Assembly: GCF_032884065.1 (NCBI RefSeq)
Contig: NW_027062662.1
Coordinates: 2,114,052 to 2,178,051 of the forward strand
From: Artemia franciscana
Taxonomy: Eukaryota > Arthropoda > Branchiopoda > Anostraca > Artemiidae
Length of the DNA: 64,000 nucleotides
Direction of reading: 5' to 3'
The notes under the pieces are model-generated. The model had not been told where the DNA came from and ran no database searches. It saw nothing but the letters and a program-made list of their open reading frames with translations. The position numbers and the translations under genes were made by a program. Shown piece by piece: positions 1 to 64,000 of the stretch (its first letter is position 1; each line of letters opens with the position of its first letter).

Positions 1-465
1 TTGTCTTAAAAAACAGCATTTTAGCGCTTGCAAGTAGCATATAAACGACCGGTAATTATTGTGTTTAAATAATAACATTTAATAAATTAAAAATAAATAT
101 AACACACCTGAAATTGTTGACCTTCCTATTTAAGAAGAGCCCGTAGGACCAACCCCACCAATGGCAAGACTTGTGTGATAAAAGTTAATTGTTTGTTACA
201 AGTGAGTTATATAAAAATGTACTCAGGATTCGTGATAAAGAGACACAATTTAATACCCTCCCCCAAGACGAGCATGTAATCAAGGGGTAAATTTAAAAAA
301 AACAATCTCAAAAATAGGAAATTGCACAGAAAGCATGAGAAATTACAGGAAAGGTTCCTATGGGAACACATGTCTGGTCCGAAGTCTATGGATACTCCTT
401 GACATTATTGTTGCACTTGTTGATAATCAAAGTTTCAATAGAACAATTAATTACATACAAACATA

Positions 466-1001
466 TGCAGATTAACGCAAACAAGGCCAAAGTCATGGTC
501 ACATCACGACAGGAGATGATATACCCCCCCCCCCATTCCCTCGATAGTAACAGACGGTGAAAACGTTGAAGTAGACGATCAATTCCGTTACCTCGGCAGA
601 CTCTTGACAGCTGACACATTGTCAACATTAAACGCCGTCTCGGTCTTGCCAGCTCTAGCTTCAAAAGACGATCAAAGATATGGAGATCTAGACACGCTTC
701 AAACCATCTGAAAGTGCATCTATGCAACAGTCTGATCATACCCATTGCTCTGTATGGGTGTGAAACCTGGACATTAAAAGCTGAACACGTGCGCAATCTC
801 CTTGCATTCGAAATGATATGTCTGCGCCGGATAGCCACGACCAGATATACTGACCATGTCACAAACGAAGAAGTCGGAAAAAGGCTGAAGTCACAATACA
901 CTATCCTGAACAAAATCCAAAAATTACTTTGATGATTACTTACTTACTTGATTAGACTTAGGTCTTCCCACGCCGGCTGGCGCATAAGGCGACGACCGAC
1001 C
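466..1001 (+). mobile_element. LINE (RTE-like) C-terminal fragment, duplication copy 1
   Basis: Broken reading frames on the plus strand match the region after the catalytic core in RTE-like endonuclease/reverse-transcriptase LINEs: a segment with NANKAKVMVTSR, then FRYLGRLLTADT, then IPIALYGCETWTLKAEHVRN and LRRIATTRYTDHVTNEEVG. It ends in a short TTAC repeat near 932-950 followed by a GC-richer tail. The protein is interrupted by frameshifts and a C-run near 524-535. It is 5'-truncated and inactive. It abuts a fragment of a different LINE family. Confidence 0.75.
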
Positions 1002-2113
1002 CAGTTTTATAGATAATGGACAAGCGTTTGATTCAGCGGAGACTAGAGCTTTAGCGATGGTTTTATCCTTGCACAGTATACCAGATAAATACAGTAAAGT
1101 GATTAGTGCTATGTACAAGAACAACATCGCTGTGGTTAAGGTTAGAAATAAGATTAGTACCTGATTTTGTAACAAATCCCGATCTTTCGCGTTCTATCCA
1201 GTTTGTATGGAGCAAATTGATGGAAATTGTCCTAAGGAACATGGCAAAGTATATGGGAGAGCATAGAATAGCCTAAGAAAATTCAAATACCTTGGATTTT
1301 GACTATGCTCATGATTTGATTGTCCTAAGTAAAAAATTTAGCAAAATAAATGAGTTTTTGGACGTTTTGAGAGTTCAAGGTGCAAGAACAGGTTTGGAAA
1401 TTAATTTTAAGAGGAATAAATCGCTAAGACTGTGAATAAGTGAAGGTGAAGAAGTGATGTTCTAGAATGACAAGGTCAATCAAGTGGATAGCTTCACTTA
1501 CCTAGTTAGTATTATTCATGAAGATTGTAGATACACTGAAGATTTTAAATGCACAATAGCCAGGGTAATGTACTGTATTTTCCATGGTATATATTGTACA
1601 GTATTTTTCATGGTCGAAAAAAATTGGAAGAATTGGAAGCTAAGTCTGCAAGACAAGATTAGAAAAATTTGAAACTACGGTGATGAAGCCGTCAAGTATG
1701 GCTCTGAAACGCGGAGATTCCGAAAGACATATGAGGATTTGTAACATTTTCCAGACAAATTGTCTACGGATTCTTTTAGATACCCATCTGACTGACAGTG
1801 TTTTAAACGGTAAGCTGCACGAAAATCTGGCACTATACCGCATTCTAGGGCTACAATGCGATAAAGGTTGATATAACTAAGACACGTTCTGCGGATGAAG
1901 GATGACAAATCGTAAACCACCTTCCTTTTTGATCAATCATCTAGGGCCAAACAAAACCAAGTCTTCCCCGAATAAGGTGGTCGTAAGGAAGAATTTAACG
2001 GGAAATGTTACTTCTTGGGAGGGTGTAAAGAGGGAGGTTTTAACTATATTAGGATGGAGGAGGAGCATGCATGGCTAGTTGGGCCTGAGCGCGTTGTTAG
2101 TAGTAACAGTAAT
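1002..2113 (+). mobile_element. LINE-A 3' fragment, duplication copy 1
   Basis: Collinear with the better preserved LINE-A copy at 35560-37990, starting near its FIDYEQAFDS-type RT segment (here about 1002) and running to the 3' end. It retains the recognisable tract for NRDLTDSVLNGKL-like C-terminal sequence and ends in the family's short GTAGTA/TAGTAACAG-type tail near 2095-2113. Many stops and frameshifts; the RT catalytic segment is degraded. This is a dead, 5'-truncated copy. Confidence 0.8.
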
Positions 2114-2254
2114 TAGTTGAACGTAATGACACTTTTTATTCGATTCAAACAAAAACAATCCGTAGGTTCCCAAAGACAAACTTACCTTCAAAGGAAACCT
2201 ACATCCTCTTGAACTTTTTGCTGTACTTACCTCTTCTTTTTTTAATTTGGCAAA

Positions 2255-2354
2255 NNNNNNNNNNNNNNNNNNNNNNNNNNNNNNNNNNNNNNNNNNNNNN
2301 NNNNNNNNNNNNNNNNNNNNNNNNNNNNNNNNNNNNNNNNNNNNNNNNNNNNNN
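2255..2354. other. Assembly gap (100 N)
   Basis: Exactly 100 N, the conventional length for a scaffold gap of unknown size. It lies immediately after duplication copy 1. The true distance between the two sides, and the order of the left side, are therefore not certain. Confidence 0.99.
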
Positions 2355-3334
2355 GCTTCATTGAACTATGAACCGGCATAGTTATGAGCATGAAATAGTA
2401 TATATTTTTTAACAACTCTTTCTAGCTCTTAAGAACCCTTAATTTTGTGAAAAGCTCATTCATAGAAATTGACTTCTCTCGCAGATCTGTTTGGCTAATG
2501 AATTGACCTGAAAATTTACCAAACTAGTCTATTTTAAAGTACCCCGCCCCTATAATTATATGCATTTTCACTCATTAAAGAAAATTATACAAGGTCTTCA
2601 AAATTCAAAAAACAATGAGATATTCGGGAAGGATCCTCTGGGAAGTTTTTTTAGGGTAGTGAAAAAGCATAAATCTTTGAATATTCGACTATTTAATAAG
2701 CACAGAACGTAGATTACCAGAAAATGAAAGGTACGAACAGGTCAGGGATGGACCTGGTGGAGAAGGGGCAAAATTGCAACTATGGCGATGCAGCCTTAAA
2801 TAATTTAGTAAAATTTTATTCAGGTAGATTTGTGGTAAATATTTACGTTTTCAAATAATTTAGCTACCGTGAAAGTGAATACATCACTTGATATCTTTTT
2901 TATGCTCTTCCAAATTCAACAATTGCTTCTGAGGAAATACAAATTTTGAGCCCCGTGGACTTGTGGTTCAAAACAGCGAGACTCATGTGTTCTATTTTTA
3001 AACTACTGTGAGACTTGTTGACCACATTCATCACCTTGAGAGAGTGTCGTTCGAAGGGAGATGCTGCTGTGCAAATCGCGACACCCGCTTGCGACACGCG
3101 CATTACTAAGTCATGGTAGTCGTTTATTTTGGCCTCAGCTAGGTTCTGGGCGCTCATTTCAGTCAAGGCAGTCCGATTTGATTTTCCTAGGCCTGGAACG
3201 AATTTTAGAATGTCCCATTAAAAAGAACAAACGTGCATGTTTGCGCTACAAAGTTACAATGGTAGCTCCCAGTAAAGAAATCAAATTCATTTGAATTTAT
3301 CTTAAAGATCTACCAACCTCATTGATCAATTTTT
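2355..3334. other. Non-coding, no gene seen
   Basis: AT-rich sequence with no recognisable domain on either strand. A stretch at about 2870-3000 resembles 40560-40680 (shared phrases around tttttatg...cttccaaat), so part of it is an unclassified interspersed repeat. Confidence 0.6.
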
Positions 3335-5520
3335 GTAAACAGAAGACAGGCAGGACTGATACAAGTTACTAGGGTGGAGTGGTGTTATCAATGCAAAAAA
3401 TAAAGATCCCCATCTAATATTATCTACGATTAAACTAAAGCTGTAATTTAGGAAGGGGTAACTACCTTCCGAGAAGAAGCGATGTTGTAGCCTCCAGAAT
3501 GAGAATTTAAGAGAAACTTCCCTGCAACAGTAGAATACTAAATAGAGACTCTAAGACTTTAGAGACTCTAAGACCAAGACTTTATAATTTTAGGAAAATA
3601 GTTTGTAAAGTAGCAGATGGTGTCCTAGGGATGGGAGTTAGAAACGCAGCTATGAATATTAATGAAAATACTTAATTTCTAGTAGAGAGAAGGAAGGGCT
3701 TGCACAAGAAATATTTGAAAGACTGATCATACAAAAATAACAGACATGTAGGGAAAAATAGTGAAAGCATTAAAATATGAATGAAGCAGGTGTGAAACAG
3801 AGGCCATGAATAAAATGTGTGAAGATGCGACCATACGACATAATGGTAAAATATTGTATTGCCATGTTAAAAAATCGAGAAGGGAAAGTCAATCTTGACT
3901 AGTCCCAGTTAGAGATAGGAACGGAACCCCAATTAGTGATGAGGATAGAGTTAAACAGAGATGGGCGGAATATTCCAAGAATATACTAAACCGTGATAAC
4001 TTTACAGGAAATGAAATAGAAAAGAATAAAAAACTGCATGGGACTTTGGAAGTGAAGGAATTTTTCGAGGAAGAATTAAAGACAGTATTATAAAGGTTAA
4101 AAAATAATAAAACCCCAGGTGCTGATAGTGTGGCAAATGAAGTTTTAAAATATAATGGTTGCAAAGTCAGAGATAAATTACTGAAGATTATGAATAAGAT
4201 TTTTGAAAAAAGGGGAAGTACGAAGTAAATTTAGGAAAATATTCATTAGACCTCTCTGTAAGAAACGTCATAAGAGTGGGTTTGTTAATTATACAGGCCT
4301 TTTAGACTTAGAGATGCTGTAGATAAAGCTTTAAGAGAAGAACAGTGCGGTTTTAGAAAGAAAAGAGGATGTGTATACCAAATTCTCACTCATAAATAAT
4401 TAAACTGAAAAGTCCCTCAGTCATCAGGCCCCTTTAATCCTCAGTTTCATAGATTATAAGCAAGCGTTGGATTCAGCTGGTAGAAGAACCTTAGTAAAAG
4501 TTCTATCGTTGAAGGGTATACCAAATAAATACATTAAAGTTATTAGCACAAGTACGAGAATAACATTGCTGTGGTTACGGTATTAAATGAGGTTAGTAGC
4601 TGGTTTCGCATTGAATCTGGAATTAAGCAGGGTTGCGTCCTATCACCATTTATAAGTGTCATTTTAATGAAATTTGTGGCAAGGAGCACGAAAAAGCCTA
4701 CAGTAGAGCATGGAACAAAACGGGAATATAGAACTCTCCTAGACTTGAATTCTGCTGATGCCTTGAGTGTCCTAGATGAAAATATTTGGAAAATGAAGGT
4801 TTTGAGTTCAGGGTGCAACACTAGGTTCGAAAATTCATTTTAAGATGACAAAGTTGGTTAGACTAGAAATAAGTGAAGGTGAAGAAGTTATGTAGGGTAA
4901 CAAGAATATCGATCAAGTGGATAGCTTTACATAATTAAGTAGTATTATTTGTAAAGAAGGTGGGTGTAGTAAAGATGTTAAAAGCAGAATAGCCAAAGCC
5001 CAGGGTGTATATTCACAATCGAAAAAAGGTTTTGGAGAGTAGGAAGATATGTCTACGATCTAAGATTATAATTTTGAAAAATAAAGTGGTTACATTGGCC
5101 AGGTATGCTTCTGAAACGTCGGCAGTCGAGAAGAATGAGGGGTGTTGATTAGATAATAGGATTCTTTAGGGTACCCGTCTGACCGTATTTCAAACAGTAA
5201 GCTGTGTGACAAATATAGTTCAATCCCATATTCCAGGGCTATAATGAGAGAAAGATTGAGATGTATAGGATATTTTCTGCAGAGGAAATAAGCTAGATTT
5301 CCACAAATCGTCCTTCCGGCCATCCATATAGGGCTAGACTAACAGATGGTTTCCGAATGGACTAGGAGGAGATCACAAGGAAGGATTTAAGTAAAATTGG
5401 AACTTCTAGGGAGGTTGGAAGAAGGTAGGCGATGGATAGATTCGGATGGAGGATGAGCATGCATAGCTCTGTTGGTTCCGGTCGGTTTATTGCTGCAGTG
5501 AGTTTTTAGTAGTTGAAGTA
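3335..5520 (+). mobile_element. LINE-A, 2.2-kb degenerate copy
   Basis: Follows the LINE-A order seen at 35560-37990: the linker after the endonuclease domain (about 3335-4060), RT domain (about 4060-4850), then the C-terminal region and the tail near 5505-5520. Short intact pieces include GIKQGCVLSPFIS (about 4619-4660). The expected YADD catalytic motif reads SADA here (about 4750), and a nearby deletion and several stops also rule out activity. Antisense to the ABCD4 gene. Confidence 0.85.
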
Positions 5521-5849
5521 GTTTCATAACCCCAATAGGTATATCAAAGATTACAAAACCTCGAAAGCGACTCCAGGAAGCAACTTACCTTGTTTCAAAA
5601 TCTGTTATTTATCGTGTGCACTAATCAGGTTGTTCAAATTTAACCTGTCAACATTATTGTGGCTTGGTTGCTAAATTAAATACTTACCGACAGCCATGAA
5701 TAAACCAAAAGTAAGAGCCAATATTTCGTGAAGAAGACGAATTGCTTTATCGAATAGGATGAATTGCTACATTGCTGAATTTCTGAATTATGTTTCGAAG
5801 ACATTCCTATACTATTGGACTAGATATTATGGATTTTGTTTAAATATTT
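5521..5849. other. Non-coding interval
   Basis: No gene recognised. Two minus-strand GTAAGT strings occur (near 5593 and 5690), but the sequence next to them does not match the ABCD4 residues expected after exon 5, so no exon is called. Confidence 0.5.
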
Positions 5850-7590
5850 GTGTTGCGAGAGCAACACTTTGGTTTTGTCGTGGTTTTTTTTTTTTTTTTG
5901 TTCCTAGCACCCCGATTTCAGCTTATTCCTAGAAAGTGGTAAGGGTCTAACCTATGCGGTTTTTACGGAAAGTGTGGACCTTAGGCCGGATTGATGAATA
6001 TGACTTTACATTTTGGAAAGCTTCGTAGAACTCTTGCCTGGGGCCAAAAAGGATGGTTTTTGCTTGTCCTTGAGCCAGAGCATATAGTGTATGAAGTGAA
6101 GAGGAGTTGTATAGCCTATGTCAGAGAGGACTATCTGAAGTTATGCGGCCAAGCTTTCGTTTTATCAAACCATGTTTCTGCTTTCGAGTGGAAAGCTCCG
6201 TTCTAGCAGGCAAGCAGGCAGGCACCAGTTTCAAATTGAAGATGGACTAAAATCTATAAGTGTTAAATATATGCGACAGTTACCCTGCCCCACAGCCAAT
6301 ATATCTTCTTTGAGTGATAAATAGAAAAATTTAGAGAAGCAAAAAAGCGGCATTTTCCCACGGGTCCGAAAGTGCTGCCGTGATTTCGGCTGAGTTTATC
6401 ATTCGGTTTTTCGCACTTGGGATTGCGGTAGAGAAATGGTATCAGATGTGCCTCTTAAACTTTAAAAGTTCTCTCATTGCTAAAGAAATTAGAGTTTATC
6501 CTTTGCTCCTTTCTAAGTGATGACGTTAGAAAGTTGGCCTACGGCAAAAAAGTCAACTTTTGAACTAAGACAGATAGATTTTTTTTTTCGACGGCAGTCG
6601 ATAGCTTTTGATGAGCTGATTAAAGTATATGTCATCCATTTTTTTGTACAAAAATTCCTTCATGAGATATACCAGTTTGAAAGTTTAAAGGGGTTGACAA
6701 CTTCAGTAGTAAGGTACACACTGAAACCAAAAATAGGCCGATACCAATTGTGAGACATATAGGGGAGTTGTAAGCAACAGTCGGCTGTTAGCTCAAAATC
6801 ATCTTCGGCGATGAGGGGTTCGCAACTTTTGCTACTTAGTGTACCTATTATTTGTTTCCGGTGTATTTGATGGTAAGACCAATTTGGTTCCAGTGGTAAG
6901 ACATGTAGGGGACTTGTAAGTAATAATCGGCTGTTAGGCTACAATCATCTTCAGCGATGAGGGGTTTGCAACTTTTGCTAGTTGCAATGAGGGGTTTGCA
7001 ACTTTTGCGAGTTGGTGTACCTATTATTTGTTTCCGGTGTATTTGATGATAAGACCAATTTGGTTCCAGTGTTGGTAAGTAAGACATGTAGGGGACTTGT
7101 AAGTAATAATCGTCTGTTAGGCTACAATCATCTTTAGCGAAGAGGGGTTTATACCTTTTTCTAGTTGGTGTAGCCTACCCATACTCACTGTAACCTAGAA
7201 TTAAGTGTTTACGCAACGGCTACAAACGATTACGTAAAACAACGAGGCAGTTTCGTAATAATTAATAAAGTGTCATCTATGATAATTTGATCCTGAAAAG
7301 TTACGGATATCTTTATAATACCAACTAGATTATATAAGATATTGTTCCAAGTTTTCATTCGTCACGATGTCTACGATTGAAAAGGATAAAGTTCAACTGG
7401 CTGCAAAGTCAATTTAGTCCCTTCTTTCGATACTATTTTGTTTTTTTTTCAACGCTGAGGAATGGCCTTTGATCATCTGATTACTGATCAATAGCGAAGA
7501 AACAAAACCAAAGTGTTGCTCTCGCAACACTTTAGCCGGCGAAGCCGGACAAAGGTTGCCGCAACACTTCACGTTGCTCAGGCAACGTAG
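5850..7590. mobile_element. Element bounded by inverted, self-palindromic ends
   Basis: A 28-bp sequence at 5850-5877 (gtgttgcgagagcaacac plus ten more bases) recurs perfectly inverted at 7503-7530. Each end is itself a hairpin (gtgttgc/gcaacac around gaga). The right end continues into two more hairpins: CCGGC-gaa-GCCGG near 7536-7548 and ACGTTGC-tcag-GCAACGT at 7571-7588. The interior carries a tandem array (6751-7183) and no convincing protein. This looks like a non-autonomous transposon with structured termini. No target duplication was found, and the superfamily is unknown. Confidence 0.6.
6751..7183. repeat. Tandem repeat, three units of about 146-183 bp
   Basis: Units begin at 6751, 6897 and 7080 with agacatgtaggggacttgtaa-like sequence and share the phrase tgtttccggtgtatttgatg. 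The second unit carries a further internal duplication of about 30 bp (gatgaggggtttgcaacttt appears twice near 6955-7015). It lies inside the hairpin-ended element. Confidence 0.85.
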
Positions 7591-8567
7591 GTCTAATTTG
7601 TCCTTCATTTATACAATCTTCATTATATAGCTTTTCTCGTTGTCGTTAACACCATAAGAAAAAAGGACCGACTAGTACTATTGATCTTGCCAAAGCGAAG
7701 GAAGGCATAAAAATTAAAAGAGGTTTTATCCATAGATAAAACTTTCAGACGTAGAGACAAAAGCTTTAAGATGATACTCCAACTCCCTGATAACTTAGAC
7801 CATAATGTTTAGCTCTTCACTATGAATTATACCACTCCCCAAATTCAACGGATCTTATTATGACATAGGAGAAGAAGCACGCACAAGTTTGTTGTTGATG
7901 TTTTTGCTAAAGCTCACTAGTGTCTTATATTCATTTGTTCCATATCTCTTAGGACAATCCACTCTCTGTAAAAGTAATCTTCAAACCCCATTCGAGGAAT
8001 AGTTTCAGAACTAAGAAACTGTCCGTTGAAAAAGTTAAGTTTTCAAAGGTGAATGCTTTACTGAACAGCTTAATAATAGCTTTACTGAGGACTTATTATA
8101 AAATGACTTTTAATCTCCGTTTTTACCTTCGCACCGTTTCAAACTCATATGATTGTGCTTTTAGTGCCATCTAATCGTAGAGCCTTTCACACTAGCACAA
8201 CTGAAGACTACTTAAGACAACTTGAGACTTAAGGTTACGTTATGTAACCTTAAGAAGTATTTTTTTTCAAAACATAAAGAGTACCAAGTAGACTCAACAT
8301 AATTTCGGTTAGAATTTTAAGTTATGTAATGCTAAGAAAAAGTTAAGTTAGTAGCAAAACATTGGGTCTTCAGGATGAGCAGTGAATAAGTTTAAAAACT
8401 AAACTAGCTTTCTCTGGAAATCCTTTTGTGTTTAATCCGAGCTTGAATCTCCATTTCCATCGCACATTTCTAATTTTAAAATTAGTTTTCTGATGATGAA
8501 TGTGACAAGTTTGGACAATGACTGTGATGGCTTTATGCATTTTTGCATTATTGTTACATTTGGTTGA
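7591..8567. other. Non-coding, no gene seen
   Basis: AT-rich sequence with no domain, RNA gene or ordered repeat recognised on either strand. By position it would lie in the ABCD4 intron that follows exon 5, if the next exon lies further left. Confidence 0.5.
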
Positions 8568-8775
8568 GAAACATTGAGAATAGGTAGGACACGTTTTGCG
8601 GATGAATCATGACAGATTGTTAAAGATCGTCAAAGGGTAATGGAAACTTCTTGGGAGGGTGCAAAGAGGGAAGCTTTGAATAGATTGGGAATGAAGAGGA
8701 GCGTGTGCAGCTGTGTTGGCCTCGGGCGGCTTAGTACTGCAGTGAGTTGTTAGTAGCAGTAATTACATTTGGATT
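8568..8775 (+). mobile_element. LINE-A extreme 3' end fragment
   Basis: About 200 bp matching only the last part of LINE-A. It has gggagggtgcaaagaggg and the tail gttgttagtagcagtaatt, also seen near 2095, 14770 and 37965. It is strongly 5'-truncated, as target-primed reverse transcription commonly produces. Confidence 0.8.
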
Positions 8776-8969
8776 GTTCCATGTCTTTTTGGCAAATGGA
8801 ATATACTTTTGAGATTAAGCTTGTAGATTATACAAGGGTGAAGCGCAGGTTCATAACCTTTTTTTTTTCATTTTCTACTAATCTTATCTTTTTTTAACTA
8901 ATAAACATTGCTGATTTTAATTGTGGTTACTTATTTTTTTATTGTGTTTGAGTAATACAAAATTCGTAC

Positions 8970-9095
8970 CTAAAATCCCCTTCTTTTCCTTCTTGAGCCA
9001 CAACAAGTGAAACGATTGGTGACATTAACAGCTTATTAACCATAGTGCCGATGAGAAAAAATATAAAACTAGCAGTGGGTCCAATCCATCCTGTC
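8970..9095 (-). CDS. ABCD4: ABCD4 exon 5 (transmembrane segment)
   Basis: This 126-bp minus-strand exon reads [14 protein letters not shown]... and ends [12 protein letters not shown] plus two bases of the next codon. From memory it lines up with human ABCD4 STGWLGPVSIFGYFILGT and VHQEKLEGDFR. It holds a hydrophobic membrane helix followed by the VNK-LM-PIV stretch of the cytosolic loop. The acceptor is tttttag at 9096-9098 and beyond; the donor is GTACGA ending at 8969. Its first base completes the AG left by exon 4 (arginine), and it ends in phase 2. The next exon was not found between here and the left edge. ABCD4 works with LMBD1 to move vitamin B12 out of the lysosome; that function is inferred from the family. 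Confidence 0.95.
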
Positions 9096-9888
9096 CTAAA
9101 AAGTAAAAATTTGATTTTCCATTAATATATAGAAAGACTTCTATTTGAGAAGAGACAATTAAACAGAGTTTACAACAGTAATATTGAAGTGGTCTGTGTT
9201 TTGTCTCTAGATGAGGAAGGATGTACTACTTTGGTAGTTGACTTTCTCTTTTCTTTGACTTTCACTTTCTCTTTGACTTTCTCGTTGGAAAAGAGAAAGT
9301 CCACATTTCCAGGTTCAGAAAAAAAAACCTGATATTTGTACAATTAAGTTCTTATAATTACTAGTTACGTTCCATAGTATTATCGAAACATTTCAGAATT
9401 ACACATTTTAACAATTCTTTTATCCTGGGGAGGGGGGGGGGCACGATGCTCTACTCCACCTTAGGCAAAGCCTTTCTACATACTTCTCTCTCGAATTTTC
9501 TCGCCCACAGTTCGTAATTTGATTTAAATTAGGCACACAACTAGACAAAAATCCTTCGCAGCTTTATGATTTACCCTTAACTTCTATATATTTCGCCTGC
9601 TCTTTGCTATTTTTATTTGTATTTATAGCCAGTCATCGGGTAACTATCAAAAGATCGCATTGGATGTCAACCAAACGTAGTCGAAACTAAAATATAATAT
9701 CCGAGTTGAGCCTTAACAAACCAAGATCCATTTGAGGAGGAAGGATTCCCGAATTCTTAAAGCAAGAAGACCTGCTAAACGGAGACATCATATCCTAAGT
9801 GAGAACTAAAACAAGGTTTAGTTGGATGAAAATACACAAGAAAGTGCTAGAAACCTTATTTTATACAAGAAAATCCGTTTATTATTCT
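9096..9888. other. ABCD4 intron 4, left part; nothing recognised
   Basis: Contains a pyrimidine-rich ctttgactttc repeat near 9240-9300 and a G-run near 9427-9440. No coding or RNA feature was seen. Confidence 0.5.
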
Positions 9889-10165
9889 TAGCCGTGTGGT
9901 TAGCACGATAGACTTAAAATCCTTTGTTCCTGAGGACAGGGTTCAAGTACTGGTGTCGCTGGTTATTTAGTTTGAGACAGGGGTCAGTGGCAGGACTCTT
10001 TAAGCTCAGCCAGAGCCAACCCCCCTACAAATGGGTACCTGGAGAAATCTGGGAAAGGTAAACAGGAAGGGTGTGCAAAAGCTCAGGATGATTGTCCCCC
10101 CCCCCCCCTACTTGCACTCCCTGATGAAGGGCCATGAAACGGAGATCAGCACCGCCGTTAGAAAC
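9889..10165 (+). repeat. tRNA-derived SINE
   Basis: The head has a tRNA-like A box (tagccgtgtggttagcacga) and about 50 bp later a B box (gggttcaagtac). The body then reads ggacaggg...ctcagccagagcc... and ends in accgccgtt. A second copy lies inverted at 55186-55440 and shares both head and body, which shows a dispersed family rather than a tRNA gene. The head is closest to Ser/Leu-type tRNAs (compare gccgagtggt in the second copy). It inserted in ABCD4 intron 4, antisense. Confidence 0.85.
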
Positions 10166-12660
10166 AATTACCCTTTCTTTAACATTTAGCATGGAAACAG
10201 TTCCGTTAATCTATTCTCCTACTGATAAAAAGGACCTATATTATTACTATATTAAAAGGACCTATACCATCGCCAGCTCTTTAGTTATCAGGCTTCAGTG
10301 AATACAAGCTTTACGGTGGAAAGCAACTTAAATCTAAGAAACCAGGCAGAAAATTGGCACTAAACATACTTTAATATTCATACGACGTCTACCTCATCCT
10401 TGACAACATGTAAGTTGGGTGAAAGCGAGATTTAAAAGTCCTAAAGCATTAGTTTTATAGTGTACTTATGGATCCACTTCGCTCGCCTTGTAACCGCAGG
10501 CGTGAGCCTTTTCTTGATGTCATGAAGTCACCACAGGTTCGTTACAATCACCCTGGGAAAAATACGAATTCTTCGTTAAAGTCCTTTCGTTTTTACGGCC
10601 AGTCATCGCTGTTCCTTGTTTTCCAGCCGTAGATTAAAATTGCCCTTTTTTTCATCTTTACCTCAGAAAGTTTTTCCACGATTTTTACTTTAAGAGTTTA
10701 GATTCGTACATCATCTCATTTAATTTCTTAAGAAGTTATAGATAACACATACATCTTTTCCAGTTTCCAACAACAGACCACTGTTCGAAATTTCGTTTAC
10801 AATTCAATGTGATTCTCGCTGTCGTTTGTTACATAAATTCTTCTTGAACTGTAGCGATTCTCACTTTCATCAGTTTTCTAATCACATTTATCTGTGCTTC
10901 ATCTTCATTAATCAACCCCTTAAACATTTTAAATAAGCTTAAATTAGCTTTGTGGAATTACGTTTATATATGCCGAGAACGCAATTATGTTTATCTGTAC
11001 CGGGAACAATTGTGTTAACAATATATATATTGTTATATATAACAATATATATATATATATATATCCCATAATTCAATGTCATCAAAAGGACAGACTCAAG
11101 GTAAACAGCCAATCATCCCACAAAATGGTGTTAAGTTCAATCTATAACGACGGGGTAGGGTCTTTATTTCTTAAAGGCAAATACATCTTACAGCAACAAA
11201 ATGGTTTACAGCTTAACCAATCTTCTTTTTTGTTAATTTTTATACTTCTTCTTCACTACGACCAATACTGACGTAAAATTACTGAATTTGCCTTTTCAAA
11301 AAAGAAAAGAATACGAAAAGACTGACTACTGTAGACTTAAAACTAAATAAAAGTATAGGTCACAATAAAGATAACAAACACTTTTGGACACTTGATTGTG
11401 CCATCCAACATTCTTTCATTTTATTGTAGAATTTGAAGAAAGCAGAGTAAGATAGACCTTATTTTCACGCAGCACGCCACTTCTTTTACAGACAAAAAAG
11501 AAAAACACTTCTTTTACAGAAAAGTGTGACCCACAAACGTCATTTTAGCGTTCAATGTGTGTTTTTCTTGTTTGGCCTATTTTTGAAAATCACAAAGCAT
11601 AAAGCTGGTTTTTAGATTATTTTTGGATTTCTTAGGCTTTTTCAAATTACTGGCTAAATTGAACATTATTAAAAAAAAACAAAAAAAAAACTGAGATTCC
11701 CTACTTCCTTTCTACTTGTCCCAAGAGCTCGATAAGCAGTTAAGAGCTAAAGTTTCTTAGTGATATACATTTTGTTACCTCCTGGCTATTAAGTTACTCA
11801 TTACGTTTGCTGATATTATTGTAATGTAACTGAGTTAATTGTAAACGATATTTGACTTTACAATTATTCTTAAGAAGGTGCAAATAATTATAGCATGAAA
11901 AAGGGGGCGAAAGTGGTAGAAGAAATATTTCCTCCCATGTTTGGCCTGGAGGAGCTCTAAACAATCTACCTGTTGTTTCTTTGCTACCTCTATATGAGGA
12001 GTGTCAGATTCCCCTCCAAGGATCGGCCTGATAAATCTCAACCTTAAATAAATCGACCTCATATTTTTTAAAAATCGTCCGACTACAAAACCTACGTTTT
12101 GCATGCAACCGACGACAAAAATTTAAATTTGCACAAAAAACCCTTAGAATAAAGCTCTCGGTTTAAGATCCCGCTCCACCTGCTGAAAACTACAAGTTAA
12201 CTTTGGAGCTACATGTATTCAGATAAAGTTCTTCACTACAATTAGTCAAATGTACAGTCACAAACTAAATTCTTTAAAATGTGGTTCCTAAACTTTTGAT
12301 GACCGTAAGATTTTGATATGTAGATAGTATTCTATCGCATTCCATGTATAAGGGACTACAACCATGTTTCACTACCCAGTCGCATATTAGTGTTTGTCTC
12401 CGTTTTCTCTCTAGAATTTGTGTCACGCAGCAGACATCTGGAAGCGAAATGAACCTTCGTGCTCCCTCAGATATACGCAAACTGGCGTGATATTTGTCAA
12501 CCCAACCTTTACTTTTTTCACTTCGGTGTCAAGTGGGTAAAATGTGTGGTTATCCGAAGGATATTTTTTATAAAACCCATGCTTCTCTTATCGGGGGAGA
12601 TAAAGCTTGATAAAATATACTAATATGATGCAACTCTTTTTTTGTCAAAGAAAAACACCC
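10166..12660. other. ABCD4 intron 4, middle; no gene seen
   Basis: AT-rich intronic sequence without a recognisable protein. An AT microsatellite with a palindromic core (tgttatatataaca) sits at about 11019-11064. The open frames here have no family resemblance. Confidence 0.55.
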
Positions 12661-13143
12661 TTGTCTTAAAAAACAGCATTTTAGCGCTTGCAAGTAGCAT
12701 ATAAACGACCGGTAATTATTGTGTTTAAATAATAACATTTAATAAATTAAAATAAATATAACACACCTGAAATTATTGACCTTCCTATTTAAGAAGAGCC
12801 CGTAGGACCAACCCCACCAATGGCAAGACTTGTGTGATAAAAGTTAATTGTTTGTTACAAGTGAGTTATATAAAAATGTACTCAGGATTCGTGATAAAGA
12901 GACACAACTTAATACCCTCCCCCAAGACGAGCATGTAATCAGAAATTTAATCCCGGGAGAGGGGTAAATTTAAAAAAACAATCTCAAAAATAGGAAATTG
13001 CACAGAAAGCATGAGAAATTACAGGAAAGGTTCCTATGGGAACACATGTCTGGTCCGAAGTCTATGGATACTCCTTGACATTATTGTTGCACTTGTTGAT
13101 AATCAAAGTTTCAATAGAACAATTAATTACATACAAACATATG

Positions 13144-13677
13144 CAGATTAACGCAAACAAGGCCAAAGTCATGGTCACATCACGACAGGAGATGATATAC
13201 CCCCCCCCCCATTCCCTCGATAGTAACAGACGGTGAAAAAGTTGAAGTAGACGATCAATTCCGTTACCTCGGCAGACTCTTGACAGCTGACACATTGTCA
13301 ACATTAAACGCCGTCTCGGTCTTGCCAGCTCTAGCTTCAAAAGACGATCAAAGATCTGGAGATCTAGACACGTTTCAAACCATCTGAAAGTGCATCTATG
13401 CAACAGTCTGATCATACCCATTGCTCTGTATGGGTGTGAAACCTGGACATTAAAAGCTGAACACGTGCGCAATCTCCTTGCATTCGAAATGATATGTCTG
13501 CGCCGGATAGCCACGACCAGATATACTGACCATGTCACAAACGAAGAAGTCGGAAGAAGGCTCAAGTCACAATACACTATCCTGAACAAAATCCAAAAAT
13601 TACTTTGATGATTACTTACTTACTTGATTAGACTTAGGTCTTCCCACGCCGGCTGGCGCATAAGGTGACGACCAACC
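13144..13677 (+). mobile_element. LINE (RTE-like) C-terminal fragment, duplication copy 2
   Basis: Counterpart of 466-1001 with the same broken frames (ALYGCETWTLKAEHVRN and others) and the same TTAC repeat at its end. A few substitutions distinguish the copies, for example GRRLKSQ here against GKRLKSQ in copy 1. Confidence 0.75.
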
Positions 13678-14789
13678 CAGTTTTATAGATAATGGACAAG
13701 CGTTTGATTCAGCGGAGAGTACAGCTTTAGCGAAGGTTTTATCCTTGCACAGTATACCAGATAAATACAGTAAAGTGATTAGTGCTATGTACAAGAACAA
13801 CATCGCTGTGGTTAAGGTTAGAAATAAGATTAGTACCTGATTTTGTAACAAATCCCGATCTTTCGCGTTCTATCCCAGTTTGTATGGAGCAAATTGATGG
13901 AAATTGTCCTAAGGAACATGGCAAAGTATATGGGAGAGCATAGAATAGCCTAAGAAAATTCAAATACCTTGGATTTTGACTATGCTCATGATTTGATTGT
14001 CCTAAGTAAAAATTTAGCAAAATAAATGAGTTTTTGGACGTTTTGAGAGTTCAAGGTGCAAGAACAGGTTTGGAAATTAATTTTAAGAGGAATAAATCGC
14101 TAAGACTGTGAATAAGTGAAGGTGAAGAAGTGATGTTCTAGAATGACAAGGTCAATCAAGTGGATAGCTTCACTTACCTAGTTAGTATTATTCATGAAGA
14201 TTGTAGATACACTGAAGATTTTAAATGCACAATAGCCAGGGTAATGTACTGTATTTTCCATGGTATATATTGTACAGTATTTTTCATGGTGGAAAAAAAT
14301 TGCAAGAATTGGAAGCTAAGTCTGCAAGACAAGATTAGAAAAATTTGAAAATACGGAGATGAAGCCGTCAAGTCTGGCTCTGAAACGCGGAGATTCCGAA
14401 AGACATATGAGGATTTGTAACATTTTCCAGACAAATTGTCTACGGATTCTTTTAGATACCCATCTGACTGACAGTGTTTTAAACGGTAAGCTGCACGAAA
14501 ATCTGGCACTATACCGCATTCTAGGGCTACAATGCGATAAAGGTTGATATAACTAAGACACGTTCTGCGGATGAAGGATGACAAATCGTAAACCACCTTC
14601 CTTTTTGATCAATCATCTAGGGCCAAACAAAACCAAGTCTTCCCCGAATAAGGTGGTCGTAAGGAAGAATTTAACGGGAAATGTTACTTCTTGGGAGGAT
14701 GTAAAGAGGGAGGCTTTAACTATATTAGGATGGAGGAGGAGCATGCATGGCTAGTTGGCCTGAGCGCGTTGTTAGTAGTAACAGTAATT
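13678..14789 (+). mobile_element. LINE-A 3' fragment, duplication copy 2
   Basis: Counterpart of 1002-2113. It begins at the same internal RT position and ends in the same TAG/GTA-rich tail, so its truncation point predates the duplication. Confidence 0.8.
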
Positions 14790-15138
14790 AGTTGAACGTA
14801 ACGACACTTTTTATTCGATTCAAACAAAAACAATCCGTAGGTTCCCAAAGACAAACTTACCTTCAAAGGAAACCTACATCCTCTTGAACTTTTTGTTGTA
14901 CTTACCTCTTCTTTTTTTAATTTGGCAACAACCAGAAACCGAACTATCCTGTTCATTTTTCATTAGAAATTGCATTCCCATTTTTTTAAATTTTAAAGTT
15001 ATATACGATTGCAAAAGTTTGCACTTAACCAATCTAAAAAATCGCATTTTATTTTCAATGTCCTTGGTAATTCAATGACTAATAAGTGATTTATTATCAC
15101 TTTTATCAATGTTAGAGATAGAAAATTAAAATTTTTAC

Positions 15139-15255
15139 CTTGTATAGGCTGAGTAGCTATAATAGGCTATGGTGAAAGGAGCTATTATCACTGCGGAAAT
15201 GACAGTTCCATATAAAGTACAGAAAGTTCTTACATCTTGTGTGGTCCTTTGGTCA
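15139..15255 (-). CDS. ABCD4: ABCD4 exon 4
   Basis: This 117-bp minus-strand exon reads (P)DQRTTQDVRTFCTLYG... and ends APFTIAYYSYSAYT plus AG of the next codon. The DQR-QDV-FC pattern and PFT-YY-Y are the signature of ABCD4 transmembrane helices 2-3 (human, from memory: NPDQRISQDVERFCRQL and ISPFTLVYYTYQCF). The acceptor is gtttcag at 15256-15262; the donor GTAAAA ends at 15138. Its first base T completes the CC left by exon 3 as proline, giving the conserved NPDQR across the junction. It joins exon 5 as an AG-G arginine codon. Confidence 0.96.
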
Positions 15256-15616
15256 CTGAAACGATTGAAAACAAGAAACAATAAAAAACTTAAAACGGAT
15301 GAAACGCAGTGTATAGGCAAAGGTAAAAACAGACAAAATGTCATAAAGTAAATAAAGAAAACCTAATAATTAAGTTTTGAATGTACGAAAGGAACATATG
15401 TTCTTCCTAACTGTAACTATAATTGGCAAAACACCCTTATATACCTTAATGGGTAAGTACGATATGCCAGAAGTAAAAAAAAAATAAAACAAAAGAAGAA
15501 CGAAAATGGAAAAGAAAACTTTCCATAGAAGAATTCTTCGCGGGCAGAGGAGTTTTCCATGGAGAGAAGGCAGATTTTGCGACATTAATTTGAAAACGAT
15601 AGGAAATTAAAAAAAA

Positions 15617-16745
15617 ACAAGTTTTTTCATCTGAAAGTAAGGAGCGACATTGAAGCTTAAAATGATCAGAAATTATACCGTATATGAGGGAGACTAACCC
15701 CTCCTCAATACACCACTCTTTGCGCTAAAGTTTGACTTTGCGTCCCTATTCTTAAAGAACGACTCCTGAAACACAACGGCCATTTAGTTAGAATCAGAAG
15801 CTTTTTTAAAAGTGCCAAAAATCTTCATTGTGAAGAGGGGGGTATTAAGGAGGGGACAGTCCCTTTTACAAAATCAAAAAACACCACGGCTAAAACATTG
15901 CTGGACTAAGTCCAAATTTTAGCACGTATTTGAAATTAAATTTTTGAGTAAACTAAAAAATGGGCATTCTTGAATATCTTTTAAAGGTCAGGGTAACAAG
16001 CCTAAGATTCAATATTGAGTACGCGACATGGTTCGGGAAACCTCTGATAAAACCAAACAATGTAAAATAGAAAAGATTAAAGCCTGATTATTAATTAACA
16101 AGGTTGAAATAAGTATATTATACTGAGACAAAATCAAGGTTTTTGTCGAAGTGGGGTTATTTTTCTGGTTGGGTAGGGAAAAGAGATTCAACACCTCTAA
16201 GCCCAACTGCATTAAGGCAAAATACAATGTTCAAGCATTTTAACGTGTTCATTAAAACATTTTCCCGGATGGGGCTGGGACTCCTCAGAAGAACATTAAG
16301 GTGATTTTGTCCTGTCTTTCCTTATATTAGACATACAAACTTGGTGATAGGGCCAACAGTTTTGTTAAGACGAAAGTTTGAGCCACTTCTCAGCTCGGAT
16401 AGACACATTCAGGGGAGGATTCAAATTAATTTTTCCTAAGACACCATCAGACCTAAGAGTGACCCTGAGTGGATGCCTAGATAAGCGTGAGGACGTTCAC
16501 ATTACAAGATTTAATAAACTAGATTTGCGACATGGTCGATTAGGTTAACAAATAAATAGCTATATTTATTATTTATTGCTATTTTTTATAGTTTACATTT
16601 TTTTATGTTTGGTTTATGCTAAAGTAAAACTTTAGCATAAAGAGCAAGGAGTTGAGAGGGGGACAGCCCCCTCATATATGCAACAATTTCTGTTCGCATT
16701 AAGTTTTAATTACACTCTACACTTTCACTTGAAAAAACCTGTTTT
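15617..16745. repeat. Foldback pair of the aaggagcgaca family
   Basis: The left arm (about 15617-15740: aagtaaggagcgacattgaa, then a gaacagaaat-like stretch, then tatgaggg and gcgctaaag) is matched in reverse complement by the right arm (about 16617-16745: agcataaagagcaagg, cccctcatatatg, caatttctgttcg). About 880 bp lie between the arms. The same arm sequence forms a compact foldback at 49728-49992 and another at 50270-50560. No protein is seen inside. Confidence 0.7.
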
Positions 16746-18239
16746 ATTTAGTCTCTGGTTGTTTGGAAATAATGTCCTGTCCTAACCAAGATGTGTTGTT
16801 GAGTACTGGCCGCGTAAACCCCGATTTCTTATTGTTAAATTTTATATCTAAAAATTGTAAATTAATTGGCACTGTCCCAGTTAGTCCAGTTTTTCTGCTT
16901 AAGAATTAAAACGTTAGATCGTAATTACAATTTTAGACAAAATTTAAATGTTTTGTCAAAATTGTCGACGTAATTTTGCTATTTTTTTATTAAAATTAAC
17001 CGTAATAAAAAAAATCATTAATGTCTTTACTACAGAATCTCGATTGGATGGAGAGGGGTAGTATTATTCACATGAATGAAGATTCTGCCTGGCTACTGAT
17101 CCTCTCTAATTGTATATTTATTTATGTATGTATGTATTTTTTCTCGAAAAAGACTATATTTTTTGAAGAAAAATTGGCATCCTGGTATTTTCTGGCCTAA
17201 AAAACGATGTAGATAGGTTAGAAGTTTGGTAAAATTCGTTAAAAGCCTTAATTTTAGAAGAAGAAAAAGTATTAGGATTATTGGTTCGAAACGATCACAC
17301 CTGGGGGGAAAAAAAACAAGAATCCTTTACCTTGCTCTTGGAAGACGACAGTAAAAATCTACTTTGTGTAAATGGAGGTTTGAAACCACAACAATTGGAT
17401 TCTCTGAGATTTAAATGCATTGTACATATATGTTTAAATAGACTAAAATATTGTATATAAGTAGGAAATTAGAAATATTACGACGCAAAATTATTGAAAG
17501 CAAAGCTCCTGGCAGAACTTCCCCCCACCACGAAAAAAAGAAACTTTCTGGCGAGGCTCATAACCCCACATTTCCCTGTTTTCTTCACTGTACCAGTAAG
17601 CATGTGACTATCATATTTTGTGCTACATAGTAAAAGAATATCGCGACAGGATAGGATGGGCGCTATTACCCCCTCCCCAGCATCAATAACAAAGGCGTGG
17701 AGGAAAGAAATTTGCTGGAATCAAAAAGGACTAAATATCAATTTCCAGCAATAAGAAGAGAGATATCGCCCCGCAGCAACCTTAAGCAGGATTAGTCTAA
17801 ATGAAGAGAGATGAGAGAATAATTTCTATACCCCCCCCCCCCACACACACTCCTTTCTATAGTTACCTGAAAGCTCATGTTAAAGTAGACTACTTGGGTA
17901 TTGAAATACGATTTTTTAGGCATTTTAATATCCCCCCTCCCCTACACAACGACCCACTATCCCTCTTTCATAATAGCTGATCGGCATTTATATATCACTG
18001 AACATATTTTCTTGAAAAGTAGAGTTGATCAATACAGTTGAATAAAGCATTAGGAAAAATGTCTATATAAACTATTTGCCAATATTGTCGGTATTAATCA
18101 AAATTCAATATTAACCAAAGACATTTCAGGAACAAATAGGCCACCGTGATGCAAATGTGAAGCTCAATATACAGTTCTCTGACACCTTCAAATCGATTGG
18201 CTATCTCAGAATCGTCAATGGATGACAACTTAGTCCTGT
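16746..18239. other. ABCD4 intron 3; no gene seen
   Basis: AT-rich intronic sequence with a C-run near 17830-17845. Both strands were read without finding a domain or RNA gene. Confidence 0.5.
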
Positions 18240-18761
18240 TAGGGTCAAAATCCTAGTTTGGTGTTGCAAAATGCGGAAAAAAAACTTTCCATGGCACAAT
18301 CTTTTTGGTCACTTAAAAAAGGCACTAGAATTTTCATTTCTCGTTCGATTGCCCCTTCTGATCTTCCAGTGCCATCGATTCAATACGATCACCCTGGGTG
18401 GAAAAACAAACACACATTCATGATCTTTCTTCAAGGAAAAATCTAAAATTCCACATTTTTGTATATAGGAGCTTGAAACCTCTACGGTACAGTTCTATGA
18501 TTTTCTGAATCTAATGGTGTGACTTTCATTAAAATCACTTGCCACTTTCGGGATATTTCCATTTTTGTTCGAAAATTGGGCAAAGTTTCTCAGGCTCGTA
18601 GTTTTTGATGCCTAACATTAAGCTTAATTAGTCCTATATGTTTGGAATCATCGTACCCATCCTTTTGATGTAATAATTGTTACCAAAATCAGTTTTTAAA
18701 GTTTCGATTACCGTTGGCCCGAGCCACTCCTTACTTACAGTTCGTTACCACGAGCTGCTGG
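18240..18761 (+). repeat. Repeat family R1, copy in plus orientation
   Basis: Shares an ordered set of phrases with 50590-51399 and 53700-54395: ttttggtcacttaaaaa, then a caaacaaataaacac-like stretch, then aggagcttgaaacctctac, ctcaggctcgtag, and the end motif acagttcgttaccacgagct. No protein is encoded. The family is unclassified. Confidence 0.75.
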
Positions 18762-19107
18762 TTTACAGCTCTGGGGACCCAAGGAACTTGTTAGACAACT
18801 AAGATCGAAGAACAAAGATTCAAAGTATTACAAACTATCTAGAAAATTTCAGACTAGGCTAATTATATCTAGTAATAAATTTGTAGTATCCAGACAGATT
18901 ATCCTCGGATTATCAAATTATCTAATTGGAAAATAATAGATTATACAGAATGTATCAATATTATTACGGATTAATAGGAAAGCAATGAAATAAGGGCACG
19001 CATTGGAGCTTGTTTTCCGAGTGAGCCTTTACCTCTAACTTCAGCTTTGAGGACCCAAGCAACTTGTTAGACAACTACAGCACAAGAACAAAGAACGTGA
19101 ATATTAC

Positions 19108-19247
19108 GGGTTATCTAGCTCCTTATTGAGAACATTGAGCTTATAGTACTGAATATCCAAAAAATACTTCGCATGAATTTGTTGTGTTAAAAGCCTTCTC
19201 CATGACAAGGCCAAAATATCCTTCACAAATGACTTTGTACTTTTAAC
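19108..19247 (-). CDS. ABCD4: ABCD4 exon 3
   Basis: This 140-bp minus-strand exon reads VKSTKSFVKDILALSWRR..., then LLTQQIHAKYF and YYKLNVLNKELDN, ending with CC of a proline codon. It matches, from memory, human ABCD4 [26 protein letters not shown] and YYTLNVLRDDIDNP. The SWR(R/K)-LT core is the cytosolic loop typical of subfamily D half-transporters. The acceptor is CAG after a T-run (19248 onward on the plus strand reads ctgaaaaaaaaa). The donor is GTAATA, a weaker than consensus site. It starts in phase 0, as required after exon 2. Part of its donor edge is repeated at 18765-18850. Confidence 0.95.
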
Positions 19248-19504
19248 CTGAAAAAAAAAGAGTTGGAACAATTTTCAGACACTGGAATATCTATATAAGG
19301 TACTAAAAAAAAAATTGGGCATTGCTTTAAAACGAATGTTGCTTTTGCACCACTTGTTTCATCAAAGCTAAGTAAAGGTTGTTGCTAAACTTAATGCTAC
19401 CCAAGTAAAGTAAATCTGGGTAGCATTGCTTGAGCTAGTTGTTGGTATGCGAATCTTAACGGGTCTATTTCTTAATCGATCTGTTCCAGCGTAAAGCAGA
19501 CTTT

Positions 19505-19955
19505 AGTACATGATTATGTTCTTGCTGCAAACCGTTCAAGATTTCTTTTTCTAGACTTTTGCTGTTGTTGGTAATTGGGTATTTTGTAATCGGTAATTGG
19601 TGATTGGTAGTTGGCAATTGGTTATTTTAGTACATGATTATGGAAGTGAGAGCACCAGTTCTTGCTGCAAACCGTTCATGCTTTCTTTTTTTAGACTTTT
19701 GCTGTTGTTGGTAATTGGCTATTTTGTAATTGGTAGTTTATAATTGGTTATTTTAGTACATGATTGTGGAAGCGAGAGTACCAGTTCTTACTGCAAACCG
19801 TTAAAGATTTCTTTTTCTAGACTTTAGCTGTTGTTGGTAATTGGTAATTGGTCATTTTAGTACATGATTATGGAAGTGAGAGTACCAGTTCTTGCTGCAA
19901 ACCGTTCAAGATTTCTTTTTCTAGACTTTTTGCTGTTGTTGGTAATTGGTTATTA
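19505..19955. repeat. Minisatellite, four units of about 104-126 bp
   Basis: Units begin at 19505, 19629, 19755 and 19859 with agtacatgatta (tgattg in one unit) and share cttgctgcaaaccgtt and gctgttgttggtaattgg. The units end in variable runs of a ggtaattggt-like submotif, so there is a smaller repeat within the larger one. Located in ABCD4 intron 2. Confidence 0.9.
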
Positions 19956-20194
19956 CCATCATTTTGGGTTGAGCCCCGTCTTAATAGGTGCAATACGGAT
20001 TTTGCACCTTCGCAAGTTTAAACACAAATTGAAAGAACACCAATTAAGTTTTTGAAACACAAATCTTGTCAATTTTTGATGAAAATCTCTCAGTGTAGTT
20101 GAGGTATTGAAAGCGTTCGCTCTATTCTAGTTCTTTTGTAAAAGGCATCGCTGCAAAACATGGTATGCAATACAACTGAATCCTAGTACAACGG

Positions 20195-20355
20195 AGCCGC
20201 CATTTAACTGAATCCCCATTTAACTCAACCCCATGTGATTGAACCCTCAACCAACAAAACTCCCGTGCATTTCAGCCCCATTTAACAGAAACCTCGTTCA
20301 ACCTAACCCCGTTTTATCCAACCCCCTAGCAACTCAACCCCATTTAAGGGAGCAC
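20195..20355. repeat. Degenerate CATTTAACTCAACCCC array (inverted partner at 24650)
   Basis: About ten imperfect units of roughly 14-18 bp of the form ccatttaactcaacccc. The opposite-strand form, ggggttgagttgaat, makes a similar array at about 24650-24810. The units are too variable for a simple satellite. Confidence 0.7.
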
Positions 20356-23300
20356 TCGTTCAAAGAAATAAAAATAAAACACGTCCGGTTATCCAGCACT
20401 GTCTTGGAATTCTCAAGCCTTTGTTTCCTAATTACTTTATAGTCTTAACATAAAAATAAATAGAATCTATCATTAAAAAATGAGTTTTGTATTTAAATGA
20501 AATAATTCACTTAGTAATTTTTTCTTCAAAACTCTTTTTTCACTTGAAAAGGGAAATGGTAAGGGGACTGTTCAAGAGGGGATTTTGAACGCCAGTTCAA
20601 GACTTTTCGATCATGGAGATCGCAGTGGTAGACTTTTTATGGTTTCAAGCCTTTGAATGCTCCAGATATGACACTAAAATCGCATTTGGGTGCCGTAAGG
20701 CATTTTGTGACGGTGTTATCACGACTAAATTATAAAAACGCATAAATGCGAATATTAGCTTTAAAATGATCCTATATAGCTCTCTGCCATATTCTAATAC
20801 CCTATTAGTAGTATTAGTTAATAAAACCGAAAAAGGAGACATATCAGCGTTACCAGCTCTTTTTAAAACTCCCCATGAAACTGTAAACAATATATGGTAT
20901 GGTACTTTTTTAGAATTGTCGTTAGGCAGGCTTCGCAGTTAGTTAGTCAATAAAAGCTGCACGTGTCAAGCTGCACAGTTAGTTAGTCAATAAAAGAGGT
21001 GTTTGAAAATTTGAAAGTGTCAAGCTGCACTTGATTGCATGGATCAACAAAACCAAATCTTCGTTTTATATATGGTGTAAAAAAACATATTTTGTACATT
21101 AGGTTATGATGTCAACAGTATTTCATATTTTGGACGAAAGGGTTTCGTTTCTACAGCATATAGCTATCCTTGAATCCCTAAAGCTGTGGAACAAGCAACT
21201 GGAAAATTGAATAATGTAAAGAGAGGATAGGGGTCTAAGAATCATATGACACCTGATATGTCACCCTTACTCTGAATCAGTATTAAACATTTACGGGAGA
21301 ATAATCAAACCATTTCATGTTATAAAACCAATTTTTGCGATTTCTATGCAAGCCTTTCTATATACGAGATAACGATTTTTCATAATTATATTAAATTATT
21401 TTTAGAAATAGGTCAATATCAAAAAAGGTTATATAATTAGGTCTTAGACCAAATTAGAATATAGCATTTGGACTAAAATTGATCAACTCAAAACAAGCAA
21501 GGTGCCACAATCATAGTTTCAAAGAAAAAAAAACCCTTGCAAATATGAGCGTCATAAAATGTGCCTGTATACAACAAGATCTATTTATTTCTTCCAATAT
21601 GAACTCCCTTGGCATTCACCTGACAATTCACGCTAGCATTTCACTTCTGGTGATGGATCAAATTTGAGATTTTTCTTACAGATGAAAAACTAAACACGCT
21701 CACCCAGACAAACTTACTAGTCCGAAAGGTCAGCAAGCCCTGGCTGAAAACAGTAAAAAATTACATCAGTGCATACCACAATAAGTCGATTTAGGATGGC
21801 AAAAACTGAACAAGGGTTGAATATTATCGAACTTCTCTCGAAGGCTTAAGCCCCAGACTAACCAAACGCATCTACTTTTTAAACCACAGTCCCAGAAGTA
21901 CTTAACAATAAAACTGAAAAAGCGCCTCAATATGTTGACAGTATCTACTTAATCTAAAATGTAAGCGCTATAACAAGAACCACCGTTGAAAGGTCAGCAA
22001 GCCCTCTGGCGAGCACTGGTATCTCATCCCATCAAGATAGTCTTGTACCACCTCTTTGAAATCGACCAAATTCAGATCTGAACCAGGGTGTGCAAGATAG
22101 AATCTAGGACAAGGCACATCGAAGGTTTTATTTACATCTGCTTCTCAAAGTTAACCAGAAATACATAGTTAGGTCAGCAAAACGTAAAACCTATTTCATT
22201 TTATATGGTATTGTATCTGAAGAAATGGTTTTTATTATTTGGCTTTTAAGAACTTAAAGAGTAATAACCTGTTACATGAGAAATTCTGCGAGACCTTTAA
22301 GCCAAGGGCCTCAGCTACTGTCTTCGTGTGAACGCTTTAGAATTTATTTTCTCGAGTTAGTCTGAATGGTATCTTGATATAGAAAATACTCGTATTCTAA
22401 AACAGTGCAATATACAGTTTCAATTCTTTGGTCTGCTTTCGAAGGTAATTATAGGAAAAAATGAAATCTTGCCTGTATAAAAATACAAATTTCTTGCAAA
22501 AAAGTTAAAGATAGCCAGAAGGACCTCTATTAAAGTTCCAGAAACAAGTTTTAAGGTTCAGCAGTACTTAGGACTATCAATACACTTTTCATACCAAACA
22601 AGAAAATCACCCGATTTCTTAAAGTTTTGTAATCTATGTATCTATACTAACGACTTCAATCCATGAAAAAATCTCTAAAATTCGCTTTGATGCTCTGATC
22701 CGTATATACCTACTTGAATGTCTTATCTAACTAGACAAATTCGCATTTATTTACCATTTAGCCAAGTTTTTGAGCCTAAAACGAGAGGGGAGAGAGCAGA
22801 GTTCCCTCTGGTCTGTTGAATAAATGTATTTCTTCTTGCATTTGGTTGTTTATTTATTGTTCAGTAGAAATAAGCCTAATAATAGAATATTAGCCTACAT
22901 ACGGCATAATTATATAAATGTTTATGTGGCTGCTACATATTTTGAAAGTTCCATTAAGTTCCACCAAACTGCAAGCCCTATGTACAAATTTAAACTGTTC
23001 CATGAAACTTTGTATTTTGTATCCAACATTTTTTTTTCTATTTTTTCATGGTTTAGTACAGGAAGAGTCAATTACTTTGTACTATTACAAATTGAAAGTC
23101 GATTCACCCAATTATTCAAACAAACGAGTTAGCCATAGCTATATCAGATAAGAAGCAAACCAAATGACAACTTTCTAGGGAAGGCCACAAACTCATTAGA
23201 AAACACAAAACTAGGATCCAACTATTGAATAACATCTCCCTCCCCCCCCTGTCACATCGGTGTTTTTCTACTTCAGTCTTTCAAATTTTCTTATTATTTA

Positions 23301-23934
23301 TTCAGCGGGGAGGAAGAATAATTTTTGCTTCTTCAAAATCTGTTTTCTTTTTTGATTGGTTTGAAGACTGTATTACAGTCTAGAAGGTAACTTTTTATTA
23401 AATTAGATATCTACTACAAAGTAACGGCCCCAAAATCAGTTCTATCGCCACAGTTTTGTTACTGGTTAGTATTATGAACATTTTCTTTTATATTTTCTAC
23501 TTAAGAATTAGAATGTCATATTCTAATTTGAATTTTTAAGCTGTATAGGATAATCTGAGCGTTGCCTTTGATTGTAAGCAACACAATTACTGTATAATTT
23601 TATCCAATTTAAAATCAAGATCAATTATGGTTTTTGGCCTAAGCTCATGATTCGTCACCAATCTCTAGATAACAAACTCCATAATATACCACTTCAGCCA
23701 CCAAATCTCCTGGGTGCGAAATAGAGCATGATAAACACGAGTGCTTCCATGCCAAGGTTGGAGTCTATTAGCTCCGATCCGCGCTTTCATCCCTGGTCAA
23801 GGCTAGAGGAGACCCTACACATTGCACCTCATTGCTATTCAGTTTTGCCTCCTCCTGGTGGTTGCCTAACTTCATCACCAGAATGACGAACGTGATGGGA
23901 CGCCTGAAGTATGGGGAGTTACTTGTCAAAAAAA
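20356..23934. other. ABCD4 intron 2; no gene seen
   Basis: Intronic, AT-rich. It contains a small duplication at about 20936-21030 (agttagttagtcaataaaag twice) and two occurrences of gaaaggtcagcaagccct (21726 and 21988). The open frames, including the one at 22824-23132, show no recognisable family. Confidence 0.5.
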
Positions 23935-24590
23935 AAAAAAAACTACAGAGAAACAAGACGTGACACATTGTCGCTGGCGACTTAAAGACATGGATCAGTA
24001 AAATAATACCTAAAGAGTAACCAGACGGCATAGCATCAGAAATGAGTGCTTAAACGGGGGGATATTACTACATCTTGTTAAATATAATAACTGATTTTTG
24101 GTTAACACTCAACTCGAGCACAACAGGCACCATCTTGTGACCTGGAGATTCAACGGAGGGGCTTTTAAAGGCGAGATTGACCACATCCTCGAAGGAGACG
24201 ACAGAGGAGCTCATGCCTGGATACGAGAATCTACAAAGTTGTATATACAGGCTCAGGAAATGGCTCCAACCACTTTCTGCTCATATGTAAATTTAGCCTA
24301 AGGCTAAGCACTCACAAAAAAAGATACAAGCTGACCGCTGCAACGAATAAAAACGACAGAGTCGACGGATCATAGCTGAGTCAAACTTCCACTTAGTAGC
24401 CAATTCGGGTTCCTTACTGATTACACTGATATCGCGTACCAATGATCTAAGCTGAAAGTCCTGACAACGGAGGTTGCTCAACAGCTGCCTGGACACACGA
24501 AGAAAAAAAAATGTTCTGGATCTCGAACATTGCGATACAGCTAGTGGAAAACATGCAACCAAGAGCATAAAGTAAGGAATTCAATGGTAC
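23935..24590 (+). mobile_element. LINE endonuclease-domain fragment
   Basis: Plus-strand frames, shifted several times, fit an apurinic-like endonuclease of an RTE-like LINE: NTQLEHNRHHLVTWRFNG and then EIDHILEGDDRG (24098-24215), corresponding to the family's NT-F---H--TWRSP and QIDHI. The following 300 bp resemble the linker to the RT domain (TAATNKNDRVDGS, then KKMFWISNIAIQLVEN). The RT domain is absent. It could belong to the same family as the C-terminal fragment at 466-1001, but the two do not overlap, so this is untested. Confidence 0.65.
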
Positions 24591-24649
24591 TACTTTTATT
24601 TTTTAGCATGTTTGCATTTTTTAGCAATGTTTTGCATTTGCATGGAAGT

Positions 24650-24810
24650 TAAGTTAAACAAGGGTTAGTTGAGTGAAGTTGAGCTGAATGGTGGTTGAAT
24701 TAAATCGGGTTGAGAGAGTGGAGTTGAATTGGGGTGGAGGTGAACGGGGTTGAGCTGAATCGGTTTTGAGGTGAATGGGGGTGGGTGATTTGAATGAGGT
24801 TGAATTAGAC
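24650..24810. repeat. Degenerate GGGGTTGAGTTGAAT array (inverted partner at 20195)
   Basis: Runs such as gagttgaattggggtggagg and aacggggttgagctgaat are variants of the reverse complement of the 20195-20355 array. Confidence 0.7.
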
Positions 24811-25806
24811 ACACACCAGTTCCCTCCCTTCAATAATCCTTAAAAGTTTTAACTTAATAAACTAAGCCGTTCTTATATTTTGCAGTTACGCCTTTTTGGT
24901 AGCCTAGGTAATAAGCACATACATGGTAGTGTCTTCTGATTTAATTAAGATACACCCTTGGCATCGATGAAAGGTTCAAATGAATACCCATAGTTGTTAT
25001 TAAGACTTTAGTAGTAGCTAAAGGAAAACTTTAGTATTCCTGAGACACTAGTAGCAGTAGTGTTATGCACATATTACCCTTTTGTCAGTTGAACATCCCC
25101 CTTATCATGCCCTGGTAGTTTCAACTCAATTCTCAAAAACAGATATGCCCTTTTGGCAACTGGGATGGACATTGTGTCTTTTGAAGTAGCTCAACATCTT
25201 CTCAGGCATTCCCTGAAAGATTCAAATGAAGACTCTTAGCCCTTCCTAAACTATTGCACAAGCCCTCATTTCCATGGTAAGGTGGGGTTGGGAGGAATGA
25301 AGGGGGGAAGGGAGAGTATATGCATTAATGAGTAAGAGAGATTGGATTTGTTATTATAGATAAATAGATATGTGGACTTTCGCGCGAATACAAACCCTCA
25401 TAGGTTTTCCCCAGCGCAAAAGTGTTGTATTTTATTTATTTGTGAATGTTGAAATAAAAAGCTTGAACTTGAACTAAAAGCGACACGGGAGTGTTGGCTC
25501 TGATGAGCAATGTGTAAAGGATGGTACCCTTGCACTCATTGATCACGCAGCTTGCACTCATTGCACTCATTGATCACGCTTTCGAAATTTAGATTAAGAT
25601 GGCCATCATGAACTTTGATCCTTTGATTTGTTATAGTCCTTTAATTATGTGGTATCCATGTAGCTATTTCTTTTTTTTAACTTTATTAAATAAAAAGTAA
25701 AGTCATCAATGAAATCGATTGATTGGCGCATCATTATCTGTTTAGACAATAACCTTCCAGCTTTATCTCAAATTAAACAAACAAATAAAAAGCAAATAGA
25801 ACTTAC
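24811..25806. other. ABCD4 intron 2, right end; probable retroelement tail
   Basis: Mostly unremarkable. At about 25425-25480 the sequence ttatttgtgaatgttgaaat followed by aaaaagcttgaacttgaac looks like the 3' tail of a non-LTR element on the plus strand. The phrase ttgcactcattgatcacgc is repeated near 25529-25582. Confidence 0.4.
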
Positions 25807-25934
25807 AAAAGATATGGACAATATAATTCCTAGGCTAATAGCTGTTTGTACTTGAAAGGCTTCTAAGTCTTTGTCTCCTAATACTTTGTAGAATCTACTT
25901 GGCACTAGTCCAACAAAATATATAACAACTTGCT
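25807..25934 (-). CDS. ABCD4: ABCD4 exon 2
   Basis: This 128-bp minus-strand exon starts with AG, which completes the G left by exon 1 to a glutamate codon. It then reads QVVIYFVGLVPSRFYKVLGD, continues with KDLEAFQVQT and ends in a hydrophobic segment. From memory, human ABCD4 has [20 protein letters not shown] and NKDLEGF at this point, so identity is high and collinear. It covers the end of transmembrane helix 1, a luminal loop and the start of helix 2. The acceptor is CAG behind a T-run (25935-25937); the donor GTAAGT is at 25801-25806. It ends in phase 0. Confidence 0.97.
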
Positions 25935-25969
25935 CTGAAAAAAAGAGGTAATCAATCAGAAGTAAGCTA

Positions 25970-26425
25970 CAGTGAAGACAGTAGTCAAGTATGGCTCTGA
26001 AGTGGGGGTGCTACGAAAAAAAAAGGAGGAAGATTTACTAGATGTTTTCGAGAGAAATTGAATAAGGATTGTTTTGGTTCCCCGACTGACTCACTGTATC
26101 TAAAACAGTAGGCTGTACGAAAAGTGTGGTTCAACGAGAGAAAGGTTGAAATGGCTAGAACACCTTTTGCAGATGAAGCATGAAATATTTTCCAAGATTG
26201 TCCTTTTTGGCTAACTGTCATGAGCTAAGCAAAAAGCAGGTCGTCCCCAATTAGACTGGGGGAATTTCGTAAAGAAAGATTTACAAGGAACGAGATCTTT
26301 CTTGGAGGCTGTAAAGAGGTGGGCTTTGAATAAATTGGGACCGAGGAGGAGCATTTGTAGCTTTATTGGCCATAGGAGGGTTGCTACTGCAATGAGTTGG
26401 TTAGTAGTAGTACTCATAATTTATT
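25970..26425 (+). mobile_element. LINE-A 3' fragment
   Basis: Only 35 bp from ABCD4 exon 2, on the opposite strand. It is collinear with the last 450 bp of the 35560-37990 copy: gtcaagtatggctctgaa, agatttactagatgttttc, then a ggagggtg-like segment and the terminal tail gttggttagtagtagtac. Frameshifted and 5'-truncated. Confidence 0.85.
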
Positions 26426-27252
26426 TGTAACTTACTTTTAAACAAAACAATTAGAGTAAAATACACTAAAAGAAGAAGAAAACAAATACCAACACACGTA
26501 ACTTAAGCCTTTATCTCAGACAAAAATTATTCGTCTGACATTTAAACTATACGGTAGTCTCCTTCGGCCTTTTTTCGCTTTTTAATTTTAATATGCTCAA
26601 GCTTTTGTTGAGTTTCCTTGCTACAGGTCAAATGATGTTATTTACTTTATATGGAAATTTAACCAATACAACCCTAATCCTGGTTGTCATTTATCTAGCA
26701 ATAAGCATCAAAAAATCTTGTGCATAAATATAGATTTTAGACTTTGTTTACATGAGCTGTTGTTCTTGTTTCCTTTTCTCAATTAAAACCTAAAACAAAC
26801 AGAAATCAAAATGAATAATCAAGTCATACTTATTATGAAAACGAATTCAAAGAAATAGGAGTAATAAGGAATATCGAATCCCTTAAAGGAGGAAACAGGT
26901 TTTGGACACTCTTCATGCCTCTAATGACAGAATTTGGGTTGCAGCGGTAGCTAACCACCTAGTAAGAGACGACCACGTATCATCGTAAAAAATAAAATAG
27001 CTCATAACTCCTTGAAATAGAGTCGAACCAAAAAACAAAGTGCACTATTAGAACCGCCTTGTCCGAAACTCCTAGCCTATATAGGACTTACGGTCTCTTG
27101 GCTTGAACAACAAAGAAAGTATGTCAGTTTGAAAAACAAGAAAAGTGACTTGAATTGCAATGTTCTGCACCAACAGTATCTTTTTTCCGTTTTTTTTCTC
27201 CTCGGCTAGCACGGACCTGAAAAATCATAGAGAGCCCTTTAATGGCTCATTT
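26426..27252. other. ABCD4 intron 1; no gene seen
   Basis: AT-rich intronic sequence between LINE-A and the CR1/Jockey-like LINE. No feature recognised on either strand. Confidence 0.5.
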
Positions 27253-28640
27253 AGATAAGATAAGATTTATTTGCAAAAGAACTATCACAAGCTCTAAAGA
27301 GCCGAATTCGCTTTATATGTCACTAAAAGCTAAGAAAAAAATCAAAATAGTACATTAAGTCAAACACTTAAAATTAAAAGGAATTAAAAAAGCAAAATCA
27401 TCAAAGATAAAGCAAATTCATCAAAGAATAAATCATCAAAGATAAACTTAACAATTAAATTACAAAAACATTGCAGTAAAAAGGGGAATTTGGTAATTAC
27501 ATGATCACGAATTATTATTTAGGTGTTTCAGAATAAATGGTATAAAACTTTTGCGAAACCTTTCTGTAACAGCATGAATCGGAGAGTAAGTTGGGATTGC
27601 TAAGGAGGCTGACCGGGGGAGTCGGAGTCTAATGGGATTGTGAAAATCAGGGAGTAAGTCCTCAGTGCGGGGATTGGAAATGACTGATTTAGCGAAAAGC
27701 AGGCAAATTTTTTCCCTCCTTTCTTTTAAGGTGGTAATGCGCGCAGCTTTAAGGAGGAAGGAGTATGGAATTTTGCCTTCTTTGTAAATGATCCTGAGCG
27801 AACGCTTTTGGACCGACTCGATTTTGTCACTAAGTTCATTTGAAAGTTGCGAATGCCAGACCGGACATGCATATTCCAATAACGGTCTGATAAAGGATAA
27901 GTAAACACGGAGGGAATGTATCTTAGGACAATTAAATTTGTTTAGTAGCTTAAAAATGGATAGTGAAACATTTGCTTGTTTAACAATGTTGGATACATGT
28001 GTTTCCCACTTAAGATCATTAGAAATTGTGACACCAAGAAGCTTAACATGTTTCACTAGCATTTCGCTTGGGATCGGATCGCAAAAAGCAGGAGTAGATT
28101 TCAAGAAGTTGATTGTCATTATCTGTGATTTAGTGGGATTTACTGTCATATTTAGATTCTTGGATTCATCCGAACATTGGGTTAGGATTTCAACGGGGTC
28201 ACTTTTAATATTCCTATGACATACTTCAAGGATCGACAAGTCATCAACATATTTCCATCGTTGGGGGAACTCCTTGCCAATTTCGTTAATCATGACAAGA
28301 AATAATAGTGGTCCCAATAAGGTTCCTTGAGGTATTCCACAGTACCTAGGGAGGGGGTTAGAGAAGGTATTTTTGTATTTTACAACTTGTGATCTGTCTG
28401 AAAGGAACGATATAACAATATTTACTAAGAGTGGGTCAATTTCAAAGTTATCATGTAGTAGACGAATTAGGATAGTGTGGTTAACTAAGTCAAACGCTTT
28501 TTGGAAATCGACTAAAACCAGGTTTAGCCAAACATTTGGTTTCTCTAGTTCACTTAGGATCGTGTGAATCAAGTGTACAAGGTAATGGGTGGTGGAGGTT
28601 TTTCTTAAATTACCAAACTGTCATTTGAAAGGAATGTGAC
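27253..28640 (-). mobile_element. CR1/Jockey-like LINE, 5'-truncated, RT mostly intact
   Basis: A minus-strand frame of about 375 codons runs from 28620 to 27505. It begins QFGNLRKTSTTHYLVHLIHT and continues through LVDFQKAFDLVNH (RT motif A), GIPQGTLLGPLLFLVMINEI (motif B region), the catalytic YVDD, and a full C-terminal region with FIRPLLEYACPVWHSQL, ending at the stop at 27505. A TGA lies directly upstream of QFG, and no RT start or endonuclease was seen, so the copy is 5'-truncated. About 250 bp of 3' UTR end near 27253 in a gataagataagattta-type tail (plus-strand view). It is the longest retroelement frame here and probably fairly young. It lies in ABCD4 intron 1 in sense orientation. 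Confidence 0.9.
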
Positions 28641-30345
28641 ACATTCCAAAACTTTTCATAATTAATAAAAATAACTTTAAAAGCAAAATAATTTTTTACG
28701 AAAAACTGTATACATAAAGGATAAATATAGTTCTTTAAAAATAGGAACTATGTCTAGTCTAGTTAATCAGAAATGGGGATAATAGAGATTCCTTAAACAT
28801 ACTAAAGAACAAACCATAGCACGTATTGAGCTTAGTTAGCTGCTTGATTCTCTGAACTTCGCCTCTTACTATTCCAAATAAGAAAAAGCCATAGGCTTTT
28901 TCCTGTTTGTAATTTTTTTATGTTAAAGAACGAATCATAATAAAGAATGAACAAAAGCTCATAGTAAGTGAAATATTGATTGAAAGTAGTAGCCTTGGCT
29001 TTAGTGCCAGTGTTATACAGTCATAGGAAGACCCATTTGACAGCTTCTGGCAAAGGTCAGAGGCGGCAAAATTGCCAAACGAATAAATGTTTGACTACAG
29101 TGTAGTAGACAAAAGTCAAAAGCTTAAGAACATTTTATTGATATGCTGGGGATTAATTGGCTGAGAAAAAAATATAATGAAAAATACATTGAAGGCAAAC
29201 TGTTCTTATATCTCCATGCTACCACTTTGACTCTAAAAAACTCCGCTTTCATGGCTTATATATTTCAAGTTCCCAAAGCAAGTTCTTTGGGTACAAGACC
29301 CTTCTCCCATCTCCAAGTGCTGTATATGTGCACATCTTGTACCACTTTAAAGTATCGATCATTAAAGGAACATTCCTTAAACATGAAAAATAATTAAAAT
29401 GAAAAAGAAATATAATGATTGCGCTTAGAGACTACCCTGAACCCAAAGACAAAAGAATATGGTATGGTACATCTGGTATTCGACTTCCTTGGACGTTGGC
29501 GTTGAAGGCTTTAGAAACAGCTAAATATAAATACGAGACTACAACTGGAATATATGCATCTCAAAATAAAACAAAAGCCACTATATCTTACATATAGCTT
29601 CTACTCTTGCCAAGATTTTAATACAGTTCATTGCAATTCAAATGGCACTGTTGTACTATTCAGGTCCAAATAAGAACAAACTTCAGAAATTGTGTTTACA
29701 TTACGTCAGATTTGGTATTTAAGAGTTTGTGAAATAACCAATTACAAAAATGGCACTTATGAAACAGTATGAGGATCCAAAAAGAACAATTTTTCCCCAT
29801 ATGCTATTCAAGTTCCTCCAAGATTTTCTCCCAAAGTATATTACAGTTTGCAGCCACCCTAGACACCAGAATACCATTTGTGCTTGACTCAGAACAAAAT
29901 TTAGCTGTTTATCCTCTTTAAAAAATAAATATAAGAAAAAAACATTGAAAAAGCACAAAAGACTATTCAAACCAGCATGAAAAACTTTGTGTCTAGTACC
30001 CATATATTTTTGACAATTGTTCTGTAAATTCGTCAGAAGCCCCTAAAAGCTCAACTGAAGTTTGCAGTATACTGGAAAAAAATGTGTATATTTTTAACCT
30101 TTTTTCCCTCTTTTTTTAAATGCAACATTTAACGTTACAATATGTATCCAACTCTACTGAAAATAATTGTTTTTATTTCTTCTACATTTTGCTTGTTTTA
30201 TATTGTGATTCTTATATGAGTTATTTTCTCCTTGTTTTTGGTTCAAATATTACTTTTACTTTTTGTTCAAAAATCTAGCTTTCTGATTTAATTCAAGTGC
30301 CAATAGCTTTAGGGCAATCTAATTAAAATTTTTATAGAGGCACTA
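28641..30345. other. ABCD4 intron 1; no gene seen
   Basis: AT-rich. The short open frames at 29143-29397 and 29415-29597 show no recognisable family or splice signals. Confidence 0.45.
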
Positions 30346-30349
30346 AAAC

Positions 30350-30730
30350 TCAATTTTTCAGAGAGCTAAGAACATTTTGTTGGAAAGTATCAGAAGATAC
30401 CCCAAGAAAACAAAGCCTACAATAGCCCATAAAATGTGCTGCAATTGGTGTATTAGTGGGCCCAAAGCTGCCACTTAAACAATGGGTGGCAGATAATGGA
30501 TGTGGCATCTCCAATGGCTCTGATAGCATACTGGTTAACATAATCATTGATACGGACCAAGCTATCATAGGATAGAGAAATTCCAAGGGGATGCCAAAAT
30601 TCTATCAGAATAACTGTCCCTGGATTCTTTAACCAGATGGGCATTCTACTGGAGCATGTTTCAAAACTGGCCATTGATGCCACATCATGAGGACAAATAA
30701 AAACACTCTCGACCCATCCAATGGCATGAG
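30350..30730 (-). other. Unidentified coding-like remnant
   Basis: The minus strand stays open for about 80-90 codons (VESVFICPHDVASMASFETC, later FWHPLGISLSYDSLVRIND and ATSIICHPLFKWQLWAH) with a protein-like composition that is less AT-driven than its surroundings. I do not recognise the family. It may belong with a second minus-strand remnant near 32000-32460. The foldback element at 31505-31857 separates the two. Confidence 0.3.
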
Positions 30731-31504
30731 AACAGGATCAAGCAAGTGGAGTGAAGTTTTATAATTTCCAGTTTGTACATATTTTTTTAATTATGGAGGG
30801 CTACGAAATTTTATTTTATGCAAACAGATTTTAATTATTAGCAGAATCAAAGGACAGACCAACATCTAAATAAATACAGTTGCTAAGCCATTTGTTCATT
30901 TTTTTACACCAATCTTTGGTGACAGTGTCTCTATTGATAGGAGTTCAAGGCCGAAACATCTGGCCGAAAGACAATCTAGCTGGATTTTACATATATTATC
31001 AAAAAACGCTGCGATTAACTCGATTAACTCGATATGAGGAGAGGCCAGAGCTATCAAAAAATTTTTAAATTTTAAATTTAAATTTTTAAATTTTTTAAAT
31101 TTTTTTATTTGAAATCCTTGAGCAATAGAAACCTTTCCCTTCAGAAAGTTGAAAAGCTTTTTCTTAATCTCTTACAAAACTAGGAAGACAATTGCATTGA
31201 TTCACGAAAATTTAGGAGGGTGGTGGTAAAATGTATTTTTCAGCATTGAAGGGAAGTGGAAAATTTGTTGTTTTTGTTTGTTTTGTTTTTTTCAATGAAA
31301 ATATATAAGACATCATTCAATGAAAGAACGGTAATTTTCAAAGTCTGAAGAAGAGGGGATCCAGGAGGCAAGCATAGATTGAAATGAGAGGGCGATGAGT
31401 GATCACCCCCCAAACTCAAATTTATAATAGATTTTCAAAACTTATAGCCTACTACTGAGTACCAAGAAGATAAATTCGAAGACCCCACTGCCTTTCCATG
31501 ACGA

Positions 31505-31857
31505 AAGTAAAACAGTTCAAAATAGGGATGAAACCTTTTTATTGACAGTGAATAGATATAAAATTATTTAACTGGATATTTCGAACACATATCACGTAAT
31601 ATGTCAGATAAATCTAATGAACCGGAACCGAAAAGGTCAAAAAGATTTGCCTCCACTGTTGCATTGAAAAAAATAAGAGCAATAAACTATATTTAATTAG
31701 TTTATTAGGTACAAATTTTGTTTATTTTTATTCATGTCTTTTAGTTTTACTGCTGATGATGAACACTGTGTATGTGTTCGAAATATCCAGTTAACTAATT
31801 TTATATCTATTCACTGTCAATAAAAAGGTTTCATCCCTATTTTGAACTGTTTTACTT
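31505..31857. mobile_element. Foldback element with 88-bp inverted arms
   Basis: Left arm 31505-31592 (aagtaaaacagttcaaaata ... gaacacatatcac) and right arm about 31769-31857 are near-perfect reverse complements, with about 176 bp between them. The right arm carries a hammerhead-ribozyme-like core (31741-31798, listed separately), as in Penelope-like element pseudo-LTRs. No GIY-YIG endonuclease or RT is present. The host phrase gagtaccaagaa occurs on both flanks (31457 and 31858), which may be a rearranged insertion footprint. Confidence 0.75.
31741..31798 (+). ncRNA. Hammerhead-ribozyme-like motif
   Basis: CTGATGA (31753-31759), then T, then a perfect 6-bp stem GAACAC/GTGTTC (31761-31766 with 31774-31779, loop of 7), then GAAA (31780-31783) followed by tatc. 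Flanking TTAGTT...CTG upstream can pair with CAG...AACTAA downstream as stem I. That would leave a tiny stem III and an AUC cleavage triplet, the minimal type known from Penelope-like elements. The extra T after CTGATGA departs from the consensus, so activity is uncertain. The left-arm counterpart has a degraded core (ctgacat). Confidence 0.45.
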
Positions 31858-31999
31858 GAGTACCAAGAATTTGAATTCGATTGAAAAAACTGAAAAAATC
31901 AAAACTTTCTGAAGCAAAAATAGATCAGCATATCAGCAATACCATTGTTCAAAGACAGTTAGTGTTGTGAATGGAAAACTGAAACGTTTCTGTAATATT

Positions 32000-32460
32000 A
32001 GAGAGAGGCCAACAGGGTGTATACCAAGGATAAAAAAGTTAGATGGTGACAGTATTGTGGCCAGCAATAAACATCATTGATATCAATTATCACTGCTCCC
32101 TGGAGATGAGACACAGACAAAATATATGTAACATCCAACTGAAATAATTTTGTTTCATTACTTAATTTACAAAAATCCAATGCTCCTTCACCAACACTAT
32201 AAATGTGTGCCTTGTTGATACCAGATCTGCCTAATTCTCAGAAGTACCCTGGCAATGATGTCAATTGATCTACCACAAATACAATGTCTTTGGTTCATTA
32301 GATGGCATTGAATAAGGTTATAGTTGTGATGAAGATACCAGCTATACACCAATTATAAGGATCACCACTATATCTCCCTTTTTCCCAAATGGTTTTGTAA
32401 AGTAATTTAAGAAGCCTGTGTCACTCATACCAATTGCGAGTAAAAAATCCCACTTCTCAA
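32000..32460 (-). other. Unidentified coding-like remnant
   Basis: Minus-strand pieces such as DIEKWDFLLAIGMSDTGF, NYFTKPFGKKGDIVV, LDFCKLSNETKLFQLDVTYI and DINDVYCWPQYC look like decayed protein-coding sequence broken by frameshifts. The family is not recognised; it may be a relic of a transposon gene continuing toward 30350. Confidence 0.3.
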
Positions 32461-32689
32461 TGTCTTTAGCCAATCTATGTCAATAGTTAAGTGGGTATAT
32501 TTCACATGTCCCTAGACATGCAACCTGGTTATACTCATTTTCTTCACAAGTGGAATCTGATACAGGGCACCATAAGACCAACTAGCCGTTCTGCCACACG
32601 ACAATGGGGTCCTTCACAAGGGAATGTTCCTTGAAAGGTGCATTCCCTGCTGCTATCCCAGCTTCATTTTTGCCCCTTTACACATCTGG

Positions 32690-33350
32690 CCTTTCCTTTT
32701 TGGCAACATGGTAAGGGGGATTTTGAAATGCAGAATAAAGGATTATGAGCAGATAAAGATGTTGCAAAGATAATAGGTAATATTTTACAAGACCAGAAGA
32801 TATAGGTTAGGTAGTATGAAAGAGGTCTTTCTGATTTCCAGTGCTTCTAGATGTTGGCGAAGGAGACATGGGGTGAAGGGGTTTTTCTTAAGGTGACTTT
32901 AAAAAAGAGGGATTGAAGAATATAATTGAATTAAGTGGCCTTGGGGGAAGGCCTTAACGCCTTGGGGGAAGAAGGAAGTATTTAGGGAGTAGGAAAGGGC
33001 AAGAAGGTCCTTATTTTTGCCAGATGTGAGGAAGTATGGATGAGAGAGTGAGTCATGTGATGTATGAGAGTGAAGAATTGAGTGAGTTGAGAAATGAAGT
33101 GAATGGAAAATATAGGTTGAAGAGATATGCCTGGTGAATGTAATGAGTGATGATTGTTTTGCAATTGTTAAAGATTTAGGACAATTTCTTAGGTTGGCAA
33201 TGGAGCACAGAAGTAGATTTTTGTGATTTGTGTTTTTCTTTCCTATGTTATGTTTATCCAATGACAATTATTTAAAAGTGAATTATCTTTTTGGTTTGTA
33301 TTGCCATGAACCTATGGCATAGAAGGCAATAAAATTTACTTACTATTCTG
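32690..33350 (+). mobile_element. Probable 3' end of a non-LTR element
   Basis: GA-rich plus-strand sequence without stable coding ends in cctatggcatagaaggcaat followed by aaaatttacttac, the form of a CR1/L2-type 3' terminus with a polyadenylation-like aataaa. The 122-residue minus-strand frame at 32899-33267 is a composition artefact of this purine-rich stretch. Confidence 0.4.
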
Positions 33351-33540
33351 AGTCTAATAGCCTTAATTCACTTATTTAAAACACAATTCGAGAAGGACGA
33401 GTGATGTTGTACTTTTTACTCCTGGCACTGCTACCCCTTCCAAATTCACGCTGAGGAAAAGTGCCTGCTAGGAGAGTGGAGGCGCCCCCATCCCCTACTT
33501 AACACCACTGTGCAAACATTTCAAATGTACCTTTGCAAAG
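33351..33540. other. Short non-coding spacer
   Basis: Sequence between the probable LINE tail and the Helitron. Nothing recognised. Confidence 0.5.
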
Positions 33541-34106
33541 CTATATATATATATATATATATAAATAAGTTGTCTGTGTGTGTGTGGGTCTGTCGGGTGA
33601 CGTCATGTTTGTGTGTCGACTGACGTCATGTTTTCGACTGACGAAATTACAGACCGGGACATCGGGACACAAATGACGACCGGGACACCGGCACATAGGG
33701 AATATAAATGACGACACTCAAAGAGAAACAACAAAGCACCGGGACACAAATGACGACCGGGACACAGGAAATATAAATGACGACCAGGACATAAGTAAAA
33801 AAAAAACTAAAAAAAAAGGTAAAAACTACAAAAAAACTTAAAAGAAAAAAAAACTAAAAACTAATAAAAAAACTAAAAAAGCTAAAAAACTAAAAAACTA
33901 AAAAAGAAAAAAAAAGAAAAAAGGAAAAAAATGAAAAATAAAGGAGAAAAAAAAACTAAAAAAACGAATGTATATACAGACCGGGACACCGGGATACAAA
34001 TGACGACTGGGACACAGGGAATATAAATGACAACCGGGACACAGGGACACAACTACAACGGGGACGCCGGGGGGCACAGGGGGATATATAAATGACGACG
34101 GGGACA

Positions 34107-34505
34107 CAGGGAATATTAGATTAGCAATCACCATCAACAAAGCCCAAGGGCAATCATTAGAATCATGAGGTATAACTAAAAAAACTAAAAAAAGGTGAAA
34201 AACTAAAAACTAAAAAAAATGCCAATTCAAAAACGAATGTATATACAGACCGGGACACCGGGACACAAGGAATATAAATGACGCCCGGGACACTCAAAGA
34301 GAAATCACAGACTGGGACACCGGGACACAAATGACGACCGGGACACAGGGAATATAAATGACGACCGGGACACAGGGACACAACTACAAAGGGGACGCTG
34401 GGGGGCACAGGGGGATATATAAATGACGACGGTGACACAGGGAATGGTCTATTAGCAATCACCATCAACAAAGCTCAAGGGCAATCATTAGAATCATGAG
34501 GTATA
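34107..34505 (+). repeat. Internal duplication of the Helitron helicase segment
   Basis: The helicase stretch agcaatcaccatcaacaaag ... gaatcatgaggtata occurs at about 34120-34175 and again at about 34450-34505. Between the copies are A-rich sequence and gaccgggacac repeats. Only the second copy continues into the conserved helicase end. Confidence 0.8.
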
Positions 34506-34646
34506 GATCTGAATACGGATTGTTTTCCCATGGACCATTATATGTTGCATGTTCAAGAGTCGGTAAACCTGACAATCTATTTATATGCACAGACAATGGG
34601 ACAGCAAAGAATGTTGTATATTCGCAAGTTTTACGTAGTTAAAAAC

Positions 34647-34648
<2 letters not shown>

Positions 34649-34702
<54 letters not shown>
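34649..34702. repeat. AT microsatellite
   Basis: A run of about 25 AT dinucleotides inside the Helitron 3' region, ending in atctatctat. Confidence 0.95.
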
Positions 34703-34704
<2 letters not shown>

Positions 34705-34842
34705 ATCTATATTCACAGGTGGGACATAGGGACACAACTACAATGGCGCGTAACGACTTACACGCGCGGGAGGGCTTGGGGGGCGCAAAGCGCCCCCACC
34801 AACTAAGTGTTGGGGTGGCGCGAAGCGCCACCCCAACAGCTA

Positions 34843-34843
<1 letters not shown>

Positions 34844-34911
<68 letters not shown>
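34844..34911. repeat. AT microsatellite directly after the Helitron 3' end
   Basis: About 33 TA dinucleotides start at the base after the terminal CTAG. This agrees with the Helitron preference for inserting between A and T. Confidence 0.95.
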
Positions 34912-34914
<3 letters not shown>

Positions 34915-35559
34915 TAGTTTGTCCTTAGTGCTTAGCACTTACAATTTCTTATAAAATCCTTTAACATTGTATTGGTTGTTCTTTTTCAAAATTTGAGCTG
35001 TACTAGGCAAGTCCACCCCAAGGAAAGTTTGCCAGGAGAGGTGTTTGCCAGGAGAGGGGGGAGAGGTGTAACTTTTCAATGAATAGATGTGATGCCAATA
35101 AATTAAAGTACTTCAAACGTCTTAATAGGAAACAATTTTGTGATCAAAATGAAAATAACTGGTTTGTAAATAAATCTAAGGACAAAACTGGGGAAAAATA
35201 TGCAGGGTCCTTATGCCTCAAAGTGAAGTTTCAATTAGTTTCCTATTTCTAAGAGGGGACATCCCCATCCCCCAGCTGTACCCATTGTGTCATGAATTCA
35301 TTTTTAACACACGAAGAAGCTTCTATTGAGCACAAGTGTTGATATGGATGAATATGGACTTGAGGAACAACCACTGATGATTCATTTTGAAATCAAAATC
35401 CATAAGCAAAGTCTTCAAAGATAAATATCAAGACAGACATTTCACAACATAGTTTTTGCAGGACAACTAAATAAATGAAGGGGGATCAGGAAATTTTCCC
35501 ACAGAAAAGGGAAAAAACAAGGAGTGACTCAGACAAATTGTACTTACAGCTACAGTAGC
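34912..35559. other. ABCD4 intron 1; no gene seen
   Basis: Non-coding. A small tandem of gtttgccaggagagg lies near 35030-35065. Confidence 0.5.
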
Positions 35560-37990
35560 AAATAGACTGGGTAACAAGTAGAAATATGGTGTTTTTACTA
35601 GATTTTAATGCCCAGGTCGGTAGAAATAGGGATAGATGGTATCCTAGCCTCGATAAATTGGATGCAGGAAAAGAAAACAGTAATGGCTACAGACTTTTGC
35701 AATTTTGTAGGTATAAAAATCTAGTAATAACCAATACAGTGTTAGGTCACAAGATGGTCCAGAAGTTGACATGTATTCACATGATGGTAAGACAACAAAC
35801 CTTATTTATTATGTTATAGTAAACCGAAGACTGGAAGGATCAATACAACATACTAGGGTACATAGGAGTGCTGTTATTGATGTAAAAAGTAAAGTTAAAG
35901 CTGAAATTTTTGCAAGGGTAACTACGTCCCAGGAGTTTATAACGTTGGTAGACTCCAGGATGAGAATTTAAGAGAAACTTTCCAAGAACATTTGAATACT
36001 AAACTTGAGAGTATAAAATTTGACAATATGGAAGATGGTTGGAATAATTTAAGAAAAACAATTTGTTAGGTTGCTGATGGTGTCTTAGGGAAGAAAGTTA
36101 AGACTGCAGGTAAGAATACTAGTGAAAAAGCTTTATGTTTAACAGAGAGGAGGAGGTGTTTATACAAGAATTACCTGAGTGATAGATCATATGAACTAAG
36201 AAGGTGTGAAATGGAGGCCATGGGTAAAATTGTCAAGGATCTGGAATATGCAGCTAGATGACATAATAGTAAAATATTTTACTGGCATGTTAATAAATTG
36301 AGAGGGAGTAGTCAATCCATACTTGTCCCAGTTAAAGATAGGAATGGGGCTACAATTAGTGATAAGAAAAGAGTTAAAGAGAGATAGGGGGAAGTTTCTG
36401 AAAATGTGCTAAACTGAGATACAGTTGCAGAAAAAGATATAGAGGAAAATGAGAAAGCTTGCAATACCTTGGATGTGAAGGAAGAATTGTTTTGTGAGGA
36501 AGAATTAGCAACAGTATACTAAAAGGACTAAAAAAATAATAAGGTTCCAGGTGCTGATAGTATGGTAAATGAGTTTCTTAAATATGGTGACACTGAAGCT
36601 AGAAATAAGTTACTGAAGATTATGAACAAAATTTTTGAAAAAGGAAAAGTACCTAACGATTTTAGGAAAACTTAATTAAACCACTGTATAAGAAAGGTGA
36701 TAAGAGTGAGTGTCATAATTATCAGGGCATTAGTCTGATCCCTCTAGGTAGCAAATTACTTAGTAATATGATACTTTTTAGACTGAGAGATGCTGTAGAC
36801 AAAGTTTAAGAGAAGAACAGTGTGGTTTTAGAAATGGTAGAGGATGTGTTGAGCAAATTTTCACTCTTAGGTTAATAATTGAGAAGTACCTTAGTTTTCA
36901 AACACCTTTGGTCCTCAGTTTTATAAGTAATGAGAAAGCATTTGATTCTGTTGATACAAGAGCTTTAGCAAAGGTCTTATTGCTGTATGGTATACCAGAC
37001 AAAAAATTAAAGTAATTGGTGCTATGTACAAGAATAGCAGTACTGCAGTTAAGGTAGGAAATGAGGTTAGCAGCTGGCTTTGTATTAAATCGCGAGTTAT
37101 GCAGGGTTGTGTTCTATCCCCCTTTATATGGATCATTTTGATGGAGTTTGTCTTAAGGAAGCACAGGAAAGGCAATGGGAGACCACAGAATCAAATGGGA
37201 AGGAAAAACTCTCCTGGACTTAGATTATGCTGATGATTTAAGCATTCTAGATGAAAGTGTGAGCAAAATGAATAAACTTTTAGAGTTTTTGCAAGTTCAA
37301 GGTGCTCGAATAGGTTTGAAAATTAATGTTAAGAAGACTAAGTCACTAAAGCTAGGAATAAGTGAAGATGAAAAGGTTTTGTTGGGTAGCAAAAAGATTG
37401 ATATGGTGGACAGTTACACTTACCTTAGCAGTATTATTAGTAAAGATGATGGGAGCAGTGAAGATGTTAAAAGTAGAATATCCAAGGCTCAGGGTGTTTT
37501 TCACAGTTAAAAAAAGTTTGGAAGAATAGGAAGATAAGTCTGCAAACCAAGGTTAGAATATTGGAGGGCATGGTGATGACAATGGTCAAATATGGCTCTG
37601 AACCACAGGTGATCTGAAAAGCAGATGAAGATTTACTGGATGTTTTCCAGAGAAATTGTCTACAGAATATTCTGGGTACCTGGCTGACTGACCATATTTC
37701 AAACAGTATGCTGTCTAATTTCTAGGGCTATAATCAAAGAAAGGTTGAGATGGTTAGGGCAGGTTCTGTGGATGTAGGATGACAGATTTTCAAAGATTGT
37801 TCTTTTTGGCCAACCGTCTAGGGCTAAACAGAGAGCAGGTCCTACTTGTCTGGGGTGGGAAGATGTCTAAAAAATTCCTAGGAGGGTGTACAGAGGGATG
37901 CTTTGAATAGATTCGATGGAGGAGGAATGTGTGTAACTGTGTTGGCATCAGGCAGCTTAGTTCTGTGGTAAGTTGTTCATAGTAGTAGTA
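35560..37990 (+). mobile_element. LINE-A, longest copy (RTE-like)
   Basis: Best reference for the family in this window. It starts inside the endonuclease domain (LDFNAQVGRNRDRWYPSL, 35598 onward), passes the SNGYRLLQFCRY-NLVITNT segment and the linker, and reaches the RT domain: VMQGCVLSPFIW (about 37098), catalytic DYADDLSIL (about 37222-37250) and KINVKKTKSLKLGIS. It ends with the GHVLRM-like C-terminus (seen as RWLGQVL) and a 3' tail gtagtagtaataatg at about 37980-37994. Stops and frameshifts throughout make it a pseudogene, although YADD is kept. It is 5'-truncated and antisense to ABCD4. Confidence 0.9.
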
Positions 37991-39389
37991 ATAATGTTCT
38001 TAAGGCTTTCTAATATGGTCCTTCAGATTATAAACCAAATGGAAACCTTTAATATCCCTCCCCTCCTTTTCCTGTGTTTATCTCCTAGCAATTACAATTG
38101 GAAGGTGATAAACGTCATAATAAGAACAAATTTATATTTGGTGGAGTCCTACTAGGAAAAGTTTGAAAAAACAGAAAGACAAGTCCGCACATAAGAACTA
38201 GATTACTAGAAGTCATAGCCATAACAGAGATTAAGCATGGTTCTAGACATGGGTGCCATGGGCTTAATTTGCTATGGGGAGAAGGGAGAGGCAACTTCCC
38301 CTCCTGAACCTCGGTTATCCCCCCAGAATACAGTTTGCATCCCCCTCTGGCTGAAATTTAGTTTCTTCCAAAATCTTTTCAAACCTAAGATAAACCTGTG
38401 TATTTCAAGCATCAAAAGAAACAGATGAGTATTTTAGTATACATTTACCTTTATTATACTATAAGTAACTTTTAAATAGTAATATAAAGTACCTTTATAA
38501 TACTTTTAAAGTACTAAACAGTACCTTTATGGTACCAAATGGCTTATTTTTTAGTTTTTAGTGTCATTTTTGCTTGATTTGGGCAAATTGACTCCAATTA
38601 TGCCCCCAATGGATACGCAAAAAGGCCAAATGTTTTATTTTTTCCAACTTGTTCAATGTTTTGTAAAGAAATTGTTTAAGGATAGTCTTAGATACTTGTT
38701 TGTGTGACTGTATAAGTAAATGCATAACATTAGGGGAGAGAGCTCTCTTGAGTGAAATATCTATAATAGTATCTCCTGAATAAAATAAAATAGTATTGTA
38801 GATTTCTTATTTTATACTTCTTATCAATGTAACAGTTGTTACCTTGAAATCATATTCTCATTCTTTTGATGGTCCCAAATGGATGTATATAAAGCTAAAC
38901 AAAAATTAGATTCTCACTTTATATATACAATTTGTTTTGATTAATCAGATTATCCATTCTCTCCATTGTTATCCACATATTTATAATATTTAAAACAATC
39001 TTTTTATCTAACACTTGCAATCAATCACTAGGGTCAAACTGGATTTTTGAGTATATACAGGATTACTTGTTCTAAGATGCATCAAGACATGAAGAAACAA
39101 CAACAAAGAGACATGTTATTAGAGTCAAGATCATCACATGAAAATATCTAAAAAGAGAACACAAGTTCAAAGAAAATGAGAATATGCATATTTCCTATGG
39201 TATTTATGGTATTTTATAATATGGTATTTTTGGCATATTTAACTTGCAAATTTTTTGAACTGTCAAACAATGAATGGTGCTGCTTTCATTTAAAATGTCT
39301 TTAACAGAGAATGAAGAGACATAGATGCTTTGAAAGTTTGGCAGCTAACATATCATTAAAATAAAATTCACAGCAAGTGCCTTCAAGCA
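37991..39389. other. ABCD4 intron 1; no gene seen
   Basis: AT-rich sequence with a small cluster of agtacctttataatac-like repeats near 38450-38545 and a tatggtattt repeat near 39195-39240. No coding feature. Confidence 0.5.
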
Positions 39390-40260
39390 GCATGCATTCC
39401 AGTCAGTAAAACCAATTGAAACAAACCTATTCAAATCATACAAAGTAGTTACAAATCTGATAGACCAAGGACATCCAGTCAACCTACTTCTACTAGACTT
39501 TGTTGGAGCCTTTGACTAGGTATCCCATAGTTGACTGTGTTCCAAATTATCTGCTGCCAGCATCAATTCAGCCATAGTAGACTGGCTAATGAAATCTTCA
39601 CTAGCTGCAAGCATGAAATCAATTTATTTAAGATGATGGCCCATCTATCTATTCTGATGAGGCCATAGTAATGAGTGGAATACCACAGGTAACTGTACTA
39701 GGCTCAACCCTTTTTCCGATTTACATCAACAACATTTTCAATCGTGTGGATAATAATATGATTTGTTTGCAGATGATACCAAACTTTTTGGCATTCCAAA
39801 CCCACAGAGAATCCAACACAACATAGACAGGGAACATGATTGGACTCAAGACTGGCTTTTCTGATTCAATACAACCAAAGCTGTACTCTGCACCTTGGAC
39901 TCAACAACCCAATGATTATCTTCTCATTTTTCAATCCCATCACTAAAATAAGGGAGCATCTAGAGAATAGAGAAGAAGAAAGGGACCTTGATGTCATTGT
40001 CAACAACAAGTTGAGGTTCCAAACCCACATTCGGCATGTTGTTTCCTAAGCAAGCTCCATCCTTGGCCTATTAGATTGGAACATCAGTAGCCAAGAGGCA
40101 ACAATATTCATAAAACTAAAAAAAAACGTGTTAGACCTCATCCTGATTTTGGCATGTGCCATACTGGTCCCTCTTATCAGCAAGATATAAGGCTCATCAA
40201 AAACGTTCAGAGGTGAGCAATGAAGTGCATGAAAAGCCTAAAATCACCTTTATATGAGAA
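39390..40260 (+). mobile_element. CR1/Jockey-like LINE RT fragment, decayed
   Basis: Plus-strand frames, broken repeatedly, give LIDQGHPVNLLLLDFVGAFD (RT motif A), SGIPQVTVLGSTLFPIYINN (motif B region), FADDTKLFGI (catalytic FADD, about 39768-39795), VIVNNKLRFQTHIRHVVS and a C-terminal segment to about 40250. It is a different family from LINE-A and probably distinct from the 27.3-kb element. Not functional. Confidence 0.85.
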
Positions 40261-40974
40261 CTAAACTTTAGTTTTTGGTCATCCCATAATGCCAAAATTT
40301 TGAAAAAATCTTTGAAAAATTATAAAATACTTGCTTATACCATTCCTAAGAGCACAACATTTTACTTAGTGCCTGTCCCTTGATTTGCAAATCTATAGCC
40401 CAAATCATATATACTTTATGAATTCTTGTAGGCTGGCTGTTTTTTTTTAAAATCAATTTAATAGCAACTAATCAACATCAATGGCAAGAAGCAGCAAGAA
40501 AATAGAATATATATATAATTTGGGGTAAATTTATATCTTTTCATGTTATATAGCTAGAAAGAGAGTGAATTTATCACTTGGTGCCTTTTTTATGTCTTTC
40601 CAAATATTATAATTACTTCCAGGACAAATTCTCTTTTGAGCCCTTAAAGAGGTTTAAAATAGGCTTTAGTACCCATAGGCTCAAAAAATTGATTGAAAAA
40701 GAAAAAAAAACTGTCTTGTGAAAAAAATTGTCGTTTGTTGTTCTAGAATGGTAATGATTATTTTGACTAACCTTATTGATAAAATGCTATATTGAAAACA
40801 AATGAATTTTCAAAAAGAGCCTGCAGCCCCTTAAAAACAGCATTAAAACAAATTAGAAAGCACACCATTGTTAAAAACCCTAAACAAGAAACTTAAAGTC
40901 CCCACCTTGAAAAATAAAGAGATTTTGCATGGGCAGCACTGATCTTTTTTTCTTTTTTGGTATGTTTTTTTTTT
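40261..40974. other. ABCD4 intron 1; no gene seen
   Basis: Non-coding. The part around 40560-40680 resembles 2870-3000, an unclassified repeat shared across the window. Confidence 0.5.
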
Positions 40975-41515
40975 GCTGCTAGCAGGGCACTAAAACATCA
41001 TAACCTAGAGAGTTGTTTAAGGGTTCATTTAAAAGCTAATTTTATAGCTAATTATTTTTAAACTTAATATCAAAGTTTAAATAAGTTATGACTTAGCTTT
41101 AGGGCCCCCATTAACAGCTCAAAATGGAACTTGAATTTGAAGGAGCTATTTTTTTGTTGTTTTTTTTTTTTTTTTGCTGCTAGCAGGGCACTAAAACAAA
41201 ATAACCTAGAGAGTTGTTTAAGGGTTCATTTAAAAGCTTATTTTATAGCTAATTATTTTTTAACTTAAAATGGAACTTGAAGTAAAAGCAATTATTATGG
41301 TTATTATTTTGACTAACCTTATTGATAAATTTTTCTTTTTTTGTTCATTTAAAAGCTAACTTATTTTTGTTTTTTTGTTCATTTAAAAGCTAATTTTATA
41401 GCTCATTATTTTTTAGCTTAACATCATAGTTTAAATAAGTTATGAGTTAACTTTAGGGCCCCCATTAAGGGCTCAAAATGGAACTTGAACTAAAAGCAAT
41501 TATTATGTTTATGAG
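40975..41515. repeat. Tandem repeat, about 201-bp period
   Basis: The unit beginning gctgctagcagggcactaaa occurs at 40975 and 41176. A partial third unit (about 41344-41515) repeats the ttcatttaaaagctaatttt and ttagggcccccattaa segments. T-runs between units vary in length. Confidence 0.9.
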
Positions 41516-42056
41516 GAGCCCAAAAGAAGACATCAAGAGATTTAATCATTTTCTTCCTAGCTAAATTTTATGAAAAAGTTTAAATTTATTCAATTTAAAC
41601 TAATTATTTGCAAATTATAGTAAAGAGATGGGGGGGGGGTAATATGAAGTGATGCACTTTTCAGAATGATAAAAGTAAGAATTATAGAATTTCTTATTTT
41701 ATAGGGTTTCCAGTATATTTCAGAATAATGGTTCTCAAGAAGGAGACATGCTAAAACAAAAATCAATGCATTTTCAGTTTGCTCAGTTTGCTAAAGTTGC
41801 ACTTATTATAATTCATCCCATTTTTTGATATATGCCTCATATGAAGGGCATCAAACTAAAAAAATTAACACAATAGAATTATTACTTTATAATATGCAGC
41901 ATTTTTATATTAATCAGATTATCATGTTCCCTTCTATTATTATTCACATTTTTAACTTATTTTAAATAGTGTTATTATTTATATTCAGTAAAATCACTCA
42001 GGTTAAATTGGATATGTCTCATATGCACAGCATAACTGGTCTTACAATGGACCAGT

Positions 42057-43200
42057 CAAGGGAAATGGTAAAATTCTAGTTTTGCTACTTTTTAGCTATC
42101 TTGGAAAGGGGTTAGGTTAGGGAAGTAAAACTTCCAGTAATGAATCCAGGACCAAAAACATACTCTGGTAAGGTATTGCCAAGCTTCTATGTTAAGACTC
42201 TTCTGATTTCCAAGTCTTTAAAATTTGCCTATGTGACAGGTCTATACCTATTGGAATTTGACAAAACAACATTTTACCTTAATTTTCAGTGATGGGTTTT
42301 TTTTTTGTTTTAGTTTGAACATGTAATTCTTGTTATTTGAGTAAAATTATAAGTCATCAATATTTTTTTCTAAACTTAGGAAATGTATTTGCAAATTTCT
42401 TAAACCTCATAAATTGGGATTAAGCAAAGTTGTGAAGCTGAAAACAGTTTTTGTTGTACTTCACTTAAGCAAAAGCTTTATTGTGCAAGGTTTTAGTTTC
42501 ATATTACAAAGATTTTTAAAAGTCATCAAAGGTCACTGTCCTCTAGAAAGAGAAGGAGTGGAGGCAGGTAGACTTACTTCAAAATATCTCCCTTAGACAT
42601 ACTTTAATCTGCAGATCCATCCCTGAAAGTTTCATTTTCCTAATCTACAAAATAGATCTTCTGCTCAAATGAAGTACAAGAAAACTGTTTTCAGCATCAC
42701 AACTTTGCTTAATCCTGATTTATGAGGTTTCAAAGATCTGCAGATATATTTCTTTGATTTAGAAAATACCCATTGATGTGGCCTAAATTCTTTACATATA
42801 ACATGAATTCTATTTTCAGAACTAAAACCAAAGAAATGATAACTGAAAATTAAGGTAAAATGTTTTGGCAAAATTTCAATAGGTTTGGACCTGTCCAATT
42901 GGGAAATTTCTAAGACTTAGAAATCAGAAGAGGATTTACACAGAAATTTGGCAATATCTTCCCAGAGTATGTTTTTGGCCCTGGATTAATTACTGAAAGT
43001 TATATTTTCCTAGCATAACCCCTTTCCAAGATAGCAAAAAGTAGCAAACTAGAGTTTTAATAGGAAAATTTCAAATACTAGATACCAGAAGAGGGTTAAC
43101 ATTGAAGCTAGACAATAACTTGTCAGAGTAAGTTTTGACTCAGGATCTATTAGCCTAGTGAAAGTTTCATTTTCCTAACCTAACCCCTTTACATGATGGC
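42057..43200. repeat. Large imperfect inverted repeat with extra tandem segment
   Basis: The left arm (about 42057-42475) is matched in reverse complement by about 42668-43080. The inner parts share attaagcaaagttgtgaagc / gcatcacaactttgcttaat; the outer parts share ctatcttggaaaggggttag / cctttccaagatag. The segment at about 43080-43200 is a second direct copy of part of the right arm (ctaacccctttacatgatgg). The centre is near 42570. It ends about 130 bp from ABCD4 exon 1, within intron 1. Confidence 0.85.
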
Positions 43201-43328
43201 AAAAAGTAGCTAAACAAGAATTTTACCCAAGATATAAAAATAGAATCATCAAGAATTTTTTGCTTGATTAATTATTTTAAAAAAGTATTAGCTTAGCTTA
43301 TATAATTACCCTCATCTTTAGTACTTAC

Positions 43329-43458
43329 CAAGCAAGTTAAGAAAGAGAAGAGTTGAAAATAAAGCAACTGTTGGTGATAAAAGTCTTGGAAATATTATCT
43401 TCTGAATTCTATAAAATCTTCTAATAAATCTGATGTCAAATCCATTTTCACCAACCAT
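43329..43458 (-). CDS. ABCD4: ABCD4 exon 1 with start codon
   Basis: The ATG at 43458-43456 opens MVGENGFDIRFIRRFYRIQK, followed by a hydrophobic helix ending FLNLL plus one base, 43 codons in all. The donor GTAAGT is at 43323-43328. From memory, human ABCD4 reads LDLQFLQRFLQILKVLFP and ends TLLEQFVIYQ, with the same spacing from LD/FD to the EQ at the exon 2 junction. An in-frame TAA lies 12 nt upstream of the ATG, so this is the first possible start. The human protein has about 15 more residues before this. The exon gives a short cytosolic N-terminus and transmembrane helix 1. The 17.4-kb intron that follows is full of transposons. Confidence 0.94.
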
Positions 43459-43742
43459 GTCAGCAAGTAATTAATTCAAAGTCAAGACAGAATCTGAAAG
43501 AGTTGCCGAATATTATGAGACACAAATATCTTTGAACCTTATCAACTGGAAAAATTTGCCGGAATCTTTCCAGCAAGACTTTGTCCATAGGAATACAGCA
43601 AGGGCTATATGAGACCTTCGTTTTGAATGAAAAAGTAATAGTCTGATACGCTTTGAGTGTGTTATTTAGATAAATTTTGGCAAAATTAATTAATTTTTAA
43701 AAGTTTTGAAACTACTATTCCTCTGGCGTCCACGTTTCCGTA
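43459..43742 (-). promoter_or_regulatory. ABCD4 5' flank squeezed against a transposon
   Basis: Only 284 bp separate the start codon from the left end of the DNA transposon at 43743. This must hold the 5' UTR and perhaps the core promoter, or an intron into an upstream non-coding exon (a ctctttcag acceptor-like string lies about 30-40 bp above the ATG). No clear TATA box or initiator can be named. Confidence 0.4.
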
Positions 43743-43863
43743 TAGTCAGGGAGCCACTCAACGAAAATGTGTCGGGTAGGTGATCAGTGAGCAGCAGAAG
43801 GTTTGACAACGGAATATGGGGTAATAGATAGCGCTGATCACGAAAATGGGTGTTATATACTCG
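43743..43863 (+). repeat. Left terminal inverted repeat of the Academ-like transposon
   Basis: Perfect for its outer 15 bp, then blocks of strong similarity to the right end: ggtgatcagtgagcagcaga (about 43779-43798) and cgaaaatgggtgttatatac (43841-43860). Confidence 0.85.
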
Positions 43864-44304
43864 GCCGGGGGGTGCTTGACCCCGAAAATTGAAAATTTCG
43901 TGTTTTTTTTTATTATTAAATCACGTTTCGGAAAAATTTCCACAATGATCGCCAAATCTTTCGTAACTGATGCCAGAAGTGACGAGTACAGTAGGGACCA
44001 TCGCTAATGACCTTGAAACTTGCAATTTTATTTTTTTTATTCGCGCTGGAAAAGATTTCACGCCTAGATTCAGCTGGTAGCGGATAGTTTTATTATCTCA
44101 GACAGGAAGATTGCCACTATACTCGACAATGACCTTGATTACAACTCTCTTTCATTCCTAATCAGAATTATTAGTAAACTTGACAAGATTATTATTCAAT
44201 AAGCTTGAATAAACAAAAAAAAGATTACTATACTAACACCTGCTACGGATTTCGTGAACGGCACTTGTTACTACAAAAGTTAAAAAGTAGCTCAGCATAT
44301 CAAA

Positions 44305-45936
44305 TTATCCATCAAGCATATCAAACTCGTCCATAAAACACTTCCCACCACAGCCACAAAGTAAATTGCAAGGTCTATTTCCAGCACATGAACATTTTTT
44401 TGTACAGCGCTTGCACGAGCAGTACTGGGGGACCACACCTTCTGAAAATGCCTGAAGGGTAGACACAACTGGCCTAACCCCACCGTCTTGAAACATCCAG
44501 CCAAATTGCAGGGGATCCAGAAACTGTGGCTTTGCTTGATTTGCTTGCAAAAAAATGTCCAACTGCAGGTATACGCGCTTAGCATGACACTCAAAGGCAG
44601 CGTCAGATGGTGGCAAATACTTAAGCTCCCGCTTTTGAGGGTACAAATGCACTCTTAATTCATTAAGAGAGGTAAAGTGGTCTGGGTCTTTTCCGTATGA
44701 GGCAACAACGACCTTTTTGCAAATCACACTGAATTTTTCTAGAACCGCAGGGTCGAGCTTTGACTTCTGTATCTCTTGGACAAGCAAAGCAATCGGTTTC
44801 TCCAATCCCCATTTCTCGACAGCCTTGGCCACCACTCGTTTTCCTTTAGAAAACATGAAACCCACGGTATCACACCCTGAAAGCGTATGAAGAAGGCAGA
44901 TGGAGTGAACAAAATCGTTCGGTAAATTGCTGCAAAGCCGATGTATAGGCACTAAATAGCTGTGGAACCTGACATAAACTTTCCGCTTTTCACAATTTGG
45001 GTGGTTCCCAAGGAATAACTTGTAGTGATATAGCAAGACGACAACTATGTCTGTGTCATTCGCATCGACCAAAACGACATCGAAACCCCTCTCCAAACAG
45101 TCCAACATGTGTAACACAACTCTTGTATCGGCCTCTTCATGGGTACAGCTCAAACGCTCTTCAGAGTTTGTATCAGCATTTCCACTTCTGTTGAGCATCA
45201 CCACTCTCATCCGGTCTCGAAAGCCTCCTGAGAGGTACACAGTGAACCCTGCTTGCAGCAGGTGAACTGAGTTTTCAAACTCACCGAATAGAAGCTCAAT
45301 CAGTCTTGCCTTTGTCTTGGAATTTGAGAGCAACGAATTCCAGTCATCTAGGGTTGTGTGTCTACCTAGAGCTACCGGAGACCTGTTTGAACATCCTCGC
45401 TGCTCATGGCAACCACCGCAGTCCTTTAGGCAGATCACCTTGCCTTCTTCGTCGGAATATCCAAAAATCCCAGCATATCTATCTGCAAGGACGTGCAGCT
45501 CCTTAACGTTGCTGTTGAAAGACACAAGCGTAGAAAATGTCCGTTTTCCATAGCTCTCAACGGTTTCCGATGGATTTGGTGGATGGCTTCTGAGGTAGGG
45601 CATCAAGTCTACAACCCTTGAGTGAGTCGACTCACTGCTAATCTCGAGGTTAACGGGCCACTCGCTCAAGCTGATTTTTGTTTTCAAATACTCCAGAAGA
45701 GCTGACTTTGTTCCTGTCCGAAGCACAACCATTCCAGATATGGCACTTCTCTGGAATATAGAAGGTGCATATGGAAGAAGCTCATGGGAAAGCAAATTCT
45801 TTAGATGGTGAAGTCCTCTTTCGCCTGTAAAGTCAACACTCACCAATACCCTTTTGACAGTTTGAAGTTCAACATCGGTAAGGCTATTTACAGCACTAGA
45901 AGTATTGGTTGCTTTTTTTCTGTTTCGCCTTCTCAT
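44305..45936 (-). CDS. Academ-like transposase, C-terminal frame (543 aa)
   Basis: Probable catalytic part of the transposon protein. Visible motifs: a Cys cluster CLKDCGGCHEQRGC (169-182), HEEADTR (266-272), DANDTDIVVVL (291-301), SGCDTVGFMFSKGK (353-366) and a Cys-rich tail of ten cysteines (506-533, CSCKRCTKKCSC and so on). EAD-R, DTD and GCDT in this order and spacing resemble the acidic metal-binding residues and helix-hairpin start of XPG/FEN nucleases (EAEA, D-D, GCDY). That is my inference from pattern, not a search. The frame overlaps the end of the 343-aa frame and has no good start of its own; its first Met is inside the overlap. It runs without introns to a stop 563 bp inside the left end of the element. 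Confidence 0.85.
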   Translation of the reverse strand: MRRRNRKKATNTSSAVNSLTDVELQTVKRVLVSVDFTGERGLHHLKNLLSHELLPYAPSIFQRSAISGMVVLRTGTKSALLEYLKTKISLSEWPVNLEISSESTHSRVVDLMPYLRSHPPNPSETVESYGKRTFSTLVSFNSNVKELHVLADRYAGIFGYSDEEGKVICLKDCGGCHEQRGCSNRSPVALGRHTTLDDWNSLLSNSKTKARLIELLFGEFENSVHLLQAGFTVYLSGGFRDRMRVVMLNRSGNADTNSEERLSCTHEEADTRVVLHMLDCLERGFDVVLVDANDTDIVVVLLYHYKLFLGNHPNCEKRKVYVRFHSYLVPIHRLCSNLPNDFVHSICLLHTLSGCDTVGFMFSKGKRVVAKAVEKWGLEKPIALLVQEIQKSKLDPAVLEKFSVICKKVVVASYGKDPDHFTSLNELRVHLYPQKRELKYLPPSDAAFECHAKRVYLQLDIFLQANQAKPQFLDPLQFGWMFQDGGVRPVVSTLQAFSEGVVPQYCSCKRCTKKCSCAGNRPCNLLCGCGGKCFMDEFDMLDG

Positions 45937-46927
45937 TATTCATGACCTTTACTTTGCTAAAGGCACCTTTTTCACCGTCCAAGTAGCGATCAGCCGCTCT
46001 GCTTCCAACAGATCGCACACTGAGGAGACTGTCAGCTATCTCACTATCAACTGTCTCAAGCGTATAAATATTCAGCATATCTTCGTCAGTGGATCGAAAG
46101 GGATTGAGCCTGGCTTCCAGAACAGACTTCACTTTATCAACAGCCATGTGTTGCCGCAGAACGAAGGAAGGGTGATCGTCGTGGTGAGAGGAGTCAAATT
46201 CAGTCTGGGGAACAATGCGTAGCATCTCAGTGAATGTAGACGAGACTGAGGCACAGAACGGAAGAGTTAAAATCCACTTCACCAGTGCCAACTCATTCAT
46301 GGTAATACCCGTCATTCCACCTTCCGTTTTTGAATCTAAATTAATGGTAGATTCTACAGCATGGTCTGGGGATATGCAGTTGAATTTTGCATTCCTCCTC
46401 TTCACATTGAACAGTCCATTGTGGAATGCCTGATCTACTTCTTGAGGTAAGCCCTGCATCTCAGCCAGGTACTCAATCAAGCAAGTGCCATACTTATAGT
46501 GACCACATGCAACTAAATAAGGAAGCATTTTGCTAGCTCCTTCAAGATGGCCATCCCAGTCACCAGATCTTTCACTGTACAAAAACTGCCACAAAACCAG
46601 TACCATTTCTTTGTACTGCTTCCAGAACTTGTGGGTTTTTGAGCGTGCACGAGAAGTCTCGAACCTTTCTAACCACGGGGACAATGCGGTAAGTTTTTCC
46701 TTTAGACAGTTCAAGTTCTCATCACCCTCTCTTGAGATCTTCAAGTTTTGCAGTAAATCTCCCATTTTTTCAAAGATAGTGATGCACGATGAATCGTCTG
46801 ATTCTGCGCAAAAATCTTCGAAAGCTTCCCAGTATAGAATGGATATTGCCTCGAGGACTAACGTATGAGCAGCGAGAGCTTTATAGTACGGTTTACCACT
46901 CATCACTTTTAGGTTAAGGTCCTCCAT
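45896..46927 (-). CDS. Academ-like transposon protein, N-terminal frame (343 aa)
   Basis: Opens MEDLNLKVMSGKPYYKALAA. It contains the block DWDGHLEGASKMLPYL-ACGH-KY and the block FHNGLFNVKRRNAKF, D-A-E, GGMTGIT and ALVKWILT. I recall these in the same order in large uncharacterised invertebrate proteins that carry the HEEADTR domain further on. It ends in a stop just after a run of seven A residues (KQKKSNQYF) where the 543-aa frame takes over. Removing one A would join the frames into a single protein of about 870 residues. The ATG lies in a 26-bp tandem duplication (46921-46972) that creates a second ATG upstream, out of frame. Family members I recall are longer at the N-terminus, so upstream sequence may be missing. 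Confidence 0.8.
   Translation of the reverse strand: MEDLNLKVMSGKPYYKALAAHTLVLEAISILYWEAFEDFCAESDDSSCITIFEKMGDLLQNLKISREGDENLNCLKEKLTALSPWLERFETSRARSKTHKFWKQYKEMVLVLWQFLYSERSGDWDGHLEGASKMLPYLVACGHYKYGTCLIEYLAEMQGLPQEVDQAFHNGLFNVKRRNAKFNCISPDHAVESTINLDSKTEGGMTGITMNELALVKWILTLPFCASVSSTFTEMLRIVPQTEFDSSHHDDHPSFVLRQHMAVDKVKSVLEARLNPFRSTDEDMLNIYTLETVDSEIADSLLSVRSVGSRAADRYLDGEKGAFSKVKVMNNEKAKQKKSNQYF
45911..45917 (-). pseudogene. Frameshift point in the transposon gene (A7 run)
   Basis: On the coding strand cagaaaaaaagcaacc holds seven A. The downstream frame starts one base later than the upstream frame, so continuity needs loss of one base or a +1 shift. A common -1 slippage would not work. A one-base insertion in the homopolymer, in the genome or in the assembly, is the simplest reading. 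Confidence 0.8.
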
Positions 46928-47472
46928 AATTTTTTTAGTTTAAGGTCCTCCATAATTTTGTGTTTAGACTCCTTTGCTTGACTTTTTCTATTCAGCTTAT
47001 CTTGGAAAATCTATCTGGCCGGGTGAACCCTGACGCATTCACACTGGATAGATGCCGCTGCTTATCCGAGCTAAAAATTGGGTCAATCCGCTTTTCTGTC
47101 AATAGTTCAAAAACGAGAAGAGTTAGAGAATTTCTGGATCAGTCATTTTGTAGGACAATAAATTTCCTACAGAAGCCATTAAAAAAAAATACACCTCAGT
47201 CAGGGAAATTTTCAAGATGGATCAAGATTAATCCAAAAGAGAGATAAATTGTGTTAACTTTTTCGTCGAAATTTTGTGATTACAACTGAACGGCAAAAGA
47301 TAAAAATGTTTTGAAAAGAGAACATGATTCTTTATTTAATTACCTTCGATCTGAGGTATAGCTGAACAATTTTGGAGTAACCTGTAATTTTTTATCGATT
47401 TTAATATAATTTTTACCAGTTAAGATGGATTTTTAGGGAATTTGAAGAAATGTGGATGTCGCACCCATTTGT

Positions 47473-47602
47473 CGACTATATAACGCCAATTTTCGTTTTC
47501 AGCATGGTCGATTGCATTAGATTGAACACTCAAACCTTCTGCTGCTTGCTGATCACCTCAATCCTTAAATATCAACATTTCTCTCGTGTGGCTCCCTGAC
47601 TA
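47473..47602 (-). repeat. Right terminal inverted repeat of the Academ-like transposon
   Basis: Mirror of 43743-43863, with actatataacgccaattttc (about 47475-47494), tctgctgcttgctgatcacc (47538-47557) and the terminal GTGGCTCCCTGACTA (47588-47602). Confidence 0.85.
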
Positions 47603-47643
47603 GTACCATATTTGTCCAGTTTCATCACTGAAGCTTCCAATAT

Positions 47644-48430
47644 CAAACAGTTCGCTCTAACGAACTGTAGCAAGGAGCAACACGGCTCAATAGTATCCAA
47701 AAATCTAATGCCATGATACCAAAAGTTACTTCAAAAGAATTGCATTTTAATGCTGATTTTAAATATATAAATTTCATCAATATTACTCTTAACCATCAGA
47801 AGTTACCAGTCTGAAAAAATTTGCCTCATTTTAGAAAATAGATGTGAACACCCCTTGAAAGTCATACAATATAAATGAAAATCGTACTGATTCAGCGTAT
47901 CAAAGAACCCTATTGTAGACGTTTCAAGCTCCTATCTACAAACATGTGGAATTTTGCATTTTTTGCCAGCCAACTCCCCCCAACGTCAGCGTATCTGATC
48001 GGGATTTAAAGTGAGAGATCTGAGTTACGGGGTCCTTTTAAATATAAAATTTCATTAAGATACGAACACTCCTTCTTAAATTAAAATACCTAATTTTTTT
48101 CGTTTTTCAAAATTAACCCTCCCCCCTCCCCAACTTCCCCAAATAGAGCGAATCCGTTCCGGTTATGTCAATCACGTATCTACAATCTTCTCCTTATTTT
48201 TCCCACCAAGTTTCATCCCGATCCCTCCACTCTAAGCGTTTTCCAAGATTTTAGGTTCCCCCCTACAACTCCCCCCAATGTCACTTGATCTGGTTGGGAT
48301 TTAAAATAAGAGCTCTGAGATACGATATCCTTCCAATTTCAATGAATATCCCATCACCCGTTCGTAAGTTAAAAATACTTCATTTGTTCTCTTTTTTCCG
48401 AATTAACCGGCCCCCACCCCCCACAGATGG
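47644..48430 (-). repeat. Repeat family R1, copy in minus orientation
   Basis: Begins with the family end motif (aacagttcgctctaacgaac), then gtagcaaggagcaacacggctc-like sequence, ctgattttaaatatataa, the tttgcctcattttagaaaat segment and ttcaagctcctatctac. From about 47975 it continues into two tandem units of the 285-bp type also seen, inverted, at 60900-61950. It starts 42 bp from the right end of the Academ-like element. Confidence 0.8.
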
Positions 48431-48639
48431 TTAAACAGGGAAAATATACTTCCTTCTGGAGTAGTTAGAAAAATAACATGGATTAATATTATATTCATGG
48501 AGAAAAAGTGCATGGATGTTTCGGTTGTCTAATTGAAGTTTTTAATACATCCTAAGAAGTCATACTCTTATTGTAGTTTTCAACAATATTACTTCCAATG
48601 GGAGTCTAGCAGAAGGTAGGAATTTAAGGGTAACATCCT

Positions 48640-49130
48640 TGGAACCATGTTTTTTGTGTTGGTCATCAACGACATTTTAAAAATCTCATTAACCTTTTAC
48701 ACCACTTTGCAGACGGCACCACGTCCCTGCAGCTGTCCATAAATAGAACAGCACCATAAAAGCTTACTAGCCTGATTATGGGATCTCCTAGAAGCAGAAA
48801 AATGGTCTGATACCTCGAGGGTCAGTTCGGATATTTCCAAGACTAGGGATCTACTAATCGTTTGGTGGAAGTTCCCGTGTTGACATCCTGGCTTTATTTT
48901 CAAGATTGAAGTTATCCAGAAAGTTGACAAAATTCGAATCTTTAAAAACACCTCTCGTCGGGCAAACATCTTGGTCTGATTCGATCGTCCAGTGTGAAGA
49001 ATCTGGGTATGATTGTTTTACCTTCTTTCTGAGTATCTCTTAACATCCTGTTTTATTAGTTCTCTCTAAGTCATGTATTAGGATATATTCACTTACTTTT
49101 TTGTACTTGTTGTGGGATGAAACGCGAATA
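48640..49130 (+). mobile_element. LINE RT remnant
   Basis: Decayed plus-strand frames: HHFADGTTSLQLSINRT, a FADD-type catalytic motif reading FADG (about 48705), then WSDTSRVSSDISKTRDLLIV and SSVKNLGMIVLPSF. The order fits the part of a CR1/Jockey-like RT after its catalytic site. Several stops and shifts. Confidence 0.65.
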
Positions 49131-49189
49131 TCCCACTTGGCAGGTTGAAGACTCCGTGTGCTTCACTCCCATTTTGTTGTAGTCTTGTG

Positions 49190-49440
49190 GCAGCTCTTCA
49201 GAAAACCAAGGCCAGCAGCACTCCCTCTTTCTGAAAAACTTTCTAAGTCCGCCAATGGGGCTTTACAGTTTTGAATCGATTCTCCAACTGATCACCAGGT
49301 CACCTCTGCGAAGCTGGCACAGGAGCTTCTAGAAATACTTGCTTGCAAATATGGTCCTGAGGTCTTCCCAAGACATGGCCCAGCTTTCTCTGTTTGACAA
49401 TGGGCTCGAAGTTAGAGCAGCGGTCGCACACATCAACAAT
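49190..49440 (-). mobile_element. LINE C-terminal remnant, opposite strand
   Basis: The minus strand gives IVKQRKLGHVLGRPQDHICK and then QRGDLVISWRIDSK, resembling the GHVLRM...RGRP..W region at the end of RTE-like LINEs. It is not collinear with the plus-strand remnant next to it, so these are two separate insertions. Confidence 0.55.
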
Positions 49441-49727
49441 CAATAATAAACAAATACTAAAACGAGTAATACTTAAAACAAATATTCAAATCAAACTTAA
49501 AACGAACAAGAATCACTACAAATAACGGTTTTGCTACTGCCCCCTCCCCTAATTGCAAAAGTCACCCTTCTTTTTTTTCTTTTTTTGTGTTTGTGCTGTT
49601 ACATTAATGATTTCTATTTTCATTATATCTGATTGAAAATTCATTGACTTATTGCTTTGACCTTCTCTGTGAACATACCTTAGCATAGGTCACCATACTA
49701 GCTCTCTTAATGTTATTAAATAAAAAA
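49441..49727. other. Non-coding spacer
   Basis: AT-rich; nothing recognised. Confidence 0.5.
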
Positions 49728-49992
49728 AACATGTTTTTTAACTGCAAGTAAGGAGCGACATTAAAAGTTAAGACGAACAGAAATTATTCCGTATATGAAA
49801 GAGGTTGTCCCCTCCGCAACGCCTTGCTCTTCCCGCTAAAGATTGACTCTTTCTCACAACTCTACTTTTTAAAACAATCAAAGACTTTGGCGTAAAGAGT
49901 CTCACAACCTCTTCCATATTCGGAACAATTTCTGTTCGTTTTAAGTTTTAATGTTGCTCCTTACTTGCAGTTAAAAAAGAAATGTTTTTTTT
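49728..49992. mobile_element. Foldback MITE, about 265 bp
   Basis: The left arm (acatgttttttaactgcaag, aaggagcgacattaaaag, gaacagaaattattccg) and right arm (cggaacaatttctgttcg, taatgttgctccttacttgc, agttaaaaaagaaatgtt) are reverse complements over about 80 bp. The arms also match the wider foldback at 15617-16745. No coding content. Confidence 0.85.
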
Positions 49993-50269
49993 ATTTAATT
50001 TCTGAACGTTTTTGAATTAATGTATATTTTGATTTTGGCTCACCGCACATGAATAATTGAAACAAAATTTGTATATTAACTGTTTTTCTTGCTAAATGGC
50101 TTTCTCATAGTTTTGATCGGATGATTTTGATAAAAAAGGGTGGTGGAGGAGGCCTAGTTGCCCTCCAATTTTCGGTTACTTAAAAATGCAACTGGATCTT
50201 TTAATTTTTTTGTGCGAACGTTTTTGATAGTAATAAACATACCTACCTTACGAATTACCTTACGTAACG

Positions 50270-50560
50270 AACTTCTATATTTGTGTGTTTTTAATTATGT
50301 ATATGAGGGGGTTCGCCCCCTCGTCAATACCTCGCTCTTTACACTAAAGCTTGAATTTTATCCCAAATCTTTGATAATGGCCCCTGAATCACAAAGGCCG
50401 TAGAATAAATAGTTGGAATTACTAAAAATACTTCAGCGTAAAGAGCAAGGTATTGTGGAGGAGAAAACCTTCTTATATACGTAATTTTTATATTCGTTTT
50501 AAGTTTTACTGCTACTCATTACTTCCAGGTGAAAAATTTATTTATTTATTTTCTCATTGT
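50270..50560. mobile_element. Foldback element of the same MITE family, diverged
   Basis: Arms around tatgagggggttcgccccct ... gctctttacactaaagct and cttcagcgtaaagagcaagg ... gttttaagttttactgctac repeat the pattern of 49728-49992 with more divergence. Confidence 0.65.
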
Positions 50561-50589
50561 TTCTTATTAAATAATGGAAAAAAACCCTG

Positions 50590-51399
50590 AGCACCCATCA
50601 TGGAAATTCTCTTCCCTCATGATAAGTTCCTCCATGGAAAGATCCTTCCACGTAACCCCATCCCCCGACCCACTCCCATTCCGACGCGAAAAAGTCCCCT
50701 TGAAAACTTCTGTACACTTCATAATAACCATTACTATATGAAAACAATGGTCAAAGTTTGTAACTTGAAGCACCTCCCCCGGGGATTGTGGGGGATTAAG
50801 TCGTCCCCAAAGACATAGTTATTAAGTTTTTGACTAAGTTGAATAGAATGGCTATCTCGAAATTTTGATCCGGTTACTGTGGAGAAAAATATGCATGGGA
50901 GGGGGCCTGGGTGCCCTCCAATTTTCTTGGTCACTTAAAAAGGGAACTAGAACTTTTATTTTCCATTAGAATGAGCCCTCTCGCAACATTCTAGGACCAC
51001 TGGGTCGATGAGATCACCCCTGAGAAAAAAAAAAAACAAACAAATAAACACGCATCCGTAATCTGTCTTGTGGCAAAAAATACAAAAATCCACATTTTTG
51101 TTGATAGGAGCTTGAAACCTCTACAGTAGGGTTTTCTGATACGTTGAATCTGATTGTGTGATTTTTGTTAAGATCCTATGACTTTTAGGGGCTGTTTCCC
51201 CCTGTTTTCTAAAACAAGGCAAATTTTCTCAGGCTCGTAGCTTTTGATGGGTAAAACTAAACTTGATGAAATTTATATATTTAAAATCAGAATTAAAATG
51301 CGACTTTTTGATGTAACTATTGGTATCGAAATTTTGTATTTTAGAGTTTCGGTTACTATTTAGCCGGGTCGCTCCTTATTACAGTTCGTTACCACGAAC
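50590..51399 (+). repeat. Repeat R1, left arm of a large palindrome
   Basis: The most complete plus-oriented R1 copy. It runs from the catggaaattctcttccctc region through ccaattttcttggtcactta, gagccctctcgcaacattct, caaacaaataaacacgcatc, aggagcttgaaacctctaca and ctcaggctcgtagcttttga to the hairpin-like end acagttcgttaccacgaact (51376-51399). Confidence 0.9.
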
Positions 51400-51625
51400 T
51401 GTTCACTCCATTTATCTTATTTCTCGGATCCGAAGAAATCGAGTTACCAAAAACTATCTGATGGCTACTTTTCCGATTTGTCAGCATCCCCTTGGTACAT
51501 GAAAAATGTGAGTTAACGTGTTATTATTCACGCGTTTTGTAGTTAGTTCATGTAGAGTTTGCATTGAGTTTTTGCCTGTTTTCACAATCTGAAAATAAAA
51601 GTGAGATCTTTTTCGATTAAATCAA

Positions 51626-52375
51626 ACAGTTCGTGGTAAAGAACTGTAGGAAGGAGCGACCCGGCTCAATAGTAAACGAAACTCTTAAAAACCGAATTTT
51701 GATACTAATAGATGTATCAAAAGAATCAAATTTTTATGCTGATTTTAAATATATAAGTTTCATCAAATTTTTGTCTTACTCATCAAAAGTTACGAGCCTG
51801 AGAAATTTTGCCTTGTTTTGGAAAATAGGGGGAAACACCCCCTAAAAGTCATAGGATCATAACGAAATACCATCGCATTCAACGTATCAGAGAACCCTAC
51901 TGTAGACGTTTCAACCTCCTATCTGCAAAAATGTGGAACTTGTATTTTTGCCAGAGGACCGATCACGGGTGCGTGTTTATTTGTTTGTTTTTTTCCCAGG
52001 GGTAATCGTATTTGATACCAATAGTTACATCAAAAGAATCAAATTTTAATGCTGATTTTAAATATATAAGTTTCACCAAGTTTAGTTCTACCCATCAAAA
52101 AGTTACGAGCCTGAGAAAATTTGCCTTATTTTAGAAAATAGGGGGAAACACCACCTAAAAGTCAGAGAAAATCACACCATCAGATCCAGCGCATCAGATA
52201 ACCCTACTGTTAAAGTTTCGAGCTCTTATCACCACTTATCATATTTTTTTGCCAGAAGCCAGATCACGGATGCGTGTTTATTTGTTCGTTTTTTTTTTCC
52301 AGGGGTGATCGTATCGATCAAGCGGTCCTAGAATGTTGCATGAGGGCTCTTTCTAACGGAAATACATGCCATCTA
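51626..52375 (-). repeat. Repeat R1, right arm of the palindrome
   Basis: Reverse complement of 50590-51399, starting at aacagttcgtggtaaagaac, 226 bp after the end of the left arm. It contains an internal duplication: the segment from gtcatcaaaag/ttacgagcctgag through tttgccag appears at about 51720-51960 and again at about 52020-52255. Confidence 0.9.
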
Positions 52376-52744
52376 ATCATATTTCCACGATTAGTTGTTT
52401 ATAAATCAAAATTTTTATAGGACAATTCTCTTACTTAATGCTAAATCTGAAGCAAACCTTTTGTTTTTGTGCTCAACAAATATATCGAGATTTAAATGTT
52501 TGAATTGAACATCTGAAAATCTCAAGATTAAAAAAAATAATAATTAGAAATCTCCACAGCTTGAAACCTTGAGATTTAAATCAATAATCTATACCTATCA
52601 AATACGAGGATAACAAACACATAATTATTTAAGAAGTATTTCGACTCATATATGTAGTTTAAGCACATACCTACATGCAGCTTTATTAGAATTCCTATTT
52701 TTCTGACAATTTCGGTCTTAATTCGAATATTTTAGGATGAATAG
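52376..52744. other. Non-coding spacer
   Basis: AT-rich; nothing recognised. Confidence 0.5.
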
Positions 52745-52863
52745 AAGAGGAAATACTAACGAAGAGCTCTAAACTGACAGGACTGGCCATTATAAACGTT
52801 CACCTAAATATTGAGGTAGACATCGACCGTGCAATAGATATGGCGAGTGAAATAGAGAAATAG
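52745..52863 (+). mobile_element. hAT transposase C-terminal fragment
   Basis: An open plus-strand run ending at a stop reads IEEEILTKSSKLTGLAIINV followed by HLNIEVDIDRAID. This pattern (L-GLA-INVH---E-DID--ID) is the end of the hAT dimerisation domain in TTF-/ZMYM-type hAT transposases, as I recall it. Only about 38 residues remain. Confidence 0.6.
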
Positions 52864-53699
52864 ACTTTTTCTTATAAAATTGTGAATTCTGTAATTTGAG
52901 CGAAATATATTGAACTTTAAAAAGCGGAAAGATACGCTACGCTGTTATGAAAAGTAAAATTTTGATTAGTAAATTTTTGAGATTTCATCGAAGTTGACAC
53001 TGTTTATTAAAACACTATTTTTAAAAGGAAACAGTGATTAGTTCATGCTTTATTGCCTGTACTTAAAACTTAATTCAAATGTATTCTATGCATTTCTATC
53101 CCTTTGTTCTGTTTTTCTTGTTACACCCCTAAAAGACATAGTATTTAATGTTTAACATATCTTTTACGAATATACAAGTTGTGTCTTTATCCTCATTTCC
53201 TACTCTTCCTTACTACCATAGTTACTAAGCGATGCCACAAAATTAGGCGACATGCTAAATGGTTTGACCTATATAAATTGTCCCAAAGAGTGTTTGACCG
53301 CAAAAGATGGTTTAAGACCATTTTTTTTTTTTTTATAATAAAAAGCTTAACTCACTCGGTATAGCGGTTAGAAGTACAAAGCCAAAATATGCAGAAAATA
53401 TTAAATATCTTATTTCTTTATAGATAGTCAACAGCCTTTTATTTCTTTTATGACGGTGTGGTCTTTACAACTTACTATTTATTGTATCAATATTTTTTTA
53501 CCATTTTAATTTCAATAGATTTATTAGATCTTTAGACCTCACAAGATTTTAGAATAAATTTACGACCATTTCCACTTCCTACCTACGACACATAATTGTC
53601 GAGGTTCCCTTTGGACTGCGAGATTTCTTTGTTCGCAAGTTCATCGAAGCAACCTATTATGCACCCACCCTAAAGAAAATCCTGGATCCGCCCCTGTTA
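52864..53699. other. Non-coding, no gene seen
   Basis: AT-rich. The frame at 53179-53364 has no recognisable family. A tRNA-like string (tagcggttag near 53362) has no matching B box. Confidence 0.5.
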
Positions 53700-54395
53700 T
53701 TTTTTTAAATTTTAATGTTGCTTCGAACTTTCAGTTGAAAACCTTTTTCTTAATTAATTTCTGATCGTATTTTTAAATAATACCAGGAAATCCCCTTCCC
53801 TGCCCCCGTGTTTTTTCTGAATACTATGTGAACAACGAGCAAATTGGGTAACTTACCCCCAGGACTTATCCCCAGGACTGGTGAGGGTCACGTTATCCAC
53901 AAAGGCATAGCTATTAGACCTTTCCGCTATGTTGAGCCGAATGGCTATCTTAAAATTTTTATTAGATGTCTTTGGGAAAAAAGGGGCGTGGGAGGGGGGG
54001 GGGGGGTAGTTGCTCTTCCGTATTTTTGGTCACTTAAAAAGGACATTAGAACTTTTCATTTCCGTTCCAATGAGTCATCTCTTGATCTTCTAGGACCATT
54101 GGTTCCATGCGATCAACCCTGGAAAAAAAATATACAAACAAATAAACACCCATCCATGACTATTCTTCTGGCAAAAAACCAAAATTTTCATATTTTTGTA
54201 GATAGAAAGTTGAAACCTCTATAGTAGAATTCTCTGATATACTGAATATAAGATTTCATTAAGATCCCTTAACTCTTTGGGGCTGCTTCACCTCTTTCAA
54301 AAATCAGGTATATTATCATGATTCCGTTTTTTAAGAGTTTCGGTTACTGATAAGGCGAGTAGCTCCTTTATTGCAGTTGGTTACCACAAACTGTT
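53700..54395 (+). repeat. Repeat R1, plus orientation, diverged
   Basis: Same order of landmarks as 50590-51399: cacgttatccacaaaggcat, aatggctatcttaaaatttt, a G-run (about 53993-54006), tttttggtcacttaaaaagg, caaacaaataaacacccatc, and the end motif cagttggttaccacaaactg. Confidence 0.8.
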
Positions 54396-55185
54396 TGATT
54401 GGAAATGATAAATCCTTAACCCAAGTATCCAAACACTCCCCCCACCCTTATCACACACAACACCATTTAATACAATTATTTCTAAAGTCCACAATTTAAA
54501 TGAAACATAAATCATTCAAATGTTTTTCTACAGAACATCTTAATCATTCCACGTTTTATACAGGTCACCCACAGATTATGGGTAAGTTATAAGAGTGGAA
54601 ACTGGCACTAGTGTTGGCAAAAAACTCAAAGCCATCTAGCGTTTGGCGACATACTATAACATAACTAATATAATTCCTCTTAACAAAAGAATTCCATTTT
54701 TTATATTCATACTTGTATAAAATAAAACAAAAAAGACGCCGTCTTCTTGAGAAACTACATCTTTATGGTCCATATAGCTTCAGGGTTCTATCCATGGAGA
54801 CGGATGCCAAAAACTTGGCATTATGCCCAAAGCGAACACCAGTCACTGTGGCTGTATGGTCATTTGACACAAAAACATCATTCCACAGTTTACAAACATA
54901 AACCCTGCAACAAAAATAGGTTTCAAATCAATTATCCAGTTAGACATTCATTGGGATACATTTCACTGAGTAGTTTCGTGGAACAGGAAACTAATTACCT
55001 CTTTGGAGTCTATGAAGAAAAATTTCAATCAGTAGCAGTGTTTTGATCACCAAACCGGACACCATACTGATTCATGATTGTTTGCCTCCCATTACCACCA
55101 CCCTAAAATATTATAAGGACCGTAAAACGCGTACATGAATTCATTACAATGCTAAGGTACAGAATACTGCACAGGACTCTACAGT
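54396..55185. other. Non-coding, no gene seen
   Basis: Open frames at 54713-55046 overlap in two frames without a recognisable family. Confidence 0.5.
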
Positions 55186-55440
55186 CCCTACCGGCGGTGT
55201 TGATCTTCGTTTCATGGCCCTTCGGCGAGTAAGAGCACTCTCATACTTTCATTCTTCCTGTTTACCTTCCCTAGACTCCTCCGGGTAATTATTTAGAGCT
55301 GGGTCGACTCTGGCTGAGCTTACAGAGTCATGCCACTAAGCCCCGATCCAAACCAAACAATGAACGAGAACTGGACTCAAACCCCCGTCTTCACGAACAA
55401 AGGATTTCAGGTCTAGCGGGGCAACCACTCGGCTACAGTA
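55186..55440 (-). repeat. tRNA-derived SINE, second copy
   Basis: On the minus strand the head reads tagccgagtggttgccccgc (A box) and gggggtttgagtccag (B box), followed by the same body as 9889-10165 (ctcagccagagtcgacccag, gtaaacaggaagaatgaaag, accgccgg end). The gccgagtggt string points to a Ser/Leu-type tRNA ancestor. Two copies in opposite orientation 45 kb apart show an interspersed family. Confidence 0.88.
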
Positions 55441-55836
55441 CATAAAGGCATAAAAAAATATTTTCTAACTTTACTGTGATACGTTTTCAGTGTATAGGAG
55501 GCACCGCACGGGCATATAGAAAATAGTCCTTGACATATCAATGCAATGATAGGATAAGTTATTAGTATAGTAACCTTGAAATCTTCCACGAAGATTTAAT
55601 CTTTCCACGTTTTCAACAGCTAATTCGTAATCAAGACAGGTCATCAGAGTACCAAGAAAGAACAATTTAACGTTATTTCTATCGTCCTATATTCTTAATA
55701 CTTTAACAAAAATACTCCATCCCGCGGGGAGGAGAAATAAGCTCATCCTTCCTTGGAGGGGCTGGGACAAAAAAACATTGAATATTCATGTACCTCTTTT
55801 ATAGATATCCAGGAAAACAGATTCTTCAGACCTATC
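55441..55836. other. Non-coding spacer
   Basis: Nothing recognised. Confidence 0.5.
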
Positions 55837-57887
55837 TAGTGTTGCAACTGATAAAATTCGTCACGGTAAAATTTAGTATTTTACGTATTTTACCGTAATT
55901 TTACGGACCGATATAAATTTTATATTGAATTATTTTGCATAATTTACTGATTTTACGTAATTTACGTATTTTACCTATTTTACTCGTAAATTACGTATTT
56001 TATATTTTACTGACAATTTCTTAGCACAAAAGCGCGAAGAGGCTTGCAGAAAAAGGTTTGGATATGAGTTTCTTTGTGTATAGCTGTATAGCCCAGTTTC
56101 AAAGGGCGTCTGTCTGACTTCAATCTCTTGTTATCACAACGATAAAGTGTATTATAGTACAAGTAAAAGTAATTTTAAATTGGTGAAACAAAATTATGTT
56201 AGTTCTGTGAGTTGTTAAAGACAGAAAGAACTACAAGCAGGATTGACATATGCCACACAAGAAAAAAATAATGATATTAAACAGCCGAGAAAAACTAGGG
56301 TAATCTCAGCCAGTGGACAAAAAAGAAGTGAAAATGACAGAAACAGATATTTCATGAGGGATTTCCGCCCTGCTGTCTTCAGTGCTAAAAAAAAGTAGGA
56401 AAACTCAACTTTTTAAGTAACTCTTAACAGAGTAGAAGAAAAATTGTATAAAACAAAACAAGCAACAATAAATGAAAGAACATTAACCAATCAGACTTAG
56501 CAAGAACTCTCTGCTTAGACATTGACTTAGCTTGTCCCCTGACCAAATGTTCATTAAAAGTGTGGACAAATGATCTTAATCTAAACTGAAGAAAAAAAGT
56601 TACTTGAATCCTTTAATTTTAGGTAACTGCAAATTAGGTTTATAGGAATATCTCCAGTATCTTTATTTAAAGCAAGGTCTCTATTTATGGATTTTTTTTT
56701 TTCATTACCTTCCTAAAAAAATGTGGGAGACCATTTGCTTCAGATATTAAAGTTGCCTCATCAAAAATAAGTAAATGATATGGATTTTCAATGACGTGGA
56801 GGACTAAAGCAGAATCAATATCCTCGGTTTCATTTTAAATTTCACATGCCAGAGAAATCTTATATTCATGCCGTCTTTCCCCCGAGAGCTGGCGTTTACC
56901 CCCCCCCCCTTCCACAGAAAAAAATCCCTTAGGGAATTCCCCCCTTCCCCATGGAAATCCCCCTATTCTACCCGGGATAATTCCAGATCTTCATTAGAAG
57001 GGAAACTGAAATTTCTACTCATCTGTTTAAGTCAGAGGCAATTGTACAGTATTATCTATAGTAAAGACCCATAAGGGTTCAAAGCGCTAATATTTGTTCA
57101 TTTGTTTTTTCCCCAGAAGCACTTCATGTGGAAGGGGTGGTCGAATAGACTTTGGAGGGGGCTCAGTCAATTGGAAATTGAAAGTTCCAGTGCTCTTTTC
57201 TAAAATTCAGCCTACTTTTCTGCAAATCGGTACCAAATGAGTTGTTGCTGACTAAAGTATTTTAACGAGATTCTTATTAGTTCAACGAACCTTGTGTTTC
57301 AGCAACTGTTTTGAAAGAATCTTCAGATAAAAACAGAATTAGTTCTAAAGGAGAAGCAAGGGAAGGTTGGGGGTAGAAATTCCTACACAATCCTCATGGC
57401 CGTATCCAGGACTATTTTTTTTGGGGGGGGAGGGAGGCTTTGGAACAGGTACAGTCACCTGAATAATAATTTGAATGAGAGGAGCTAGATTTTCAAGCAG
57501 ATATTGTTGAAAATGGTCTTAATGACTGAATGTTCTGCTATTATAATCCAGTGCTTGGTTACTAAAAGTCATCAAAGTGTTACCAACCACTCTCTTACTT
57601 GTATGCAAGGCACAAGATTACCAAAGGGATAAACTAGACCGTTAATTTACTTCATGAAACTCCAGATGAAAGGGTATTAACTTTTTTAAGCCTAAGACAA
57701 TCAGAATCATAAAAAATCAATTAAAAGCTGAAAGTGATGATTAAAAAGAAATGATCAACTGGTGTTGTAGTTACAGGGCAAATCTAAAATACTAATTTTA
57801 CCCTATATTTCCTAGGTAGTACCTTATTTTACTAATTTTACCAGTTTTACTTACCGAGTTTTATTTTACAATAATTTTACAACACTA
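55837..57887 (-). mobile_element. hAT-like element, degenerate, 2,051 bp
   Basis: The ends TAGTGTTG / CAACACTA are inverted (55837-55844 and 57880-57887). They are flanked by an 8-bp near-duplication, GACCTATC (55829-55836) and GACCTGTC (57888-57895), one mismatch. Eight-base target duplications are diagnostic for hAT. Both subterminal regions are rich in ttttac / gtaaaa motifs. Inside, the minus strand at 56702-56816 stays open and reads ENPYHLLIFDEATLISEANG, which could be a decayed hAT catalytic block (the family's FSL-IDE-TDIS). The rest of any transposase is unreadable. Confidence 0.7.
56702..56816 (-). pseudogene. Possible hAT transposase remnant
   Basis: About 38 open codons on the minus strand inside the hAT-like element (DSALVLHVIENPYHLLIF and onward). 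Similarity to hAT rests on the LLIFDEATLIS pattern alone. Confidence 0.4.
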
Positions 57888-58371
57888 GACCTGTCCCAGG
57901 ATAAAAATATACCATTGTGTTCTGACAGGGACTTGACTACTTATATATTTTGGACCAACGAGACACCATGGTTCATATTAATGCCAAGCAACTTTAGATG
58001 CTGTCAAATCTTTGGTAGATGATTCGCCCTGTCCGGATGGAGTTTGATCTCTCCTTATCTCTCCGGATGAAGTTTGATCTCCCATATTGAAAACATGCCA
58101 CCATGCCTTTTTTCACTGACTTATGTTCTTTAGATTTTTCGTTTTAATTTTGGATTCTAGATGTATAGCCAAAATATTTTTATTTTATTTATTCTCGCAA
58201 TTACAAATTTTAACATTATTATGTACTTGCAGATGTTTATTTCATTTACAAATAAAAGATAGAATGGTCTAAGAAAGGATTTCTTATATAATGTCGGACC
58301 CTGAAGGCCTTTACGTTATGTTGGTGGCGCCACGTGGTTCTCCTGGCTATCAACACATGTTACTGTGAAAC

Positions 58372-58560
58372 AGAGCAGTGCTGTCACTTACTTGAAGTAC
58401 TTTTACTTGAAGTACTACTTAAGTAAAATTTTCCATTACTTGTACTTGTACTTAAGTAAAAACTCTAGGGTGTACTTATTACTTGATACTTAAGTAAGAT
58501 TACGAAATACTTATTACTTAAGATACTTTTAATGTACTTGTTTTTCAAATACTTTACCTT
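58372..58560. repeat. ACTTAAGTA-rich array, possible end of another hAT element
   Basis: Begins cagtgctgtcacttacttga and contains many tacttgtacttaagtaaaa variants. A CAGTGCTGTC-type end with subterminal ACTTAAGTA motifs is typical of some hAT families, from memory. No matching right end was found in the next kilobases. Confidence 0.5.
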
Positions 58561-58569
58561 TGACAAGAA

Positions 58570-58860
58570 AATTATGTGTGTATGTGTGCTTAGGCAATGT
58601 ACAAGAAAACATCACCTTTAGATTTAGAGCAAACTCAGATACAACTTTTGTGTGTGTGTGCTTTGGCAATGTACAAGAAAACATCACCTTTGGATTTAGA
58701 GCAAACTCAGATACAACTTTTGTGTGTGTGTGCTTTGGCAATGTACAAGAAAACATCACCTTTGGATTTAGAGCAAACTCAGATACAGCTTTTGTGTGTG
58801 TGTGCTTTGGCAATGTACAAGAAAATATCACCCTTTAGATTTCGAGTAAACTCAAATATA
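58570..58860. repeat. 72-bp tandem repeat, four units
   Basis: The anchor ggcaatgtacaagaaaac recurs at 58593, 58665, 58737 and 58809, exactly 72 bp apart. Units differ by a few bases; the last has diverged. Because 72 is a multiple of three, open frames with a repeated 24-residue pattern appear in several frames on both strands. They are by-products of the array, not evidence of a protein. Confidence 0.95.
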
Positions 58861-59279
58861 GCTCCATGCCCTATTTTTGGATATGAAATAAGGTATTTGT
58901 TTTTGATGAAAAAAAAAGATAGTATGATTAACACTTGGTTTAATTTTTGTTTAAAAGTTATATAACAAAGAAAATTGAAATTATTTCACAGTTCACTGGT
59001 CGACAGTTAGCTAAAATCCTTTGTTTTGTGCTAAATGTTGCATACTTTAGTCCATTTGGGCTTATATTTCTGATATTAGTGTTTAAGTTTTGTCATCTCG
59101 TCAACTGAACCAGATTTCTACCATTTCATCATCTTCAGGACCATATTATTGGTAAGACAACTGAAGCTATGAATCTTTGCCAATCTAAATGTTGTCTGCA
59201 ATAAACAAGTCTAGGGAATTCTAGCTGGATCCAATGTAGTGGTATTTTGTCAAATTCGTTCCAGCAGACGAATCTGACT

Positions 59280-60760
59280 TCAGATTTGTCATTCCATTCA
59301 TAAGTTATAGGCCCTACTAAATTAAAGGAAAACTCAACTTTCTTAAGACTTGACACCCTCTCTCCCTCACCCTATTTGAGATAGGGTTCGTGATACCGGA
59401 ACTGGGTATGAGCCCTGATCTTAGGCATCTTTGGTCTAGTTTTCATTCGGATCCGTTACTCCATTTGCAAGTTATACTAAATTAAACAGAAAACTTAACT
59501 TTCAGGAATTAACACCCAATCCCCCTTGTTAAATTTGAGCTAGGGTCTTTATCTCAAAACTTGATATGTGTCATGGTCTTAGGCCTCTTTGGTTCAATTT
59601 TCATTCAGATCCATCACTCCAGTCGCAAGTTACTCTGAATTAAACAAAAACTGTTTTTAGCAGGTAAAGGCCTCACCCCCCTGTTTTATTTTAGCTAGGG
59701 TTTTCATCTTTCAACTTGATGTGTCTCATGATCCTTGGCCCAAAATCTGGCCATCAAAATCTCCATCCAAATCCAACCAGCGGTTCTCCCCCTATACATG
59801 ATTACACAGACGGACGGACAGGCAGACAAGCGGACGGATTTCGCAACGTCTTAGGTAGCCATGTTGGCTCATTGGATCCAAAAAAGGAAAACAATAGCAT
59901 ATCATCATCCAGGGATCATCACCTATTTGGATAGTGGCAAATATCCATCAAGATAGGTTTTTGAGATCTGTTTGTCTGTCCGCCCGTCTGTGCAATCGAG
60001 TATAGCAGGAGAACCACCAGTCAGATTTGTATTAAAATTGAACTATTTGGATTAAAATTGAGCTTAATTAGGGCAATGGGGCTTTTAGTGTTAAAAAAAT
60101 TGAGTTTTTCATTTAATTCACTGTAACTTGCAAATGGAGAGATGAATTTCGATGAAATTTTAATAAAGATGCCTAAGAGTATGATATGCATTGAGTTCTG
60201 GGATGGAGACCCAAGCTTAATTAAGGCGAGGGGGAGGGGGCTTTAAGTGCTTAAAAATATAAGTTTTTTGTTTGGCTCAGTTTAACTTGCGAATGAAGTA
60301 ATTGGATCTCAATGAAAGTCAAGCCAAAGATGCCAAAACCATAAGACACGTAATGTTTGGAGATGAAGACCCTAGCTTAATTAAGGGGAGGGGGCTTTAA
60401 GAGCTAAAAAAAGGTTGAGTTTTTCATTTAATTGAGTGTAACTTGCGAGAGATTGATGTATCTCAGTGAACATTAAACCAAAGGTGCCTAAGACCGTGAC
60501 AGGCATCAAGTTTTGAAATGAAAACCCTAGCTCAAATAGAACGAGCGGGAGTGGGTTTTAAGTGCTGAAAAAAGTCAAGCTTTTGGTTTAATTTAGAATA
60601 ACTTGCGAATGGAGCAACGGATCCAAATGAAAGCTAGACCAAAGATGACTAGGATCAGGGCTCATATTGAGCTCTGATATCACAAACCTTATCTAAAATA
60701 GGGAGAGGGGGAGGGGGTTTCAAGCATTAAGAAAGTCGAGTTTTCCTTCAGTTTAGTAGG
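59280..60760. repeat. Palindrome made of tandem repeats of about 150-170 bp
   Basis: Left arm units have aagttat/aagttac anchors at about 59303, 59473 and 59628. Right arm units, reverse complemented, have taacttgc anchors at about 60125, 60287, 60433 and 60602. The arms meet near 59935 around gacggacggacaggcagac / gtctgtccgcccgtctgtgc. Units share tgatatgtgtcatggtctta and ttcattcagatcc. No coding. Confidence 0.85.
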
Positions 60761-60899
60761 GCCTATATCTACTTCCACATTGGCTTGCCCAAAGCCTGGA
60801 AATAACCCTTTTCCAAAATAAGTCATATTGAAGCCAACCTTCAACCAAATATTCCATCCCCAGAGAAAAATTACTTTGTATGGCACTTGGTATTTACTA

Positions 60900-61950
60900 A
60901 GTGACATTTGGAAAAATTCGATCAGATCTCAATTAAATTTGATTCTTAGAAGGATATCATGTCTCAGAGCTCTTATTTTGAATTCCGATCGGATCAGGTG
61001 ACATTGGAGGGGGAAACCTAAAATCTTGGAAAATGCTTAGAGTGGAGGGATTGGGAAGAAACTTAGTGGGAAAAATAAGCACAAGTCTTAGATGCGTGAT
61101 TGACATAAACAGAACGAATTCTCTCCCCTTTGGGGAGTTGGGGGGAGGGTTAGTTCTGAAAAATTAGAAAAAATGAGGTATTTTTAACTTACGAAGGAGT
61201 AATCGGATATTGAATTTCGTCTGATGAAATTCCATATTCAGAAGGACCTCGTAATTTAGATCTCGTGTTTTAAATCCCGACCGGATCCAGTGTCATTGGG
61301 GGATTTGGGTGGGGGGGGGAATAAGTACAAGTCCTAGATACGTGATTGACATAACCGAAATGGATTCACTCTCTTTGAGGGAGTTGGAGGAGGTGTTAAT
61401 TCGGAAAAATTACAAAAATTGAGGTGTTTTTAACTTAAGAGCGGGTGACCGCTCGTGAGGCAAATTTGAATTTGATATTAAGACGGAACTCATGTCTCAG
61501 ATCTCTTATTTTAAACCCCAACCAGTTCTTGTGACATTGGGGGAGAGTTGGAGGAGGGAACCAGAAATCTTGGAAAACGCTTAGAGTGGAGAGATCGGGA
61601 TGAAACTTGGTGGGTAGAATAAGCAAATGTCTTAGATACGTGATTGACGAAACTGGACTGGATTCACTCTCTTTGGGGTAGTTAGGGGGGTCTAGTGCTT
61701 TGGCGAGTTCGGTGCTTCTGGACGTGCTAGGACAATGAAAATTGGTAGGCGTGTGAGAGACCTGGACAAATTGACTTGATAAAGTTGATTTCCCCGATTC
61801 AACCATCTGGGGGGGGGGGCTGAATGGAGAGGAAAAATTAGAAAATGAGGTATTTTTAACTTGCGAGTGGGCGATCGGATCTGAATGAATTTTGATATTC
61901 AAAAGGACCATGCGTCTCAGAGCTCTTAGTTTAAATGCCGACCGGCATTA
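60900..61950. repeat. Tandem units of about 240-290 bp, related to R1 interior
   Basis: The anchor gtgacattgg/gtgtcattgg recurs at 60998, 61290 and 61531, with a further unit partly present near 61870-61950. Shared phrases are aaatcttggaaaatgcttag, gatacgtgattgacataa and tgaggtatttttaactta. The reverse complement occurs at 47975-48430 inside an R1 copy, which links the two. Confidence 0.85.
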
Positions 61951-62089
61951 AGCCCATGATTTTTCTTTTAAATTAGTCTATTGATTCATATAATTTTGCT
62001 AGACCTCATACCATATAAGCTCTTGGCTCTTCCGACCTCGTCACAAGTGCCATATGAGCTCTTGGCTCTTGTTTTATTCCTTTTTTCTC

Positions 62090-62890
62090 AGAAGATTTTC
62101 GACTTAGTCTCATAGTTTTTGCCCCTTCATGGTGTGAAAATTACTGCGAGAAATAGACAGGTTGCAACTTCTGCCGTTTCGTCTTCTATTATATTTAAAT
62201 ATGTGCTTGCATCGTGCCTGCTTCCCCTTAAAAGTTCTGTTTCTTATGGTAATATTGGTTTGTCTTCTGTTGCATATGCAGACGACGTTCTTCTTGTTGC
62301 CTGGACTTGCCGTGGATTCCAATTTTACTATATTAACCAATGAACTATCTAAGATTGGACTGTCAGTTAATGCGTCTAAATGCGAGTTTATTTGTTTTAA
62401 TAGCCCTTATGCGGTCGCTCCATCCGTTGCTGGGACTGCAATTCTGCCATGTTCTTCTTAAGTTAGTTGCCTTGGTCTGAGTTTCGGTCCAATACTTTCC
62501 ACTACCTATTCATCCCTAGTGTATCAAGCCATGAAAAACCTACGCGTCGTTTACAGAAAAATATCCCCAAACAAAAGCCGTTACAACCGCAACGGTTTGT
62601 GTATGATTTATAACGCTTATTGCGCCCCTGTGCTTTTGTTTTTATCGGGCATGGCTCAACTGTTTCGTAAGACGAATCGCCATACTCTACGTGCAGCTTA
62701 TTTAAGATATTGCAAATTCCTCCTCCGGCTTCGTAGATGGCACCAAAACAGAAAAACAATTGCTCGATTTGGTTTAATAGATATGCCTTCTTGGATTCGG
62801 TCTTCCAGTGATGATTTATGTAAAAAGACTATCTACTTTATTCACGTTTACGACCCTCTGCAGCCTTTTTTCCATATTAATACTGGTTAA
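62090..62890 (+). mobile_element. Non-LTR retroelement RT C-terminal half
   Basis: Plus-strand frames read LPLHGVKITARNRQVATSAV, then LSSVAYADDVLLVAW (catalytic YADD, about 62269-62280). After a shift comes IGLSVNASKCEFICFNS, and from about 62471 a longer frame with VYRKISPNKSRYNRNG, YNAYCAPVLLFLSGMAQLF and RHTLRAAYLRYCKFLLRL, to a stop at 62888. The clade was not assigned; the C-terminus differs from LINE-A and from the CR1-like copies. The frameshifts make it inactive. Confidence 0.8.
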
Positions 62891-63239
62891 TTAGTCCACG
62901 TTGTCTTTTGTTAGTTCGAATTGTTTTTCTTGCTGTTTATCGTTTTTGTTTTTGTTTATTTACAATACTCCGTACTTTGTGTTTTTTTTATACTTTTACG
63001 GATAATAATGTTCTTCTTGGATTCGGTCTTCCAGTGATGATTTATGTAAAAAGACTATCTACTTTATTCACCTTTACGACCCTCTGCAGCCTTTTTTCCA
63101 TATTAATACTGGTTAATTAGTCCATGTTGTCTTTTGTTAGTTCGAATTGTTTTTCTTGCTGTTTATCGTTTTTGTTTTTGTTTATTTATAATACTCCGTA
63201 CTTTGTGTTTTTTTTATACTTTTACAGATAATAATGTTC
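62788..63239 (+). repeat. 226-bp tandem duplication of the retroelement 3' end
   Basis: The segment from ttcttggattcggtcttcca at 62788 recurs at 63014, offset 226. It covers the last 33 codons (SDDLCKKTIYFIHVYDPLQP and onward), the stop and the 3' untranslated part to ataataatgttc. The copies differ at only a few bases, so the event is young. Confidence 0.95.
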
Positions 63240-64000
63240 ATTCATTCATTCTGCAGTTTGACCAGCCGTATGGAATGCGTCTGAATCAGCGGGCTTGCTG
63301 CAGGCCTGCGATTTTATAATATACGTTTTTAGGGAGTTTTACGACCATCTGAATTGACTACACAGCATGCAGCTTGCTTGAGTGAAAACCAACCAAAGGA
63401 TATGGATGCCATGCATTTTCATAGCGCGTCTGAAATTCAACTTGAAAACTTGAGGCAGTTTCCTTGTAAAGGTGCCGAAGGCTAGAAATGTCATCAAAGT
63501 GTGAATCAAGACTTCATTTTCATACTCTTCTGTTCTTTCAGCACGCTGAGAGCCAGCGACCTTCAGCTAGCTGCCAAAAGTGTGGATTTTTGCTGCTCCT
63601 TTTTATATTGGGCTTTGATTTCTCTTATTAAAAAAGTCTGCAACTGACTCACTTGGCTCCTTACTTTTAAATTTGAGTCTTTTTGTTGCTAAGGTTTTTA
63701 CTTATTGAATCAGAGAATGAGCTACTTTATTACCTTTTATCTGTTTTAAAGCCAATCCAAAGTTTATTTCTCTATTTTCAATATTTTTCCACCATTCCGA
63801 TAAGTTTCAGAATAACCATGTATCTTTTCAAACGTGCCAGATTTGACTGAACACTAATCGCCAGAAGTTCAACTCTATGTGCACTGTATTAATCTTGTCA
63901 TGTGATCTGTCTGATCCAATCAGAAGTTTTTTGACTGCACTTAATTGTTTTGATAGTCTTTTTCTTTCAAGCCGTTGTGTTGAAAATAGGTTGAGATTAT
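63240..64000. other. Window end; no gene seen
   Basis: Starts with a cattcattcattctgcag tail after the duplicated retroelement end. Otherwise nothing was recognised on either strand. Confidence 0.5.

Follow-up and report, generated by a model that had tools for sequence, protein, structure and literature searches.

The window, a stretch of 64,000 nucleotides from Artemia franciscana, contains a 3,860-bp element that is delimited by terminal inverted repeats and flanked on both sides by the trinucleotide GTA. Its boundaries are as follows:

43743..47602, no strand: whole element, 3,860 bp, set by terminal inverted repeats and flanking GTA
43743..43880, plus strand: left terminal inverted repeat, perfect over its outer 15 bp (local alignment of both ends)
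47458..47602, minus strand: right terminal inverted repeat, perfect over its outer 15 bp (local alignment of both ends)
43740..43742, no strand: GTA on the left flank, putative target site duplication of 3 bp (sequence, single copy)
47603..47605, no strand: GTA on the right flank, putative target site duplication of 3 bp (sequence, single copy)

A first-pass annotation of this DNA had described 15-bp perfect terminal inverted repeats within longer imperfect ones, as well as GTA on both flanks, and our results agree on all three points. The sequence TAGTCAGGGAGCCAC occupies 43743-43757 and recurs as a perfect inverted copy at 47588-47602, and a window-wide search allowing up to three mismatches returned these two sites alone. 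At least two such loose matches were also found in 17 of 100 shuffles, so the weight lies in the fact that both sites are perfect, inverted and extended. Gapped local alignment of the element ends covered 138 bp against 145 bp with a score of 110, whereas none of 500 single-base shuffles of one end scored above 46. In a harder control, 150-bp pieces of the window were paired at random; of 3,000 such pairs, one reached a score of 110 and 11 scored at least 50. The top four scores (110, 98, 80 and 76) trace to inverted or dispersed repeats elsewhere in the window, which is rich in repeats.

The GTA match is weak evidence when taken alone, because three bases at one given site agree by chance in about 1 of 64 cases. 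When the joined left and right flanks were compared with the window as a putative empty site, no match spanned the junction; the joined flanks matched themselves and one-sided neighbouring repeats or short chance stretches. A DNA transposon with terminal inverted repeats and a 3-bp duplication is supported by this one copy.

Several other repeats were observed in the window. An inverted repeat of ~350 bp (82% identical; 59303-59652 and 60418-60770) was the source of the top random-pair score, and a large imperfect inverted repeat (81% identical; 42069-42485 and 42648-43059) lies just left of the element. A cluster of dispersed repeats, 79–86% alike and in both orientations, occupies 51030-51403, 51625-51994 and 47642-47969, the last of which begins ~40 bp right of the element. 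Two direct copies of ~2.25 kb (1-2253 and 12661-14928), 98% identical and ~12.7 kb apart, carry nearly the same 175-aa open frame, and a 226-bp tandem duplication with 98% matches is found at 62787-63239. A 355-aa frame at 27505-28572 on the minus strand matches the reverse transcriptase domain RVT_1 (E 4.2e-17) and is a retrotransposon remnant, probably a LINE-like one. Scans for Rfam families and tRNAs gave no hits in the window.

Two overlapping frames and a missing front

The interior of the element contains the following features:

44305..45936, minus strand: open frame of 543 aa with the FEN/XPG-like nuclease and cysteine tail, corresponding to the C-terminal portion of the family protein
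44338..44421, minus strand: nine-cysteine tail, Cys 506-533, CXC-like (column counts)
44512..45711, minus strand: FEN/XPG-like nuclease domain, residues 76-475 of the 543-aa frame
45896..46927, minus strand: open frame of 343 aa from the central portion of the family protein, with E192 as candidate third DDE residue
45913..45919, minus strand: run of seven A, frame-shift point between the two open frames
46352..46354, minus strand: E192 codon of the 343-aa frame, candidate last residue of the DDE triad
46907..46958, no strand: 26-bp tandem duplication where coding homology ends, probably a deletion junction
46959..47457, no strand: stretch without detectable coding remnant (tblastn of 147 proteins)

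Contrary to the earlier description of one intronless gene, a second frame of 343 aa carries the upstream part of the same protein. According to the ORF listing, the two frames overlap on the minus strand in different reading frames. This is further illustrated by P0002, a public relative of 782 aa from a 4,121-bp contig, which is 97% identical to the 343-aa frame (328/339) and 96% identical to the first part of the 543-aa frame (229/238). P0002 spans both frames continuously, through the point of the A-run, and the first codons of the 543-aa frame are an out-of-frame reading of a stretch that P0002 reads in frame further upstream.

The front of the protein is missing from the window copy. Alignment to P0036 (1,443 aa) showed that this copy starts at about residue 655, and hence lacks the N-terminal ~650 residues, while residues 1-212 of P0002 found no match in the window. 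A tblastn search with 147 family proteins against 46900-47602 gave no matches at E 0.5, compared to matches for 134 of the 147 proteins in a positive control against 45900-47602. The ATG start codon of the 343-aa frame is supplied by the 26-bp tandem duplication. To judge from the sequence, this duplication beside the edge of homology is probably an internal-deletion junction with filler. Relative to its kin, the element is thus internally deleted and frame-shifted rather than nearly intact. This copy mainly urges caution: as a deletion derivative, it is poorly suited to the use as a reference that had been proposed for it.

The frame shift at the A-run may be a base-count error in the assembly. 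An alternative explanation might be programmed ribosomal frameshifting from one frame into the other, which would leave the gene unbroken at this point. The shift does fall in the run of seven A at 45913-45919, and sequences of this type serve frameshifting in some mobile elements. However, P0002 is continuous through the same point, and the frameshifted product would still be devoid of the DDE aspartates; we therefore consider this explanation very improbable. The feature is most probably, and with good confidence, an internally deleted, frame-shifted and now non-autonomous copy of a family of cut-and-paste DNA transposons. The original reading as a DNA transposon stands with respect to the XPG/FEN nuclease, the terminal inverted repeats and the 3-bp duplication (one copy), but not with respect to a nearly intact single-gene element.

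Nuclease domain and cysteine tail

The HEEADTR, DTD and GCDT blocks noted previously are present in the 543-aa frame (44305-45936, minus strand), and their assignment to an XPG/FEN-type nuclease is strongly supported. The domain has a predicted PIN-like 5'-nuclease fold and keeps seven acidic active-site positions: D110, D152, E268, D270, D294, D296 and D356. Six of the seven lie within the stretch aligned to Exo1 by HMMER. D110 was paired with its FEN counterpart by strand position and conservation. Pfam returned nothing for the 543-aa frame at E up to 10. Among 26 relatives, weak matches to PIN-type families were found for NYN_YacP (E 0.0074, one relative), XPG_I (E 0.019, one relative) and 5_3_exonuc_N (E 0.13, two relatives), and these weak matches in single relatives agree with a 5' nuclease. 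The window protein resembles the FEN1/XPG/Exo1/GEN1 family in its fold, its acidic active-site positions and a G-C-D block followed by G-K, at 8–16% identity to solved chains of this type among the matches listed. In contrast to that family, the nuclease of the relatives is fused to a putative transposase and a cysteine tail.

The tail contains nine cysteines, one fewer than the first-pass annotation had counted. In the 98-row alignment, Cys accounts for 66–70 of the 67–70 filled rows at every one of these nine positions. The Pfam TCR match of the tail, seen in relatives, is below threshold.

Preservation of all seven acids and of the nine-cysteine tail, with 543 codons open, could also be expected if the 543-aa frame were a working stand-alone (domesticated) FEN-like gene instead of a transposon remnant. 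P0006 and P0007, listed as proteins of 636–647 aa that start partway through the family protein, point in the same direction. Yet, the 543-aa frame sits inside the terminal inverted repeats, and its out-of-frame first codons, compared with P0002, likewise argue against such a gene. A stand-alone gene is therefore highly unlikely, and we retain the damaged transposon copy as the preferred reading.

Putative transposase core

The 343-aa frame matches the Pfam family DUF6589 (PF20231) below threshold (E 0.056). Its relative P0002 matches over residues 123-449 with E 2.5e-5, yet still below the cut-off, whereas P0012 passes it (28 versus 27 bits). Matches at E up to 1 occurred in 8 of 26 A5 relatives, and in P0036 the DUF6589 region lies at about residues 420-900. 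Two other matches, of the 343-aa frame to FRB_dom (E 0.0063, below cut-off) and of P0005 to HsdM_N (E 0.22), are probably due to chance and were disregarded.

The structure model of P0027 shows an RNase H-like core with a helical insertion ahead of the candidate last catalytic Glu. This arrangement is shared with hAT (Hermes), ISCth4 and Transib/RAG1, which match the P0027 model at 6–10% identity. The family differs from these transposases in that its longer relatives carry a C-terminal FEN-like fusion. The window copy differs further, since its putative DDE core has been deleted except for the last part: both aspartates are gone and only the Glu of the candidate D/D/E triad is kept. It cannot make a complete DDE site and could at most be mobilised in trans.

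Pfam gives no function for PF20231, while our model places it within a DDE transposase, and our literature search found no paper on DUF6589. We lean towards the interpretation that DUF6589 is part of a DDE transposase, fused in an animal-wide family to a FEN/XPG-like 5' nuclease and a cysteine tail. If so, this would be a cut-and-paste transposase with its own flap nuclease, possibly serving second-strand cleavage or repair of insertion gaps.

Protein family and relation to Academ

Among 7,998 candidates scored in the third protein search, at least 138 family proteins reached E 0.001 or better. Our set contains 147 family proteins, 46 of which have at least 1,300 aa, a cut-off chosen here. Simple patterns for D, D, H, E and the three XPG blocks were found in order in 40 of these 46 long proteins. 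Among the six misses, four lacked one pattern, one lacked two, and P0115, a longer fusion, lacked four. The strict cysteine-tail pattern was found in 30 of the 46. Named sources among the matches listed include insects, a sea spider, an annelid, a mollusc, a sponge, fishes and a hagfish, a range that would by itself suggest an animal source for the window. Most of the members listed carry labels like 'CXC domain-containing', 'hypothetical' or 'uncharacterized'. A tree was built from those 71 of 98 rows that had sufficient length; in it, the window copy is on a long branch in a supported 12-row clade, which stands apart from a main clade of 59 rows. Pattern scans of viral contigs (1 and 105 stretches) and of genome contigs (67 stretches) yielded no stretch that was a relative by tblastn. 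One family protein of 1,318 aa, P0065, is filed under a Sedimenticola metagenome-assembled genome; most likely, it is animal-host DNA in a symbiont bin. Our literature search found no paper describing an architecture of transposase plus XPG-type nuclease.

Academ transposons encode an XPG-like nuclease with a Cys-rich domain and make target site duplications of 3–4 bp, and a RecQ helicase marks only part of this superfamily. By these features, Academ fits as the closest named superfamily for this candidate member. Both groups would share cut-and-paste transposition and a short target duplication, the protein of the element contains the XPG-like nuclease, and its nine-cysteine tail, conserved across the family, provides the Cys-rich region. 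The superfamily dates from Repbase work (Kapitonov and Jurka 2010, as cited in PMC4455052), and PMC9587614 lists it among the DDD/E superfamilies. Such a transposase is supported in the relatives, with the window copy left with the Glu alone. Annotations of Academ-labelled elements in a fungus, a whitefly and Daphnia are given in PMC9143410, PMC11075540 and PMC8594854, and among these three sources a single gain event of Academ-1 is described for lines of Daphnia magna.

Possibly, the family belongs to another or an unnamed superfamily with an independent DDE plus FEN architecture. The relation to Academ was drawn from general features, and the fold matches point to a core of the Hermes/ISCth4/Transib type. 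Moreover, a RecQ helicase is mentioned for Academ in PMC3627910, in contrast to the window family: the 26 A5 members matched 19 listed Pfam families, none of them a helicase, and no helicase match was listed for 8 further relatives or the window frames. Nevertheless, the XPG-like nuclease, the Cys-rich domain and a duplication of 3–4 bp are all features of Academ, and a non-Academ origin thus seems rather unlikely, albeit worth considering.

Beyond the observed ends, architecture, predicted folds, conserved residues and copy damage, we infer the following chemistry and order of steps for the cut-and-paste family. Four parts appear to be combined in its long protein (~1,300–1,600 aa): zinc-finger-like and winged-helix modules at the N-terminus, a DDE transposase of the RNase H fold that carries a helical insertion and overlaps DUF6589, a FEN/XPG-like 5' nuclease, and the nine-cysteine tail. 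The N-terminal modules and the cysteine tail would bind DNA and the element ends. The DDE core would then cut the ends and join them to a target opened with a 3-bp stagger, while the FEN-like domain may trim 5' flaps or cut the non-transferred strand. The window copy would be mobile only with protein from an intact relative.

The element in the window is real and the nuclease call was right, while the call of intactness was wrong; it is at the level of the family that the architecture is informative. Viewed as fusions of a transposase and a flap nuclease, the family offers testable catalytic residues for both activities, and DUF6589 would thereby be tied to DNA transposition.
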